Below are positions 1 to 64,000 of a DNA stretch of 64,000 bases, in pieces. The notes beneath the pieces were generated by a model, which saw nothing but the letters and a program-made list of their open reading frames with translations, was not told the DNA's origin and ran no database searches. The number at the start of each line of letters is the position of its first letter. The first letter of the stretch is position 1. A program made the position numbers and the translations under genes. Source of the DNA: a virus; the IMG/VR virus record IMGVR_UViG_3300028423_001161, positions 16,668 through 80,667 of that record; one strand, given 5' to 3'.

Positions 1-1773
1 AGGCACACGACCTGTGAGTGCCACAGGAGGATGCGTATCATCGTTGCCTGCTGACTGGTTCATCAAGTATGCAGGATCTGTGGAGATAACACCTGCCACT
101 GCATGATGTGCACTGTGTGCACACACTGTGATTTCTTTGTCACCGCCAAAGCACACCACTGTGCCTGGTTCAATCACAGTGTCTGCTTCATAGCGTTCCG
201 CAACGTCAGCATACTGTGCTTGTGTTGCTGTAGCAGTGATAGTGCCTGCGCTGAAGTTGCCGCTGCCGTCACGTTCAACAATGGTGTTGCCTGTGTTAGC
301 ACTGGTAGCAGTGGTGCGGTCATTGCTGAGAGTACCTGTGGTAATCACACTAGCATCAAACTCATCAGTGAGGTCTTCGATGCGATCGTTAACTGCAGCC
401 GCAGTCATCAACACTGTGTCCGAATCTGCAAATGTTTCTGCACCTGTTTGAATAGCTGCATCAGCAAAGTCACCAACCACCAGTTCTGGTAAGCGTGCAC
501 TTGCCAGTGTGCCTGTGCTGATGTTGCCAGCATCAAGACTACTCAGTGCGCTACCGTTGCCTGCAAACACACCATCTGCAGTGATGTTGTTGAATGTGAC
601 ATTGTCTCCTGTGCTAACTGCTTGACCAATAGCAACTTCGCCGTCGGTGATGGTTACGCCTAGACCGCCGCTGAAATGTGCACGTGCCTCTGCTGCACTT
701 GGGCCAGTGTAGGTGAATACACCAGAGCCGCTGTTGTAGCTGAGCGAACCGTCGCCACCAGCATCGTTGACACTTACCAAACCACGCACTTCGCTGTCTG
801 TGCGTTCTGTGAAGCTGAATACACCGGTGCTGTTGTTGTAGCTTAAGTCTCCGCTGGCACTGACAGCGTCTCTTGCACGGCTATCGGTGTAGTAGAGGTT
901 TGTGCCTTCGGCAAGGTCTGTGGTGCTGGTAGCCAAATCAAAGTTTGTGCTACCATCGTTGGTGAATCGCCATTTGTCCTGACTTTCGTCCCAGAACACG
1001 CTCACATTGTCGAGATCGCCGCGCTCAACTTCCATGCCTGCATCAGCAGAAGGAGCCCCGCCTGTGTAATCACTGTTGAGTGTGATGATGTTGTCTGCTA
1101 CTTTGAGCTCTTCGGTGTTCACTGTGGTGGTTGTACCACTAACTGTCAAGTTACCGCTTACTGTAACATCATTAAACGAAACATCGTCGTCTGTGGCTAC
1201 ACCTTGTCCAATTGAGATTGTTCCGCTGGCGTATGTAACACCTGTGCCACCTGATAGATGTGCATCAACACGACCATCTGTGTAGTACAAGTTGATGTTG
1301 CCTTCTGTGATACCGTCTGTGGTAACACTTGGATCGTCTGCAACTGCTACTGCGTTGCCGCCAAACTGCAAACCACCGCCAACCACGCTAAGTGACACGC
1401 CATCAATGAAGATGGTTTCGGCGCCCACATAGAGATCTTTCCACACATTGGTGGGCGAACCTAGGCTGAAGGTGTTGTTGGCACTGGGTACCAGGTTGCC
1501 TGTCAAACTCTCATAGTTGATGCTGAGGTTTGCTGAGCCCTCTGTTACACCGCCCAATAGGCCCGAATTGCTGTCTGTGGTAATTGATGTAACGGCGTTG
1601 CCGCTGAACTCTGTGAGTTCTGAAAATCTTGCAAGGCGTTCACCGCCTGCTGTGCTACCATCGTGTACAATGATGGTATTGAGATCTGTATCGACGGTAA
1701 TTTCGCCCGACAAGCCTGTGAAATTGGCATGTTGTGCGGTACTACCTCGTCTTCGTTGAATTGCTGTTGCCAT
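1..1773 (-). CDS. Tail fibre / tropism-type structural protein with Mtd-like N-terminus (3' end off window)
   Basis: The reading frame is open from an ATG at 1773 to the window edge (591 codons) and the C-terminus is missing. It starts MATAIQRRRGSTAQHANF and continues into a short beta segment typical of the major tropism determinant N-terminal domain, which attaches fibres to the virion. The middle has the fibre repeat with TDLAEGTNLYYTDSRARD. Near the left edge the motif TATATQAQYADVAERYEAD followed by EPGTVVCFGGD marks a peptidase G2-type autoproteolytic C-terminal domain, cut off at GRVP. The same domain ends the fibre protein at 4656-8513. A GATAAATA late box lies 37 bases upstream. No clear Shine-Dalgarno is seen; a GGGG in the loop of a leader hairpin is the nearest candidate. 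The call as a virion fibre is firm; the receptor role is inferred. Confidence 0.85.
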   Translation of the reverse strand, partial: MATAIQRRRGSTAQHANFTGLSGEITVDTDLNTIIVHDGSTAGGERLARFSELTEFSGNAVTSITTDSNSGLLGGVTEGSANLSINYESLTGNLVPSANNTFSLGSPTNVWKDLYVGAETIFIDGVSLSVVGGGLQFGGNAVAVADDPSVTTDGITEGNINLYYTDGRVDAHLSGGTGVTYASGTISIGQGVATDDDVSFNDVTVSGNLTVSGTTTTVNTEELKVADNIITLNSDYTGGAPSADAGMEVERGDLDNVSVFWDESQDKWRFTNDGSTNFDLATSTTDLAEGTNLYYTDSRARDAVSASGDLSYNNSTGVFSFTERTDSEVRGLVSVNDAGGDGSLSYNSGSGVFTYTGPSAAEARAHFSGGLGVTITDGEVAIGQAVSTGDNVTFNNITADGVFAGNGSALSSLDAGNISTGTLASARLPELVVGDFADAAIQTGAETFADSDTVLMTAAAVNDRIEDLTDEFDASVITTGTLSNDRTTATSANTGNTIVERDGSGNFSAGTITATATQAQYADVAERYEADTVIEPGTVVCFGGDKEITVCAHSAHHAVAGVISTDPAYLMNQSAGNDDTHPPVALTGRVP

Positions 1774-1777
1774 TGTG

Positions 1778-1794
1778 TTATACCCCGAGTATAA
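1778..1794 (-). promoter_or_regulatory. Leader hairpin just upstream of the Mtd-like fibre start
   Basis: A perfect 6-bp inverted repeat (TTATAC, 5-base loop, GTATAA) ends 4 bases before the start codon of the leftward fibre gene. The only purine-rich candidate for ribosome binding is in the loop, so the hairpin may modulate translation. The structure is seen in sequence; the role is inferred. Confidence 0.4.
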
Positions 1795-1810
1795 AGTGCG
1801 TATTTGCAAG

Positions 1811-1818
1811 TATTTATC
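1811..1818 (-). promoter_or_regulatory. Late promoter box GATAAATA
   Basis: Exact GATAAATA on the minus strand, 37 bases before the fibre ATG at 1773 and starting just beyond the stop codon of the preceding gene (1823). It matches the T4 late consensus TATAAATA in seven of eight positions and recurs upstream of eight other genes here. Confidence 0.75.
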
Positions 1819-1822
1819 AAAA

Positions 1823-3136
1823 CTATCTAATAAGCATGAGATCTAGCTCGTCACTGATAGATTTTATTTTGATCCATGATTTTCCCACAGTTTGTCCTTT
1901 GTACACAGGTACTGTGCCCAACAAACATACTGCAGCCCAAGAACTTCTCTGGTGTCTACCTTGATATTCCTGTTGTGTTTGGTGTGCGCTGTTGATCATT
2001 GATGTAGATAAGTCGTTGCCGTCGGCATCTGTTTCTGTGATCACGGCATTTTCAGGCAATGCAAATGTGCTGGGTAGACTGTGTGCAAAATGGCTTTTTA
2101 GCTGAGTTGTTTCTGTTTCCAGCCATTCTACAACATGATATTTGCCTTGTGTTTTTCTGCCAAACTGATCCTGAAAATATTTGTTTTTCCAATGATTCCA
2201 TTGACTGTTTGCTACTAGTGCTGCATGTGGCACTACAACGCCAACCACAGCATCTCCTTCGTTTGCTACAACCAACTCTCCTTCAGCGTTGATTGCAACT
2301 GTGAATCCTGTTCTATCTTCTCCGCGATGATTTCCATCGGCCCACTCAAACATTTCTGCATAGCCTGTGGGGTTTGAATAGTACGTGCCGTTTGCAAACA
2401 CATCGCCTTGACCACTCACACGATGTGTCACTGTGCTAGCATCATTGCTTTCTGACACAACTTCCATTGCATTCCAGTGACCGGACTGAGGCGAAATAGA
2501 TGTGAGCTGTAAAAGTGTGCTGTCAAAGTTTCTGCTGGGGCTGTGAATCATGCCGCCGACATTTTCAGGATCACGATGATACACGCTGAAACTGGCATTG
2601 TTGATTTTTTGCATGGAGCCTATGCTGACTGCACCGTCACTGAACACATTGAAGCCTTGCCGATTCATACGACTCACTGCTCTCAGAGAGAAACTGAGAT
2701 CATCGTCTCCGTCGCCCTCCACAATGAGACCTCGTGTGCTGAAATCTCCACTGGTTGGCAAGGTGGCTTCGCTGGCTCCGCCGGCACGAATATGTGTGCT
2801 GCCCTTGCCATGACTGCGAGGGGCACGAGTGCCTACACCCAGTTGTCCGTTTTTGCCAATCAACAACACAGTGTTGTCACCTCGACAAAATTGTAGGCCG
2901 TCTTCGTCGGCTGTCACTGAATATTTGTGTTCGCCTTTGCTCATGGCAATGCGGTTCTGCTGTGCTTCGCTGGTCTGTCTTAGCGTGCTCACAGCACTAT
3001 TGAGCTTTTGCTCAAACTGCTCTGTGAGTTCTTCTAACACAGTATTTTTGATCTCTGCAGTGAGCTTGGTTAAATCTACAGTTGACTGTGTGGATTTTTT
3101 CTTGGAAGCAGTTTTCTTTTTCTTTGATGTGCTCAT
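1823..3136 (-). CDS. Structural/fibre protein with coiled coil and peptidase G2-like C-terminal domain
   Basis: A 437-residue protein starting at an ATG preceded by AAAGG. The N-terminus is a lysine-rich tract (residues 4-15), then a predicted coiled coil (about 25-60), consistent with a trimeric stalk. The middle resembles phage fibre beta structure (GKNGQLGVGT, FSDGAVSIGS). From about residue 255 the motif GYAEMFEWADGN, followed by a GEDRTGFTV segment, matches the peptidase G2 (IMC) autoproteolytic domain found at the C-termini of phage spikes and fibres, where it cleaves itself after trimerisation. It lies 17 bases downstream of the 3154-3984 gene and is probably co-transcribed with it. 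Which fibre part it builds is unknown. Confidence 0.75.
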   Translation of the reverse strand: MSTSKKKKTASKKKSTQSTVDLTKLTAEIKNTVLEELTEQFEQKLNSAVSTLRQTSEAQQNRIAMSKGEHKYSVTADEDGLQFCRGDNTVLLIGKNGQLGVGTRAPRSHGKGSTHIRAGGASEATLPTSGDFSTRGLIVEGDGDDDLSFSLRAVSRMNRQGFNVFSDGAVSIGSMQKINNASFSVYHRDPENVGGMIHSPSRNFDSTLLQLTSISPQSGHWNAMEVVSESNDASTVTHRVSGQGDVFANGTYYSNPTGYAEMFEWADGNHRGEDRTGFTVAINAEGELVVANEGDAVVGVVVPHAALVANSQWNHWKNKYFQDQFGRKTQGKYHVVEWLETETTQLKSHFAHSLPSTFALPENAVITETDADGNDLSTSMINSAHQTQQEYQGRHQRSSWAAVCLLGTVPVYKGQTVGKSWIKIKSISDELDLMLIR

Positions 3137-3153
3137 GTGTGCCTTTTGTTGTG

Positions 3154-3984
3154 TTATGTTACGCTAATGGTGTTTCGATCTTGCACTCGCCGCCAATTGG
3201 TTCCATCGTAAAATGCCATGGTAGATCCCCCAACATCGTTGCTCACAAATGCCATGTCACCTGCCGTTGCAGTTGTAAGAGACTCTAGTTCAGCTACAGT
3301 ATAACTATCGTGCGCAACAAGTTTACGAGCGTCTTCTTGAATGCCACCGTAATCCAATACTGTGGTTGACTCTTCTGTGATAACACCGTAGTCTTCAACT
3401 GGATCGCTGAGATCAGCAAAACTGATGTTACCTGCACCATCGGTTTGAAGTACTTGGTTAGCTATGCCATCTAAAGTAGGTAGGGTATAACTATTGTTGA
3501 TAGTAACGTTGGCACCGTCTACACGAAATACTTCGCTGACATTGTTGGCATTGTATATCTTGAACACAGGATCTGTGCCTGTGTTGTTGTCTCTGACACG
3601 CACCACTGTGCCTGTGCCGTTGCTGTGCTTGACGTCCAAAAATGCGCCGGAGTAGTTGATGGCTGGATTGGTTCCCAATCTCAAGCTACCGTTCACAAAC
3701 AGTTTTTCGTTGCTGCTGGTAGATCCGATACTGACTGTATCGTTGCTGCTGTCCACATACAGCGTGCCGTTGTCCACATTGAGATCCGTGAACTGTTCGC
3801 TAATGTTTAGCCAGGAGTTGCCTTCATATTGGAGAATGCCTACATTTGCTGAATCAATGTATAGGTCCCCCGCTGTTGCACCTTCTGTGGAGGGCGCAGA
3901 CCCTGTGATTATGCGGTTACCACTGTTTTTACCAATCTTAAATTCAGATTGAGTGGTACCTTTGAAATTACCAAAAATAGCCAT
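3154..3984 (-). CDS. Repeat-type tail fibre/structural protein
   Basis: A 276-residue protein starting at an ATG with a good GGAG eight bases upstream. It opens MAIFGNFKGTTQSEFKIGK and contains low-complexity beta-rich segments such as VDSSNDTVSIGSTSSNEKLFVNGSLRLG, spread over residues about 75-105, which are typical of fibre shafts. The C-terminus (ATAGDMAFVSNDVGGSTMAF) looks like the tip module shared by many marine myovirus structural proteins. No enzymatic motif is seen. It is the first gene after the late box at 4060-4067, and its leader carries two perfect hairpins. Assignment to fibre is by composition and neighbourhood; an exact homologue was not recognised. Confidence 0.65.
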   Translation of the reverse strand: MAIFGNFKGTTQSEFKIGKNSGNRIITGSAPSTEGATAGDLYIDSANVGILQYEGNSWLNISEQFTDLNVDNGTLYVDSSNDTVSIGSTSSNEKLFVNGSLRLGTNPAINYSGAFLDVKHSNGTGTVVRVRDNNTGTDPVFKIYNANNVSEVFRVDGANVTINNSYTLPTLDGIANQVLQTDGAGNISFADLSDPVEDYGVITEESTTVLDYGGIQEDARKLVAHDSYTVAELESLTTATAGDMAFVSNDVGGSTMAFYDGTNWRRVQDRNTISVT

Positions 3985-4001
3985 GTTGTCTCCGGTCAGT
4001 T

Positions 4002-4042
4002 CAGTGTGCGTTTTTGCACACTGTCTAGGAAATGCTTCCTAG
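4002..4042 (-). promoter_or_regulatory. Two tandem perfect hairpins in the leader of the 3154-3984 gene
   Basis: In the leftward transcript, CTAGGAA/TTCCTAG (7 bp, 4-base loop, 4025-4042) is followed after one base by CAGTGTGC/GCACACTG (8 bp, 6-base loop, 4002-4023). Both lie between the late box and the Shine-Dalgarno of the 3984 start. They may stabilise the mRNA 5' end or set translation; neither has a U-run, so they are not terminators in that direction. Confidence 0.6.
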
Positions 4043-4059
4043 TCGTGTTCCGTCTAAAC

Positions 4060-4067
4060 TATTTATC
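4060..4067 (-). promoter_or_regulatory. Late promoter box GATAAATA
   Basis: Exact GATAAATA on the minus strand, 75 bases upstream of the 3984 start codon and 13 bases beyond the stop of the heme-oxygenase-like gene. It would start a late transcript for the 3984 and 3136 genes. Confidence 0.75.
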
Positions 4068-4080
4068 TATAACTGGTATT

Positions 4081-4590
4081 TTATGCTGGTGTTGGCTCTA
4101 GATGATGTATTTCATCCATAATATCCAGTATGGCCTGAAAACATCTAGTAGCACCGGGTAGTAGCTCTTTGCGATGTCTGTACTGTTCTAACACCATTAG
4201 ACAATCTTTGCGATTCTCCCATTCTAGATGTGCTGTAGGATAATCTGAAAGCCTGCGTTTGAGTATTTCTCCGCCCATGAGATGCGCACCCAACAACACA
4301 TAGGTGGCACCGTCGATGTCTTCGGGTGTTTTTAGGCTGCTGGCAAACTGCTTGGCTGCGTTCACAGATTCCGCATGCTTGTAAGAGGATAGGTCTTGCA
4401 GTAGAGCATGTACTCGAACAGCGCATTCTGGCACATGTGCATCAATCACACAGTGTATGGTGTACAGTGCGCTAAGCCACTTGCTATAGACTTCGGGACT
4501 GGGATTTCCTGCTGCCATCAGTTGACCCACAGGGTGATCTTCACAGGCTTGGTGTAATTCTCTGGTGTTTTGCCACAGATATCCTGGCAT
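4081..4590 (-). CDS. Heme oxygenase-like protein
   Basis: A 169-residue all-helical protein with the layout of heme oxygenase, which opens heme to biliverdin, CO and iron. The segment TRELHQACED (residues 9-18) aligns with the proximal-histidine helix of the family (human HO-1 TKEVHTQAEN), giving H13 as heme ligand and E17 as the conserved acid. The segment ATYVLLGAHLMGGEILKRRL (about 95-114) matches the glycine-kinked distal helix (bacterial form LYVLEGSxLGG). The C-terminal helix ends ATRCFQAILDIMDE. It is short against the usual 190-240 residues, losing mainly the C-terminus. ATG 4590 has AGGAG nine bases upstream. It sits between two tail-fibre genes, and no biliverdin reductase or bilin gene is visible. 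Alternatives are another member of the heme-oxygenase-like fold (TenA-like), but H13 favours heme. Activity is not proven. Confidence 0.7.
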   Translation of the reverse strand: MPGYLWQNTRELHQACEDHPVGQLMAAGNPSPEVYSKWLSALYTIHCVIDAHVPECAVRVHALLQDLSSYKHAESVNAAKQFASSLKTPEDIDGATYVLLGAHLMGGEILKRRLSDYPTAHLEWENRKDCLMVLEQYRHRKELLPGATRCFQAILDIMDEIHHLEPTPA

Positions 4591-4611
4591 TGTGATTCTC
4601 CTGGATTATAT

Positions 4612-4639
4612 GGAAATAGTTATACTTTGGTACTATTTC
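4612..4639 (-). promoter_or_regulatory. Candidate early-type promoter with dyad, upstream of the heme-oxygenase-like gene
   Basis: The minus strand carries TATAACTATTTCC (4612-4624), 21 bases before the ATG at 4590. The identical 13-mer occurs 22 bases before the gp55 start. TATAAC could be a -10 element; no -35 match is seen. A perfect 8-bp inverted repeat (4613-4620 with 4632-4639, 11-base spacer) overlaps it and could be an operator. Confidence 0.45.
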
Positions 4640-4655
4640 AACTAAGAGATATTGG

Positions 4656-7600
4656 CTACACCATCACTTCAACAACGCCGCTTCCTGATGAAGCATGTGA
4701 AGTCAGTGCTTTGCCAATGATAGCACATGCAGGTACACTTGTTGGGTCTTGTGCAACACATGCATAGCCCGAGCGTTCGCAGGTTACTAGCACTTCGCCT
4801 TTGTGCACAGGACCTTGTACTTTCACTGGCACACGACCTCTGAGTGCAAGTGCAACAACCTTTTTGCCTTTGAGCTTGCTGTTCATCAAGTGTGCTGGGT
4901 CTGTGCTCACTACACCTGCAACACGTGTGTCGCAGTGAACGTCTGTGGTGGTGACTTCTGCATCGCCACCGATGATCAGCACAGTGCCTGGTTCATACTC
5001 ACGATCTGCCAGATAGTTCTCAGCCAAGTCAGCATACTGTGCTTGTGTGGCAGTAGCTGTGACCACGTTGGCTGCAAAACTGCCGTTGACATCTCTGACA
5101 ACCACTTTGTTTGCCTCAGAACTACTGGTTGCGTCAACTGCCCAGGTTGTGGCTGTGTCACCGTTGAAGTCTGAACCTGTGAGGTATGTGCCGCGTGTAA
5201 GAGTTTCTGTGGTGTTAGCAGTGATAGTATTTGTATCACCTAGGTCAAACTCAACGCCGTTCACAGTGATGCTGCTGTTGCTAATGCTGTCATTGGGCAC
5301 ACTGCTCAGGAAGAACTGACCGGTGCTCACATTGTAATCAACGCCGGTGCTGGTGTCTGCACTCACAGCATTTCTAGTGCGTGTATCTGTATGGTAGAGG
5401 TTAGCACCTTCTGGCAGATCATCGGTGCTGAACGCGCTCATGTCCACACTGATGTTATCAGCATCTGATATGACGCCTGTGCCTGCTCCAATGTCCAAGG
5501 TAACTGCACCCGATGTGCCGCCGCCTACCAGACCGTTGCCTGCAGTTACACTGCTGATGTCACCGATTTCTGTAACAGAAAACTCACCGGTGTTGGCATC
5601 GTAGCTCAGTGGACTGGTAGCACTGAACAGATCTCTGACATCTGATTCACTGATAGTAGTTGTATCAAATACACCTGTACTATTGCTGTATGAGATGTTG
5701 GCCACTGCAAACACATTGCCATTGGCAGGCGGTGTCTGTGTTAGACTTACACTATCACGTGCACGGCTATCTGTGTAATACTGATTTGTGCCTTCAGTTA
5801 AGTCAGTGGTAGTTTTGCCAGAGAAGTCTGTGTCGAAATCTGTGCTCTTGTAGGTGGTTACTGAGAATACACCTGTGGCATTGCTATATAACAAATCGCC
5901 TGAAGCACTCACGCTATCGCGTACACGATCATCTGTGTAGTAGAGATTGGTGTTGCCTTCAGAGAGGTCGTCTGTGTCAAATGCTGTCATGTCCACATTG
6001 AGTGTGACATTTCCTGCAACACCACCGCCTGTGAGACCTGTGCCTGCTATCACTGCAGTGATGTCTGCATCATTGTCATTGGCAATAGTAACCACATTGC
6101 CTACATTGGTTACAGTGATATTAGTACCACCCTGTATGGTCAATGTCTCACCACTGGTAACACTGTGATCTACATTTGATTCTGTGGCAATGTTCCAGCT
6201 ACTGTAATTGTCAGCTGTGGTTGATATTTCACCAGTGGTACTGTTGTAGTTTATTAATCCTGCGCCGCTCAACAATCCACGTATAGTGCTTTGGCTAGGG
6301 CCAGCATAGGTAAACACACCAGTACTATTGTTGTAACTGAGACTGCCGAGGCCGCTTGTAGCAGAATCAAACTGCTCACGGATACTGCTGATGTTAGCAT
6401 CCACAGTGATCACATTGCTGGCTTCACTGATATCTAAATAGCTACCAGCGGCAATACTCTTGATGCCGTGAATTTTACTTGCTTCAACTGATGGGGTTGA
6501 CAATAATGCTTGGTAAGATAGATAAGTGTAAGTTGTTTGTATACCTTTGCCGCCAGCTTGATCTTGGGTATCTAAACCAGAAACTGCAAAATTAAAAATA
6601 TCACCAGGAGTAGTCTGAATAGGACCGGTAGTAAAATATGTATCGCCATAAGGGATGCCGGGCTCATCACGATCGTCAACTTGTTGATATAATAAAGATC
6701 CATTTTTGTAAACTTGTAGTGTGATTCTTTGGCCATTCGAGTCGCCTTGCTGCTCCAACATTACAGATAGTTCAGCATATGAAACATTTGCAGGAGTAAC
6801 AAAGCTATTTCCTACTACAATGTTGCTAGTATCAAAAATACTACTAAATCCAGTAATATTACCATCTACAACAATGTTAGCTGATATTCCTACCTTAGCT
6901 GCTATAAGACTTTGTGTAACTGACGCACTTGAACCAGGTACTTCTCTAGACCCAGCATACAAGTTAATACCTGCGGCGCCTACATCTTCTACATCACCAA
7001 CTAACGAAGCAGGTGTAATTTCTAAATTTGTATCATTGATTCTAATAAAGGCTTGACTGTTAGCAGAGTCGTAGAATATAGCACCATTAGATGTTGCACC
7101 AGTGTTTGGTATAACTAGTTCGCCAGTAAATGTCTTAGTGTTTGCTAAACTTTGATCGCCTGTGGTCCTAACTACAGTGTTGTCTACACTGATCACGCCA
7201 TTGGCAAAGTCTACACCGTCGCCACCTGAGATATAGTTTTCCACTCTCTGATCGGTATAATAGAGATTGCTGACGCCTTCTAAGATGTTATCAGTGTCTA
7301 ATGTGACCACACCTGTTTCACCGTTCACACTGTCCACGTTGGCAGTGATGCTGGTCAAGTATGCGTCCATTGCAGCATTGGCTCTGGCATCTGTGTAGTA
7401 GAGATTGGCATTGCCTTCTGCTAGATCATCTGTGCTTGTAGGCATCAAGAAATAGTTGACACCGTCGTTGCTGAACTCCCAGGTTTGTCCAGTGGCATCC
7501 CATCTGATGTTAGGTTTGTTAGCGTAGTTGCCGTCAACAAAAATCTGTGCATCCACACCTCCTACTAGATGACTGTCTATGCGACTTGTGGTAAAGTATA

Positions 7601-8513
7601 GGTTGGCATTGCCTTCTGATAAATCATCGGTGGTTTTATCTGCAAAGTCTGTGTCAAAGTCACTGCTTTTATAAGTGGTCACTGAGAACACACCGTTGGC
7701 ACTGTCATAGCTGATATCGCCTGAAGCACTGACGTTGCTGCGCACACGTTCAGTGGTGTAGTAGAGGTTTGCACCTTCAGACAAATCAGTGGTGCTGTGA
7801 TTTGAAATATCTGTGACTTGGCCAGTTACTGTGCCGGTTACATTGCCAGTGACATCACCCGTGACTGCACCAATCACATTGCCCGTGAACTCTGCATCTG
7901 TGCCGTCTGTGCCATTGCTGAGTATCACAGTGCCATTGTCAGCTTTTACATGACCAATGACATTTGCTTCAATGTCACTTGCGCTGGCTGTGCCAATGCT
8001 GATGCTGTTTGCTACAATAGTATCAAACTGCACATTGGCATCAGTGCCTACATTTTGACCTATGGAAATTTCTCCTGTGCTTGAATTGTAAACTACACCT
8101 GTGCCTCCACTGATGTTTGAACGCACTCTCTGTGCAGTGAAGTATAAATTTGTGCCTTCTAATAAATCAGTTGTGGTGTGGTTGGAAATATCTGTGACCT
8201 GGCCAGTTACCGTGCCTGTGACATCACCAACAATATTTGCTTCGATGTCTCCTGATACTGCAATAGCTTCACTGAAATCTATGCTGCCGCCATCAGTGTA
8301 AGAAATAATTGCATTTGAATTTGCACCTTGTAGAACCAACTTTGCTGTGTTGCTATCAGCATCGCTGTTGATTGTGAGGCTGTCGCCTTCCAATAGCGTT
8401 TGTGATTCTACAATGGTGATATCACGCTGAACAAATTCCCCTTCGACAGTGAGTTTGCCCTGTACTACTAGTTCTTCGTCAGAGTTGATATATGTGCGTT
8501 TTTTTATAGACAT
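4656..8513 (-). CDS. Large tail fibre protein with shaft repeats and peptidase G2-like C-terminus
   Basis: A 1285-residue protein. The N-terminus (MSIKKRTYINSDEELVVQGK) has the look of the phage fibre head-binding segment. The body is built of a recurring unit of the form TDLSEGxNLYYTxxRVRxxVSASGDxxYxxxxGVFSVT, with at least five copies over residues about 110-1060. The C-terminal part (from about residue 1165) has TATATQAQYADLAENYLAD, then EPGTVLIIGGD and DTRVAGVVSTDPAHLMN, which is the peptidase G2-type autoproteolytic/trimerisation domain also seen at 1-1773. The ATG has only a weak GAG upstream. A GATAAATA box lies 33 bases before the start. The middle (residues about 495-680) is a different, non-repeat region with slightly higher AT content, perhaps an inserted domain. 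Confidence 0.85.
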   Translation of the reverse strand: MSIKKRTYINSDEELVVQGKLTVEGEFVQRDITIVESQTLLEGDSLTINSDADSNTAKLVLQGANSNAIISYTDGGSIDFSEAIAVSGDIEANIVGDVTGTVTGQVTDISNHTTTDLLEGTNLYFTAQRVRSNISGGTGVVYNSSTGEISIGQNVGTDANVQFDTIVANSISIGTASASDIEANVIGHVKADNGTVILSNGTDGTDAEFTGNVIGAVTGDVTGNVTGTVTGQVTDISNHSTTDLSEGANLYYTTERVRSNVSASGDISYDSANGVFSVTTYKSSDFDTDFADKTTDDLSEGNANLYFTTSRIDSHLVGGVDAQIFVDGNYANKPNIRWDATGQTWEFSNDGVNYFLMPTSTDDLAEGNANLYYTDARANAAMDAYLTSITANVDSVNGETGVVTLDTDNILEGVSNLYYTDQRVENYISGGDGVDFANGVISVDNTVVRTTGDQSLANTKTFTGELVIPNTGATSNGAIFYDSANSQAFIRINDTNLEITPASLVGDVEDVGAAGINLYAGSREVPGSSASVTQSLIAAKVGISANIVVDGNITGFSSIFDTSNIVVGNSFVTPANVSYAELSVMLEQQGDSNGQRITLQVYKNGSLLYQQVDDRDEPGIPYGDTYFTTGPIQTTPGDIFNFAVSGLDTQDQAGGKGIQTTYTYLSYQALLSTPSVEASKIHGIKSIAAGSYLDISEASNVITVDANISSIREQFDSATSGLGSLSYNNSTGVFTYAGPSQSTIRGLLSGAGLINYNSTTGEISTTADNYSSWNIATESNVDHSVTSGETLTIQGGTNITVTNVGNVVTIANDNDADITAVIAGTGLTGGGVAGNVTLNVDMTAFDTDDLSEGNTNLYYTDDRVRDSVSASGDLLYSNATGVFSVTTYKSTDFDTDFSGKTTTDLTEGTNQYYTDSRARDSVSLTQTPPANGNVFAVANISYSNSTGVFDTTTISESDVRDLFSATSPLSYDANTGEFSVTEIGDISSVTAGNGLVGGGTSGAVTLDIGAGTGVISDADNISVDMSAFSTDDLPEGANLYHTDTRTRNAVSADTSTGVDYNVSTGQFFLSSVPNDSISNSSITVNGVEFDLGDTNTITANTTETLTRGTYLTGSDFNGDTATTWAVDATSSSEANKVVVRDVNGSFAANVVTATATQAQYADLAENYLADREYEPGTVLIIGGDAEVTTTDVHCDTRVAGVVSTDPAHLMNSKLKGKKVVALALRGRVPVKVQGPVHKGEVLVTCERSGYACVAQDPTSVPACAIIGKALTSHASSGSGVVEVMV
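7681..7815 (-). repeat. Fibre-shaft repeat unit shared with two other genes
   Basis: This unit encodes ISNHSTTDLSEGANLYYTTE and the following RVRSNVSASGD segment. Closely similar units occur elsewhere in the same gene (for example 5870-5970), in the gene at 1-1773 (about 829-930) and on the other strand at 61078-61215. The last also shares the flanking NGTDGTDAEFTGNV sequence. Confidence 0.7.
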
Positions 8514-8546
8514 TGATATTCTCGCTGTGCGCTTTTGCTATGCAAC

Positions 8547-8554
8547 TATTTATC
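8547..8554 (-). promoter_or_regulatory. Late promoter box GATAAATA
   Basis: Exact GATAAATA on the minus strand, 33 bases upstream of the large fibre gene start at 8513 and just downstream of the capsid-gene terminator. It separates the fibre transcript from the head operon. Confidence 0.75.
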
Positions 8555-8581
8555 AGTTTTGCTGTTTGAATTTTCGGTCAT

Positions 8582-8609
8582 AAAAAAGCCCCTGCGAACA
8601 GGGGCTTTT
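8582..8609 (-). terminator. Intrinsic terminator after the major capsid gene
   Basis: The leftward transcript reads AAAAGCCCCTG, UUCG, CAGGGGCUUUUUU: an 11-bp perfect stem with a stable UUCG tetraloop followed by a U-run. It begins about 23 bases past the gp23 stop codon and before the next late box. It would also fold in the other direction, but no rightward gene precedes it. Confidence 0.92.
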
Positions 8610-8632
8610 GTTTCCAACAAAGAAACTAGTTC

Positions 8633-9772
8633 TTACTGGAAGCTCACGTTTGACAATGAGATTGCATCAACGTAGTCTGCTGCGTTACCCAGCGAGCTAG
8701 CTGTGTTGGTCAATTCTTTAAAACCATAACGTGTCATAAAGCTGACCACTGGCTCGAATGTAGCAGGATCCATCACAGGACCTGTGCTCATCAGTGGGAT
8801 ATATGGGCAGTAGAACGCAGGAGCATCTGTCTCAGATGAACCTTTGTAGCCGACCAATACTTTGGTACCGTCTGCTGCATAGTTGTCAACAAACACACGG
8901 ATGGTGCCGTTCAATGTACCTGCAAACTTGGTGTTTGTGGGTGCTTCGAACGAACCTTCTGTGGTGCGAGCAAAAGTTGAAGTGCTTGCGCTCTGCAGGA
9001 TTGTCAGTGCTTCTGGTGAAACCACAACGTAGTTACCAGCGCCACGACGTGTGCGAGCTGCAATGCGGTTAGCGGCACGGTTGATCTCAATAGCGAGAGC
9101 TGCGTGACGGTCACCAACAAATACACTCTGTCCTGACAGATTGTCAAAGTCCAGGCTTGTGCCTGCACCGGCCAAGTTACGCAGTGAGCCAATGATTTCT
9201 TGGTCAATTTCCACAACGATTTCTTGTGCTAGTGCTTGCATGATTTCTGCTTCAACGTCTAGGCCGTGCATTGCTTCTGCATCTTGTGCAGCTTCAAATG
9301 TCCAGCGTGCGCTCAAGCGTCTGGTTTTTGCTTCAACTGTTTCCTTCAAGATTTGAATGCTCATTTTGTTACCTGGCTGACCTTCAGCTGATGCTGTAGC
9401 ATCTGGTGAACCTGCATAACTCTGAGCCAACTTGAATGGGCTTAGTGCTTCTTCGCCTGCCACTGCGCCGTCAGCTGTATCAGCATAACGCACACGCAAT
9501 GTGTGGATTTGACCAACAGGACCAGTCATTGGCTGTACGCCGACCAGTTCGTTAGCAATCACCGACGGTAGTACACGTCGGATCAGGGGAAGCATTACTT
9601 TGTTTAATGTTGCGACTGAACCTGCACCAGTTGCACCTGTGCTTGCGGCCTCTGACAAATGACGCTTTGCGTTCTCGAGGACCACACCCATGGTTTCTTT
9701 GCGCTGACCGCTTAAACCTTCTGTCAGTGCTTCTTTGGTTGCGGACCAGTTGCTTTCAAATAGATTTGCCAT
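8633..9772 (-). CDS. gp23: Major capsid protein gp23
   Basis: A 379-residue homologue of T4 gp23, the hexamer-forming HK97-fold capsid protein. The N-terminus MANLFESNWSATKEALTEGL and the MTGPVGQIHTLRVRY segment (about residues 81-95) are characteristic of the family. The sequence LSE41-A42 fits the gp21 protease site, so residues 1-41 should be removed on maturation. At 379 residues it is much shorter than T4 gp23 (521), mostly by loss of insertion-domain length. The ATG has GGAG ten bases upstream and lies 13 bases after scaffold gene 22. It ends the head operon before a strong terminator. No separate gp24 vertex gene is nearby. Confidence 0.96.
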   Translation of the reverse strand: MANLFESNWSATKEALTEGLSGQRKETMGVVLENAKRHLSEAASTGATGAGSVATLNKVMLPLIRRVLPSVIANELVGVQPMTGPVGQIHTLRVRYADTADGAVAGEEALSPFKLAQSYAGSPDATASAEGQPGNKMSIQILKETVEAKTRRLSARWTFEAAQDAEAMHGLDVEAEIMQALAQEIVVEIDQEIIGSLRNLAGAGTSLDFDNLSGQSVFVGDRHAALAIEINRAANRIAARTRRGAGNYVVVSPEALTILQSASTSTFARTTEGSFEAPTNTKFAGTLNGTIRVFVDNYAADGTKVLVGYKGSSETDAPAFYCPYIPLMSTGPVMDPATFEPVVSFMTRYGFKELTNTASSLGNAADYVDAISLSNVSFQ

Positions 9773-9785
9773 TTCTTAACTCCTA

Positions 9786-10901
9786 TTATTTTGAAAGTCC
9801 GGCTAATTTACGGATTGTGTCGATTTCAACAACACTTTCCGTGTTGTCATTGGCTTCTGCTTTCACAGATGCCTTCTTATTACCAGTGTGTTCTTTTGTC
9901 ACTGATTCCTTGATTACATGCTTCTTTGGTCTGGGTGCTTCTTCATTCAAAACTGAGGGAAGATACTTGTTGAATGCTTCTTCCAGTTTTTCAGTTTTCA
10001 CACTTTCCAACAAATCGCACATAACTTCTTTTTTGTCTTTGCCCAGTGGTTGCATCAAAGTGTCGAGCTTCTCTTTGCGAGAATAACGATCCTCTGCTAC
10101 ACTTGCCTTGCTTTCTGCCAGTTGGATTGCTTCATCACGTTGTGCAATCTGTTCTTGTGCTTCTGCAAGACGTTTCTCCATTGAGGCCAGTGTCTTTTGT
10201 ACTTTGCGAATTTCTTTGGCTTCGTTGAGATAACTGCTGTTATACTCAGCTGCAAAAGCCTCAAAAAGACGTCTACCAAAGTCATTTTCTCGTGCTGCTG
10301 TGATGTCTTGTCTAAATGAGCTGACTTCTTCACTGATAATACCGTTGACAACTTTTTCAACTCGTTTGGCGGCATTTTTCACGAAGTCCTTTTTCGTTTC
10401 AGCTAGCTGACGCTTGCCTTCGCGAACCATTTTGACTTTCTGCTCTACCAGTGCTTGCTTGTCCTCATGGAACTCTTTGAGCTCTTCTGCCAGCTGAGTT
10501 GCAACAAAATCATCCAATTTTGCTACATGCTCGTTGACACGAGAACGATCGGCACGCAGTTCTTGAATCTCTTTGGCCACTGATTCTGTGACAAAGCGAT
10601 CCAGGACTTGGGCATGTTTTTTCATAGCGGTACGATACTTAACTGCCTGTTCTGCGAGTGACTTCTTGTCTTCAGCTAGTTCTGCCATCTCAGCTGACAA
10701 ACGCTCTGAAATGAAACTGTCCACTGCTTCTGCAATGAGACCTTTGTCATGTTCATAGCGTTGTGCAAACTCCTCACGAAGTTCTGCTGTGATTTCTTCA
10801 CGTGCTTCTGACAACTGTGACTCCCAGGCTTCTTGAAGGCTTGTGCGAGCCTCTTGTGAAAGACCTGCACCTTCAAGTAGTTCGTTAAATGTAACTGCCA
10901 T
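9786..10901 (-). CDS. gp22: Prohead core scaffolding protein gp22
   Basis: A 371-residue, highly charged, almost entirely helical coiled-coil protein, as expected for the T4 gp22 internal scaffold that forms the prohead core and is then cut up by the gp21 protease. Long Glu/Lys heptad stretches span about residues 20-290, for example LAEAQEQIAQRDEAIQLAES. The C-terminus (EIDTIRKLAGLSK) is a conserved tail type among T4-like scaffolds. It lies between protease gene 21 (13 bases upstream) and gene 23. The ATG is preceded by AGGAG. Confidence 0.92.
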   Translation of the reverse strand: MAVTFNELLEGAGLSQEARTSLQEAWESQLSEAREEITAELREEFAQRYEHDKGLIAEAVDSFISERLSAEMAELAEDKKSLAEQAVKYRTAMKKHAQVLDRFVTESVAKEIQELRADRSRVNEHVAKLDDFVATQLAEELKEFHEDKQALVEQKVKMVREGKRQLAETKKDFVKNAAKRVEKVVNGIISEEVSSFRQDITAARENDFGRRLFEAFAAEYNSSYLNEAKEIRKVQKTLASMEKRLAEAQEQIAQRDEAIQLAESKASVAEDRYSRKEKLDTLMQPLGKDKKEVMCDLLESVKTEKLEEAFNKYLPSVLNEEAPRPKKHVIKESVTKEHTGNKKASVKAEANDNTESVVEIDTIRKLAGLSK

Positions 10902-10914
10902 AGTAGTCTCCTAC

Positions 10915-11541
10915 TTACCTTTTGTTAAGTTCGTTGATAAACTCAGCAATAGAGCTTACCAAATGCTTTTCTGCATTTCTGTCGTGTGTTACGTCAGCGG
11001 CTAACCTGTGAATGGCTTCGCCGCCACGCATGTTAAACAAACTCTCATAGATGGTCTTAGGATAAGCATCTGGAGCACTGGGCTGGGCCACAATGTCCAC
11101 AGTTACAATATCAAATTCCGATACACGACCAGAATCATCAACATTGCCACTGCCACGACTACTTACACCCAGTTTTGCTCCGGCTTTTAGCAAGCTACGA
11201 GCAATGTTACCCATGGGAGTATCTATGATTTTGAGTTTTCCTACTCCGTCTGTGCCATTGCACTGCATGTCAGTGATGATATGGCTCACACGGTCAAGGT
11301 TGATCTGAAGCTCTTCTGGATGGTCTAGTTCGCCCAAAACAGTTTCGCCTTTGGTCAACCGTGATGTTACGCTTTCAACAGCACGCTTGATCTCTGTGGT
11401 GGGGTATACCCGACCATTTTGATTCTTTACATCACCTTGGATAAAAAGCCCTGCCATAAACAGGTCTTTGCCATCCTCGCTTTCCATGAGCTTGAGACCT
11501 GCATGGTCTGGGCTCATATATTCGTAAAGTTTACGTGCCAT
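10915..11541 (-). CDS. gp21: Prohead core protease gp21
   Basis: A 208-residue serine protease of the T4 prohead protease type. The motif GELDHPE gives the catalytic histidine (H74), and GVSSRGSG (about residues 125-132) holds the catalytic serine. It degrades the core and trims capsid proteins after small-Glu motifs, matching LSE/A in gp23 encoded two genes downstream. The start ATG is preceded by GAGG. Its length is close to T4 gp21 (212). Confidence 0.95.
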   Translation of the reverse strand: MARKLYEYMSPDHAGLKLMESEDGKDLFMAGLFIQGDVKNQNGRVYPTTEIKRAVESVTSRLTKGETVLGELDHPEELQINLDRVSHIITDMQCNGTDGVGKLKIIDTPMGNIARSLLKAGAKLGVSSRGSGNVDDSGRVSEFDIVTVDIVAQPSAPDAYPKTIYESLFNMRGGEAIHRLAADVTHDRNAEKHLVSSIAEFINELNKR

Positions 11542-11567
11542 TTTATTTTACCTCACTTACTTACAAG

Positions 11568-12434
11568 TCACTTAGGACGCTTGCTCAACGGGCTCTTGCT
11601 GTTGCTGCCATCGGCATTTGATTTGCCGTCTTTGGCAGCAGGAGCTTTCTTGTGATCAACGTCAATGTTGTTGTCTGTGGGGTCCTGTTCTTTGGCTTCG
11701 GCGCCGTGGTTTTTCTTGCCTTCTGAGCCATCCTTGGCTTTCACAGGCGAACCTTGGCTGCTAACACTGCTGTGCTTGGGTGCTTTGGTGAAAGGTGATT
11801 CACCTTCTGCATCGCCTGCACCGCCCTTGGGCTCAGGCACTTTGTCTTGCAGAGCAGTTGCTTCTTCGAGATCTTCCATTTCGTCGAGATCGTATTCAAC
11901 TGAATCCATCATCTCGTCTTCCATGTCGTCATCTGCATCCATGTCCATGTCCATGTCCATGCTGTCTGCGTCAACATCCATGTCCATGTCGTCCATGTCA
12001 CCGTCTTGCGCTGAAATTAGTGATTCCAGTTCACGGCGCAGATCTTCTAAATCAGCTTCCATGTCCTCGACTTTGTCTTCGATGTCTTCATCAGCATCAG
12101 CGTCGGCATCAGCATCGGCATCCATGTCCATGTCCATGCTATCTGCATCTGCGTCAGCATCCATGTCCATGTCGTCCAGGTCTACTGACTCTTCGTCATC
12201 TTCCTCAGCTTCAACTGTGTCTTGGTGAATTTCTTCTTCGTCATCTGTGATTTCTTTTTCGAAATCCTTGGACTTGCTGTCTCGATGGATATCTTCTTCT
12301 ACTTCGTCTGACTCGTCAAGCACGCGCTCGTATTCAGCACGAGCTTTAGCTACTACATATTCATGTAGGAGCTCTTCGGCTTTTTCCGTGTCTTCTGCAA
12401 GAAGGAGTTCGAGAATCTGTTCTAGATTTGACAT
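11568..12434 (-). CDS. Acidic prohead core protein (gp67/gp68-like)
   Basis: A 288-residue, extremely acidic protein between portal and protease genes, the place of T4 genes 67 and 68. Residues 1-40 form a helix rich in Leu, Glu and Ala similar in character to the T4 gp67 N-terminus. Residues about 85-190 are runs of Asp-Met and Asp-Ala dipeptides (DMDMDADAD type) separated by one short helix (about 117-142, DLRRELESLISAQ). The C-terminus (about 200-288) is Lys/Gly/Ser-rich and probably disordered. Such acidic core proteins are packaged with the scaffold and proteolysed to internal peptides. ATG 12434 has AGGAG. It is far longer than T4 gp67 (about 80 residues), mainly through the dipeptide repeats. 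Confidence 0.75.
   Translation of the reverse strand: MSNLEQILELLLAEDTEKAEELLHEYVVAKARAEYERVLDESDEVEEDIHRDSKSKDFEKEITDDEEEIHQDTVEAEEDDEESVDLDDMDMDADADADSMDMDMDADADADADADEDIEDKVEDMEADLEDLRRELESLISAQDGDMDDMDMDVDADSMDMDMDMDADDDMEDEMMDSVEYDLDEMEDLEEATALQDKVPEPKGGAGDAEGESPFTKAPKHSSVSSQGSPVKAKDGSEGKKNHGAEAKEQDPTDNNIDVDHKKAPAAKDGKSNADGSNSKSPLSKRPK
11934..12180 (-). repeat. Low-complexity hexanucleotide-like repeats coding Asp-Met / Asp-Ala
   Basis: Two blocks (about 11934-12000 and 12090-12180) consist of tandem GACATG and GATGCC-type units on the coding strand. They are prone to slippage length change, and they create spurious long open frames on the opposite strand. Confidence 0.85.
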
Positions 12435-12619
12435 TGTGGCTCTCCTAAACTCTTGAGTATTTTTTTAAGGCGCTATTGCCTTATACACTTTTTACTTATA
12501 GGAGATAGCTGAAATCACCGCGAAAACGGCGATTTTTTGGTCAAAAATTGCTTAGTTCTATTTAGTTTGGGTCAAACACTGCAAAAAACAGTGTTTTAAT
12601 ATAATTTTTCTGTAACAAT
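12435..12619 (-). promoter_or_regulatory. Structured spacer inside the head operon with three hairpins
   Basis: This 185-base spacer has no open frame worth calling. In the leftward RNA three stems form: AAACACUG/CAGUGUUU (12574-12596), AAUCGCCG/CGGUGAUU with one G-U pair (12513-12534), and UAAGGC/GCCUUA (12466-12483). None is followed by a U-run in that direction. The octamer TATAAGTA (12493-12500, minus strand), one base off the T4 late box and two off the local form, lies 58 bases before the 12434 start. Processing, stabilisation or a weak internal late promoter are possible. Confidence 0.45.
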
Positions 12620-12808
12620 CTACTCAGCGGGCATACCGTACATGCTGCTCACAAACTCGTCATGTTCGAGCTCTTCTGCACGCTTGATGTCACGGTATTT
12701 TCTCAGTTTGTTGAGCTGTTGCAGTGTGAGCACTGGTTTGCGTGTGTCTGATTCACTGCGTTGTGTGTATTGATCATGTTCTGGATCATAGAATTCTCTG
12801 AGTCTCAT
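12620..12808 (-). CDS. Small conserved head-operon protein between portal and core protein
   Basis: A 62-residue basic/acidic helical protein (MRLREFYDPEHDQYTQ at the start, LTLQQLNKLRKYRDIKRAEE in the middle). The start is ATG 12808, which overlaps the portal stop codon by one base and has AGGAG nine bases upstream; an in-frame TTG at 12811 is less likely. From memory, short proteins with a similar LTLxxLNKLRKxR core follow the portal gene in marine T4-like phages. A prohead assembly role is inferred from position only. Confidence 0.65.
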   Translation of the reverse strand: MRLREFYDPEHDQYTQRSESDTRKPVLTLQQLNKLRKYRDIKRAEELEHDEFVSSMYGMPAE

Positions 12809-14511
12809 CAAAGTTCTCCTGGTTCTTCGCCGCCTGGACTTTCAGCATCTCCTAGGTCGTCTGCTCCACCTAGGTCTTCTATGCCGCCAAGATCAGCTTC
12901 GCCGCTGATGTCGCCTTCCGGAGAAGGACGAATGCCCATGCTGCCTAGACCCGGCATGTCACTGTCGGGCATGGTGCTGGGTTTTTGCTGTTTGTTTTCT
13001 TTGCGCCACAGTTCTTCGTTTCTGCGAATCTCGTCCTCTGTGAGGCCTAGATACTTTTCTAGTTTGAACTGGTTGCTCATGAACGGAATTCCTTGCACTT
13101 GCCCAAACAGTTGTGCACGTTCTGTTTCCAGTTGTAGTTCACGATAACTGCTGAAGTTCATAGGCTTGTTGAATTCTATGTAGAAATTACCGCTGTCCAC
13201 TTCGATGCCTCGGTTTTTCAAAAACATCTTGAACTCATGATCCAGTTCTTCTTGCACTTGCCTCTGGAGGCGCTCAATGTATTTGGCAAAACGAAACTCT
13301 TGGATATAGGCAACTCCCACTTTGCCGTCATTGTACACAGCTGAGCCGTCCTCGGGTCCCGTGGGCAAGTAACTGCTGGGCACACGCAGACCGCGCATCA
13401 GGCGGTTGTTGAAGTATCTGAGATCATCAATTTGACCTAGGTTTTCACCGCCGGGCAGTGTGTCCACTTTGCTGCCGCGTCCGTCTGCTGTTTGTGCAAA
13501 GAAGTAATCTTCCAACATGCTCATGGGGTTATAGGCACTGTCAGCAATGGCATTGCCGTCTTTGTTTTTGTTGGGAATACGCTTTTGTTGTACTTCGTAT
13601 TTGACCTGCTCCAGATACTGACGTGCCTTGTGTGGGGGCATGTTGCCCACATCAATGAAAAACACACGGCGTTCCGGTGCGCGGTGCACACGATAGATGA
13701 TAATTGAATCTTCTAGTAGCTCTTTCTGCTTGAATAGTTTGAACACTGGTTCTAGGATGCTCACGCCAAATGGCCACACATTGTCCATGCCTTCTGTGAG
13801 GCTGATATGCACTATGTGTTCTGCAGGCACAGGAATACCCTGTTCAACACCGTCATCACCGCCAGTGATCCAGGTGCTGCCTTGTTTGGTGTTCACAGGA
13901 CTCATGATGCCTGTGATGCCTTGTCCTGCGCCAAAAGGTCTGCCGTGGATGTGAGACACCTCTGAAGCGACCTGCTCCTGCAGATTCAGTGAGAGCTCTT
14001 TGACGAAATAGGCTTCAATTTTTTTGCCTTCGCTTTCATTGACAATGACTTTTTCCACATTGGCAGGATCTACCCAGTACAGCTCGTAGGTTTCAGGATC
14101 TCTGATAAAAATCTGATCACCGTACTTGCAGGTGTTGCGAAAAATGCGAAATGCACGTTTGTGCAGCTTGTTGAGCTTGCACCACTGATACAGTGAACGC
14201 GAGAGAATTTTGCTTTCTGTGTCGGAAGGGTCTTCGGCATACTCTAGGTGAAAAGGCAAGCCTGTGCCTTCATCTTCCTGGGTGCCGAACTCAGCAATGG
14301 TATCAAGTGCAGCATTGATCTCTGAGTCACCGTCCATGTTGTCATACTGCTGATAGCGTATGAGTCTGTTGGGCGAACCTGCATATACCTCAGGCAACCA
14401 GCTGGCATAGCGGCTGCTGGATGCTCCTGCACCGTCCACAGATGATGTTCCTTGGAGATTCAGTGGCAAACCACTGTTGTCTACTGGTGAAAAATGCTTG
14501 CGCCAGCTCAT
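12808..14511 (-). CDS. gp20: Portal vertex protein gp20
   Basis: A 567-residue homologue of T4 gp20, the dodecameric portal that seeds the prohead and passes DNA. Diagnostic segments include RYQQYDNMDGDSEINAALDT (about residues 52-71), FRIFRNTCKYGDQIFIRDPE, VHRAPERRVFFIDVGNMPPH and LPGGENLGQIDDLRYFNNRL. The C-terminal 60 residues are rich in Gly, Glu and Pro and likely disordered. ATG 14511 has AGGAAT upstream, and a GATAAATA late box lies 28 bases before it. It heads the portal to capsid operon. Confidence 0.96.
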   Translation of the reverse strand: MSWRKHFSPVDNSGLPLNLQGTSSVDGAGASSSRYASWLPEVYAGSPNRLIRYQQYDNMDGDSEINAALDTIAEFGTQEDEGTGLPFHLEYAEDPSDTESKILSRSLYQWCKLNKLHKRAFRIFRNTCKYGDQIFIRDPETYELYWVDPANVEKVIVNESEGKKIEAYFVKELSLNLQEQVASEVSHIHGRPFGAGQGITGIMSPVNTKQGSTWITGGDDGVEQGIPVPAEHIVHISLTEGMDNVWPFGVSILEPVFKLFKQKELLEDSIIIYRVHRAPERRVFFIDVGNMPPHKARQYLEQVKYEVQQKRIPNKNKDGNAIADSAYNPMSMLEDYFFAQTADGRGSKVDTLPGGENLGQIDDLRYFNNRLMRGLRVPSSYLPTGPEDGSAVYNDGKVGVAYIQEFRFAKYIERLQRQVQEELDHEFKMFLKNRGIEVDSGNFYIEFNKPMNFSSYRELQLETERAQLFGQVQGIPFMSNQFKLEKYLGLTEDEIRRNEELWRKENKQQKPSTMPDSDMPGLGSMGIRPSPEGDISGEADLGGIEDLGGADDLGDAESPGGEEPGEL

Positions 14512-14539
14512 AGTATTCCTATATAGTGAAACTTGCTAT

Positions 14540-14547
14540 TATTTATC
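14540..14547 (-). promoter_or_regulatory. Late promoter box GATAAATA
   Basis: Exact GATAAATA on the minus strand, 28 bases upstream of the portal start codon. It is the expected promoter for the head operon ending at the terminator 8582-8609. Confidence 0.78.
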
Positions 14548-14565
14548 CAATCCCACCAACAGCAA

Positions 14566-17526
14566 CTAACTATCTCGAACAGTGTCTGTGAGTTCTCGAA
14601 TCAATCTATTGGTTTTGTCTGAGCTCATGGCAATGCTGGCAAGTATTTCCTGCTGTGTTTTGTCTGTGCCACCTGCAGTTTGATTGGCAGTTTGTGCGGT
14701 AGTTTCTGTGGCCTGTGCGTTTTCCAGCTGTGGTGCAGGTGCATTTGCTCCGCCGCCTACAAGGTTCACACCGTATTCCACGATGCTTTGACCAGCACGC
14801 ACTAGACCTTGGCCAATGCGCTCTGCTATGCCTTCTTCGTCGGGTTCAACACTGCGATTGACTGCTTCGATGGCTCTGGCACTGGCAAACATTGCATCAC
14901 TGTCAAGGTCAGCAAATTTCTGGTAGACTTCTGCTATTTTATCCATGCTGAGTGCTGTTGCAGTGATGCCTTCAGCATTCATTGAGCCTATTCTCTCAAA
15001 CAGATTCAACTGTTGGCTCTGTTTGTCTAGGTCTGCACCGCTGTCACCAAATAGACCATCTCTGCCCACTGTGCCACTGAACTCAGATAGGCTGTTTGTG
15101 ATCTCTCCTATGGCCTGAGAGATGCTGACTATGTTTTCAGTGGGTATTGCACTGAGTCTTTCCACAACATCTGCTTGAGCTTCCAGCTTGATGGCTTCTG
15201 ACTCTGCGCCTGCTGTTTTGATCTTGCTTACTGCTTCTGCTATTCCCTCTGCCACTGAAGCAATGCTAGTGCCGATGCTTTCCACATAAGAGCCCACACC
15301 TTCAAACACAGTCTTGATTGCATTGCCAACATTGCTGATCACAGTGCCAATGCCTTCCAGTGTGCTCTTGAACGCTTCTCCGAATGCTTCGATGCCAGGT
15401 GCAGCCACTCTCACTGCTAGTGCTATGCCATTGATGGCCACTGTGACAGCAGCAAGTCCTGCCAGAGCTGCAGGATTAGCAAATGCTCTTAGGCCTACTG
15501 CTAGGCGTTTGAGACCAGCACCTATTCCGCGTATCATGCCTCCGCCAGCTCTGCTTCCTGCTGTGGCCACTGTGCTTGCAGTGCTTGACGCAGCGTTGGC
15601 GCCTGCACCTGCGGCCACTTTAGCAAGCACTATTGGTGCTGCCGCTGCCATCAGTGCTTTAACACCCACTACGCTTAGAACTCCTAGTGCAATAGCACTC
15701 CAGTTGAGGCCATCTATCTGTGTTCTAGTCTCACCTGTTTCAGAATCCTTTACCTGTTTGGTGTCTACAAACATGCCAAACACTTTCATCAGTCCGCTGC
15801 CAATAGCAGACAGTATTTGGAATGCACTTTTCAAACCGTCAATGAAGCTTTTCACGCTTTCCTTGAACTGGTCAACATCAAAATCTTCAATGAACTGAAC
15901 TACTCTATCAGTGAGTGTGCTGAGTTGTTCATCGGCAAAAACTCTTATTTTGTCTGCCAAGCTGGCAGTGGCATCGCCTGTGTCAAACAGTCTGGTGAAC
16001 AAGCCCTGTGGACCTGTGAGTGCTGTGCCCACTGCAGACACACTGTTCATCAAGGACTGTAACACACTGTTTACACCTTCGCTGTCTTCTGTGAAAGCTT
16101 CAGCAAAGGCTTCCATAGGCCCGCTGAATGTGCCTGCTAGTCCTGTGAACAGTGATCCTAAACTGCCCTGCACCTGATTAAGTGCTTGATCAAAAGCCGC
16201 TGCGCCTTTGGCAAGACCTTCGACGTCAAAATCTTGACCGAGATTTTCTTCCAGATTGCGTGCGGCTGTTCTCAGTTGTGCCAGGCTCAAGGCCAGTGCT
16301 TCGCCTTGTGCACCCTGCATGGCCAATGTGGCCTGGAGTTCTTGAAAATCTGCACCGCTGAGACTGCTGGCTGCTTCCATGAACTCTTCATCGAGATTGT
16401 TGAGCATTCTCTGTGCGGCCTGAGGATCAGTTTTGCTGAGCTCGTTGGCAGCACGCACAGTTTCATTGATAGCTGTGCCTGCTTTGCTGTCCAGCACTGC
16501 CACAGCACTGAACAACTCTGCAGTGGCATCTGATCCAAATGCCACCACTTCGGTGGCAGCGGCGCCAATGGTGTTGATGAGAGTTTGGTCAAGACCTGCA
16601 GCAGATAGATCACCAAGTGCTCTCTCTATGCCTCGTGTGAAATCTCTGGCTGCTTCAGGATCCAGTTGAGCTGCAATGCTCTGTATTCTCAGTGCGGCTT
16701 GCGCATTGCTGGTGAGTGTTTCTTCGCTGGCTCCTCTGATGTCGTCAATGCTTTTGCCTAAAAGAGTTGTGGCTTCAAGCTGTTGATCAAAGAGGTCAGC
16801 ACTGCGCTTGGCGGCACGGTTTGCATCCAATTCGTTGAGTATGCCCAATCTCTGTCTGCGATCAAGATCTTCGGCCAGTATATCGCTGGCTTCCGACATG
16901 GTCATACCAAATTCTGAACCAAAGTTGCTGGCTGTGGCAAATGCACTCTGCAGTTCTCCAAAGCTCTGCTTGCCCACTGTCTGCACCACATTGCTGTAGC
17001 CTGCCAATAGGTTTGCTGCTTGCTTGGCATTGAGTCCTAGTTGACGCACATTGGAGAGTGCATCAATGGCTGAACCGCCTGCATCTGTGAAGCCAACACC
17101 AACCTGCGTGAGTTCGCCTAGTGTGCTACCCACATTGAGCACAGAACTCTTGAGAATGCCAAATGCAGTGATCACCCCAGGCACTGCTTTCTTGCCTAGA
17201 CTCATTAGACCTTGAGACGCTATCACCGTGGTTTCGCCTAGGTCTCTGGCAAAGCGGCCTCCGGCTGTGTCTTTCTCCACAGTGTCAATGAGTTCTTTGA
17301 AGTTTTCTGCTTGTTTTTTGCGAAACTCTTGTGTTTGTGCTTGCTCGTCTTTGTCTTGTTTGGTTTGTTCTTTGGCGTCATCAAGTTGTTTTTCATAGAT
17401 GGCCATGGCTTCTTTGTTGCTGCCCAGCTGAGCCTCCATGATTTTTAGCATTTCCTGGCTGGTGCTCTCCAATGCAAAATTGGGCACATCAACAAAGTTG
17501 CCGTCAGGTAGTTGTATTTCAGCCAT
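14566..17526 (-). CDS. Putative tail tape-measure protein (gp29-like role)
   Basis: A 986-residue, mainly helical protein. The N-terminus (MAEIQLPDGNFVDVPNFALE) leads into a Glu/Gln/Lys coiled coil (about residues 20-85). A long Ala/Gly/Ser-rich helical body follows, then a strongly hydrophobic region (about 600-760) containing WSAIALGVLSVVGVKALMAA and further segments, and a polar C-terminus. Hydrophobic segments within a long helical protein are the usual signature of tape-measure proteins, which set tail length and enter the host membrane. It is longer than T4 gp29 (590). It is the first gene of the leftward block, starting 61 bases after a late box. Only AGAG is seen as a ribosome site. 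It could instead be another internal virion protein. Confidence 0.6.
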   Translation of the reverse strand: MAEIQLPDGNFVDVPNFALESTSQEMLKIMEAQLGSNKEAMAIYEKQLDDAKEQTKQDKDEQAQTQEFRKKQAENFKELIDTVEKDTAGGRFARDLGETTVIASQGLMSLGKKAVPGVITAFGILKSSVLNVGSTLGELTQVGVGFTDAGGSAIDALSNVRQLGLNAKQAANLLAGYSNVVQTVGKQSFGELQSAFATASNFGSEFGMTMSEASDILAEDLDRRQRLGILNELDANRAAKRSADLFDQQLEATTLLGKSIDDIRGASEETLTSNAQAALRIQSIAAQLDPEAARDFTRGIERALGDLSAAGLDQTLINTIGAAATEVVAFGSDATAELFSAVAVLDSKAGTAINETVRAANELSKTDPQAAQRMLNNLDEEFMEAASSLSGADFQELQATLAMQGAQGEALALSLAQLRTAARNLEENLGQDFDVEGLAKGAAAFDQALNQVQGSLGSLFTGLAGTFSGPMEAFAEAFTEDSEGVNSVLQSLMNSVSAVGTALTGPQGLFTRLFDTGDATASLADKIRVFADEQLSTLTDRVVQFIEDFDVDQFKESVKSFIDGLKSAFQILSAIGSGLMKVFGMFVDTKQVKDSETGETRTQIDGLNWSAIALGVLSVVGVKALMAAAAPIVLAKVAAGAGANAASSTASTVATAGSRAGGGMIRGIGAGLKRLAVGLRAFANPAALAGLAAVTVAINGIALAVRVAAPGIEAFGEAFKSTLEGIGTVISNVGNAIKTVFEGVGSYVESIGTSIASVAEGIAEAVSKIKTAGAESEAIKLEAQADVVERLSAIPTENIVSISQAIGEITNSLSEFSGTVGRDGLFGDSGADLDKQSQQLNLFERIGSMNAEGITATALSMDKIAEVYQKFADLDSDAMFASARAIEAVNRSVEPDEEGIAERIGQGLVRAGQSIVEYGVNLVGGGANAPAPQLENAQATETTAQTANQTAGGTDKTQQEILASIAMSSDKTNRLIRELTDTVRDS

Positions 17527-17556
17527 CTGTGATCTCTAAAAACGGTGTTTTATGGT

Positions 17557-17564
17557 GATAAATA
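17557..17564 (+). promoter_or_regulatory. Late promoter box GATAAATA (rightward arm of inverted repeat)
   Basis: Exact GATAAATA, 56 bases upstream of the gp26-type gene. It forms the left arm of a perfect 13-bp inverted repeat with the leftward box at 17587-17594. Confidence 0.75.
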
Positions 17565-17586
17565 TTGTTCACACATACACAAACAA

Positions 17587-17594
17587 TATTTATC
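17587..17594 (-). promoter_or_regulatory. Late promoter box GATAAATA (leftward arm of inverted repeat)
   Basis: Exact GATAAATA on the minus strand, 60 bases upstream of the tape-measure-like gene start at 17526. It faces the rightward box at 17557, so each promoter lies just inside the other's initial transcript region. Confidence 0.75.
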
Positions 17595-17620
17595 TGTGCA
17601 ATTAACAGGAGTTTTTACAG

Positions 17621-18472
17621 ATGACAAACACACACAATCCACTCAGTGGATACTTTCGTTCTCCCAAGCTGTACACTCGTATTCCCACCATGGGTAGATT
17701 CTATGACCCAGACACACTGGAAATGCCAGAAACCGGCGAGTTGCCAGTGTTTGCCATGACAGCCAAGGACGAGATGATCATGAAGAACCCAGATGCACTG
17801 CTCAACGGCGAAGCTGTGGCACAGGTTATCCAGAGCTGTGTGCCAGCAGTGAAAAAGCCCAGGTCACTGATCAGCAACGATGTGGACACACTGTTGATTG
17901 CAATACAGGGTGCTACACAAGGCGACGACATTGAAGTTTCTGGCAAGTGCCCAACATGTGGCGCTGAAGATCGTGGCACAGTGAGTGCAGAAGGTATCCT
18001 AGAAACCATGACCACGCTAGAAGACTCATATACCTTTGACTTGCCCAATGGGTTGACCATTGAAATTCGTCCGTTCACCTATGAAAGCACAGTGAAAGCA
18101 GGTGTAGCCAATTTCAAAACCACACGCAGTCTGCAAAGTCTCACCAACATAGAAGATGAAATGGAACAGATGCGTGCATTCAATGAAAACTTTCAGCAGA
18201 TTGCAGCCTTGAATTTTGATCTTGTGGTAGACAGTGTGGGCAGTATTTCAGGCACAGACAGTGAAGGCGAAAGATTCATTGTCACAGATCGCAACAGCAT
18301 CCGCGAGTTCATGGAGAACACTGAGAGCTCTGTGGGCAAGCAGGTAGAAGAACGCATCAAAGAAGTCAATGCTGTGGGTGTGAACAAAACTGTGCAGTTG
18401 AACTGCGAAGAGCATGGTGAGTTTGAGCATGAGGTAGCGTTTGATCCTGTAAATTTTTCCACAGCTTCCTAG
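17621..18472 (+). CDS. gp26: Baseplate hub/assembly protein gp26-like (zero frame)
   Basis: A 283-residue protein of the T4 baseplate gp26/gp51-like family. It has the hallmark run AMTAKDEMIMKNPDALLNGE (about residues 46-65), followed by VIQSCVP and LISNDVDTLLIAIQGATQG, and then LTIEIRPFTYE. In the middle is a CPTCG pair (about residues 110-114) that could bind a metal with later Cys/His residues (CEEHGEFEH near residue 267). The start ATG has AGGAG ten bases upstream. It stands alone on the plus strand between leftward blocks, with its own late box. Its last codons overlap a -1 frameshift signal leading into 18457-18693, so two products are predicted. Confidence 0.75.
   Translation: MTNTHNPLSGYFRSPKLYTRIPTMGRFYDPDTLEMPETGELPVFAMTAKDEMIMKNPDALLNGEAVAQVIQSCVPAVKKPRSLISNDVDTLLIAIQGATQGDDIEVSGKCPTCGAEDRGTVSAEGILETMTTLEDSYTFDLPNGLTIEIRPFTYESTVKAGVANFKTTRSLQSLTNIEDEMEQMRAFNENFQQIAALNFDLVVDSVGSISGTDSEGERFIVTDRNSIREFMENTESSVGKQVEERIKEVNAVGVNKTVQLNCEEHGEFEHEVAFDPVNFSTAS
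18451..18457 (+). promoter_or_regulatory. -1 ribosomal frameshift slippery heptamer A_AAT_TTT
   Basis: The heptamer is AAATTTT, placed in the zero frame as A AAT TTT, which fits the X XXY YYZ rule exactly. It lies 12 bases before the zero-frame stop codon (18470-18472). A GAGGT that could act as an internal Shine-Dalgarno stimulator lies about 15 bases upstream, and a small AGCT-tcct-AGCT hairpin follows six bases downstream. Confidence 0.6.
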
Positions 18473-18693
18473 CTCACGCAGACACAGAAGATATCATAAA
18501 CCTCCTAAATCGCCTGAGAAAGGAAGCAAGCAACCTAGAAAAAAGTCTTGTGGAAATTGCTGTTTACAGCAATGGCAGTATCTCATGGCAAGATGCCTAT
18601 ATGATGAGCACACAAGAACGAGAACTTGCAGTCAAGGCCATCAACAACTATCTCAAAATCAAAGCAGGCAAACCTGTCACTGAAGAGCTATAG
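18457..18693 (+). CDS. Frameshift extension of the gp26-like protein (no start codon of its own)
   Basis: The -1 frame is open from 18445 to the TAG at 18691-18693, encoding about 80 residues that look like real protein: a basic helix (NLLNRLRKEASNLEKSLVEI), then YSNGSISWQDAYMMSTQERE and a final helix. The first ATG comes only at the MMST, and there is no ATG, GTG or TTG near the open region's beginning, so independent initiation is unlikely. Slippage would give a 357-residue fusion (279 residues of gp26 plus 78). Short proteins with an SxxDAxxMS-type centre follow baseplate/tail chaperone genes in other myoviruses. Long-tailed phages commonly make paired tail-assembly chaperones by -1 frameshifting. 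The coding call is strong; the mechanism is inferred. Confidence 0.65.
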   Translation, partial: FHSFLAHADTEDIINLLNRLRKEASNLEKSLVEIAVYSNGSISWQDAYMMSTQERELAVKAINNYLKIKAGKPVTEEL

Positions 18694-19322
18694 TCATAGA
18701 TAACACGCACAGCTCTCATTTGTACACAACATCAACACAAACTACACAGGCCTAACGGCCTTTTCAAACTGCGTTCATTCATTTCGCTTTCGCTTCATTC
18801 ACTCACTGGTTTGAAAGAGTCTTCCTACTCAACAGAGTTAATCATACAATATAAGAGTATTCATGTAGATAGTGAGGTCATACGAAGCCTGTTCCTGGCA
18901 ACGTATGACTCCGAAACTTCATGTGAGTAGCTTCGGCCACAACGGAAGGCAGGTGTTTTCAGCACACTCCTCTGGGCTCTGACCTTACCCAACCTGCGTC
19001 GATTTTTAATGACACCTCGCTTCAGTGTGCCAATGGGAGTTTTGTGCATGAGATTTCAACTGTTAAGACTGTGCAAACGTTTCTATCAGTGGACAGACGT
19101 TTTAGCATCCTCTCGGGTAGTGCACAGAATCAGCTCATAGCAGAAGCCTTGGCCTACCACCTCATTTCAGAGTGGATTCAGCAACGGTATTAGATCCGGC
19201 CCGTCAACCTTGTGTGCTATGTGTGTGTTGCCTATGAAAAATGTCAGTTGTTGTTTAAGTGCCTAGAACTAAGCCATGTGAGATAGTATGATGTGCCCTG
19301 TGATATGCCATGCGTGTGATAG
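18694..19322. other. Non-coding region rich in inverted repeats, possible structured RNA
   Basis: About 630 bases without a convincing gene. Beyond the terminator there is an 8-bp inverted repeat TTTCAAAC/GTTTGAAA (18762-18769 with 18809-18816). Then come GTCATACG/CGTATGAC (18877-18884 with 18902-18909, with an inner GCC/GGC), CCGAA/TTCGG (18911-18915 with 18932-18936), GCAGGT/ACCTGC (18949-18954 with 18992-18997), AAACGT/ACGTTT (19075-19080 with 19097-19102) and several shorter stems. The density of stems over 18870-19110 suggests a folded RNA, but the strand is undecided. No tRNA, intron core or tmRNA signature was recognised. A 62-codon leftward open frame (18861-19049) has no ribosome site. 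Confidence 0.5.
18748..18764 (+). terminator. Intrinsic terminator after the gp26/frameshift gene
   Basis: AGGCC-TAAC-GGCCT followed by TTT, 55 bases beyond the frameshift-frame stop codon. The stem is short (5 bp) but GC-rich, and the position fits the end of this single-gene rightward transcript. Confidence 0.65.
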
Positions 19323-19748
19323 TTATTTGCCTTTTAAGCCTTCTCTGAGTATTTTTGAACCACCAACACGTACATTGATGATTCCATTGTAGTAATCGTC
19401 CCGGAGCAGTACCTCTCTGTCAAACTGCTCTTTGGCTTCTAGATAGCTGGCAATGCCTCTGCTAGCGCAAAAATGCAGTATCTCTCTGGTGAACTGTTCT
19501 TGGCCCAGCTCTGCAACATCCTCATTGAGCTGATCCGAACTGCCCCAGTACTCTCGCCAGTCGCTCTCTTTGGTGCCACGTCTCTTGCGTTTTTTGCCTT
19601 TGAGCGGCGGTTTAGTGGTTTTAAACTGTGCCAGCTTTTTGCCCACATACTTCTTGCCGTTGACCTTGTTTGTGATCAAGTACACAAATGCTTCACAGCC
19701 TTCAGGAAGTTCATCTATGGGTTTCCCCTTGTATAGCCACTGACTCAT
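19323..19748 (-). CDS. GIY-YIG-type endonuclease (SegE-like)
   Basis: A 141-residue protein starting at ATG 19748 (an in-frame TTG lies three bases earlier). FVYLITNKVNGKKYVGKK (about residues 21-38) is the GIY-YIG core in the YLI...YVG form. PPLKGKKRKRRGTKESDWREYWGSS and FTREILHFC follow, with the late glutamate and the DYYNGIINVR end typical of a very common marine phage family annotated as SegE-like homing or DNA repair nuclease. The N-terminal 17 residues are an extra extension. There is no clear Shine-Dalgarno, but a variant late box (CGTAAATA, 19755-19762) ends six bases before the ATG. It follows gp46 by 51 bases. Its sequence target is unknown, and whether it is mobile or domesticated cannot be told. 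Confidence 0.8.
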   Translation of the reverse strand: MSQWLYKGKPIDELPEGCEAFVYLITNKVNGKKYVGKKLAQFKTTKPPLKGKKRKRRGTKESDWREYWGSSDQLNEDVAELGQEQFTREILHFCASRGIASYLEAKEQFDREVLLRDDYYNGIINVRVGGSKILREGLKGK

Positions 19749-19799
19749 CAAGGCTATTTACGAGATTCACTGATATATCCGGATGTTTCACGAAAGCCA

Positions 19800-21566
19800 T
19801 CAGTCTATGTACTCTGTGTCTGTGTTGTATTCTGTGAAGCCGCCTGTTTTGACCACAGTGAGCACGTTGTTTACTCTGCCCACCAGCTCATCTTTGTGGC
19901 TAATCAGCATGATGTTTTTGCCCTGGTCTCTGTGCATTTTTTTCAACACACTCAACGAATTTTCCACACCCACACTGTCCATGCCTGAGTCAATGAGTTC
20001 ATCCACACACATTAGGTTCATGGGTCGGTTCAAGCTCTCATAGATGTCACGAAATGCCCAGCTTATGCTGAGGATCAAACGGTTGCGTTCACCTCTGCTG
20101 AGGTTGTCAAAGTCTAGGTCTCTGCCAAATTCTGTGATTTCCACGCCCAAATCACTGCCAAATTCCACTTCGTGCGGCAAGCCAATGCGCTCTAGATAGT
20201 ATGCTAGACGCTGGTTGAGATAGGCAATGTTCTGATCAATGATTTTTCTCCGAATAAACGAATCTTTGCTGGTCAACAGTTTGTACAAAAACTCTTGGTG
20301 TTCTCTGAGCTCAGTGAGCTCGTTGATTTTGTCAAAGCTCACTTCTTGCAGTGCAGTTTCTCTGAGACTGTCAATTTGTTCTGTGTATGGATTTTTTTCG
20401 TGTTGTTTCTGTGCGTACTGTTCTGCCAATGTTTCTAGATTGTGTTTGTGTTCATATGCAGATTCCACACTGTCATAGAATGTGTCTTTGGCATCGGGTA
20501 CCTCACCCAGTTGTTCCAGTGCTTGATGTATCTCTGTGTGGCGAGTTTGCAGTTCTTTGTTGTATTTGGTTTCTTCAGATAGTTTGTCCTGCACACTTTT
20601 GATATATTGTTCGTGTGTGTGCAAGTGGGCTGTGCCTTGACCGCAGGCCGGACATACACCTTCGTTGGCCTGTTGCACATTGTGCTCACACTCTTCTAGA
20701 GTTTTGTTGCTGCGTTCAATGGTGGTGTTCAATTGCTTGAGCTCAGACTCCAGTGTGGATTGTGCATCTTTGAGCTCAGCAGCCTCTTGATTGTGTTTGT
20801 GTGCTGAAATCTCAGCATCCACATCCAGTTGATCCAGTGTTTTCAGTGTGTTTGCCAGCTCTGCTAGCTTTTCATCGTGCGACCTCTGCCATGCTCGACT
20901 GCGACTCTCAATTTCAGTGATGTTCTCTTCGATTCTCTTGTTGCTGGCCTCAATGGCATTGATTTCAATTTCTTCTTGCTTGATAAAATCTTTGGTGTTC
21001 TTGAGCTGTTCTTTGAGCACTTCTGCTTTGGCACTGAGATCAGTGATGCCCAGCAGCTGTTCAATCATGTCACGCTGATCAGCAGCTTTCATGCTCAGGA
21101 AAGGCTCGGTGTAGGTGTTCAATGCAATGATGTGCTTGAACATGTTGTGGGGAAAACCCACAATCTTTTCGATGTGTTTCTGTGTTTCTCTGCTATCGCC
21201 TTGGCTTTCGTTGTCGTCTTTTTCAACACCGTTCACATAGAGTTTGAGCACATTGGGCTTTCTGCCTCGCTCAATGCGATAGTCCACATCGTCAATTTCA
21301 AAGTCAACACTCACCATCATGCCCTTGCCGTTGGTCTTGTTGATGAGATTATCTCGGCGAATATTGGTGAGTGCTTCTCCATAGAGACCATAGCTGAGTG
21401 CATTGATAATGGTGGTTTTGCCTGTGCCGTTTCTGCTGCCTTCGCCGCCCAAGTCAAGATTGTGCCCCAGCACCAATGTGAGCTGACTGTTTTCAAAGTT
21501 TACTGCTTGAGTTTGTGCGCCAATGCTCATGAAGTTGCGTGCACTGACATTCTTGATTTTCAGCAC
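19800..21566 (-). CDS. gp46: Recombination endonuclease large subunit gp46 (Rad50/SbcC-like ATPase)
   Basis: An SMC-type ATPase that with gp47 resects DNA ends for recombination-dependent replication. The start chosen is GTG 21566 (588 residues, VLKIKNVSARNFMSIG), because GGAG lies seven bases upstream and the family starts there; a TTG start 30 bases earlier is less likely. Walker A is the phage form GHNLDLGGEGSRNGTGKTT (about residues 34-52, K50). Two long coiled coils flank the zinc-hook motif CPACGQ (about residue 306). The signature LSRGERNRL (about 488) and Walker B NLMCVDELID (about 517-526) are intact. The start codon comes one base after the gp47 stop codon, so translation is probably coupled. 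Confidence 0.95.
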   Translation of the reverse strand: MLKIKNVSARNFMSIGAQTQAVNFENSQLTLVLGHNLDLGGEGSRNGTGKTTIINALSYGLYGEALTNIRRDNLINKTNGKGMMVSVDFEIDDVDYRIERGRKPNVLKLYVNGVEKDDNESQGDSRETQKHIEKIVGFPHNMFKHIIALNTYTEPFLSMKAADQRDMIEQLLGITDLSAKAEVLKEQLKNTKDFIKQEEIEINAIEASNKRIEENITEIESRSRAWQRSHDEKLAELANTLKTLDQLDVDAEISAHKHNQEAAELKDAQSTLESELKQLNTTIERSNKTLEECEHNVQQANEGVCPACGQGTAHLHTHEQYIKSVQDKLSEETKYNKELQTRHTEIHQALEQLGEVPDAKDTFYDSVESAYEHKHNLETLAEQYAQKQHEKNPYTEQIDSLRETALQEVSFDKINELTELREHQEFLYKLLTSKDSFIRRKIIDQNIAYLNQRLAYYLERIGLPHEVEFGSDLGVEITEFGRDLDFDNLSRGERNRLILSISWAFRDIYESLNRPMNLMCVDELIDSGMDSVGVENSLSVLKKMHRDQGKNIMLISHKDELVGRVNNVLTVVKTGGFTEYNTDTEYID

Positions 21567-21567
21567 T

Positions 21568-22584
21568 CTAGGTCTCCAGTTTTTGGTAGATCTCAATCAG
21601 CCTGTGTGGTTGCACTGTGTTGCTTTCCACAGTCTCCAGCTGACTGATCACGATGTGATCCACACTCTCAAAATTGATTTCAGCACCAGATTGATCCTGC
21701 TCTTGTTCTTTCACAGGTATCAGCTGAAGCTCTCTGACTCCGTATTGTTCAGAAAACTTTTCTCTGATAAAGTTGGCTTCTTCATAGGAAATGCCAATGT
21801 TTAGTTTAACACGTGCATAGGTATACCGGTCAAGAAGATTTTGATGATTGTCAATGAGATCACTGAGGTCAAACACCCGATACTTGGGACATTCTGGCCA
21901 GTTCACATACTGAGGTTCGCCGTCCCAGTCTAAGAACATTGCACCTCTGTGGTCATCGTCTACATCAGCATAGTTGTGCGGAAAAGCATTGCCCATGTAG
22001 TGAATGTTGTTTTTGTATTGACGTTTGTGAAAATGTCCCGAGAACACATACTCTGGTCCATTGAGGTGATCTGCATTGATGCCTCCGTGATCAGGCATTT
22101 CTACCAGTGCGTTCATCTTGAAGTGTGGCAACTCAAAGTGTCCAAACACATATCTTGACTTGGTCTTGACCACCTTGCGCCACTCGTCGCCCACAAGCCA
22201 CGGCACCAGTGCTACACCGTCCTGTTCGATCACTTCGTCCACAAACACAAAGTTTTCCAGGTCTCTGGCAAACTCCACGCTGTTGAGATCTCGCTTGTCT
22301 TTGTAGTAGAGATCATGGTTGCCCACAATGAAGTACACAGTTTCAAATGCTTCATTGAGCTTTTTGAGATTGCGTATGCCTGTGTTCATGGTTGCCACAT
22401 TTACACTGGCTCTGTGATGATTCCAGTCTCCCAAGAATATGCAGGTTTCACAGCCACGTGCCTTGCTCTCAGCAATGAACCAGTCCATGAAACGATCGCA
22501 ATCATCTAGATGCACTTTGCTGTTTTGCTTGAGACCCAGATGAATGTCAGTGAAACAGGCAGCTTTTTTGAAAAGTTGACTCAT
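21568..22584 (-). CDS. gp47: Recombination endonuclease small subunit gp47 (Mre11/SbcD-like nuclease)
   Basis: A 338-residue calcineurin-like phosphoesterase. The metal-binding motifs are in order: FTDIHLG (about residues 11-17), FLGDWNHHR (about 50-58), VGNHDLYYK (about 86-94), FGHFE and SGHFHKRQY (about 198-206). All catalytic Asp, Asn and His positions are present. It partners gp46, encoded immediately downstream. ATG 22584 overlaps the gp55 stop codon in an ATGA arrangement, indicating coupled translation. Confidence 0.95.
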   Translation of the reverse strand: MSQLFKKAACFTDIHLGLKQNSKVHLDDCDRFMDWFIAESKARGCETCIFLGDWNHHRASVNVATMNTGIRNLKKLNEAFETVYFIVGNHDLYYKDKRDLNSVEFARDLENFVFVDEVIEQDGVALVPWLVGDEWRKVVKTKSRYVFGHFELPHFKMNALVEMPDHGGINADHLNGPEYVFSGHFHKRQYKNNIHYMGNAFPHNYADVDDDHRGAMFLDWDGEPQYVNWPECPKYRVFDLSDLIDNHQNLLDRYTYARVKLNIGISYEEANFIREKFSEQYGVRELQLIPVKEQEQDQSGAEINFESVDHIVISQLETVESNTVQPHRLIEIYQKLET

Positions 22585-23462
22585 AGGTCGTCGTAGGCTT
22601 CTGTGTTGTCAGTGACATCAGATTCCACACTTTCGCGAACTTTTCTCATTTCGTCTTCGTGCTTGACCTGACGACCCCAGCTGGGCAAATGTCCGCTGTC
22701 AATGAGAATATCGTCTCGAATGGTCTGGTTGCGTTTTTCCAAATTAAGCACCCGAGTAAAACTGTTGTTCACTGCCGCAGTGTAGTAGGCAAACGGATTA
22801 TCAGACTTGTCCTCGTTGAACTGCAAGCCTACCTGGCTAAGCTGAACCAATGCAGCACCTCGCATTTCATCCACGTAGGTGTATCCACGCCAGTTTGCTC
22901 TGTGGCTGTAGCGCTCTACCAGCTTGAGATACATGCTGCCCAGCTTGTTGGTGATTTTGCCGTGGTCAGTGCAGAATTCCCCAGATTCGAGATCGCCCTT
23001 CCAGTGACTGCGAGCCACTTCAACCAGTTCATCATTGATAAAGGCATACTGCTTGAATGGAGGAAAGTTCACCTTGGCCTTGGTGTCTGCTTCTGTTTTT
23101 GGATTCTTCTTGCGTCCAGGCTCTTCAGGTATGTGTTCATAGGTCATCACACGAAACACCACTTCGTCGTTGCCGATGCTCTTCTGATCTATGGCAAAGT
23201 CTTTCTGCTTGGGTTTGTTGCGATAATCCTTTTTTTCGTGTTTGAGCATGGCCTCTGCATAGGCCTCTGACTGCATTCTGCTGGCGCGACTCTCACGTGC
23301 CTGCTTGATGGTGTTGCGATTGATGCGTTTGACATCATGCAAGATAATGTCAAACATGCTGTATCGTGGATCCATGAGCCAACAGAACGTCATCTTGCTT
23401 TTGTGAATCTCTTTGAGAATGTCTTTGTTGTTGAGATAGTTGGTCTTCTTTGGCGCTGTCAT
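22581..23462 (-). CDS. gp55: Late-transcription sigma factor gp55
   Basis: A 293-residue homologue of T4 gp55, the minimal sigma subunit that directs host RNA polymerase to late promoters. The sigma region-2-like core is in the C-terminal half: KLVERYSHRANWRGYTYVDE followed by GAALVQLSQVGLQFNEDKSDNPFAYYTAAVNNSF and VLNLEKRNQTIRDDIL. It is about 110 residues longer than T4 gp55, mostly as a charged, Lys-rich N-terminal extension (about residues 1-160) of unknown role. ATG 23462 has GGAG. It is first in the gp55-gp47-gp46 operon. Its predicted target, GATAAATA, occurs nine times in this window. Confidence 0.9.
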   Translation of the reverse strand: MTAPKKTNYLNNKDILKEIHKSKMTFCWLMDPRYSMFDIILHDVKRINRNTIKQARESRASRMQSEAYAEAMLKHEKKDYRNKPKQKDFAIDQKSIGNDEVVFRVMTYEHIPEEPGRKKNPKTEADTKAKVNFPPFKQYAFINDELVEVARSHWKGDLESGEFCTDHGKITNKLGSMYLKLVERYSHRANWRGYTYVDEMRGAALVQLSQVGLQFNEDKSDNPFAYYTAAVNNSFTRVLNLEKRNQTIRDDILIDSGHLPSWGRQVKHEDEMRKVRESVESDVTDNTEAYDDL

Positions 23463-23484
23463 TGTTGCTCCGTGTGTCAGATGC

Positions 23485-23537
23485 GGAAATAGTTATAGGA
23501 TACTTGTATATACTACAGTAATTTATGAGCATGTCAA
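23485..23537 (-). promoter_or_regulatory. Candidate early promoter region of the gp55 operon
   Basis: Two overlapping candidates are seen on the minus strand. One is TTGACA (23532-23537) with TAGTAT 16 bases later (23510-23515). The other is TATAACTATTTCC (23485-23497), 22 bases before the ATG, identical to a 13-mer upstream of the heme-oxygenase-like gene. No late box faces this operon, consistent with early or middle expression. Confidence 0.45.
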
Positions 23538-23596
23538 CTAGATTGTTGAAAATATTGAAGATTCTGGCCACCATTATATAAGCCGTTATTGTCTGA

Positions 23597-23604
23597 GATA
23601 AATA
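23597..23604 (+). promoter_or_regulatory. Late promoter box GATAAATA
   Basis: Exact GATAAATA, 21 bases before the gp48 ATG, giving a leader of roughly 15 bases that just contains AGGAG. It heads the long rightward baseplate block. Confidence 0.78.
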
Positions 23605-23625
23605 CCTGTAACAACAGGAGAAATC

Positions 23626-24546
23626 ATGCCTAGACGAATAATCAATGCAGCTTTGGGTGCAGGTGTAAACAGAATCAATCAGGAAATTGCTGATCGTGTC
23701 AGCGGTGTAGACAACCCATTGGTTCGCGGAGGCATTCAGAATCTCTTGGACACTGCACTGCCTGGTCTTGGCGGAGGCACACCTGATCTACGTGACAATG
23801 CTTTTGATGCACTTATTCAACAGCGAGTTGCACAAACCGCAGCAGAGTTCAGCACACAGGTTGCTTCTCCCACGCAAAACACAGCCAGCTCAGAAGAGCT
23901 TGCACAGAGCTACGACTGGCGTGCAAGGCTACGGCCCAAAAAAGGCGGTGAGGACAAGTTTTACTCTAGAGTAGGGGTGAGTGAAGAAATGGGTGGTCAA
24001 GCACTGATGGATCCTATCAAGCAGTCGGGCGGTCTTGTGTGGCAGAACACACCTAACATATTTGTCAGCGGCACTGCAGACTATGACAGTGCTCTCATGC
24101 AGGGCATGAACTATCCTATACGAACATTTGTGAACAGCACGCCTCCTGACCTACCAGTGCAGGCAGAATTCACTGCCAACGACACCTATGAAGCCAGATA
24201 CATGTTGGCTGTGTTTGCATTTCTTCGGGGAGCAACCAAAGCCTACTTTGGAGATGCAGCAGTAGCATCCGGAGACTTTGGCACACCCCCACCGGTGTTG
24301 TTGTTTGAGTACATGGGCGATCATGGTTTCAACAAAGTGCCCGTGGTGATCTCAAACTACACCATACAGTACCCAGACAATGTGCACTATGTGCCCGTGA
24401 CAGTGGGTGATACAGTGACCTATGTGCCCACAGTAAGCCAGATCACAATTGCACTGTTGCCCACGTACACTCCGCACAAACTGCGCAGACGCTTTGACTT
24501 GGATGCTGTGCGCAGTGGTGCTGCCTATCGAGACGGATTTGTTTGA
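23626..24546 (+). CDS. gp48: Baseplate tail-tube cap/initiator gp48-like
   Basis: A 306-residue protein. The C-terminal two thirds match the gp48/gp54-type tube-initiator fold: GGLVWQNTPNIFVSGTADYD (about residues 134-153), then a run with VQAEFTANDTYEARYMLAVFAFLRGATKAYFG, PPPVLLFEYMGDHGFNKVPVVI, and PTVSQITIALLPTYTPHKL near the end. The N-terminal 100 residues are Ala/Gly/Asn-rich and less conserved. It should cap the baseplate hub and start tube polymerisation. AGGAG lies seven bases before ATG. It overlaps gp53 by one base. gp54 would be the alternative name. Confidence 0.72.
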   Translation: MPRRIINAALGAGVNRINQEIADRVSGVDNPLVRGGIQNLLDTALPGLGGGTPDLRDNAFDALIQQRVAQTAAEFSTQVASPTQNTASSEELAQSYDWRARLRPKKGGEDKFYSRVGVSEEMGGQALMDPIKQSGGLVWQNTPNIFVSGTADYDSALMQGMNYPIRTFVNSTPPDLPVQAEFTANDTYEARYMLAVFAFLRGATKAYFGDAAVASGDFGTPPPVLLFEYMGDHGFNKVPVVISNYTIQYPDNVHYVPVTVGDTVTYVPTVSQITIALLPTYTPHKLRRRFDLDAVRSGAAYRDGFV

Positions 24547-24851
24547 TGTCAAACAGCAACTATAGAAAAGACAGTTTTCTTCGCGGAGCATCAGTGATAG
24601 ACAATCGTTTCCTGGGCGTTAACAATCTGCCACGCATACTGCGCACAGCCGAAGATGAGATCTATGAGATTGACCACAGCTATGATCAAAGGCCGGATCT
24701 ACTGGCACACAAACTCTATGGCAATAGCCGCCTTTGGTGGGTGTTTTCTCAGAGAAATCCAGATGTGCTACGAGACCCAATCAGGGATTTTTCAGCAGGC
24801 ACTCGCATTGTGGTTCCACCACGCAGTGCAGTTGAAAATGCACTGAAATAA
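24546..24851 (+). CDS. gp53: Baseplate wedge protein gp53-like
   Basis: A 101-residue protein starting at ATG 24546, which overlaps the gp48 stop codon (TGATG). The segment YDQRPDLLAHKLYGNSRLWW followed by VFSQRNPDVLRDPIRDF and AGTRIVVPP is the LysM-like core of the gp53 baseplate wedge family, which clamps hub to wedge. It is about half the length of T4 gp53 (196), keeping the core and losing the C-terminal part. Confidence 0.8.
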   Translation: MSNSNYRKDSFLRGASVIDNRFLGVNNLPRILRTAEDEIYEIDHSYDQRPDLLAHKLYGNSRLWWVFSQRNPDVLRDPIRDFSAGTRIVVPPRSAVENALK

Positions 24852-24872
24852 CACAGGTAACACAGACACACT

Positions 24873-27359
24873 ATGATTATAAAGCCCGAAGAGCTACAAG
24901 ATGATTTTGTCGGCAGAGTATATGGCAACATACTAGATCAGTTTGTGAATCCCACTTACAATCTCAAGCTCTACATGCTGAAAGACCCTAATCGTCCAGC
25001 GGAAAGTGTGCAAGGCAATACCTCAGATGAACTGACCAGAGACCCCAGTGACACTGTGGTGTTGGCTCAAACAGGTGTCACAGGCACACAGATAGACAAT
25101 CTCATCATGAGGCACAAGATCAGTGCTTCGTCGGGCATCGTGACCACTGAGGTTGACTTTGCTATAACTCAGCCAGGTGCCGCAGATTTCCTTGATCAAA
25201 TACAGCTGGCTCGAGCATATCTGGGTATACCGCTCACAACCACTGTGCCGCTGTTTTTGGAAATTGTGTTCAAGGGTTATACAGCAGATACCATTGATGA
25301 TGAGAGCTCAGATCGCTTCGATGAAGATGCCGGCGGTGAACCAGTGACCATTGCAGGTCCGTTTCGCTACAAGCTCACACTGAGAAACATCTCAATGAGC
25401 ATTGACAACACCGGCAGTTTCTATGAACTCAGCACCATGATTGAGAACAATCTTGCATTCACAGACAGCAAGTTTAGACTGCCTCAGGACATTACTACCA
25501 CAGGAAGCACTATTTCTGAGCACGTGGAAAGTCTCAAAGAAGCACTCAACAAATATCACAGCGAAACAGCCACCAGTGAGATACCAGACGAGTTTGATTT
25601 TGATCTCAGCTATTTGGTTTCCGGAGAGACGCCCAGCGGGGCAGGCACTGCCGAAGACCCCAGACAAAGCAGTCAAAACATCATTGATGATGAGAGCTTG
25701 ATCACCAGCACAGATTTTGATGCAGACGACATAAACCGTGTGCTCAATGAAACATTTGAAATTGGCAGTGCTGTTGACAAACGCACAGAGCTACAGCAAA
25801 ACCCCACAGACGACACAGGCACTGTTACAGAGCAGGTGTTTGATGTTGACAGACTAGGTCTCACAGAGAAAACCAGCATCTATGATTTCTTCACTGTGTT
25901 GCTGAGCATGTGTCCAGAATACTACAGCAAAGTAACACGCAAAGCAGATATCACAGATCCAGATTCTGAGATCAGCAAAGATCAAGGCACAGTAACTTGG
26001 TTCCGCATCAACACTCGTGTAGAAACCATTGGCTATGACAAGACTCGCAAGGACTTTGCAAGGAGATACATCTATGTGCCCACGCTGTACAAAACAGCTC
26101 GCACAGATGTTGCCGTGGATGAAGACGAGCAGGATGTCAATGTTGAGGCTACGCGACGGAGACTCAGAGAAGTCATTGACAATGGAATGCTGTGGAAATC
26201 CTACAAGTACTTGTTCACTGGCGAAAACGATCAAATTCTCAACCTAGACATCAGATATGACAATGGCATTGCACTGTTGGCCGCACCCAAAGGCGGTACC
26301 ACAGGCGACATCAACATCACCAACAGTGCAGTCACAGCGCCCACTGTTGACGAGAGTCAGGATGTTACACCACAAGGACAAGAGAGAGATCTCTTTGATC
26401 GCGCACTGGATTCCATCAAAAAAGATCTATTTGCCAGCTTTATTGGCAGCAGTGGCCTGCTGAGACCTGATCTCTTGGACTCCTTGATTGGCAATCTCTC
26501 AGACTCCCTGGGACGCAGTGCCGACGAGATCAGCAATATCTTTGCAGACACCACAGGACAGTTGGCACAACAGTTTGCCAATGAGCTGGACAGTCAAACA
26601 CTCAATGAGATCACTGCAAACATCAACATCAACCCGACTCCTGCTCCGCCCAGTGAACCCACAGAAACAACCAACAACACAGACGGTGAAATCTACACGC
26701 CAGAGCTCAGTGGTTTTGCTTACAGTGCTGACATCATTGATCCTGCACAATACACTGTGGATTCTGAAACACTGTTGCAGAGAGGCTACATCACCTTTGA
26801 TGATTTTCAAGAAGCAGTGGAAGTCACACAGGCCACAAACAAAAGCGAAGACATACCCAATCCCACTGCGGGCGCTACCACTCGATCTTTGGATCCCAGC
26901 AACAGACTGTTTGGTTATTTGGTCAGCCAACATGCTGCTGATCAATTCCTGGTGTTGCTGAACATGAAGTTGCGTGGCGATCCTTGGTATCTAGGCGGCG
27001 ACGGCATTGACAGAAGCAACACAGAGAGAATCAATTTCAATGCAGATGAGAACACATTTTTTCTCACTGTGAAAGCCCCCATCAAATATGATCCTGATTG
27101 GACCGATGAAGACAGTGAGCTCAACAGTGGATTTTGGAAATATGATGGCATCAGTCGCACCTTCAGCGGATTATACACCATTGTTGGCTACACCACAGAG
27201 TTCTCGGGAGGACAATTCAGCATTGATGTAGAAGCAAGAAGAGAGCGTCTCAAGGTGGTCACAGCACAGGAACCCACTGAACAAGAATCCGATGAACCTT
27301 TGGTCACAGAAACCGGTCAGATAATTGGCGATGATGGTTTTGTTGCAGGCAGCATATAG
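24873..27359 (+). CDS. Baseplate hub-type structural protein (gp27-like position)
   Basis: An 828-residue protein. Residues about 20-175 read like a hub beta-domain of the gp27/late-control-D type: ILDQFVNPTYNLKLYMLKD, then TTEVDFAITQPGAADFLDQIQLARAYLGIP and PLFLEIVFKGYT. The middle (about 190-470) and the C-terminal part (about 690-790, ending GGQFSIDVEARRERLKVV) continue this fold. A long polar insertion of Ser, Asp and Thr-rich sequence lies between about residues 480 and 640. It directly precedes gp5, its expected partner in a hub. The ribosome site is weak. The call rests on position and the general pattern; I did not recognise an exact T4 homologue. Confidence 0.5.
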   Translation: MIIKPEELQDDFVGRVYGNILDQFVNPTYNLKLYMLKDPNRPAESVQGNTSDELTRDPSDTVVLAQTGVTGTQIDNLIMRHKISASSGIVTTEVDFAITQPGAADFLDQIQLARAYLGIPLTTTVPLFLEIVFKGYTADTIDDESSDRFDEDAGGEPVTIAGPFRYKLTLRNISMSIDNTGSFYELSTMIENNLAFTDSKFRLPQDITTTGSTISEHVESLKEALNKYHSETATSEIPDEFDFDLSYLVSGETPSGAGTAEDPRQSSQNIIDDESLITSTDFDADDINRVLNETFEIGSAVDKRTELQQNPTDDTGTVTEQVFDVDRLGLTEKTSIYDFFTVLLSMCPEYYSKVTRKADITDPDSEISKDQGTVTWFRINTRVETIGYDKTRKDFARRYIYVPTLYKTARTDVAVDEDEQDVNVEATRRRLREVIDNGMLWKSYKYLFTGENDQILNLDIRYDNGIALLAAPKGGTTGDINITNSAVTAPTVDESQDVTPQGQERDLFDRALDSIKKDLFASFIGSSGLLRPDLLDSLIGNLSDSLGRSADEISNIFADTTGQLAQQFANELDSQTLNEITANININPTPAPPSEPTETTNNTDGEIYTPELSGFAYSADIIDPAQYTVDSETLLQRGYITFDDFQEAVEVTQATNKSEDIPNPTAGATTRSLDPSNRLFGYLVSQHAADQFLVLLNMKLRGDPWYLGGDGIDRSNTERINFNADENTFFLTVKAPIKYDPDWTDEDSELNSGFWKYDGISRTFSGLYTIVGYTTEFSGGQFSIDVEARRERLKVVTAQEPTEQESDEPLVTETGQIIGDDGFVAGSI

Positions 27360-27408
27360 ATAGTCTTTTAATATGACAAACACAGGAACTTTCTAATAAG
27401 TACACACA

Positions 27409-30051
27409 ATGTCAACATATAACAACAATCGCAGAAGCAGATCCAACCCGGCACAGAAGCGCCGCATGGAAAACGCACCAAAATTGGGCATCTATGTGGG
27501 CAAAGTCACAAGCACCAAAGACCTCAGTCGCACAGGACGCATGCAGGTTTTTATTGCAAGTCTAGCCAAAGACCCCACAGGCACAGAAGGTTACTATGAT
27601 TGTGTGTGGACATCTCCGTTTGCTGGATCTACATCACCGTTGGCCATCGGCAATGACGTGGAAAACTTTGAACAGACCATCAAGAGCTATGGCATGTGGA
27701 TGGTGCCGCCTGACATTGATAATTTGGTGCTTGTGGCCTTTGGAGACGGACAAGGCAAATATCCTTTTGTGATCAGCTGTTTGTATCCTGATCGCCTCAC
27801 GCACATGGTGCCTGGCATGCCCTCAGGCAAAAGCTACAGTGACCCTGACATGCTGATGCCTGTGGCAGAAAAGAACAAACGCGACGAAAAAGCCACACAC
27901 AATGACGCTACTCGTCCCATACATGCCAACATAGCAGAGAACATAATTGCACAAGGCTTGATCAATGATCCACTGAGAGGTGCTGGCACCAGCGGTAGTA
28001 GAAGAGAGAGCCCCAGCGAAGTGTTTGGTGTGCTCACTCCTGGTCCCAGAGACCCAGACAACGTGGATCACAGATTGGGCGGGCACCAGTTTGTGATGGA
28101 TGACAATCTAAGCAGTCGACTTGTGCGCCTGAGAACAGCAGGCGGCAATCAGCTGTTAATGGATGACACCACTGGTGTGATCTACATGATCAACAAGAAA
28201 GGCACAGCATGGTTTGAAATGGGCACCAATGGTGACATACATGTGTACAGCGAAGGCAGCATAAACATGCGCTCCAAAGGCAACTTCAACCTGCGTGCTG
28301 ACAAGAATGTGAACATTGAGGCAGGACAGGATCTACACCTCAAAGCTGTGGGCGACAACATTGGCGATCAGTATTTGGGCATCCCAGCACTGGGCGCACT
28401 GGGCATCCCTCCGCTGGGCAACGGTGGCAATCTCAGACTGGAAGCAGGTGCAGACCTCACACAGTATGCAGGGCTCAACGCGCAGCTCACTGCTTCGGGC
28501 GGTGATGTAGATATCAGCGCAGGTAGCAGATTTGCAGCCACTGCGTCAGGCCCACTGGGCGTAGATCTGTTGGCTGCCACAGGCCCAGTGAAGATGCAAA
28601 GCACACTGCCCACAAGTATATTGAGTGGCGCAGGAGTCAACATAACATCTGCAGCACCCACCAGCGTAACAGCACCATTGGTGTTGCTTAACAGTGGCGG
28701 TCCACAAGCATTGCCTGCTGTGCCTGCTGTGCCTGCGCCACAGATTGGCACACAAAGAAAGAAAGATGCACCCAAAACGCCTCCTGTGTTTGATCGTGAA
28801 GCAGCAATCAAAGGTGAGGCCAGTGCACTCACAGCTGGTGAACGCACAGGTCAGCAGGACAACATAAAAACCATTGTGACCACCATGCCCACTGCTGAGC
28901 CCTATGCAGGGCATGCACAATTTGATCCCGTGGCAGCTACCGAAGGTGAACCTGCTCTCAGCGAACAGAATGTAAACAATTTGCCCGCCAGTGCCACAGA
29001 TCTGTCAGGCAAGCCAGTGGATGTAAACACGCCTGAGGGTTTTCAAGCAGGCAAAAATTTTGTAGACGATCTCGGCAACAATGTGCCAGGCTTGAATGAC
29101 ATCGGTGGTGCGGCTGGCGCAGTGGGTGACATTGCAGGCAATGCTTCAGCACAAGCACAGAATCTACTCAATGCCATACCACAGTTTGATTCCTTGAGCA
29201 ACATTGCCAACAACTTCAAGAGCGCCGCACAGCAAAAGCTCTTGGAGATCACAGGACTCAACAATCTTGTTGCTGGCATCAAGGCTGCAATACCTCCTAT
29301 ACGCTTTCCAACCAGCAATGCACTAGCACAAAAAGTCATTGGCATTGGCAAACAGCTGGGCGAGCTGGAAGCACAACTCAAGCAATTTGCCATAGATGCT
29401 GCAGGCTTGCCCATGGATTTACTAGACGATGCCATAGGAGGCATGCGCGACAAAATAGGCAGTGTGATTGATCAAGCAAGCAGTTTTGAGGATCTGCAGA
29501 ACAAACTAGGCGACCTAGGCATCGAAGCTATTCAAGATGGTGCCAGCACCATATTTCAAGATGAGTTTGGCAACAAACTGGTAGATGTCAGCAACGGCAT
29601 TGGTCCCATAGGCGAGACACTGGGAGTTGCTTCAGACTTCAATCAAACCTATGAGAATGTCAAAGGTTCAATCAATGTGCCACTCAGTGAAAACCAGACT
29701 CAAGCCATTGCCAGTTTTGCCAATGACATCGGTGAAGAAAACTTCCAGAACAGCGGTGTGCTACAAGCACTCAACGAAGGCGCATATTCTGAAATACCCA
29801 GGCTGATGCAGGGCTGGAGTCTGAGATCTCCTAGACCAGGAGAAAAGGCAGTATTCAGCGACGACATGAAATCCAGACGCGAATGGGAAGCAGAACTGTT
29901 TCAGGTGCCCGACGAGATGAAGGTTGATTACATTCAAACTGATATTTCGGGTGGCAGTTTGAGCTTTCGAGAGCAAGCACAGCAGCTATCAGCAGAACGA
30001 GAAGAGTTTATTGCTGGCAAACAGGGCAACACTGCCGGCACACAGGGCTAG
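27409..30051 (+). CDS. gp5: Baseplate central spike gp5-like with C-terminal half-lysozyme
   Basis: An 880-residue protein. After a basic start, residues about 25-135 form the gp5/VgrG OB-fold (GIYVGKVTSTKDLSRTGRMQV onward, WMVPPDIDNLVLVAFGDGQG). Residues about 215-315 carry repeats such as GTAWFEMGTNGDIHVYSEGS and GNFNLRADKNVNIEAGQDLH, which build the triple beta-helix needle. Residues about 540-720 are helical. Residues about 754-832 (INVPLSENQTQAIASFANDI to RREWEAELF) match the C-terminal lobe of GH24 phage lysozymes. The catalytic glutamate lobe is not recognisable before it, and the domain is at the C-terminus rather than between OB-fold and helix as in T4. Confidence 0.82.
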   Translation: MSTYNNNRRSRSNPAQKRRMENAPKLGIYVGKVTSTKDLSRTGRMQVFIASLAKDPTGTEGYYDCVWTSPFAGSTSPLAIGNDVENFEQTIKSYGMWMVPPDIDNLVLVAFGDGQGKYPFVISCLYPDRLTHMVPGMPSGKSYSDPDMLMPVAEKNKRDEKATHNDATRPIHANIAENIIAQGLINDPLRGAGTSGSRRESPSEVFGVLTPGPRDPDNVDHRLGGHQFVMDDNLSSRLVRLRTAGGNQLLMDDTTGVIYMINKKGTAWFEMGTNGDIHVYSEGSINMRSKGNFNLRADKNVNIEAGQDLHLKAVGDNIGDQYLGIPALGALGIPPLGNGGNLRLEAGADLTQYAGLNAQLTASGGDVDISAGSRFAATASGPLGVDLLAATGPVKMQSTLPTSILSGAGVNITSAAPTSVTAPLVLLNSGGPQALPAVPAVPAPQIGTQRKKDAPKTPPVFDREAAIKGEASALTAGERTGQQDNIKTIVTTMPTAEPYAGHAQFDPVAATEGEPALSEQNVNNLPASATDLSGKPVDVNTPEGFQAGKNFVDDLGNNVPGLNDIGGAAGAVGDIAGNASAQAQNLLNAIPQFDSLSNIANNFKSAAQQKLLEITGLNNLVAGIKAAIPPIRFPTSNALAQKVIGIGKQLGELEAQLKQFAIDAAGLPMDLLDDAIGGMRDKIGSVIDQASSFEDLQNKLGDLGIEAIQDGASTIFQDEFGNKLVDVSNGIGPIGETLGVASDFNQTYENVKGSINVPLSENQTQAIASFANDIGEENFQNSGVLQALNEGAYSEIPRLMQGWSLRSPRPGEKAVFSDDMKSRREWEAELFQVPDEMKVDYIQTDISGGSLSFREQAQQLSAEREEFIAGKQGNTAGTQG

Positions 30052-30212
30052 ACAGTGTGTTTGTGCTCTAGTTGTTCCTTGAGTTCTACAATTCTCTGAT
30101 AGGCTGCATACTTTTCACTGACTTCCTCAGCAATCTGTTTTTTCAACAGCTCAACTGTGTGTTCCAGTTGTTTGATGCGAGCTTGATGGTCTGTGTCAGT
30201 GAAATAGTGCAT
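30048..30212 (-). CDS. Small coiled-coil protein of unknown function
   Basis: A 54-residue leftward frame, ATG 30212 to TAG 30048. It encodes a single charged helix: HQARIKQLEHTVELLKKQIA, then EEVSEKYAAYQRIVELKEQL. The heptad pattern suggests a coiled coil. It starts two bases after the stop codon of the gene at 30215-30466 and overlaps the end of gp5 on the other strand by four bases. The tight packing and coding-like composition support it; the function is unknown. Confidence 0.6.
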   Translation of the reverse strand: MHYFTDTDHQARIKQLEHTVELLKKQIAEEVSEKYAAYQRIVELKEQLEHKHTV

Positions 30213-30214
30213 GG

Positions 30215-30466
30215 TTATTGTGCGCTGACGATGTCTTCCATGTCATTGAACTCCTGTGGCGGCTCAGACTTGATGTTGTAGCGAAAGTTGCCACTGAGAT
30301 TGATAGTGTCAAAGGTGGAGTATCGTTTGGTTTTGCTGTCATACACACCCATGGTGATGTAGCGATTGCTGGTTTCAAAAATTTTAAAAAAGCGATGGCC
30401 TTCGTCTTTGTTGCGACGATCGGCTTTGCCCCAGATTTCATCAAAACGTCTGATTAAGTTGCGCAT
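30215..30466 (-). CDS. Small hypothetical protein
   Basis: An 83-residue protein (MRNLIRRFDEIWGKADRRNK at the start) with a basic N-terminal helix and a beta-rich middle (RYITMGVYDSKTKRYSTFDT). I do not recognise a family. It opens a two-gene leftward cassette inside the rightward baseplate block; AAGG lies upstream of the ATG. A late-like octamer AGTAAATA (30509-30516, minus strand) is 42 bases before the start. It may be an accessory or regulatory gene. Confidence 0.65.
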   Translation of the reverse strand: MRNLIRRFDEIWGKADRRNKDEGHRFFKIFETSNRYITMGVYDSKTKRYSTFDTINLSGNFRYNIKSEPPQEFNDMEDIVSAQ

Positions 30467-30573
30467 TTGTTATTTTGCCTTATGTGTATAAAAAACTATG
30501 ACAGAAAATATTTACTAAGTGCGTGATCAAACAGAGATTTTTTTGGGCAAGTTGCTCACTATTATCTACGCAG

Positions 30574-30592
30574 TTATCTGCTTAGATAAATA
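30574..30592 (+). promoter_or_regulatory. Late promoter box GATAAATA within a small hairpin, next to the gp25 start
   Basis: Exact GATAAATA at 30585-30592; only six bases separate it from the gp25 ATG at 30599. The box overlaps a dyad TTATCT-GCTT-AGATAA (30574-30589). Late transcripts normally start about 5-7 bases after the box, so the gp25 mRNA would be leaderless. Confidence 0.7.
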
Positions 30593-30598
30593 ACAATT

Positions 30599-30973
30599 AT
30601 GGCATCATTCAAAGGATTTAGCACAGTCGATCAGGTACGAGCACCTTACACTCTCACTGATGCTGAGCTGGTGAAACGCGACCTGCTCAACGAATTGTAC
30701 ACTCGCAAAGGCGAGCGTGTGATGAGACCCAACTTTGGCAGCATTGTGTGGGATCTGCTCATGGATCCTAGCACTGCTCAACTCGACGAAGCAATCAAAG
30801 ACGACATCAACACCATAGTCAAACGCGATCCCAGGATCACACTGCTTGACACACGGATTTTGGTGTTGGACCATGCAATCAGAGCAGAAATAGATCTGAG
30901 ATTTGTGCCCACAGATACCGTAGACACGCTGTATCTGGAATACCAACGAGATATCACAGAAGGTACTGACTGA
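30599..30973 (+). CDS. gp25: Baseplate wedge protein gp25
   Basis: A 124-residue sheath-initiator of the gp25/W family. LVKRDLLNELYTRKGERVMRPNFGS (about residues 22-46) holds the conserved RxGER...PxFG element, and IVWDLLMDP, DDINTIVKRDPRI and LDTRILV follow. Length is close to T4 gp25 (132). There is no Shine-Dalgarno, and the late box lies six bases before the ATG. The stop overlaps the gp6 start (TGATG), so gp6 translation is probably coupled. Confidence 0.93.
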   Translation: MASFKGFSTVDQVRAPYTLTDAELVKRDLLNELYTRKGERVMRPNFGSIVWDLLMDPSTAQLDEAIKDDINTIVKRDPRITLLDTRILVLDHAIRAEIDLRFVPTDTVDTLYLEYQRDITEGTD

Positions 30974-33900
30974 TGACAGTGAGAAGACAACAGGCCCTGT
31001 TTGCGGCAGAAGACTGGAAGATTGCCTATAAGGCATATAGTCAAATTGATTTTCAAGCCTATGACTTTGACAGCATACGCAGTGCGATGGTTGAATACAT
31101 TCGCACCAATTTTCCAGAAAACTTCAACGATTATGTGGAAAGTTCAGAATTTATTGCCATCATTGAAATGCTGGCTTATCTATCACAGAGCTTGGCATTT
31201 AGAATGGATGTCAACACACGCGAAAACTTTCTAGAAACTGCAGAAAGTCGCGAGAGTGTGTTCAACCTAGCACGCATGCTGGGCTACAACGCCAAGAGAA
31301 ATATTCCTGCAAGCGGTTTGATGAAGATAGTCAGTGTGAAGACCACAGAGCCTATTCAAGACAGCTTGGGCAACGATCTCAACAACCGCACAGTGTTCTG
31401 GAACGATGCCAACAACTCTCAGAGCTATGAACAATTTTTGCTGATCATGAATGCCGCAATGAGCAAGACAAACCGATTTACTTCGCCAATCAAACAGGGC
31501 ACAGTGGGCGGCGTGCGCACAGAACTCTATCAGTTCAACACACCTGCTAACTCGCCTATTACTTTCAACTTTGATCTCAGAATCAACGGTGTTAACAGAA
31601 ACTTCAATGTGGTCAATCCAGACTTTGAAGACAACAGCAACTTTTTAGAGAGACATCCAGATCCCACAAACCTCTTCAACATGATCTATCGCAATGATGG
31701 CAAGGGTGTTGACAGCATTGACACAGGCTTCTTTGTGTTTGTGAGGCAGGGCACACTGAACTTTGTGGATTTCAACTATACTACGCCGCTGGAAAATCGT
31801 CTCGAAGATATTGCTGTGCAAAACATCAATGAAAACGATGTGTATCTACAGGAAATCACTGGCAGTGGATTGGTGTTGAACAAGTGGGAAAAAATATCAA
31901 ATATCGTGGGCCAGACACTGAACTACAACAGCAAAGAACTAGACAACAGAAATCTCTATGCCATTGAAAATAGAGGCACAGACGGTATTCGACTGAGATT
32001 TGCAGATGGCAACTTTGGCAATGTGCCCACTGGCATCTATCGTTTTTGGCATCGCATCAGTGATCCTAGCCGCTATGTGGTACAGCCCGAAAATGCACGC
32101 AACATCTCAGTGAGCATACCCTATGAAGACCTAGAGGGCAGACCACAGAGTCTCACAGTGACATTCTCGTTGCAGAGGGCCATCGGCAACAGTTTGCCAG
32201 CAGAGAGCATCAATGCAATCAAACAGCGTGCCCCACAGGTCTACTACACACAAAACCGCATGGTGAATGCACAGGACTACAATGTCTTTCCAGAGTCACA
32301 GAGTGACAACATCACCAAAATACGTGCTATCAATCGAACACATGCTGGCCACAGTCGTTACATTGAAAGCAATGATCCCACCGGCACTTTCTACAATGTG
32401 GATACGTTTGCAGACGACGCTTATCTGTATCTCGAAGATTCCAAAATCACACAGTCAGTGATTATTGACAACACCACTACACCCACAGAAGTGGTCACTG
32501 GTGTCTTGCCAAACCTGCTCAAAGAACTGTCTGTGAACAACTTTGTATATCAGAGCATGAGAGATGCATGGACCAACATCGATCCTGACATTTTCCGCTT
32601 TCGCATTGAGGACAATGTGGTGTGGAATCCCCAGCCGGCTGCCAGTTCCGGCAAAACAGGATTTCTCACAGAAACATTCTCAGGAGCCGGAGAGATCAAT
32701 GTGCTCACCAATCAAAGCACTCTCAGCAATGGTCAGCGTTTCATGGAAACACGTTTTCTCAAAGACAATGCGTTTTTGAAATTCGTTGACCCAGACAACC
32801 CCACAGACTACAAGTGGAGCCGTATCACTGAAGTTCTCAACAATGGACGACTCAGTGCTGGCCTAGTCACCAGCAGAGGACCCTGGACGCTCAGTGAAGA
32901 AGTTCCTGCCAGCTGGCAACTGATAGACACCATTGTGACTCTGAGAAAATTGTTCACCAATGCTGAAGCACAGGCCATTGAAGATGCTATTCGCGAAAGA
33001 AGAACCTTTGGCATAGGCTATGATCTCAGCTCAGATACCTGGTATGTGATACCAGGCACAGATATCAACACTGCAGACCGCACAGGAAATTTTGCCATCA
33101 CAGATGTAAATGTGCGCACAGGCAGCAGCTGGCTGTTGTTGATGGAGTATGTGGAACAGTCAATGGCTGACAGTGCCAATTACATGTACAACCTCACAAT
33201 GAGAGGTGAAAATTATGTGGTGCAGAGCAGAGACGATCTCAAATTCTACAATGTCAAGGATATCAAGGTGCTGGATCGCACAGGCCAGAGCAGCCAAGAC
33301 ACCATCACATTCACCACAGTAAACACCCGCCCTGGAGATGCCGAAACCTTTGAATGGATCGGCAGTGCCTGGCGCAACCAAGAGTTGCTCACTGAACATC
33401 CCACCAGAGGACTGCGTGTAGACCTACCACTGAAAACCCGCGATACCAGCTGGCAGGACATTGAAACCAAGTGGCAGAGCAATTTCGGCATTATCAAGAA
33501 CAAAGGCACATTGGAAACCACTCTCACTGATCCTATTCAGCTGGTCAATGAATCCACTGTGCCTCTGAACACCTATCATCCTGTGGGTGCATTCAGCTCA
33601 GACAGCAACGTGGTTGTGGCCAACAATGTGGGCCGCATACAAACATTGCCCAGTGCGATCAATGTTACATTTACTGCTAACACTTTTGGTGATACCAGTG
33701 TCATAGGCACCTACAACGGTCAACGCGGTATACTCTATAAGCAAAACAGCTTGAATTCCAACAGCGAAGAAATATTCTTTGCACCTGCAGACGGTGGTCC
33801 AGCAATTTCTCTGGGCAGTGAACCGGATCCGGGCACAGTGAATCTGGGTACATCGCCTGACGCCAACAATGTTGGGCAGATCACAGTGGTCACAGACAAC

Positions 33901-35160
33901 GAAGACGGCACTGGCGTGTTCACCTATGGCAGAATTCAAGACCAGAATCTCTTGAATCTAGACAGCGGCAGCAGAGACAAGTTGGTTGTGGAGTATGTAA
34001 CCAATCGCCAACAGCTGGAAGACCCAATCAAGTGGGAGATCTCAGATGTATATCGTGAGCCAGACGGATACACTGACCCCAGAAAGGTCCGTGTGTCTCC
34101 CTTGGACAGCGACGGTGACTTGGTGCCTGATAGACCTAGACAGTTCACAGAGTTTGTGGACAGTACCAATTTGGTGTTGTTTGAAACGTTTCAAGACATT
34201 GACGGTTTCGCCAGCGATCGTCCTGTTAGCGGCGTAATAGTTGATTGGCGCAACGAAGATGAGATCTCAGTGACTTCTGAGACAATCACCGCAGGCGCAA
34301 CCAGCATCACACGCTCACTGTCTGGCATCGACTGGCTGTTGTTGAAAAACCGCCAACTGGCATCTCAGCTAGAAGATCGTGTGCGTGCTCGTGGCATGGT
34401 AATTTATGCTGAGGAAGAAGACACAGTGTATGAACTAACACCAAGCAGCACACAGCCCAACACAGATATCAAACTGGTTGAAACCGATGAGTACTATGTG
34501 CGTCCGGGTCGGGGCGCCACGCAAAACACAGAGAATTTAGATCCACAGCCTGGTGTGATACGCTGGGAGCATGTGGCACCCAATGATGTGAGAATCGATC
34601 CCAGCATCTCTAATATTGTAGAGATGATTGTGCTCACCACCAGCTACTATGATCGGGTGAGACGCTGGCAGGCCAGACCTGTTGATGAGTTTCCTTTGGA
34701 ACCCACCAGCGATCAACTCAGCGTGGAGTTTGAGAACCTCAACGAGTTCAAGAGCGCCAGTGATGTGCTGGCATTTCGCAGTGCACAATATCGTCTGCTG
34801 TTTGGGCCGCAGGCTGATCCAGAGTATCAGGCCAGATTCCGAGTGGTCAAACTCAGTGACCAGTTCAGCGACAATGAACTAAAAACCAGAATTATCTCTA
34901 CCATAAATGAATACTTTGATGTGGACAACTGGGATTTTGGCGAAACATTCTATTTCACAGAACTCAGCACCTATATTCATCAGAGATTGGGCAGTGCTAT
35001 TGGCAGCATTGTGATACTGCCCAAGCGAACCACAGGCAGATTGGGTGAACTGTTTCAGGTACAGAGTGATCCCAATGAGCTGTTTATCAGCACAGCCACA
35101 GTAAATGACATTGAGATTGTAAGCAGACTAGACAATCAAACACTCAGAGTTGATAGGTAA
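30973..35160 (+). CDS. gp6: Baseplate wedge protein gp6, enlarged
   Basis: A 1395-residue homologue of T4 gp6, a ring-forming wedge core protein. The N-terminal part (DFDSIRSAMVEYIRTNFPEN, then ESSEFIAIIEMLAYLSQSLAFRMDVNTRENFL, residues about 37-88) and the region near residues 345-460 (GTDGIRLRFADGNFGNVPTG, VNAQDYNVFP) are conserved. The C-terminal 150 residues (YRLLFGPQADPEYQ, TRIISTINEYFDVDNWDFGE, TELSTYIHQRLGSAIGSIVI) are the baseplate J-like end. It is about twice the length of T4 gp6 (660); the extra residues lie mostly between about 560 and 1230. It is translationally coupled to gp25. Confidence 0.9.
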   Translation: MTVRRQQALFAAEDWKIAYKAYSQIDFQAYDFDSIRSAMVEYIRTNFPENFNDYVESSEFIAIIEMLAYLSQSLAFRMDVNTRENFLETAESRESVFNLARMLGYNAKRNIPASGLMKIVSVKTTEPIQDSLGNDLNNRTVFWNDANNSQSYEQFLLIMNAAMSKTNRFTSPIKQGTVGGVRTELYQFNTPANSPITFNFDLRINGVNRNFNVVNPDFEDNSNFLERHPDPTNLFNMIYRNDGKGVDSIDTGFFVFVRQGTLNFVDFNYTTPLENRLEDIAVQNINENDVYLQEITGSGLVLNKWEKISNIVGQTLNYNSKELDNRNLYAIENRGTDGIRLRFADGNFGNVPTGIYRFWHRISDPSRYVVQPENARNISVSIPYEDLEGRPQSLTVTFSLQRAIGNSLPAESINAIKQRAPQVYYTQNRMVNAQDYNVFPESQSDNITKIRAINRTHAGHSRYIESNDPTGTFYNVDTFADDAYLYLEDSKITQSVIIDNTTTPTEVVTGVLPNLLKELSVNNFVYQSMRDAWTNIDPDIFRFRIEDNVVWNPQPAASSGKTGFLTETFSGAGEINVLTNQSTLSNGQRFMETRFLKDNAFLKFVDPDNPTDYKWSRITEVLNNGRLSAGLVTSRGPWTLSEEVPASWQLIDTIVTLRKLFTNAEAQAIEDAIRERRTFGIGYDLSSDTWYVIPGTDINTADRTGNFAITDVNVRTGSSWLLLMEYVEQSMADSANYMYNLTMRGENYVVQSRDDLKFYNVKDIKVLDRTGQSSQDTITFTTVNTRPGDAETFEWIGSAWRNQELLTEHPTRGLRVDLPLKTRDTSWQDIETKWQSNFGIIKNKGTLETTLTDPIQLVNESTVPLNTYHPVGAFSSDSNVVVANNVGRIQTLPSAINVTFTANTFGDTSVIGTYNGQRGILYKQNSLNSNSEEIFFAPADGGPAISLGSEPDPGTVNLGTSPDANNVGQITVVTDNEDGTGVFTYGRIQDQNLLNLDSGSRDKLVVEYVTNRQQLEDPIKWEISDVYREPDGYTDPRKVRVSPLDSDGDLVPDRPRQFTEFVDSTNLVLFETFQDIDGFASDRPVSGVIVDWRNEDEISVTSETITAGATSITRSLSGIDWLLLKNRQLASQLEDRVRARGMVIYAEEEDTVYELTPSSTQPNTDIKLVETDEYYVRPGRGATQNTENLDPQPGVIRWEHVAPNDVRIDPSISNIVEMIVLTTSYYDRVRRWQARPVDEFPLEPTSDQLSVEFENLNEFKSASDVLAFRSAQYRLLFGPQADPEYQARFRVVKLSDQFSDNELKTRIISTINEYFDVDNWDFGETFYFTELSTYIHQRLGSAIGSIVILPKRTTGRLGELFQVQSDPNELFISTATVNDIEIVSRLDNQTLRVDR

Positions 35161-35174
35161 AAGGCAACCAACAC

Positions 35175-38100
35175 ATGGCAGATAAAAAGATCTACAAACG
35201 CTTACCGGCAGTACTACAAACAACAGCAATCAAGAATTTCTTTGAGAGCACAGTAGAACAACTGTTTAGCAAGAGCAATGTTGACAACATTCAAGGTTTT
35301 ATAGGCTCCCAGCGCAGTGAGGACGCCGGCGCATCAGGCACATATCTACCAGAGCCCAGCATAACCAAGAGGTTCTATGGTTTGTCGCCCACTGTGAACA
35401 CACTGAATCCCGACACTGGTGACAGCGAAAACTTGATTTACTATGACGAACTTGTTGATATACTCAAGACCTATGGTGTAGATGTTAGAGATCATAACAA
35501 AATTTTCTCAGAGAATTATAGCACATTCTTGCCGCCCATTGACATTGACAAGTTTGTAAACTACTCAGAATACTACTGGGCACCCAAAGGCCCCAGCACC
35601 ATAGTGGTTCAAGGAACTCTAGAACATCCCGTTGATGTTGACCGTGATGTGCTAGGACAAACACAGTTCACACCACCGGGTGGCGTGCCATTTCGCAATG
35701 GCATGATTGTGGAATTCGGCGGCGATTTTGTTATTCCCAACACACGCTTGGGTGTAGAGTACATTGTGGAAGGTGTAGGAGAAAGCATTTTCTTTGTGCC
35801 CAAGGCAGACAACTTCAGCACACGTTTCAGCACACCCGGCGAAGATCAGTTTGATCTTGGACTCGAAGACACAGATGACACTGTGGAAACAGTTCACAGT
35901 TCTGCAGACTACCTCAGCAATGTAGAGATACTCAGTGGCGGTGTAGGCTATGTAGAACCCAAGCTGTTTGTGTACGACAACCCTTTGGTCAGTGTCACAG
36001 ACAACAGCGGAGACAATATCAGTGCGCTCACACCATACTGGCAAGATGACCCTGCCAATGTGGATTTACGAACCACAGATCCCAGCACTGGTTTACAGAA
36101 TGCTAACCTCATAAGCCTTGCGAGCATTGTTGACTATGAGACTCAACAGGGCATTCTCACAGAGTATGACACCGTGAAAGCTCTCTATGACAACAGTGAA
36201 CTACGCACAGGTTCTGTGGCAGAGTTTGATCTTGGTGTGGATTCAGATCATAGCATCACAGATGTAGATATCACCAACAACAACAGCAGTGATCCCAAGC
36301 ATCTGTACAGTGGCCAAGTACGCTATGTGCTCTATGACAAGCTAGTAGAACATCAAGCAAACCTATCACTCACTGCCGAACAAGCCACCGGCAACAGCAC
36401 ACCACAGGTGTTTGAGACCAGCGAGTTTGTGCTTGACAGTGTCACAGACATCAAAGTTGGACAACAGATAACAGGTTTATTCAAGGGCATTGTAAAAAAC
36501 ATTACTCCTGCTAGCAGAATCATAGAGCTGGAAGAACCAGTGCCTGTGACAGTTGGCATGTTTTCTCAGGATAGTACTCTGAGATTTCAGGGTCGTGGTT
36601 TTTCAGCAGACCTGAGATTTGACGATGTGCACACTGTCACAGAAGGCTCTGTGGTTACCATACTTGAATCTCAGCGTAAACCAGGTGTGAATCCCAACAA
36701 CTTCAATGACTATTATGTGATCAATGCACTGCCTGGTTTTGACCAAGACGGTGGGCCGCCGTGGAGCGGCACAGACACGCAGGAAGTGTCAGACTACCTC
36801 TTACAACAACGCGGCGCAACCAACCGCAACGTGTGGAGTCGTGTAAACTTCTGGTATCATCGTCAAAACTTCGTAGATGCAGGCGACGAGTTGCCTCCTG
36901 TGAGTCAACGAGCCAAACGTCCTATCATTGAGTTTGATAGAAACTTGGAACTCTACAATCACGGCACAAACAGTCTAGGCTTTGTGAACACAGCATCCAC
37001 AGAGCTTACCTTGGATGATATCAACGGTCGTCCGTCGGGCTTTCTCATCGATGGCGTGCCCACCGAAAATGCCAGCTTTATTTTCCCAGAAGGCAAGGTT
37101 GAGGATATTAAGTATGTGTATACCACAACCACAGTGCAAGATGATGTGGAAATAACGTTCAGCGACCCAGCTAATCCAGATCCCAGCAACATTGAAATTG
37201 CTGTTGTGGGCAACGTCACGCTTGGCGGTTTTGCTGAAAACGGATATGTTGACAGCATTGAGATCATCGACCCTGGTGCCAACTATACCAGCAATGTGGA
37301 AGTGGTTATCTCTCACAGTGCAGGACGAGATGCACAAGCAACTGCTGTGGTAGATGGCAGCGGCAGTATCACAGAAATACTGCTGTTTGACAGGACTCCT
37401 GAATCTGTGAGCTATGACGGTGAGTATGTCAATGTGAGATTCAACGGCAGCCACGGCCTCAGCGACGGAGACACAGTAAATGTGATCGGCGCTGATCCCT
37501 CTGAGTACAACGGAACGTATCAGATCATTGTGACATCCAGCAACGAGTTTTTGTATTTGCCCAAAATTAGGCCTAGTGCCGACACAGCAAGCACATTGCC
37601 CACTGTGAAAACAGGCGGTCGCAGCTACTATGAAACTGGCCTTGTGAGAGTTACACGTCTCCCTGATCCTAATCTAAATCCCGAAGACGCTGTTGATGGC
37701 GATGAAAATTTTGTACCCTTGGAAGCACAACCAGGAGATATTGTGCAGGTCACTGGTGGCAGTGTGGCACTTGGACGTGAGTATGTTTTTGAAAGCACCG
37801 AGTGGAGTGTGGCACAGGAAAAAGTCACTGTGAACCAAGCGCCGCTGTTTAATCTCTATGACACCTCAGGTCGTTATCTAGGCGACAATGGTGTATATCC
37901 CAACAACAACTTTGCAGGTTCTAAGATATTTGGCTATGCAACCACAGCGCCAGACAGTGATTCTGTGCTGGGCACACAGCCAGACACAGAGCTAGGTTTT
38001 CCAGTGGTGTTCAAACAGTTCAAAGCCACCAGTGAAATTGTGTTTGAAAATTATTTGGATACCAGCAGTTACAGTTATAGGCCACTGGGAGCAGACAGTG

Positions 38101-41100
38101 ATCTTGATGTCACTGGCTACTACTATTACAAACTGTTAACCGAGCCCGTGGGTTATCACAGTGCATGGAAAGTGGTCGATGATCGCAGCACACAGAGAAT
38201 CTACACTGTTTACAACATCACACAGATCGAAGTAGATCAACAGCGTGTGAATTATTTTGTAGGCTGTTTGCCTGAGCTTGATAGCTCTGCGCCCAGCGGC
38301 TATGACATACGTGTGAGAGTCAACGGAGAAATACGCACAGACTACACCTATGGCACCACACAAAGCGGCTACATTGACTTTGAGAGCTTTGATCTGTCAG
38401 CTGGCGATCTACTGGAAATCGATGCCTATGGCGAGGAAGGCCTTTTTGACATCAACACAGCCAGCAAGTATGAATTGCCATTGGGTTGGAGTAGAAATCC
38501 CGAAAACCAAGACATATTGTATACTAGCGAACCAGAATTTCTGGAACATTTTCGCAGATATCTAAGTGATCAACCAGGCTTCCGGGGCGATGTGTTTGCC
38601 AACAACAACAGTTCTAGTATCCCGTTGAATCCGAGGCATGCTACCGAGATTGTAAACACCACACAAGACATCATGCTGGGTGCATTTCTCATTGACGATC
38701 AACCTCACAACTTGGTTGATGCACTGAGATTTACTGCATTGGAGTACAGCAAATACAAGAACCGGGTGCAAGCAGAAATTGATCGCTACAATCAACTCAA
38801 CAACATTGACAGTCTTGGTGTTGACGCAGTGCTAGAGCAGGTGCTGAGAAATGTGATCAGTTTCAAAGTGGGCAACGAAGTTTTCAATAGAACCTATGTG
38901 ATGCCGTTTGGTGACAACTATGAAGAAGAAACTTTCACAGTTGCACTAAATCAAACAGACTTTGTGTTGTCTACATCACTGGACTTTAATCAACTGGAAA
39001 ACACATTGTTGGTGTTTCACAATGGCAACTTGCTGAGAATTGACAACTGCTATGTGTTGTCAGATCATGCGCCTATTACTATCACAGTTCAAAATGAAGT
39101 GGGACTACAGCCCGGCGATACCATCACAGCACGTATCTACAACAGTGAGCGCGACAGTGCACAGTGCCCGCCAACGCCAAGCACCATGGGATTATTTCCA
39201 CTGTACATTCCTACTATACTGGTGGATGACAGCTATCAGACTCCGGTGGAAGTGATACTGGGTCACGACGGCAGTCGCACACCAATCAAAGGTGACAGCA
39301 GAGATCACATATTACTGGAATATGAGAAACGCATCTACAATGCTGCCAAGAAAGAATTCCGAGAAGCCAACAGTTTGCCAGAGTACAATCTAGCAAATGT
39401 GCGTGCAGGGGCATTCCGAGACACTGGATATGCATACACAGAGTTCTATGATCTAATGCGCAACAGCTTTTCGCGTTGGACTGTGGATAACACAGTGGAT
39501 GCAGTGACCAACGAATACTTTGACTTAGACAACGAATTCACCTGGAATTATGGTACACAGGCTCTTCCAGGACACTGGCGTGGTATCTATGAATACTACT
39601 ACGACACTGTGAGACCTCACACACATCCCTGGGAGATGCTGGGCTTCACAGAAGAGCCACTGTGGTGGGACACAGAGTATACCAGACAAGAAATCAATCA
39701 GCGAGATGAGGTGATTTCAATCTTGTCCTATGGCCCCGACAACACACGTCTGTGGCAGGATCTGGAACAGGGCATTATTCGGCAGGGTCCCAGAGAAAAC
39801 TTCTCCGACGGTAGATATTTACTTGATAATCCATATCGCAGGGTTGGCCTTAGTGAAATTATTCCTGTGGACAACAATGGCGAGTTGATATCTCCTTTCC
39901 GTTTGTTCAGCACAGGCACCACGCAGATATTAGAGCAGTGGCAAAATTCTGTGACTGGCAACAACGATCCTGACTATGCGTTCCGCACCAGCAGTTTTCA
40001 GCAAGTAAACAGCTTGAATGTGAGCTATGACACATCAGGCGGTATCAGCGGCAACGGCAATGTGTATGTGAGTACCACAGAAAACTCTGTGAGTATTCCG
40101 CGCAAAGACCTCAATGTGCTTGTTCGAGACGAATCGCCTATGCCCGATGACAAAATTGTTGCTGTGTTGGTAAATGGTGAACCAGTGTACGGCATCAAGT
40201 CGCCAGACAGCTGGAACAACCAAGATGTGTGGCACTACAATCTAGGCTACGATTACACCCTGCAAGACCAACTGAGGGTGATCACACCTCAGGTGTTAGG
40301 CATCAGCAACTGGGACAGTGAATCACACTCCCCCGTGGTGGGCTGGGCATCTGATGGCTTGCCTATCTACGGTCCATATGGCTATGAAGATCCCAGTGAT
40401 AGCAACAGCAGCATTGTTGCTATTCGCTCGCCTTGGGTGTTACGTGAAGCCAACAACAGGCAGATCAACCCCGGCGGTGCACACACTGGTGTTTTCATTG
40501 AAGATTACAAATATGATGCCACACTAAGCGGACAACCAGGTTATACAGGAAAACACAATCAGAGATACGGCGTAACACCTGACAGCCCCACACAGCCAAT
40601 CTACTACTATGTGCTCACTGTGGATGAAAATCTAGAACCTGCATTTCCCTATCATGTGGGCGGTGGCACCACAAATGTAGACCAATGGGCAAACAACTAT
40701 TTCAGCACAGCACCTCTCAGAGGACGTATCTCAGATGTGCTAGTGCAAGAGCAAGGTGCTCTCTATGATCCTGCAAACACCACTATTGCAATCACCGACA
40801 GCAATGGCAATGACACAGCAACAGCAAATGCTGTGATAGAGGATGGACACATTGTTGATGTGGTTGTCACAGATGCAGGCAGTGGTTACAGCGAAGCACA
40901 GGCCACAGTGGTTGATTCATCGGGATCGGGTGTGCGTGCCAAGCTGGATGTGGTGGTTAGCACCAGCGATAACAGCACAGGCAACAGTTTTGTAAACACA
41001 GATGCCACAGCCAGCATAGTCAGTGTGCTAGATACACAATTGGTCAGAGACGGCAATGAAATCAGCAACAACTGGAAGTTTGGCGATGTTGCACCTGCAG

Positions 41101-44100
41101 AGTATGCTTGGCGCAGCACTGAACAATATCCATTTGCTGTAGCAGAAGCACTGTTGCTGGCCAAGCCGGGCAGGTTTGCTAGAATATTCAGCGAGCCCAG
41201 CAAACTGCATAGACCAGACATCGACCGACGCATGCTGTTAAATCGAGACACCAACAAACGCTGGCAGTTCCTGGATCCTGCTCAGTTTTCTGTGCATGGC
41301 GACATTGACAACAACGGTAATTTTGTCACCAATGTGGGCTACACACAGTTTATCAACAGTTGGCTCAAGTTCCAGGGTCTTGACACAGATGTGGATTTTG
41401 TGCCCAAACTGAGAACACTCAACATGAAACTGTCTCATCGCATGAGTGGTTACATCGACAAAGACACACTCACTGTGAGAACAGATCAGTACAGCAATGA
41501 TGGTAATGCCACCAGCTTGATTGTGCCGCAGAAAAACATATCAGTGGCAGTTCACAGCTCGCCTAATAAAACGCGCAACTTCTACAGTGGTGTGCAGATA
41601 GAAAAAACTCTAGGCGGTTATCGTCTACGGGGCTATGACAGAAATCAAGGCTATTTCAGCATCTTGGAAAGCGACCAAACTGGTCCCAGGCAGAGAGTCA
41701 CTGTCGGCGGTGAGCCTGCCAGCTATGTGCCATGGGAGCCAAATCAAACCTATCGCAAAGATGCCATTGTTGAACGCCTAGGCAATTTTTATCAGGCCAA
41801 ACTCACAGTGAGCTCAGGCACAGAGTTTGACAAGTCACTGTGGACACGTTTGCCTAGTCTGCCACAAATTGGTGGTGCAACCAGCACGCTCTATCAGAGA
41901 ACCACAGGCCGCACACTGAGAGTAAACTACGAAACTGAATTTGACAGCATAGATCAAGTCTATGATTTCTTGATTAGCTTGGGTAGATATCAACAGAGAA
42001 GCGGCTATGACTTTGGCGACTACGATGAAGCAATTGCTGATGTCAGAGACTGGAGTTATGCTGCCAAGCAATTTTTGTTCTGGACCACAGGACAATGGGA
42101 AGTTGGCAACACTCTTGAACTATCTCCCTTGGCTCCGCGCGTTGCATTTTCAGTGCCCACAGGATTTATTTCCAAGATCAATAGGAGCGACAGAGAACAG
42201 TTCTCCGTTGTGAATGCTGCAGGGGCAGTGATTGATCCTCAGCAATGTGAAATTGTTCGACAAGATAATCGCATAGAGATTGCACCGCCAGCAGGTGATC
42301 AGATCTACGGTGTGCTGTTATACACCAAAGAAATCGAACATGCAATGACCTTAGACAATCTCACTGAGTTTGCTGATGTGATCTACAATCCGGTGATCAA
42401 TCAGAAACACTCGCGTCTCAAGGTCACAGGCACCCGAACCCGTAATTGGACAGGCAAATTGCTGTCTGAGGGTTTTGTGATTGACGAAGATGAACTCAAA
42501 CCCAACTTGGACAATCTTGCAGAGAGCCTTGGCAGATATCATGAGCTAGGTTTTATTCCTGTTGAAAAGCAGGTCTACGAACAGGCACGTGCACTGTTTG
42601 GCTACACAGACAGGGAGTACCTCAGAGAGCTTGACATCATAGATGATCAGCAGTTTGACTTCTACAAAGGCATGATACAGAGCAAAGGCACCGACAGCAG
42701 TCTCACTCGCATTGGTCGCAGCAAAACTGTAGCAGAAGGCAACATCTCTGTGTACAGTGAATGGGCACTGAGGGTTGCTGATTTCGGTGATACTGAGAGC
42801 GATCAAAGCCTCGAACTTCAAGTAAACAAATCAGACATTGTGCAGAATCCACAGTTGATCACACTGGCACTGCCCGAAGACATCACCAACAGTGTAGAGC
42901 GTATAGATGTGCTAGAAGCAAAATTTGTCTACACCAGCACACCCGAAATTGAGTTGCCGGCTCCGGCTGATCCAACTGGCACACAAGCTCTTGCCGCTGC
43001 CACACTAGACTCCACTGGCAAATTGAGTTCAATCACTGTAACTGAAGCAGGCAGTGGTTATGGTGCTAGCATTGGTGCAGACGTGATCGCTGCCAACGTG
43101 CTGGTGGACAGTGAAAGCACACGTTTTGTGGAAGTTGCAGCTACACCGCTTGCCAACAACATCATTGACTTTGATCAACCGGAAATTGTGTTTTCTGTGA
43201 CAGACAACATCAGTGGCGCAAACATTGACGCTGTAGTACCTGCCAACGGCAATGTGGTAATTGAGGATGTGCTCAGTGAAATCAACAGCAATGCACTAGT
43301 CAACAGTCATCTCACAATGCGTGCTTTTTCAAATCTCAACAACGGCAACGTGGTATACAATGTGAGACTAAGCGGCTCAGACTTTACAGTAACAGACGGC
43401 GCTAACATAGGTGTCGCCAATGGCAGCTATCAGCCCGTGCAGAAATACGCCATAGACACCGCAACCAACAGCGAACCTGAGATTGATATCAACGATGTTA
43501 CTGTGCTTGTCGACGGACAAGTGGTACCCAGTGCTCAAGGCAATGTTACAAACTGGACATTCTCGGCTTCTAACACAATCACAGTTACCAGTGATAGCGT
43601 TTATCCAGAGAATGCAAATGCCAATAGTTCGGCTTCATTTGCATTGGGAACAACTGTTACCAACATCGAAACTGACAGCAACGGCCGCTATAGGTATCTA
43701 GAACTTTACATCAACGGTGTGCGTGTTACAAATATTCGCAACGGATTGGGCGTAGATGCCAACACTGGCTTGCCGCTGTACAGTGGCACTGTGTATGAAA
43801 TTGTGGGCGGCAACACACTGCGTTTTCCAGACATCAATCTCATACCCAAACAAGCATTAGCAGAGCTCTATGATCCACCGTTGGAGCAGGCCATAGAATA
43901 CAATGAACAGCGTGAACTCTACTATGGTTTTAACAGCGACACAGAGTTCCGCTTGGTGGAAAAGGCCACTGTGGAGTTTGACAACAGCTATCAAGGCGAC
44001 CTGCCGGGCAAGACATTGAATATCCGTGTAACCAGCAAAGACCGTATTGCTGTGCGCACACAAACAGTGAGAAGTTTCGAAATAACACCAGATGCACAAG

Positions 44101-47100
44101 ATGATGATGTGTTGTTCATTGACATCGACAATGCAGACAAGTTTTTGAAACGTCCCAGCGATGTTGCAGACAAAGGCCTCTGGCCAACCATGTCGGCAGT
44201 TGATGCCAGTGGGGTCACAGATTCGCGTTATCCCACAATACGCAATTCTGGCTATGTCAATGCAAGCAATGTGAATTTTCAAGCCTATGACATAGGCAGT
44301 TTGCCTGATCTCTTCAGCGACGATGTGATTATCAAGCCTGACAGCGGAGACCTAATTCACATTGCGGTCAGCGAAAATCGAGACTGGAATGTGTATCGCA
44401 TGTCACAGGTAAACACCAATGAGAGTTTCTTGTTCCGCAACGAAGACGGTGATGTTAGCCTATACACAGATGTAAGCCTGTTTAACTTCTTGGACGGTAA
44501 TCAAATTGGCGAAGATAACACAGGCAGGTTCTTGGATTATGTGCTCACATTGAAAAATGCCAACATCAGTGATACTGTGGTTGTGTGGCGCAATGAGGAT
44601 ATTGTGCAGGCACAACAGTACGATCTCAGAGAGTTTGAGGCGCCCAGAATGGTTGAAGCACGTATCGCCAGCATTGGACCTGCAGATCTCACAGAAATCA
44701 CAGATCTCCAGCCCGCAACGTCACGCACACTGCAGAATCTTACACTAACACCGTTGGACAACACCAGCAACACAGTGTTGGTAACATCACCAGACTTAGG
44801 TGATCTCAGAGAAGGCGATGCTGTGCAGTTGATTGACAATGTGGGAATTTCCTATGTGTCAGAAGCCAAACACACAGTGGACACAGGCAACAACACAATC
44901 ACAATGAGTGCACAAACTGTGGAATCTATTAGTGTTGACAGCAACGGCGACGGCTATGATTTTGTGCCCAATGTAACTGTTGACACAGGCACTGCAGAAG
45001 GCAACACACAGGCAGTTGCAGTTGTAGCAGGCTCCATCGACAGTGTTGATATCTCAGGTACCTCAGATCACAGTGAAGCTGACGCTTATCTCACGGGCCC
45101 GGGCAACAATGCCGATATTCAAGTAGACATTGTTGACGGCAGTGTCACTGCAATCAACATCATAGACCCGGGTTCAGAGTACAACACAAGTGCTCTGCCC
45201 TCTGTGTCCATTGAATCGCCTGCAAACGGTGTTACTGCTAATGCAGAGGTTACTTCTGATGACATTGATGATACCACAGGCAGCTTGCTGAGAATCAGAG
45301 TAACAGACCCGGGTTCTGGATACACAGCAAGTCAAAGACCCAATGTAACCATCGATCCGTCGCCCACAGGCAACGACGCCACAGCATCAGCTGTGATCAC
45401 AGGCAACATTGCTGTTGATGTCATAGACGGCGGCAACGGTTATGTGGTTGGAGACAGCAATATTGAAGTCGTTGGCAATGGCACTTATGCTGATGCCTCA
45501 TTGAATATCACAGGAAGTGTGAATCAAGTGCTAGTGCAAAACACTGCAGTGGGTTACACCGGTGTGCCTGATGTGACCATTGAAGCACCTCTCAGTGGCA
45601 ACACAGCCACAGCAACCGCAGTGATGAACACTGGCGTTGACCGTATACAAGAAGCTGCAAACATCAGCTCAGACGGCAATGTGTATGTGTCACTGACAGG
45701 CAATGTGAGTTTTGTAACAGCAGGCAACAGCAATGCCGATCTTACGCAACGTGATCTAGACAATGTGCGTCAGGCAAGACTGATACTGGCTAACAGCTAT
45801 TTGGTTGAAAACCTTGATGCCAACACGGGCACATTTGAGCTTGCGGACACTGTGTTCTCAGATACTCAACCTTTGGGCGAGTTTGTGCTGTCTGCAAATG
45901 CCACAACCTCAGATAACAGCATTGTAATACAAGGTACTCCGGGTCTAGTTGACGGAGACGTGGTATTTTACAACAGCAACGTGCTGGGTAATATCTCCGG
46001 TGTCACAGTAACCAATACCACCACCACTATCAACATGGACAGCAATCTCACTGCCAATGTGTCTGCTGGCGAACAAGTGTCAATTGTAGGCGACAGTGTG
46101 TGGCAAGAAGGAGTCATTGACGTCACAGGATACACTGTGAAGATACGCAGACAGTTCGAGCCCTTGGCCAGCAATGCTACCTATCACACAGTGAACAATC
46201 TCACATTAAACAGCTTTACCATTGAAAGTGCAAATGTCACTGACTCAGTGAATGCAATTGGCGTGCATCTCAATCAGTCAGAAATCACAGTGAACAATCA
46301 CAATCAACAGGTTGGCGATTTTGTGAGGCTGGATACCAACACAGTGTCTGGTCGCTATCAGATTCAGCGAATTCAAGGCAACACCATGGTGATAGATGCA
46401 CCGTTCCGCAGTGGTTTCACTGAAGGAAACATCATTGGCAGAGGGGTAGAGATCAAAACCACAAACCCACACACCATTACATCTGTGTATGCTGCCAACA
46501 ACAAGCGTGTGGCAGTGCACTTTGCTGAACCATTGTATTACAACAAGGTTTATCCTATCAGTCGTGTCACACCAGACAGTTTGATTGTGGACGGGTTTTG
46601 GCCTCAAGACGACACAGAGCATGTGTTCTATGAAGAACGCTATGGCACAGTGAACAGTGCAGAACCTTTGTTTGTGCCAGGCGATGCTAACTCAGCAGTG
46701 AGTGCCAACGCACTGTCGGCCACTAATGTCATAGAACTCAGCCGCAACAGCAGACTCAATGACATGGTTGCACACTATAGCAGTAACAGTGCAGTGATCA
46801 GCAGCAAGCATGTAACTGTGTTTGATCTATTCACGGATTCCGCAGGCACGCCACTGAGTGCAGTTCAACTAGTAGACGAACAGTCAGCAGGCAATACAGT
46901 GAACTATGTAAACACTGTGGCGGTTGTTGACCCTGAGGCACTGCCTGACAACAATGTCAGTGTAGAAGTAATGGTCACACGCCAAATACTGAGGTCAGAC
47001 AATAGATATCCTGTGTTAACCACATTGGACCACAATCGCATGTTTGTGAATGGTTCTGCTATTGAGATTGACAGCTATAATAATCCTGAAGCTCTAACTG

Positions 47101-49274
47101 CCAGTATCAACAGAAACATTGGGCTGAGAAGAGCAATGACCAAAGAACGGGCAACAGGCTTTGGCATGAACTTTTTGATGCTGAATGATCCTAACACTCC
47201 TGTGTTGGAGAACAGATCAGCATCTGAGATTGACGGCTATGGTCCATATCTCAGAGATGAAAACCTCATTTCAAGACTCAGCGGTGGCGCTACAAACACC
47301 ACCGAAGAGCTAGAACTCACGGTTCCTGGAGAATCCAACGAAGACTCTGTGTTTAACAAAGGTTCAATATTGATTGGTCCTCATCGTGGCCTATTTTACT
47401 ATGAGCCTAGCACAGGTATTCAGTATATGTGGAATTCTAGATCAGGCGAATATCGTCCCGTGAATCTCAGTGCTGAGCAAACACAGCAGTTGGATATTGC
47501 CTATCGTGACACAGCGTCACTGAAAGCCCCTGAGTTTCATATAGATGCCAAAGAAACCACAAGATCAATCACAGAGTGGCGGGCCACCACACAAACAGAA
47601 AAAGAGCGTCGCGATGCCGTGCTCAACGACAATGGAAATCCTGTGACTGCTATTGTGTACGGCAAAGACACAGTGGTTAGCCGCGGGGGTAGATACTATG
47701 TGGCAACATCAGATATCAACTATCAAGACAATGTAACGTTCAACAACAGCCTGTGGAGAGAAGTTTCAGATAGCGTTGAGCTGTCAGCACTTACTTCCAA
47801 CTCTACATTAACACTGACTTCTGTGCCGGGCACAGGACTAAGAACAACAGGAAATCCTGTGCCCGGCACACGCTTGCCTGGATATTTGATGACCACAACA
47901 AAACAATTTCAAGTAGGCGCCGAGACCCACACACTGTGGAGATATCGACTTAGACCCAACCCAGAGAACAGCTTCCTGATCTATGAAGCAGTACAGCATG
48001 CAGACAGCAGTGAGCCCTATTATATACTCATTGACAAATCAGCGCCTCTCACTGTGTCACATGATTTCTATGGCACTATAAACGCTCACAGCGACATGGG
48101 TGTGTACACTGATGTCAAAGACACTGACACTGCTCAAGGCAGAGATTACGATTTCACTGACTACTACTACGACAACCATGTGGACATAGAACTCAATGGC
48201 AACAACAAACTGACCAACGCCAGTGATCCCGTACAGAGAAGAAGATCGGAATCTTATGTGATTGACTTGCCTGCAGTTGAGCCTGCTATGCCTTTGAACA
48301 GTCAGATCATACCAGAACCGTTTGCTGTACAAGGCGGTAACGGCACTGATGCCAGAGAAAACTTCCTGTCGCTGCCTAGATTAACTGTTTCTAGCACACA
48401 AGAAGGCAACCCAATTGTTGACAATGATGATACCAAGCCTCTGGGAGAAGCAGAGATCACTGTGCAAGAACCTGGCTACAACAGATTTTTACTGTGGACT
48501 CCAGGATTAACACCGGGCAAATGGAGCCCGGCATATCAGGGCCCAGGTCCTCTGCCCGGAGCAGGCAATAACAACGTGGGCATTGGCTATGGGCGCGGTT
48601 ATCACACAGCCGGAGACAATCATCTGTCAGGTGAATATCCAGTAATACCATACAACGGCTATGACAAACCGTTGCCCAGGTTGCTGTATACCAGAAAATA
48701 CAGTGTGAGTCCTGCTGTGAACAACTACGTTACCAGTGTTTACACAGATAGCAACGGTCGAGAACTCACAGAGCAGGAAGTGCTAGACCTACTGGCTGAA
48801 GGCAAAACAGTAAATTACTCAGAGATAACACCCGACTTATCGGACCAAGGAAACACAGATATAAATAGTACGAAGGTCAGGCCCGAGGAAATTTTTGTAG
48901 CATGCTTTTGGACCGAGCCGCATAGATACAAGAATCAATTGGTAGGCTGGAACTACAAGGATCCAAATGCTGCAGGATTGCCAAAGCCTATCTACAGTGA
49001 CTATGATGGCACAGTAACACGAGTCAAGTATATCAGACTCACAGAGTTGCCGCCTACTGCAGTCACACAAAGGCCTATTCCAGACACAGGCTGGGCAGGC
49101 AACGACTGGAACAACAAACGCACAGATTTGGTGTTTGCAGAAAACAGCAACAGAGAAGACGAGATCTGGGACAGATACAGACCCAGTGAAAAACAAGCAG
49201 GCAGCACAGGCGATACAGATGAGAGCAACCCCACGCTCACAGTGGACACAAGCATTACGCCGAGGTTCTCCTAG
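35175..49274 (+). CDS. Giant baseplate/tail structural protein (gp7 position) with YHYH domain
   Basis: A single 4699-residue frame with no interruption. The N-terminus (MADKKIYKRLPAVLQTTAIKNFF, then ENYSTFLPPIDIDKFVNYSEYYW near residues 112-134) resembles, from memory, giant structural proteins of marine T4-like phages. SHSPVVGWASDGLPIYGPYG (about residues 1716-1735) is a YHYH domain. Beta modules of the form GSGYT...P.VTI...G..A.A.AVV.G recur near residues 690-740, 1850-1930, 2615-2650 and 3240-3495. The C-terminus (about 4400-4650) has ELPPTAVTQRPIPDTGWAGN. It follows gp6 by 14 bases, so it may replace T4 gp7/gp8 in the wedge periphery. ATG with AAGGC upstream. There is no enzyme motif beyond YHYH. 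Confidence 0.8.
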   Translation: MADKKIYKRLPAVLQTTAIKNFFESTVEQLFSKSNVDNIQGFIGSQRSEDAGASGTYLPEPSITKRFYGLSPTVNTLNPDTGDSENLIYYDELVDILKTYGVDVRDHNKIFSENYSTFLPPIDIDKFVNYSEYYWAPKGPSTIVVQGTLEHPVDVDRDVLGQTQFTPPGGVPFRNGMIVEFGGDFVIPNTRLGVEYIVEGVGESIFFVPKADNFSTRFSTPGEDQFDLGLEDTDDTVETVHSSADYLSNVEILSGGVGYVEPKLFVYDNPLVSVTDNSGDNISALTPYWQDDPANVDLRTTDPSTGLQNANLISLASIVDYETQQGILTEYDTVKALYDNSELRTGSVAEFDLGVDSDHSITDVDITNNNSSDPKHLYSGQVRYVLYDKLVEHQANLSLTAEQATGNSTPQVFETSEFVLDSVTDIKVGQQITGLFKGIVKNITPASRIIELEEPVPVTVGMFSQDSTLRFQGRGFSADLRFDDVHTVTEGSVVTILESQRKPGVNPNNFNDYYVINALPGFDQDGGPPWSGTDTQEVSDYLLQQRGATNRNVWSRVNFWYHRQNFVDAGDELPPVSQRAKRPIIEFDRNLELYNHGTNSLGFVNTASTELTLDDINGRPSGFLIDGVPTENASFIFPEGKVEDIKYVYTTTTVQDDVEITFSDPANPDPSNIEIAVVGNVTLGGFAENGYVDSIEIIDPGANYTSNVEVVISHSAGRDAQATAVVDGSGSITEILLFDRTPESVSYDGEYVNVRFNGSHGLSDGDTVNVIGADPSEYNGTYQIIVTSSNEFLYLPKIRPSADTASTLPTVKTGGRSYYETGLVRVTRLPDPNLNPEDAVDGDENFVPLEAQPGDIVQVTGGSVALGREYVFESTEWSVAQEKVTVNQAPLFNLYDTSGRYLGDNGVYPNNNFAGSKIFGYATTAPDSDSVLGTQPDTELGFPVVFKQFKATSEIVFENYLDTSSYSYRPLGADSDLDVTGYYYYKLLTEPVGYHSAWKVVDDRSTQRIYTVYNITQIEVDQQRVNYFVGCLPELDSSAPSGYDIRVRVNGEIRTDYTYGTTQSGYIDFESFDLSAGDLLEIDAYGEEGLFDINTASKYELPLGWSRNPENQDILYTSEPEFLEHFRRYLSDQPGFRGDVFANNNSSSIPLNPRHATEIVNTTQDIMLGAFLIDDQPHNLVDALRFTALEYSKYKNRVQAEIDRYNQLNNIDSLGVDAVLEQVLRNVISFKVGNEVFNRTYVMPFGDNYEEETFTVALNQTDFVLSTSLDFNQLENTLLVFHNGNLLRIDNCYVLSDHAPITITVQNEVGLQPGDTITARIYNSERDSAQCPPTPSTMGLFPLYIPTILVDDSYQTPVEVILGHDGSRTPIKGDSRDHILLEYEKRIYNAAKKEFREANSLPEYNLANVRAGAFRDTGYAYTEFYDLMRNSFSRWTVDNTVDAVTNEYFDLDNEFTWNYGTQALPGHWRGIYEYYYDTVRPHTHPWEMLGFTEEPLWWDTEYTRQEINQRDEVISILSYGPDNTRLWQDLEQGIIRQGPRENFSDGRYLLDNPYRRVGLSEIIPVDNNGELISPFRLFSTGTTQILEQWQNSVTGNNDPDYAFRTSSFQQVNSLNVSYDTSGGISGNGNVYVSTTENSVSIPRKDLNVLVRDESPMPDDKIVAVLVNGEPVYGIKSPDSWNNQDVWHYNLGYDYTLQDQLRVITPQVLGISNWDSESHSPVVGWASDGLPIYGPYGYEDPSDSNSSIVAIRSPWVLREANNRQINPGGAHTGVFIEDYKYDATLSGQPGYTGKHNQRYGVTPDSPTQPIYYYVLTVDENLEPAFPYHVGGGTTNVDQWANNYFSTAPLRGRISDVLVQEQGALYDPANTTIAITDSNGNDTATANAVIEDGHIVDVVVTDAGSGYSEAQATVVDSSGSGVRAKLDVVVSTSDNSTGNSFVNTDATASIVSVLDTQLVRDGNEISNNWKFGDVAPAEYAWRSTEQYPFAVAEALLLAKPGRFARIFSEPSKLHRPDIDRRMLLNRDTNKRWQFLDPAQFSVHGDIDNNGNFVTNVGYTQFINSWLKFQGLDTDVDFVPKLRTLNMKLSHRMSGYIDKDTLTVRTDQYSNDGNATSLIVPQKNISVAVHSSPNKTRNFYSGVQIEKTLGGYRLRGYDRNQGYFSILESDQTGPRQRVTVGGEPASYVPWEPNQTYRKDAIVERLGNFYQAKLTVSSGTEFDKSLWTRLPSLPQIGGATSTLYQRTTGRTLRVNYETEFDSIDQVYDFLISLGRYQQRSGYDFGDYDEAIADVRDWSYAAKQFLFWTTGQWEVGNTLELSPLAPRVAFSVPTGFISKINRSDREQFSVVNAAGAVIDPQQCEIVRQDNRIEIAPPAGDQIYGVLLYTKEIEHAMTLDNLTEFADVIYNPVINQKHSRLKVTGTRTRNWTGKLLSEGFVIDEDELKPNLDNLAESLGRYHELGFIPVEKQVYEQARALFGYTDREYLRELDIIDDQQFDFYKGMIQSKGTDSSLTRIGRSKTVAEGNISVYSEWALRVADFGDTESDQSLELQVNKSDIVQNPQLITLALPEDITNSVERIDVLEAKFVYTSTPEIELPAPADPTGTQALAAATLDSTGKLSSITVTEAGSGYGASIGADVIAANVLVDSESTRFVEVAATPLANNIIDFDQPEIVFSVTDNISGANIDAVVPANGNVVIEDVLSEINSNALVNSHLTMRAFSNLNNGNVVYNVRLSGSDFTVTDGANIGVANGSYQPVQKYAIDTATNSEPEIDINDVTVLVDGQVVPSAQGNVTNWTFSASNTITVTSDSVYPENANANSSASFALGTTVTNIETDSNGRYRYLELYINGVRVTNIRNGLGVDANTGLPLYSGTVYEIVGGNTLRFPDINLIPKQALAELYDPPLEQAIEYNEQRELYYGFNSDTEFRLVEKATVEFDNSYQGDLPGKTLNIRVTSKDRIAVRTQTVRSFEITPDAQDDDVLFIDIDNADKFLKRPSDVADKGLWPTMSAVDASGVTDSRYPTIRNSGYVNASNVNFQAYDIGSLPDLFSDDVIIKPDSGDLIHIAVSENRDWNVYRMSQVNTNESFLFRNEDGDVSLYTDVSLFNFLDGNQIGEDNTGRFLDYVLTLKNANISDTVVVWRNEDIVQAQQYDLREFEAPRMVEARIASIGPADLTEITDLQPATSRTLQNLTLTPLDNTSNTVLVTSPDLGDLREGDAVQLIDNVGISYVSEAKHTVDTGNNTITMSAQTVESISVDSNGDGYDFVPNVTVDTGTAEGNTQAVAVVAGSIDSVDISGTSDHSEADAYLTGPGNNADIQVDIVDGSVTAINIIDPGSEYNTSALPSVSIESPANGVTANAEVTSDDIDDTTGSLLRIRVTDPGSGYTASQRPNVTIDPSPTGNDATASAVITGNIAVDVIDGGNGYVVGDSNIEVVGNGTYADASLNITGSVNQVLVQNTAVGYTGVPDVTIEAPLSGNTATATAVMNTGVDRIQEAANISSDGNVYVSLTGNVSFVTAGNSNADLTQRDLDNVRQARLILANSYLVENLDANTGTFELADTVFSDTQPLGEFVLSANATTSDNSIVIQGTPGLVDGDVVFYNSNVLGNISGVTVTNTTTTINMDSNLTANVSAGEQVSIVGDSVWQEGVIDVTGYTVKIRRQFEPLASNATYHTVNNLTLNSFTIESANVTDSVNAIGVHLNQSEITVNNHNQQVGDFVRLDTNTVSGRYQIQRIQGNTMVIDAPFRSGFTEGNIIGRGVEIKTTNPHTITSVYAANNKRVAVHFAEPLYYNKVYPISRVTPDSLIVDGFWPQDDTEHVFYEERYGTVNSAEPLFVPGDANSAVSANALSATNVIELSRNSRLNDMVAHYSSNSAVISSKHVTVFDLFTDSAGTPLSAVQLVDEQSAGNTVNYVNTVAVVDPEALPDNNVSVEVMVTRQILRSDNRYPVLTTLDHNRMFVNGSAIEIDSYNNPEALTASINRNIGLRRAMTKERATGFGMNFLMLNDPNTPVLENRSASEIDGYGPYLRDENLISRLSGGATNTTEELELTVPGESNEDSVFNKGSILIGPHRGLFYYEPSTGIQYMWNSRSGEYRPVNLSAEQTQQLDIAYRDTASLKAPEFHIDAKETTRSITEWRATTQTEKERRDAVLNDNGNPVTAIVYGKDTVVSRGGRYYVATSDINYQDNVTFNNSLWREVSDSVELSALTSNSTLTLTSVPGTGLRTTGNPVPGTRLPGYLMTTTKQFQVGAETHTLWRYRLRPNPENSFLIYEAVQHADSSEPYYILIDKSAPLTVSHDFYGTINAHSDMGVYTDVKDTDTAQGRDYDFTDYYYDNHVDIELNGNNKLTNASDPVQRRRSESYVIDLPAVEPAMPLNSQIIPEPFAVQGGNGTDARENFLSLPRLTVSSTQEGNPIVDNDDTKPLGEAEITVQEPGYNRFLLWTPGLTPGKWSPAYQGPGPLPGAGNNNVGIGYGRGYHTAGDNHLSGEYPVIPYNGYDKPLPRLLYTRKYSVSPAVNNYVTSVYTDSNGRELTEQEVLDLLAEGKTVNYSEITPDLSDQGNTDINSTKVRPEEIFVACFWTEPHRYKNQLVGWNYKDPNAAGLPKPIYSDYDGTVTRVKYIRLTELPPTAVTQRPIPDTGWAGNDWNNKRTDLVFAENSNREDEIWDRYRPSEKQAGSTGDTDESNPTLTVDTSITPRFS
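37240..45660 (+). repeat. Dispersed GSGY-type beta repeats inside the giant protein
   Basis: Copies are near 37240-37390, 40730-40960, 43020-43110 and, as a tandem array of four or more, 44930-45660. Each has a glycine-tyrosine turn (PGANY, AGSGY, PGSGY, GGNGY), a valine-rich strand, then an Ala-rich strand. Similar units occur at 52920-53140 in the 2736-residue protein. Confidence 0.6.
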
Positions 49275-49286
49275 GAGTAGCACGAC

Positions 49287-51197
49287 ATGGCAAATGTGAG
49301 CATTGATGTAGCAGGTCAACTAAGACCAGATCTCGTTGCCAGAGACGTGGTGCCTGTCACTGATTCTGGTCCAGTGATAGACGGCAGTGTGCTCGAAGGT
49401 TTGCCCGGTCCTTGTGTGCCCGTGCCCCAGCCAGGTGAGCAGATACCCCAGCAGGTTACATCCTGTGTCAACGCTCCCAGCGCAAGAAACCTCAGATATT
49501 TTAACAGCAAAACACAAATACCGTTGAGCACAGAAACTGGTCAGCGATCACAGTTTGTTGGTTTTGAGTCCGTGAAAATTGCAGGAGAGGATCCTGTGCG
49601 TGTGTTTTTTGATTTCAACACAATCAACAGTGAATTCAACGGCGCAGGCGTTACTATTATACAGAGCAACACTCCATTTCCAGAAAATGCATCTTCCGCA
49701 GACATCACAGAATGGTTTGACCGACCGGATACAAGAAAGCTGCGCGACACTCGCAGCAACGGTCGAGAAGCAACCAGCAATGGACAGCAAATTGGTAGAT
49801 TTGGCTTTGACGCATGGTCGTCATCCAGAGATCCTAGCTATGGCGAAGTACAACGGCTTATTGGCGTAGAAAATCTACAATCTGACAACAATTTTGCAGT
49901 GGGCACAGACATTGCGGAGCCGCCGGTGCTTGATTTTCCTGTGGCACAGTTGCCCATTTATAGTCAAAATGCTGATCTCAGATGTCGCGGCTACGGATTT
50001 ATACAAACAACAGCAGACTGTAGAAACGGCGAGTATCTCACTGTGTTTGTGATCAGTGATATAAACACCGCCAGCTTGTTCGAAGACAGTGACCCAGTGC
50101 TGTGGCAAGCAGTAGTAGATTTCAACACTGAGTTTGTTGCAGAAAGCAATGAGCCAGAAGCCTGCAGTGAAGACACAGAGAATGCACCCAGCAGAGCGTA
50201 TCAACAGGGCGCTATTATCAACGAGTGGGTCGGTCAAAACACCTATGGCTATTTCGGCCAGGTCAACCAGCCAGGCGAAACAGCACCCAACGACTCCGAC
50301 GACGAAAACTTTATTCCTGTACAGCCCAGTGAAAGATATCTAGACAATATCTACTATCCCTATGAAATGCCAAACCCCAACGAATACCTTGCGCCCAGTG
50401 GTCTGACACCGGGCTATAATCAAGATCCACTGAGATCAGCGGTAACTGGGCCGGGTGTCACACAGCTTGCCTCAAGATATATACAGAGCCTCGACGATGT
50501 GTTTACTTTTGGCGGTCCGTATCGCACAGTGGAAATCAAAGGTTATTTTCGTGCTCCTGTTACAGGTGACTACTTGTTTTCTGCGTCTGCGCAAGACGGC
50601 TTATGGATGTGGCTCAGCAGCCGCGGTGTATCAAACACACGGAGAGTAGGCGTCAGCGAAGAAGGCGCAGAGTACTTCAAAGAGGACGGTTTCAATCCTT
50701 CAAACAGCAAAAGCTACAATAGACAAAATTATGTTTTGCGTGTAGGTGCGCTCACTGCTAACACAGGAGCAAGAACAGTGTCCAACGGAATTGCTGTAGC
50801 ACTAGAGGAAGGCAAATACTATTTTGTGAGAATATTGGCCGGTTGTCACGAGGTTGCTGGAAGATTCAGCATATCCTATCAAGCCGACACTGAAAACAGC
50901 GGCAACAATGTGGTAGGAACGTTGAGATTTTCAGGCAGAAGTTGTGTCGAAGACTCTCCTCCGAACACCACAAACCCAGATGCAACTGTGCCCGGCAGTG
51001 GAAGCGGTGGCGGCGGAATTTCATTGCCCGGGCCAGGTCCAGGCGGCGGCTTCTTGGGCACTGGAGGAGGATTTTCGGGTTCGGCTTTTGCACCAGCAGG
51101 CTTTTGGAGTCACAACTGGGGGCCAATTGGCACTTCCTTGGGCGGATTTGGTGGACGCGACAGAGATTTTAGTGTAACTATCAGGGACCCTGAGTAA
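49287..51197 (+). CDS. Structural protein with PA14-like carbohydrate-binding domain
   Basis: A 636-residue protein. Residues about 405-545 (YRTVEIKGYFRAPVTGDYLF, then SASAQDGLWMWLSS and YYFVRILAGCHEVAGRFSISYQ) match the PA14/GLEYA beta-barrel, which binds glycans in adhesins. The N-terminal 400 residues carry several cysteines and are of unknown fold. The C-terminal 70 residues are Gly/Pro-rich (GSGSGGGGISLPGPGPGGGF) and resemble the flexible tips of phage adhesins. ATG 49287 has TAGGAG, 12 bases after the giant gene. A role in host-surface glycan recognition is inferred. Confidence 0.65.
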   Translation: MANVSIDVAGQLRPDLVARDVVPVTDSGPVIDGSVLEGLPGPCVPVPQPGEQIPQQVTSCVNAPSARNLRYFNSKTQIPLSTETGQRSQFVGFESVKIAGEDPVRVFFDFNTINSEFNGAGVTIIQSNTPFPENASSADITEWFDRPDTRKLRDTRSNGREATSNGQQIGRFGFDAWSSSRDPSYGEVQRLIGVENLQSDNNFAVGTDIAEPPVLDFPVAQLPIYSQNADLRCRGYGFIQTTADCRNGEYLTVFVISDINTASLFEDSDPVLWQAVVDFNTEFVAESNEPEACSEDTENAPSRAYQQGAIINEWVGQNTYGYFGQVNQPGETAPNDSDDENFIPVQPSERYLDNIYYPYEMPNPNEYLAPSGLTPGYNQDPLRSAVTGPGVTQLASRYIQSLDDVFTFGGPYRTVEIKGYFRAPVTGDYLFSASAQDGLWMWLSSRGVSNTRRVGVSEEGAEYFKEDGFNPSNSKSYNRQNYVLRVGALTANTGARTVSNGIAVALEEGKYYFVRILAGCHEVAGRFSISYQADTENSGNNVVGTLRFSGRSCVEDSPPNTTNPDATVPGSGSGGGGISLPGPGPGGGFLGTGGGFSGSAFAPAGFWSHNWGPIGTSLGGFGGRDRDFSVTIRDPE

Positions 51198-51202
51198 TAA
51201 TT

Positions 51203-54200
51203 ATGAAAAACATACAACCTAGTACAAGTTCAAAGCAGAGATTCAACGAGGTGCCATACCCGTTTGTCACCCAGTCTCAGTATCAGAAGTTTTTAAACTG
51301 CATAGACTCTGAGAATCTTTCGCTGTCTGCTGACGGTCTAGGATTTACTGCAGAGCAGCTTAGATGTGCTGCTAAAGTCTTAGGAACCTGCCCTCCGGGA
51401 TATCAAAGCCGCTGTGAGAATCTAAACATTCAACAGCAGGTAGATACACCCATACTAAGTCCTGCGCCAGGAGTAAACCCTGCTAATGCAAGAAGCAGTG
51501 TGCGTGTGCCCACAGACAACAGTAATCTTGCTGTTTCAGACAGTAGAACTTCTGTGTTTCGCAAGGGGCAGTATACAACCAGCTTTGGTTCCAGTGACGC
51601 AGGCACACAGGCTACAAATTCACAGAAAACCTATATGCCCAGCTCGTTTGTGAAGCCAAAACAACAGCTGATAACACGTGAACAGTATGGTTTTGTGGCA
51701 GATCTTGACAACGACAGATTTGTCAGTGATACTGCACAGCGAGTCAGCGGCGGTTATGTGGTGCCGCTGTCACAGTCGTTGCAGACAGCCAGTAGAACAC
51801 CTCGAGCTATCAAAAACATTGAACTGCAGAATCAGCCTTGGGCACAAGGTCTACAAAGCCTTAACAATCTCAATGACACTGCCAGCAGTATTCGAATAAA
51901 TCCCAAACGCATTGGGTCTAAGGTCAACATAGGTCAGAGACCCATTGACAACGTTGTGCCAGGAAGAAAATCCATTGACACACCTCAAGGCACAGTGAGC
52001 AACAGCAGCTTCACAGGGCCAGCATTTGATCAACCGGTTGCCGAAGATGTAACCGGAAGCACCATTGACTCTGAGGGCAACAGCACTGCGCTAGGCAAAG
52101 CCATCGATAACCTCGAGTCTAACCAGAACTCAGATAATGCAACATCTGCTGGCAACAGTGTGATTGACACTGAGAATATACGCTTCAACAATGTGCCAGA
52201 AGTTGAAATAACGCCTTTGGTGCTTGATGACAGTGGAGATTATGTGCCTGCTGGCCAAACAGCCATTGCAAGGTTGTCTAAGCCCACGCCTGAATACACT
52301 GTCACAGGCGAGAGCATGCTGGGCATTCCCGAAAACAGTGAGGTCTATTTCAACGGACAAAAAGTGATCATCCGAGGCAACGATCCCAGAGATATTGCCA
52401 CACAGGTCAATTGTGCAAATATCAATCTCACTGCACGAACCACACGCGGTGCCGGAGGACAGCCAGATGTGGTTATATCCAGTTGCGACGGTTCGCCGTG
52501 GACAGTTGCCAATGGTTGTGCTGGCGGAAGATACAAACAGGTAGGCGATTTTCACATCAACAGGGGCTTTGAGCAACAGACCAACCTCTCCGAAACTTCC
52601 AGTTTAACCAACAATGCCACAGTGATCCCTGCCAGTCTATCATCATTTACAAATTCCAACGGCACAGGCCAAAGAAATCCGTTTCAGGTTATTGGAGCCG
52701 ACGGAGATCCTGTGTTACAGACCTCAGACAGCGGCGGTTTGCCAAACAGAAGCGACTATATTAGATATTTTCCTACGCCTGATGCAACAGGCCCAGGCGT
52801 CACCTCCCTGTTACCACAGGATACTCAAACATTCACTGAAAACCGTGTGTTCAGCACAGGCGGCAGTGGTTATCGCATAGGCGACAGACTGAGACTGGTG
52901 GGCGGCACCCCTGTGAACAGCAGCAAGGCGCCTCTCACTGTGATTTGTATTGACAGCGCAGGTGCTGGTTACACTGATCCGGCAAATCTTGAAGTGATAA
53001 TCAACAGCGACGGCAATGCACCGGGCATCGGGGCATCAGCAGTGGTAACAGAACTTGATGAATCCGGTGGCATTGCTGACATACAGGTAATCAACCAAGG
53101 TGCAGGCTATGATGTGCAGAATCCGCCAACCATAGAGATACGTGATCGTTCGCCGTTGTCACAGGATCTCACAGACATCAGTGCAGCATGGCCCGAGGAA
53201 GTCACACTTGACGGCGGCAGTATTGTGCGCATCCTTGCTGAACAAGACATCGATGATCCGTCTGGCGAATCTGCAGGACAGCGTGCATTCTTCACGCGCT
53301 TTGTGAGGACCACTGCTCCAGTGCAGTTTGGCACCAGCAACAGCTATACAAGAACCATATCACACAGCGGCAATCTCAGCGGTTCAGAAATTGGCATGTA
53401 CTTCCAGGAAAATGCTGCACAGCAGTCACTGGCACTGGTGCTGGATCAAGAAATCGCTGAACTTGATGAGAATATACGCCGTTTCAGCTATATTGGAATT
53501 TCAGTGGACGGCGGCCAAGAACAATTGTATTGGATTCCTGATTTGTCTACCACTGAGGGCGCCGGCGACAGATATCCAAACTTTGCCGGGGTAGTAACAC
53601 TGGAAAGTGCTTTTGACAGTCAGCAAGATGTTGAAGCAGCATTTCCGGAAGGAAGCACTGTTAGTATACGTGTAAAAACACCTTGGTGGAAAAATCTTGT
53701 GCCTGGCAACAACGGAGAAAGACCCACACTGGTAGACACTGTGGATCCTCGTGTACAAAAAGTGCCAGCACAGCTCAGTGCTAAAATTGGCATTAGGCCC
53801 GATGCTGTAAACAACCCTGACAGTCTTGAGAACACAAACAGTGCGTTTCTAGATGGTTACAGTGGTCTAGCAGGACCGTTGCGTGTGGCAAAATTCATTG
53901 TAACTGCTGTGGACAACGAAGGCGGAATCACAGCACTGAGAGTGATTGACAGAGGTCTCTACAAGATTTTTCCAAGTGATCTCACCTATGGCATTCCCCT
54001 AGAGTACGATTATGAATCACAGGGACTGGCCACTTTATCGGAATCAGGCACCAGCATTGACAGCACACAGCGTTATAGACTGTTGGGTGTAGGCGATCCA
54101 GCCAGAGACAACATAGGCTATGGACCGGGTCACCCAGAGTATCAAAGCTATTCATACATAGGAGACGGATCAAACATAGCATATGTGGGTTCAGCCGCAG

Positions 54201-57200
54201 ACCAAGCACCCACTGACACAGCAGGCACTACTACCACAGATTCAAGCTCTAGTGAAACTAGGTCAGTGGGCGAGCCAGATCCTGACACATTTACTGCAAC
54301 CACTAATCCATTGAGCACCCAAGACTGTGACGGTGTTCAGTACGGACGTCTAAGCTGGAACAACAGTGATCTCACAGCTACAACTGCAGAAGCAGATACT
54401 CCTGGCTCGTGGACAGGAACCACTCTGGAAGTGGGTGATCGCATTGCATTCCAGGCATCGTTTGGAGACGCACGCTGGTACGAAGGTCGCGTGACCCGAA
54501 ATGACTCAGGCAGGTTTGGTTGGAGCGTGCTTGATAATGAGCCGCCTAACCTTGCTAGCTGGGCAAGACAGTTTAGGTTTGGCGTGGTCATAGGCGAGCA
54601 CTGCCTGTATAGCACACAGGAAATAGTAGCACCTCCTCCTCCGCCACCCGAAGACGACAACGACACAGGAGGCGGCACTACTCCGCCTCCCACAGAGGAT
54701 GACACACTTGATCCTCCAGAACCGGGCACAACTCCTGAATCTAGATTCTTTACACCATTCAAGCATCCCAACTGGGCAATCTACCCTGAGTTCTACTGGG
54801 ACGGCCAACGCTACCAGGTCTATGAAGGTAGCCCAGGTGACTATGATCCTAGCACATTTGTGATTGTCAACACCGACGGACTGTTGGATGAATACGGCGA
54901 TGAAGATATTCCTCAGAGTGAGTGGCCAAGCATTGCCAGTGAAGCAGCTGAACAGGGCAAACTGCTGAGAAAAATCTATCGCATTGATCGCAATCCCTTG
55001 AATGAAAACACATTCGGACAGTACGCACCTGGGCGGCCTATTGCAGGCGGCACAGGCGCAAGACTGTTTCTCACCAGCGAAGAAGTGCCCGACTGCAGCG
55101 AGAAAAGCACTGCCAAAGAAAGCCTGGGCATGCCTGATGTGGTTGACGAAATAAATGCTCCCAATGCTATTACACGAGCACTCAATGATGCCTTAGAAAG
55201 TGCAGGCTATGCTCCCGAAGACATAGAATTTTCAGTGACGCCTGTTGGCGATCTATCTAAGATTTCACTGGACACACCTTTTAATGGAGTTTCAATTGAT
55301 TCTCCGACGCCAGGATTCCTTGAAAAGCTGGGCATACCAGCAGGCACATACAACACAGGCATACTCTGTCTTGAGGGCGAGCTTGCTGACCCCGATCTCA
55401 GCAATGAGCAAGCACTGGCGTTGGTGAGACAGCTCTATGATGATCCTGCCAACAACCTTGGGTTACTAGACAACCAAAGACTGGCTGATATTATTCCCAA
55501 CGACCCAGATGCGCTCAATGATCCCTCGTATGTGCTTAATCTTCTGTGTATAGGCAGACTGGGGAGATTGCTGCCACAGCCCAACGGTGGCGTTGCAGGA
55601 CCACTCAATGACAACAACAGTGTGTTCAATGATGCACTGCCCAGTAGAATACAAGAGCTTTATCAGTATGACATTGTTAATCTCTATGGCGAGAGCGTAA
55701 CGCTGTCTGGTTCTCAGCGCCAACAGGCGCCAGTGAATATTTTTGAAAGCAAACGCTTCAACGATAGCAACCGCATTGAAGACACAGCAAATACCATTGG
55801 TTTGATTGTGGATCAGTCAGACAGTTCAAATGTTACTGTGGTAGGCAGTGAAACTGCACTTGAAGACACAGCACTCAGCGCAGAGCCCAATGCCTGGGTA
55901 GACAACTATCAAGGCCAAGGCTGGGCATATTTGGAAAATGGTGTGGTGCAACTGCGTCAAGAACCACTGGTTGACATCAAGGCCATCGACAGTGCCCAGA
56001 TGTATCAAGCAGAAACAGGCGAAACTGCTCTGCAACTGAACTTCTGGGATCCGTTCAAAGGTGTATTGCCTGGCTTTATACAGAACGAAATACATTTTAT
56101 CTCAGACGAAGACCCAGTGAGCTACAACAATGCTAGGACCATGTTTGGCCGTAACACAGTGGGCAAAGTGTGGTGGGACACCAGCACAGTGAGATATGAA
56201 TGGTACGAGCAAGGTTCAAATCAACAGCGCCGCGACCGCTGGGGCCGTGCTTTCCCCGGCAGTAGCATCACAGTGTGTGAATGGGTGGAAAGCACCGCAC
56301 TGCCTGCTAATTGGAACGGCAACGGCATACCCAGATGGGCAGATCGTTATATCACAGAACGCAGACAAGATCCAGACACAGGCGAGTATCAGCTTTACTA
56401 CTATTATTGGGTACAAAACCGCAGTGTGATTGACGATCGCATAGCACGCAAATGGAATCGTCAGTGGGACACACAAACCATTGCGCGTTATATTTCAAAT
56501 CCAGTGGGCTATGGCGTGAGTCTGATTAACTTTGTCAGCAACGACGGAATTACACTGAACAATACCAAAAACTCTATATCCGACGAAGACCATCACCTAC
56601 AGGTTAATTTTGATAGAAATCTAAATCCTAACGGACTCAAGCACACAGCATGGAAGCTGATGCGCGACGGTGATAGCCGCAGCACAGTACCCGAGCATCT
56701 AGCAGACAAACTCATTGACAGTTTGTGTGGAGAAAATGCTCTGGGACAGCCTGTGCCCGACCCCACGCTGAGTGTGGTAGAACGCTTGGGCATCAAGTTT
56801 CGCCCACGGCAAAGCATGTTCCGTGATGCTAAGGCTGCGCGACGTGTAATGGCAAGCACATTGAATCGCATCCTCAGCAACACCAAGGTACGCTCTGAAC
56901 ACCCCAATTGGGATTCTTCGCTGCCGTCACAGAGAACCTATGTTCAAACACGCAACTGGTATGCTGTGCTAAGAGTAGACCCTACTACCAACGAGCAAAT
57001 ACTCTATGATGACAGTTACAAACCTGTGCTAAATGTAGACAGTGTGAGCGATCTTTTCAAACTCAACGATTTACCCGATGGCACAGTGGTGCAGGTCATA
57101 GGCAGCAAAGACGACAACAATCAACTGTGGCAGTATATTGCACGAGAGCAAGACTTTCGACAGATTTCCATATTTGATGAAACTGTGGCGCTTGCAGATC

Positions 57201-59413
57201 AAGTGTTCACTGACGACACTAACACCACGTTGGCCACAGAGCTTAGACTGTTTTTGGAAGCACTCAGGGACATTGTTTTTGATGGTACAGAACTGTGGAA
57301 CACTTTCTTCTTTGAAATGGTCAAACATGCACACATGGAGCAACAGCAACTGAGCTGGGCATTCAAAACCACGTTCTTGTATGTAGACAAAGAAGAAGAG
57401 GACCTAGTCAAGTTCACAGGATTCAAAGCAGACAACTTCCAGAAAGTTCTGGATTATATGAATGAAGTTAAGCCTTACAGTGCCAAGATACGCGAGTACA
57501 AGGATACCAAACGTGCGCCTGTTGAACTCATTGGACAAAACAACATCAGTGACTACGATAAGCCGCCATATGCTGATCCCAACACAGGTGAAGTACGTTC
57601 ATTGAACACACGCGATGTGGTTGATTGGCAAATCATGAGCAGTGACAGCAGATACATTGACTATTTCACTGCACTTGCCAGCAGTGATACATCACCGTTG
57701 CGTAAAGCAACCACACGTCTGACCTTTGATAGAACACACTGGCAACCCACAGAACTAGATTGGAATCCACTGTTGACCACAATCAATCAAAGCATGGCCA
57801 ACAACATGGCTGCCCTCAACAGCGGCAGTGTGGCAGAAGCTGATCAGAGAGCCATTGATAGAATATTCTTGTATGACAGCGAACTAAGAACAGTGTTTGC
57901 CAATGAGGTCAACATCTACTTTGGTGATCCCACAGACTTTGACAGTGTGATAGCAGACAGCGCCAAGTTGTTGGAAATTTTAGAAGCCGGACAGCTCAAT
58001 CGCACACTGGCCATGCTCAAAGACAAAGTTGGCGGCAATTGGCGCGGCGAAACACTAGATGCTAACGGCTTTAACAGTTTCTTGGATAGTGTCGACTACA
58101 TCAGTGATATTATCACCGAGTTTGGGTTCGACAGCGAACCATGGGACGAGAACACAGACAATGATGTAGTTGAACAGAATGTGGTCTTCGACAATGATGC
58201 AGGGGTTTACACTGTGATCAACAATGACTTGCCTGGTGCAATTGGCATAGGAGATCAGTCATGGGACAGCGTCAAGCAGATCGTTGACTATGAGGGAGTG
58301 TTCAACACCGAAACACAAGGCAACGTCACACTGGTGCGCAACGGTGAACTCTACGAAGGATTTGATGCTACCACATTCCAGCGCGTGCTCTATGGCGAAG
58401 AGCGACCCGAAGAAATGGCTGTGTTTGGCCCCCTGGAGAACCTGATTGTCACAGTTACTACAACTCCATATGAACTAGGCAATGTGGAACTTGAACAAGT
58501 TTCTACCAGTGCAGCCAATGTCACCTATCGCATACACGAAAATTTATTTGGCGGCACAGATTACCTGCGCATCAGCAACCAAACAAGCACTGTGTTGAGC
58601 AAAGAATTCAACACTTACAGTGATCAGATAGAACTCAACGATGGTGGATTCTTGCCTGATGTAACTTCACAGGATCCTGGTGCTGTGTGGATTGGCACTG
58701 AGTTGGTGTACTACGGTTATCGCAACGGCAATGTGCTCAGTTTACTCACCCGAGGGGCACTAGGCACAACTATTCAGGATCATTCTCAGGGAACTGCTGT
58801 ATATAGTGCAGACGAGTCGGAGACGTTCAATCATCTTAATCCGCGTGCTAACATTTGGCTAGATGTTGGTCGAGTATATGACAGTGGCGATCTCTGGGAC
58901 CAGGGTGTTCTCACTGGCCCCGGTGCAGATGGCAAGTTTGGAACACCCGAAGATGTTGATGCATATCTTGATGATGAATATGACACGCTGGATGCCTGGG
59001 ACGAAATTGCAAATTCCAATATCACAGTTGCCACTGTTGATGGTTCTGTGACTGCCGTGACCAATGCAAACACTGTGGCAGAAATCACACTAGCCGCCAA
59101 TTTATCGCTTGAGGTCAACGAAGCCGTGCGTGTAACAAACTCAAATATAGCAGATGTAGTGAGAGTTTCCAGCATAGACTCCAGTGGTAGCAATATCACA
59201 ATCACTGCCAGTTACACAGAGGAACTTGACTCCAACGTGTTTGTGGCAAACGCCAACATCACTGTAAGTGCATTTGATTATGGGGCACAGTCAAATGCAG
59301 ATTTCTGGGATGCAGCAAATGTGACAGTAGACACTGCAAGGAGTCTTGCTGATAGGTCAAATGCTGATTTCACAGCAACTACCAGCATTATGAAATTTTT
59401 GCATAGATTATAA
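51203..59413 (+). CDS. Very large virion structural protein (2736 residues)
   Basis: N-terminal MKNIQPSTSSKQRFNEVPYP, then polar Asn/Ser-rich sequence to about residue 560. GSGY-type beta repeats lie at about 572-646. A proline/acidic linker (APPPPPPEDDN onward, about 1142-1180) separates the halves. Residues about 1610-2110 contain GKVWWDTSTVRYEWYEQGSN, YYYYWVQNR, TLSVVERLGIKFRPRQSMF and YMNEVKPYSAKIREYKD, a block I recall from giant baseplate-associated proteins of marine T4-like phages. The C-terminal 250 residues are again Asn/Ser/Val-rich beta. It starts five bases after the PA14 gene, with only a weak ribosome site (GAG). The exact virion position is unknown. Confidence 0.7.
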   Translation: MKNIQPSTSSKQRFNEVPYPFVTQSQYQKFLNCIDSENLSLSADGLGFTAEQLRCAAKVLGTCPPGYQSRCENLNIQQQVDTPILSPAPGVNPANARSSVRVPTDNSNLAVSDSRTSVFRKGQYTTSFGSSDAGTQATNSQKTYMPSSFVKPKQQLITREQYGFVADLDNDRFVSDTAQRVSGGYVVPLSQSLQTASRTPRAIKNIELQNQPWAQGLQSLNNLNDTASSIRINPKRIGSKVNIGQRPIDNVVPGRKSIDTPQGTVSNSSFTGPAFDQPVAEDVTGSTIDSEGNSTALGKAIDNLESNQNSDNATSAGNSVIDTENIRFNNVPEVEITPLVLDDSGDYVPAGQTAIARLSKPTPEYTVTGESMLGIPENSEVYFNGQKVIIRGNDPRDIATQVNCANINLTARTTRGAGGQPDVVISSCDGSPWTVANGCAGGRYKQVGDFHINRGFEQQTNLSETSSLTNNATVIPASLSSFTNSNGTGQRNPFQVIGADGDPVLQTSDSGGLPNRSDYIRYFPTPDATGPGVTSLLPQDTQTFTENRVFSTGGSGYRIGDRLRLVGGTPVNSSKAPLTVICIDSAGAGYTDPANLEVIINSDGNAPGIGASAVVTELDESGGIADIQVINQGAGYDVQNPPTIEIRDRSPLSQDLTDISAAWPEEVTLDGGSIVRILAEQDIDDPSGESAGQRAFFTRFVRTTAPVQFGTSNSYTRTISHSGNLSGSEIGMYFQENAAQQSLALVLDQEIAELDENIRRFSYIGISVDGGQEQLYWIPDLSTTEGAGDRYPNFAGVVTLESAFDSQQDVEAAFPEGSTVSIRVKTPWWKNLVPGNNGERPTLVDTVDPRVQKVPAQLSAKIGIRPDAVNNPDSLENTNSAFLDGYSGLAGPLRVAKFIVTAVDNEGGITALRVIDRGLYKIFPSDLTYGIPLEYDYESQGLATLSESGTSIDSTQRYRLLGVGDPARDNIGYGPGHPEYQSYSYIGDGSNIAYVGSAADQAPTDTAGTTTTDSSSSETRSVGEPDPDTFTATTNPLSTQDCDGVQYGRLSWNNSDLTATTAEADTPGSWTGTTLEVGDRIAFQASFGDARWYEGRVTRNDSGRFGWSVLDNEPPNLASWARQFRFGVVIGEHCLYSTQEIVAPPPPPPEDDNDTGGGTTPPPTEDDTLDPPEPGTTPESRFFTPFKHPNWAIYPEFYWDGQRYQVYEGSPGDYDPSTFVIVNTDGLLDEYGDEDIPQSEWPSIASEAAEQGKLLRKIYRIDRNPLNENTFGQYAPGRPIAGGTGARLFLTSEEVPDCSEKSTAKESLGMPDVVDEINAPNAITRALNDALESAGYAPEDIEFSVTPVGDLSKISLDTPFNGVSIDSPTPGFLEKLGIPAGTYNTGILCLEGELADPDLSNEQALALVRQLYDDPANNLGLLDNQRLADIIPNDPDALNDPSYVLNLLCIGRLGRLLPQPNGGVAGPLNDNNSVFNDALPSRIQELYQYDIVNLYGESVTLSGSQRQQAPVNIFESKRFNDSNRIEDTANTIGLIVDQSDSSNVTVVGSETALEDTALSAEPNAWVDNYQGQGWAYLENGVVQLRQEPLVDIKAIDSAQMYQAETGETALQLNFWDPFKGVLPGFIQNEIHFISDEDPVSYNNARTMFGRNTVGKVWWDTSTVRYEWYEQGSNQQRRDRWGRAFPGSSITVCEWVESTALPANWNGNGIPRWADRYITERRQDPDTGEYQLYYYYWVQNRSVIDDRIARKWNRQWDTQTIARYISNPVGYGVSLINFVSNDGITLNNTKNSISDEDHHLQVNFDRNLNPNGLKHTAWKLMRDGDSRSTVPEHLADKLIDSLCGENALGQPVPDPTLSVVERLGIKFRPRQSMFRDAKAARRVMASTLNRILSNTKVRSEHPNWDSSLPSQRTYVQTRNWYAVLRVDPTTNEQILYDDSYKPVLNVDSVSDLFKLNDLPDGTVVQVIGSKDDNNQLWQYIAREQDFRQISIFDETVALADQVFTDDTNTTLATELRLFLEALRDIVFDGTELWNTFFFEMVKHAHMEQQQLSWAFKTTFLYVDKEEEDLVKFTGFKADNFQKVLDYMNEVKPYSAKIREYKDTKRAPVELIGQNNISDYDKPPYADPNTGEVRSLNTRDVVDWQIMSSDSRYIDYFTALASSDTSPLRKATTRLTFDRTHWQPTELDWNPLLTTINQSMANNMAALNSGSVAEADQRAIDRIFLYDSELRTVFANEVNIYFGDPTDFDSVIADSAKLLEILEAGQLNRTLAMLKDKVGGNWRGETLDANGFNSFLDSVDYISDIITEFGFDSEPWDENTDNDVVEQNVVFDNDAGVYTVINNDLPGAIGIGDQSWDSVKQIVDYEGVFNTETQGNVTLVRNGELYEGFDATTFQRVLYGEERPEEMAVFGPLENLIVTVTTTPYELGNVELEQVSTSAANVTYRIHENLFGGTDYLRISNQTSTVLSKEFNTYSDQIELNDGGFLPDVTSQDPGAVWIGTELVYYGYRNGNVLSLLTRGALGTTIQDHSQGTAVYSADESETFNHLNPRANIWLDVGRVYDSGDLWDQGVLTGPGADGKFGTPEDVDAYLDDEYDTLDAWDEIANSNITVATVDGSVTAVTNANTVAEITLAANLSLEVNEAVRVTNSNIADVVRVSSIDSSGSNITITASYTEELDSNVFVANANITVSAFDYGAQSNADFWDAANVTVDTARSLADRSNADFTATTSIMKFLHRL

Positions 59414-59438
59414 CAGCAGGTCTGGAGCTCTACACAGT

Positions 59439-59446
59439 GATAAATA
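59439..59446 (+). promoter_or_regulatory. Late promoter box GATAAATA close to a start codon
   Basis: Exact GATAAATA, five bases before ATG 59452 and 41 before ATG 59488. It begins a new late transcript for the fibre genes at the right end of the window. Confidence 0.72.
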
Positions 59447-59451
59447 ACAGC

Positions 59452-60111
59452 ATGAACCAGCCAAAAAACAAGGATACACCAGAGAATATGAATTCACAAC
59501 ACACAACACCTGATGATAACGCAGGCATCAATGTCAGTGGCCATATACTGATCCGAGACGCAGAAACCGGCGAAGAGCTGGTCAACAAACGCAATGCCAT
59601 ACACTACGGCAATATGGCAAACACAGTGGCACAGTTGTTAGCCAACGACCCATCAACTCCTTATATTCACTATATGGCCTTTGGTAATGGTGCAACCAGT
59701 GTAGACACTGCAGGTCGTGTGGTGTACAAGACTCCCCGAGTGACAGAAGCACTGGAAAGCGGTGCTAATCTGTACAGCAGAACCTATTTCAAGGTTGTTA
59801 GCAACACCAGCGAAAATCAACAACAGGATCAAAACAGAATAGATGTTATTCCGGGTGTGAGCTACACTGATCTCAAGGTAACCTGCACCCTGGGATTTGG
59901 TGAGCCATCAGGCCAGGATATTTTTGATAGCAGCATCAACAACGACGGTGATTATGTGTTTGACGAATTGGCACTGTTTACATATCCTTCGGACACAACC
60001 GAAGAGATTGACAGCAGTAACATGCTCACACATGTGATTTTTCACCCAGTGCAGAAGAGCACAAACCGCATCATTGAGATTGTTTATACTGTGAGAATTC
60101 AGCTCAGCTAA
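59452..60111 (+). CDS. Conserved marine T4-like structural protein
   Basis: A protein of 219 residues from ATG 59452, or 207 from ATG 59488. An upstream in-frame GTG at 59437 overlaps the late box and is unlikely. The segments INVSGHILIRDAETGEELVN, RNAIHYGNMANTVAQLL, IHYMAFGNGATSV, VTCTLGFGEP, GDYVFDELALF and LTHVIFHPVQKSTNRIIEIVYTVRIQ form a pattern I recall from a small conserved structural protein of cyanophage relatives, next to fibre genes. If ATG 59452 is used the mRNA is nearly leaderless; ATG 59488 has only a weak AGAGA. Function in the virion is not known. Confidence 0.75.
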   Translation: MNQPKNKDTPENMNSQHTTPDDNAGINVSGHILIRDAETGEELVNKRNAIHYGNMANTVAQLLANDPSTPYIHYMAFGNGATSVDTAGRVVYKTPRVTEALESGANLYSRTYFKVVSNTSENQQQDQNRIDVIPGVSYTDLKVTCTLGFGEPSGQDIFDSSINNDGDYVFDELALFTYPSDTTEEIDSSNMLTHVIFHPVQKSTNRIIEIVYTVRIQLS

Positions 60112-60123
60112 AAAGGAACTATA

Positions 60124-62256
60124 GTGGCATACGTAATCGACACCAGAAGCGGACAGCAAATTTTAATTGAAGATAACTCTCTCAACGAAGAGTTTTCTAT
60201 CAAACTGGTAGGACGTAACTATTCCAACTATGGGGAACCTATTGCTGAAAACTTCGTAGACTTGCTGACCAGTTTTGGCAACGACTCTCCGCCTGCACGA
60301 GCCGTGCAAGGACAGGTTTGGTGGGACACAGGCACCCAACAGCTCAGAGTATATGACGAAAGCGCGCAGTGGCGCAGTGCGTCAAGCGTTAGACTGTTCA
60401 GCAATGGCGAGCCAACAGGCAACACCAGTGCACCTAACAATCCTGGGTCTATGTATTTTGCCCCTGATCTAGGAAAACTTTTTGTTCACAACAACACAGA
60501 ATTTGTGCCCGCTGTTGTTCCTGGCGAGGTCATTGACCCCAACAACTATCTGAGCAACAGTCTTGCTAGTGTGCCCAGTGGTGTAACTTCAATGTTTGGT
60601 ACACGTCTGCAGAATATTTTCATCAACGATAGCACAGACATTTATCGTGCTGTGCTAGCTGTAAATTATCAAGGCAACAGTGAAAACACTGTTGCTGTGT
60701 TCAACGGCGACAGTGACTTTGAAGTAAACACCAGTTCCTTGCATTTCAGCGAAGGCGAAACATTGCAGGGCGCCGGCGATTATATCACACAACTCACCGA
60801 TTCAGATAATCTAGGCACAACCATCTATCGTGGTCTGAATGTGCACGATGCTGCTATTTCAGCTCTGCGCGTCAATGATTCTGTAACGCCGTTGAACAAC
60901 AGTGCTGTGATAGGCTCTATGAGCAATCCTTTTGAGCACGGTTATTTTGAAACTGTCACAGGCAATGTTACAGGCAATCTTGTGGGCAATGTGCTGGCAG
61001 GTGATGCCAACACAATTATCCTAGACAATGGCACAGATGGCACAGACGCAGAGTTCACAGGCAATGTAGTAGGTCAAGTCTCAGATATATCAAATCACAG
61101 CACCACTGATTTGTCTGAGGGCAACAATCTCTATTACACCACAGAGCGTGTGAGAACCAACGTGAGTGTGGACGCACAGAGCAATCTGTTGTACAACAAT
61201 GTCACAGGTGTATTCAATCATCAGCTAACCACAGACGATGTTGCCGAAGGTGATAACCTCTATTATACCACTGCCCGAGTGAGGGCAAATGTCAGTGCAA
61301 CAAACACAGGCACAGGCTTCGGTGATCTCAGCTATGACGAGCCTAACGGTGTTTTCTCATATGATAGAGTAACCACAGCTGAAATACGAGACCAACTGTC
61401 AGCAGGCACAGGAATCTCATACAACACTGCTACTGGCTCTATCGCTGCCGATGAAGCCAACATTGACCATGACAGCCTTGGAGGGTTTGTAGCAGGAGAA
61501 CATGTCAATCACAACACTGTGAGTATTATTGCAGGCAACGGCCTGGCAGGAGGCGGCAATATTTCAGCCAGCCGCACACTAAACATCGGCGAGGGCTATG
61601 GCATTGATGTAGACAACGACAGCATCTCAGTGGATAACACACAAATACGTCAACTGTTTAGCATCAATTCCAGTGACCAAACTGTGTTATCGTTTGACAC
61701 AGGCACTGGTGTGATTTCTTTTCTAGGCGACACAGATGTAGCAACCAGTAATCTAGGCACATGGGTGAGAACAGCAAATGTTTCACAGGATGTGTTTGGA
61801 GTCAAGTCATGGAAAGACGAAGTTAGATTTGAAAATCCTGGTTCAGGAAATAACATAGTGTTCTCCAATGACCCCACTGTAGCCTATGGTGATCCTGGGC
61901 TCACATTCAATGGCTCAAGCGGAAGCGTGGAATTTGGTTCCACTGGATCTATTGTGGCCAGCGACGATATCACTGCTTTTTCGGATCGCAAGCTCAAGAC
62001 CAATCTTGAACAGATTGAAAATGCGCTTGACAAGGTCACTGAGCTCACAGGATATATCTATGAGAGAATCGAACAGCCAGGACACAAGCACACTGGATTG
62101 ATTGCTCAGGATGTAGAAAAAGTCTTACCAGAAGCAGTGAGCGACAACGATGGCACGCTGTCAGTGGCCTATGGCAACCTTATGGGACTAATGGTAGAAG
62201 CCATTAAAGAACTCAAACAGGAAGTACAGTCGCTCAAACAACAGCGCGGCGAGTAA
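60124..62256 (+). CDS. Tail fibre protein with shaft repeats and S74 chaperone domain
   Basis: A 710-residue protein with a GTG start (AAGGA six bases upstream). N-terminal AYVIDTRSGQQILIEDNSLN, then LVGRNYSNYGEPIAENFVDLL and QGQVWWDTGTQQLRVYD are the base-attachment module of cyanophage-type fibres. Residues about 305-410 contain the shaft repeat TDLSEGNNLYYTTERVRTNV, also used by the leftward fibre genes. From about residue 618, SDRKLKTNLEQIENALDKVT and YIYERIEQPGHKHTGLIAQDVEKVLPEAV form a peptidase S74 intramolecular chaperone, with the SDRKLK serine expected to be the self-cleavage site, and it ends in a coiled coil (KELKQEVQSLKQQ). The chaperone trimerises the fibre and is then removed. 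Confidence 0.88.
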   Translation: MAYVIDTRSGQQILIEDNSLNEEFSIKLVGRNYSNYGEPIAENFVDLLTSFGNDSPPARAVQGQVWWDTGTQQLRVYDESAQWRSASSVRLFSNGEPTGNTSAPNNPGSMYFAPDLGKLFVHNNTEFVPAVVPGEVIDPNNYLSNSLASVPSGVTSMFGTRLQNIFINDSTDIYRAVLAVNYQGNSENTVAVFNGDSDFEVNTSSLHFSEGETLQGAGDYITQLTDSDNLGTTIYRGLNVHDAAISALRVNDSVTPLNNSAVIGSMSNPFEHGYFETVTGNVTGNLVGNVLAGDANTIILDNGTDGTDAEFTGNVVGQVSDISNHSTTDLSEGNNLYYTTERVRTNVSVDAQSNLLYNNVTGVFNHQLTTDDVAEGDNLYYTTARVRANVSATNTGTGFGDLSYDEPNGVFSYDRVTTAEIRDQLSAGTGISYNTATGSIAADEANIDHDSLGGFVAGEHVNHNTVSIIAGNGLAGGGNISASRTLNIGEGYGIDVDNDSISVDNTQIRQLFSINSSDQTVLSFDTGTGVISFLGDTDVATSNLGTWVRTANVSQDVFGVKSWKDEVRFENPGSGNNIVFSNDPTVAYGDPGLTFNGSSGSVEFGSTGSIVASDDITAFSDRKLKTNLEQIENALDKVTELTGYIYERIEQPGHKHTGLIAQDVEKVLPEAVSDNDGTLSVAYGNLMGLMVEAIKELKQEVQSLKQQRGE

Positions 62257-62259
62257 GTC

Positions 62260-64000
62260 ATGAGTGGGCTACAAAAACCCATCACACTCAGCGATATACA
62301 GCAGGAGTTTTCTCAGGGCGGCGAAATACCCGGCAGAGGTAATAGTCTCAGGGATTACAGAGGAATTAGGGTATTTGATCATGTGCTAAATGATGTGGTT
62401 GTTTTGCCCTCGGCTCCAACCGAACTTGGTTTTAGCGATTTTGAGAATCGCAGCTTTCATCCTAACTGGCAGTATGAGGGCGCCGACATTGTGTTTGACA
62501 CACAGCCACGTTCCGCAAGTGTTTTTGCCAACAACGGAGTAGCTGAGTTTGTAGTAAACGTCAACATTTCTCAGCCAGAAAATCCCAAGGATCCTACTCG
62601 ACCAGGAATCACAGGACCTGAGCCTAGACTGGGTGCTACCACCTTTGAGTGGCAGTTACAAGAGCCAGGAGACACCACATGGCAAACTGTGCAAACCACA
62701 AACACATTTGGTGATCAAAGTGTGTTAGATATTTCTCTAGACTGGAACGGTGGTGCTGTGTTAGATCTCAGTGGCAACAAATATCGCTGTGTGATTACAA
62801 GCACAGTGATTGCACCAGATGAAGTCACAGGCATTGACAGCACTGTGGCTACTTCTCAGGTGATTTCCAATGAAGCTACTTTAACAGTGACTCTAGCGAA
62901 CTTTGACACACCTGTAAACACATTCACCACAGTGCAAGCACAGGTGAGAAATCCTGTGATAATTGAAGGCACAAGCGAGTTGTTCAGCAGAGGATCTGTG
63001 CGAGTGTTTTTCTCAGGAGGCCCTGCAGGAGTAAACTTTGATAGTGCCGCGCCTGGCAGACGCATTGTGAGTCAAAGCAATATTGTGTTCTGGGAAATAC
63101 GAGACAACGCTAGTTCGGCATTTGAGCCAGTGCCCACGTCATGGTTGGTATCAGGTGGCTATGATGGTTTACAGATATCAAACATTTCTGGCACAGATCT
63201 CAATGGCTCACAGCTAAGAGCAGTGTTTTCTGCGTCTATGACTCAGACACCGCCAGGTGAGACCAAGTCAGACACTGATCTCACAAACATTGTCACACTG
63301 TCAGTGCAGTTTGATGAACGTCCGCCTCAACCACCAGAGCCAGTTGTTACAACTGAAACAGAAACCTTGGTGGAAACTGACACAGAAACTATTAGAAACA
63401 GAGTTGCCGGCGAAGTGTTTTTGGATAGAACAGAAGTAGACGTAGATGAAGTTGAAGAAGTGGTCCTTGGCGGTACATTTTTAAGAACCACAACAACCAC
63501 GACTACAACAAAATTCTTTTCTCAGGGATTCACAACCACAGACACCACGCAGGAAACAACAAAAATCTTTGAGCGTACAATCACAACCACTTCATTCTTT
63601 GATGGCACCAGAGATGTCGATGTTGGTTCCTATGAGCTGGTCAATACTTCTACGGTTGTTTTGGACGTTGATGTACAAGAACAGATCAAGCGTGATATTG
63701 ATGTAACAACAAATGTGGATGTAGAGAGCTCGCTTACTCCTATCGAGCCAGAGCCACCGCCACCGCCGGAAACATACACAGGCACATTAGTGGGCATTGA
63801 GCCATTGCAGAGTTTTCCTGCTATACAGTTTGTGAACCCAAATAATATTCCTGCATGTGGTTCTTCGTGCACAGGCACAGGCGACGGCAGTGTGAGTCAG
63901 CCCAGCGGTACATGCTTTATTGAGTATGGATTTTCCAACAAATTTGTGACCATATACACTGCAGTATGCTCAGCAACAGGCGGGTCGCCGCCTCCTACTC
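62260..64000 (+). CDS. Tail/adhesin-type structural protein, 3' end off window
   Basis: Open from ATG 62260 (GGCGAG seven bases upstream) to the right edge, 580 codons. The start (MSGLQKPITLSDIQQEFSQG, then RDYRGI) carries the SLxDIQxEF...YRG motif common at the beginning of phage tail and fibre proteins. Residues about 125-210 (TFEWQLQEPGDTTWQTVQTT onward, YRCVITSTV) look like an Ig-like domain with W, C and a terminal strand ATLTV. Residues about 360-490 are Thr/Glu/Val-rich, including a run of eight Thr. A proline tract (EPEPPPPPE) follows and then a cysteine-containing domain. It follows the fibre gene by three bases. Confidence 0.75.
   Translation, partial: MSGLQKPITLSDIQQEFSQGGEIPGRGNSLRDYRGIRVFDHVLNDVVVLPSAPTELGFSDFENRSFHPNWQYEGADIVFDTQPRSASVFANNGVAEFVVNVNISQPENPKDPTRPGITGPEPRLGATTFEWQLQEPGDTTWQTVQTTNTFGDQSVLDISLDWNGGAVLDLSGNKYRCVITSTVIAPDEVTGIDSTVATSQVISNEATLTVTLANFDTPVNTFTTVQAQVRNPVIIEGTSELFSRGSVRVFFSGGPAGVNFDSAAPGRRIVSQSNIVFWEIRDNASSAFEPVPTSWLVSGGYDGLQISNISGTDLNGSQLRAVFSASMTQTPPGETKSDTDLTNIVTLSVQFDERPPQPPEPVVTTETETLVETDTETIRNRVAGEVFLDRTEVDVDEVEEVVLGGTFLRTTTTTTTTKFFSQGFTTTDTTQETTKIFERTITTTSFFDGTRDVDVGSYELVNTSTVVLDVDVQEQIKRDIDVTTNVDVESSLTPIEPEPPPPPETYTGTLVGIEPLQSFPAIQFVNPNNIPACGSSCTGTGDGSVSQPSGTCFIEYGFSNKFVTIYTAVCSATGGSPPPT

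Follow-up and report, generated by a model that had tools for sequence, protein, structure and literature searches.

The stretch of DNA analysed here, referred to below as the window, is 64,000 nucleotides long and is derived from an IMG/VR virus record. The gene of main interest within it encodes a 283 aa protein, which showed significant similarity to the Pfam family PF12322 (T4_baseplate, the family of gp26 and gp51), with an E value of 4.2e-13 and a score of 49.9 bits against a curated cut-off of 24.5, and to phrog_150, annotated as 'baseplate hub' (7.2e-17). This protein was matched in 65 phage records, 58 of them covering at least 80% of the query. The closest annotated relatives were jumbo myoviruses (e.g., Phosso, Atu_ph07, PA5oct, CBB, RaK2, and PBECO4), with no more than 38% identity, and a nucleotide search against phages gave no match. 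The AlphaFold2 model of the gp26-like part was ordered (mean pLDDT 83.6). In a viral fold library 58 matches were obtained at E≤0.001, the top one being 'baseplate hub assembly protein, T4-like', and the fold search of the PDB gave no solved structure at this threshold. In the PDB sequence search with E values up to 1, the gp26-like protein had four matches, the best of which was a designed protein (E=0.044), and T4 gp51 had none. The gp26-like gene is adjoined by a 986 aa tape-measure-like gene, which is divergent and not co-directional and whose assignment is tentative in view of a weak match; the gene at the same place in RaK2 is annotated as similar to a tape measure protein. The coordinates of these and other features are listed in Table 1.

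Table 1. Features of the gp26-like locus (positions are those of the window).
Feature	Position	Strand	Basis or remark
T4-like portal (gp20) gene	12808..14511	-	PF07230, E=1.1e-108
Divergent tape-measure-like gene, 986 aa	14566..17526	-	Weak PHROG tail protein match, E=0.0027
gp26-like zero-frame gene, 283 aa; predicted short tail assembly chaperone ('G'-like)	17621..18472	+	PF12322, phrog_150
Putative slippery heptamer A AAU UUU	18451..18457	+	X XXY YYZ register; codons GTA AAT TTT
-1 frame extension, 78 codons + stop; predicted long-chaperone domain ('T'-like)	18457..18693	+	
Spacer between slip site and stem, 6 nt	18458..18463	+	Pairing-opening probability
Proposed stimulatory stem, 5' arm GCTTCCT	18464..18470	+	Pairs with 18521-18527
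Zero-frame stop TAG	18470..18472	+	12 bases 3' of heptamer
Proposed stimulatory stem, 3' arm AGGAAGC	18521..18527	+	

The region that follows the gene has features of its own. The sequence AGGCCTAACGGCCTTTTC at 18748–18765 (+ strand) was read by eye as a terminator-like hairpin with a T run, and it lies between the extension and a candidate structured non-coding RNA of about 360 nt (18865–19224, + strand) located directly 3' of the chaperone gene. This stretch is conserved in a subset of the relatives (10 aligned sequences, including the window), and in a wider alignment the length of most of its indels is not divisible by three (142 out of 187 gap runs, counting those at the ends). The consensus fold of the 10 sequences contains 73 pairs, 27 of them with compensatory changes. 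Its covariation score, calculated on the same alignment from which the fold was derived, was 0.302 vs. 0.140 in shuffles (reached by none of 500), and its pairing was 93.7% vs. 35–44% in slid controls; the number of further pair types was less decisive, as 16 of the 500 shuffles reached the observed number. An Rfam search of the stretch gave no match up to E=1. A model of one RNA domain found the window, which is its source, and contig L012, and in the other 44 of the 46 sources searched there was no match better than E=3.6. In CBB, about 790 nt without an annotated gene are present downstream of the chaperone gene (L045, 5052–5839), and they share 69–92% DNA identity with GAP32, BF, PBECO4, and Munch (contigs L055, L046, L047, and L054). 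This CBB-type stretch matched neither the window RNA domain model nor any family in Rfam, the latter search covering these contigs except L054.

The zero frame of the gp26-like gene, translated from the ATG at 17621, ends with VNFSTAS and a stop, and the sequence of positions 18450–18472 is T AAATTTT TCCACAGCTTCC TAG. The -1 frame, open from a point 25 nt 5' of this stop, closes at the TAG at 18691–18693, and its first ATG is codon 51 of 80, counting from the slip site. The -1 product is thus predicted to consist of 279 + 78 = 357 residues, as compared to 283 for the zero-frame product. All of these particulars, viz. the C-terminus, the heptamer in the X XXY YYZ register before the stop, the extent of the open frame, the lack of an early start codon in it and the sizes of the two products, are as the original prediction had described them.

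A scan of viral contigs identified 40 relatives of this gene (the window clade), of which 39 include its 3' end; the remaining contig (L040) ends before the junction and was left out of the junction counts. In these counts identical junctions were counted once, and the keys used for this purpose vary by analysis (n=27, 28, or 32 for the clade and 49, 52, or 59 for the cyanophages). The site and the frame are conserved together, which is what the alignment of relatives suggested in the original prediction was meant to reveal: all 39 testable relatives retained AAATTTT at position -19 relative to the stop together with an open -1 frame, the extension reaching 72–74 codons past the stop. The heptamer A AAU UUU was identical in all 32 distinct clade junctions (window included), which are related and hence are not independent rows. 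An overlapping U UUU UUC, the form seen in most other relatives, was also present in 25 of these junctions and absent in seven, among them the window; the junction sequence is GTAAATTTTTTC in 25 of the 32 and GTAAATTTTTCC in seven. The zero-frame stop was TAG in 30 junctions and TAA in two. The invariance of the heptamer is not due to codon bias alone, because GTA, AAT, and TTT make up only 38, 47, and 75%, respectively, of their codon families in the same genes outside of the last 20 codons.

The same layout of slip site and -1 extension was observed in the cyanophages P-SSM2 and S-PM2, the vibriophage KVP40, Aeromonas phage Aeh1, and Desulfovibrio phage 7757. Of 14 annotated records, 13 (all but SP-15) have a T TTT TTC (T TTT TTT in XacN1) located 10–40 nt 5' of the zero-frame stop; translation in the -1 frame from this site gives FF and then a helical-looking domain. 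Relatives carrying the downstream protein as a separate gene with its own start codon had been named beforehand as the observation that would count against a frameshift. In the 13 records the small downstream ORF is listed as a separate gene (CBB, BF, PBECO4, Phosso, GAP32, Munch, and others), is annotated late, or lacks annotation (RaK2 and PA5oct); such genes are therefore found in the annotation, whereas in the sequences of 13 of the 14 records the -1 frame runs unbroken from the slip site into this ORF, which in SP-15 is in the +1 frame.

To put these observations in the context of the whole PF12322 family, 114 distinct junctions drawn from 166 sources (four sources had no gp26 match) were compared with a control set of 356 further distinct ORFs (150 aa or longer) from the same loci. 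An in-register heptamer together with a -1 extension of at least 40 codons was present in 107 of the 114 family junctions, which are related and do not represent independent trials, vs. one of the 356 control ORFs; a -1 extension of this length was found in 73 of the controls and an in-register heptamer near the stop in 17. Neither feature was present in five family junctions (SP-15, LIS04, GXN1, Mel-JY01, and LR756508), and an open -1 frame without the heptamer was seen in two, viz. LR756511 and T4 gp26, where the frame in question is that of gene 25. In the five phages lacking both features the extension is in the +1 (or -2) frame, and NCCCGATT[C/T] occurs near the stop in SP-15, LIS04, and GXN1; a +1 frameshift is possible in this group.

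The extension evolves as a protein. In the -1 frame after the stop, substitutions at codon positions 1, 2, and 3 numbered 225, 113, and 539 in the window clade (23 pairs), 638, 381, and 1776 in the cyanophages and 201, 126, and 682 in the jumbo phages, and both this pattern and the alignment indicate that the out-of-frame C-terminal extension is conserved as a protein within the clade. The AlphaFold2 model of the extension (80 residues) was all-helical with a mean pLDDT of 87.6. The excess of third-position changes and this helical model agree with its earlier description as helical and coding-like.

An RNA stem downstream of the slip site is conserved in part, and it often starts 4–9 bases 3' of the site. 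In 27 distinct clade members the mean probability that a helix opens rose from 0.20 at slip+10 to 0.91 at slip+13. The peaks of about 0.9 were located at slip+13 to +15 in the clade, +16 to +17 in the cyanophages (with a rise from +11) and +14 to +16 in the jumbo phages, the controls being at about 0.5. Relative to dinucleotide shuffles, the median folding z of the downstream sequence was -2.37 in the clade (n=27), -2.76 in the cyanophages (n=59) and -0.66 in the jumbo phages (n=21), as compared to -0.09, -0.22, and -0.21, respectively, for one random 70-mer from each of the same genes. In the register of the window, the stem consists of 7–9 contiguous pairs in 12 of the 27 distinct members, six in two and 2–4 in 13, and two contigs of the last group (L023 and L037) form a longer helix elsewhere. 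Compensatory changes were noted at two stem pairs: among the 19 distinct members without a GKLK motif, positions 12/77 were A-U in five, G-C in six, G-U in one and unpaired in seven, and positions 18/71 were C-G in five, U-A in nine and unpaired in five. This covariation is of limited value as evidence, because both arms of the stem are coding. In the cyanophages helices of unrelated sequence are found at the same place, with at least seven pairs (G-U allowed) in 35 of 49 distinct junctions and fewer in 14, and the observed median pairing was reached by 3% of mononucleotide shuffles.

Two other elements had been pointed out in the original prediction, a GAGGT upstream of the slip site and a small AGCT hairpin spanning the stop codon, and both were rejected as stimulators. 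The GAGGT is not a conserved element, because the median Shine-Dalgarno (SD)-like duplex energy upstream of the slip in the clade equals background (-2.35 vs. -2.1 in the control), and the AGCT....AGCT hairpin occurs in one of 28 distinct junctions; both of these clade figures include one row (L008) that was misplaced on a second AAATTTT at -34. In the jumbo phages the SD-like energy was weaker than background (-0.9 vs. -1.9), and in the cyanophages a GGAGG-like sequence is present upstream of the slip, with a median of -6.5 vs. -1.9. To judge from the sequences, the downstream stem is a better candidate for a stimulator than either the GAGGT or the AGCT hairpin.

This comparative evidence supports the proposal that a programmed -1 frameshift joins the gp26-like gene to the 78-residue extension, and we regard it as very probable that the gene gives rise to a pair of tail assembly chaperones, a short protein of 283 aa and a minority -1 frameshifted product of 357 aa. 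The slippage, its efficiency and the chaperone function are what we infer here, and the sequence of events may be envisaged as follows. Most ribosomes would stop at 18470 and produce the short chaperone, the equivalent of T4 gp26 or lambda gpG. A minority would slip by -1 on the A AAU UUU, probably aided by the RNA stem about 6 nt downstream, and pass the stop to produce the long chaperone with its helical C-terminal domain, the equivalent of T4 gp51 or lambda gpGT. Acting together, the short and long forms would load the tape measure protein, the likely gene for which is the divergent neighbor, and would bring in tube or hub subunits while the tail is being assembled; they would then be absent from the virion.

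Three other explanations need to be considered. The extension could be a small gene of its own whose translation depends on re-initiation or coupling past the gp26 stop, an explanation with which its separate annotation in CBB, BF, PBECO4, Phosso, GAP32, Munch, and other phages is consistent, as is an ATG located five codons past the slip in 32 of the 59 distinct cyanophage rows. In Vibrio phage D531, moreover, the -1 extension is accompanied by TAATG at the junction and by no slip heptamer, and the extension may have a separate start in at least this one relative. However, within the clade the first ATG of the extension is at codon 34 or later in all 32 distinct rows (codon 50 or later in 30 of them), no position of a first ATG, GTG, or TTG is common to more than nine of the 32, and the earliest shared start candidate (GTG or TTG, index 15) would omit the conserved start of the domain. 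The extension of RaK2 lacks an early ATG and that of PA5oct any ATG, the cyanophage ATG is often inside the hairpin and is missing at that place in 27 of the 59 rows, and re-initiation would leave the invariant in-register heptamer without a reason; we thus consider a separate gene improbable. There is scarcely any likelihood that the heptamer and the open frame reflect chance or an assembly error (indel) in a single contig. Although the IMG/VR virus record containing the window (80,667 bases) is possibly a fragment, the same frame relation is found in 39 other contigs as well as in named phage genomes, which, short of a systematic error common to all of them, excludes a sequencing indel as the source of the frame break, and the coding-like substitutions in the extension also speak against it.

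Lastly, the frameshift could be real and its product a structural baseplate or hub protein. The original prediction regarded the gene as a gp26-like baseplate gene; its likeness to gp26 is borne out by the PF12322 match, and the gene is best read as encoding a tail assembly chaperone rather than a structural baseplate protein. A structural role is suggested by the family names T4_baseplate and 'baseplate hub', by the annotation of the CBB gene as 'structural protein', and by some T4 genetics, noted in the relevant part of PMC3004832, that place gp26 in the hub. However, in the same part of that source both gp26 and gp51 are listed as hub assembly chaperones, and gp51, which bears a homologous extension, is described as needed for assembly, missing from the final particle and of unknown function (PMC3004832). 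In the PA5oct record an ESI-MS/MS note is attached to both neighbors of the gp26-like gene and not to the gene itself, and the available part of the CBB virion table contains CBB_247 and CBB_251 but not CBB_250, a designation that is also used for an 894 aa protein, making the numbering unsure; both of these observations are weak evidence. A structural product appears to us very improbable.

T4 contains two PF12322 proteins, gp26 (208 aa) and gp51 (249 aa), the latter being longer by about 50 residues, and in the Konradin record both of them are named 'tape measure protein assembly chaperone'. A hidden Markov model (HMM) of the extensions from cyanophages, KVP40, Aeh1, and 7757 matched the C-termini of gp51 from JSE (3.3e-10), KP15 (7.7e-10), and T4 (3.5e-6), and weakly that of Konradin (4.2e-3); its match to the window clade was weak. 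An HMM of the window-clade and jumbo phage extensions, the clade set of which again includes L008, found no gp51 match among the 9,833 six-frame segments covered by these searches. This second model matched the out-of-frame extensions of LR756508, Mel-JY01, and LIS04 at 6e-4 to 2.5e-3, and gave no match to those of SP-15 or GXN1. As far as such profile searches indicate, the homology to gp51 is direct for the cyanophage-type extensions only and not for the window clade. The eight gp26 genes from the two-gene arrangement (T4, Konradin, JSE, KP15, L166, L167, L168, and L170; four of these are T4 or close copies of it) contained no slip site that leads into a long extension: seven lack an in-register heptamer, and in KP15 the -1 frame following TTTAAAG closes 29 nt past the stop. 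Based upon the extension homology and this two-gene control, the short and the predicted long products would therefore correspond to T4 gp26 and gp51. A broader scenario, to which we assign an even chance, is that the chaperones of the T4 superfamily were ancestrally encoded by a single frameshifting gene 26, which has been held in place by a downstream stem whose position is conserved more than its sequence. In this scenario T4 gp26 and the essential gp51 would have arisen by duplication and in-frame fusion of one of the copies, the cyanophage and vibriophage 'truncated gp51' would be -1 extensions and not genes, and the SP-15-like branch, with its extension in the +1 (or -2) frame, would have undergone a change of shift direction within one orthologous gene.

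The tail assembly chaperones of T4-like phages are reportedly the subject of a 2022 study by Vladimirov, Gautam, and Davidson, as judged from its title and the papers citing it. In the passages that cite this study, the short-chaperone (TAC-N) genes of T4-like phages are stated to contain known poly-T -1 signals (PMC12846349), and some T4-like phages are stated to dispense with frameshifting and to carry a short chaperone gene plus a longer fusion gene (PMC10885494). The remark in the original prediction that no frameshift had been described for T4 gene 26 thus seems not to hold (PMC12846349), and, going by these passages, frameshifted chaperone genes of T4-like phages are a kind already known. 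The literature searched, the scope of which left out most subscription papers including Vladimirov et al. (2022), contained no report of a frameshift in the window clade, and the gene is not marked as a frameshifted chaperone in the records examined. What is new here is the window clade, the A AAU UUU site, the stem and the reading of the cyanophage 'truncated gp51'. The latter protein was described in 2010, in the relevant part of PMC3037559, as a gp51 of cyanophages and marine vibriophages that lacks the first ~200 residues and shares its C-terminus with T4 gp51. A -1 extension provides a mechanism for this oddity; it would also mean that a conserved gene of cyanophages, vibriophages, and jumbo phages needs to be re-annotated, and it gives a testable model for the origin of the two chaperone genes of T4. 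Stems that keep their place as their sequences diverge would lend themselves well, as a natural series, to studies of bacterial -1 frameshifting.

Among the known systems, the frameshifted tail chaperones E and E+E' of P2 also involve a -1 shift near the end of the short gene and a minor long product, and lambda G/GT adjoins the tape measure gene. The lambda pair resembles the present gene in its arrangement, with a frameshift of -1 toward the 3' end of the short gene and a minor long product (as outlined in PMC5009743). The chaperone locus of the Pseudomonas phage Adele type (Vandenendeviridae/Andersonviridae) is similar in its layout, as the part of PMC12846349 dealing with it reports a -1 frame open through the locus in all alleles there, a poly-T motif near the end of the short gene and a downstream ORF that is usually annotated as hypothetical; its motif, however, is GTTTTT, in contrast to A AAU UUU here and U UUU UUC in most other relatives (PMC12846349). 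The 'truncated gp51' differs in that it is treated as a shortened gene in the passage concerned (PMC3037559), whereas in the sequences of P-SSM2, S-PM2, and KVP40 analysed here it is a -1 extension of gene 26. The T4 proteins gp26 and gp51 belong to the same family (PF12322), constitute a short and a long form, and the C-terminus of gp51 is homologous to the cyanophage -1 extensions; the difference is that in T4 the two forms are specified by two paralogous genes, whereas here they would be derived from one gene by a -1 shift.
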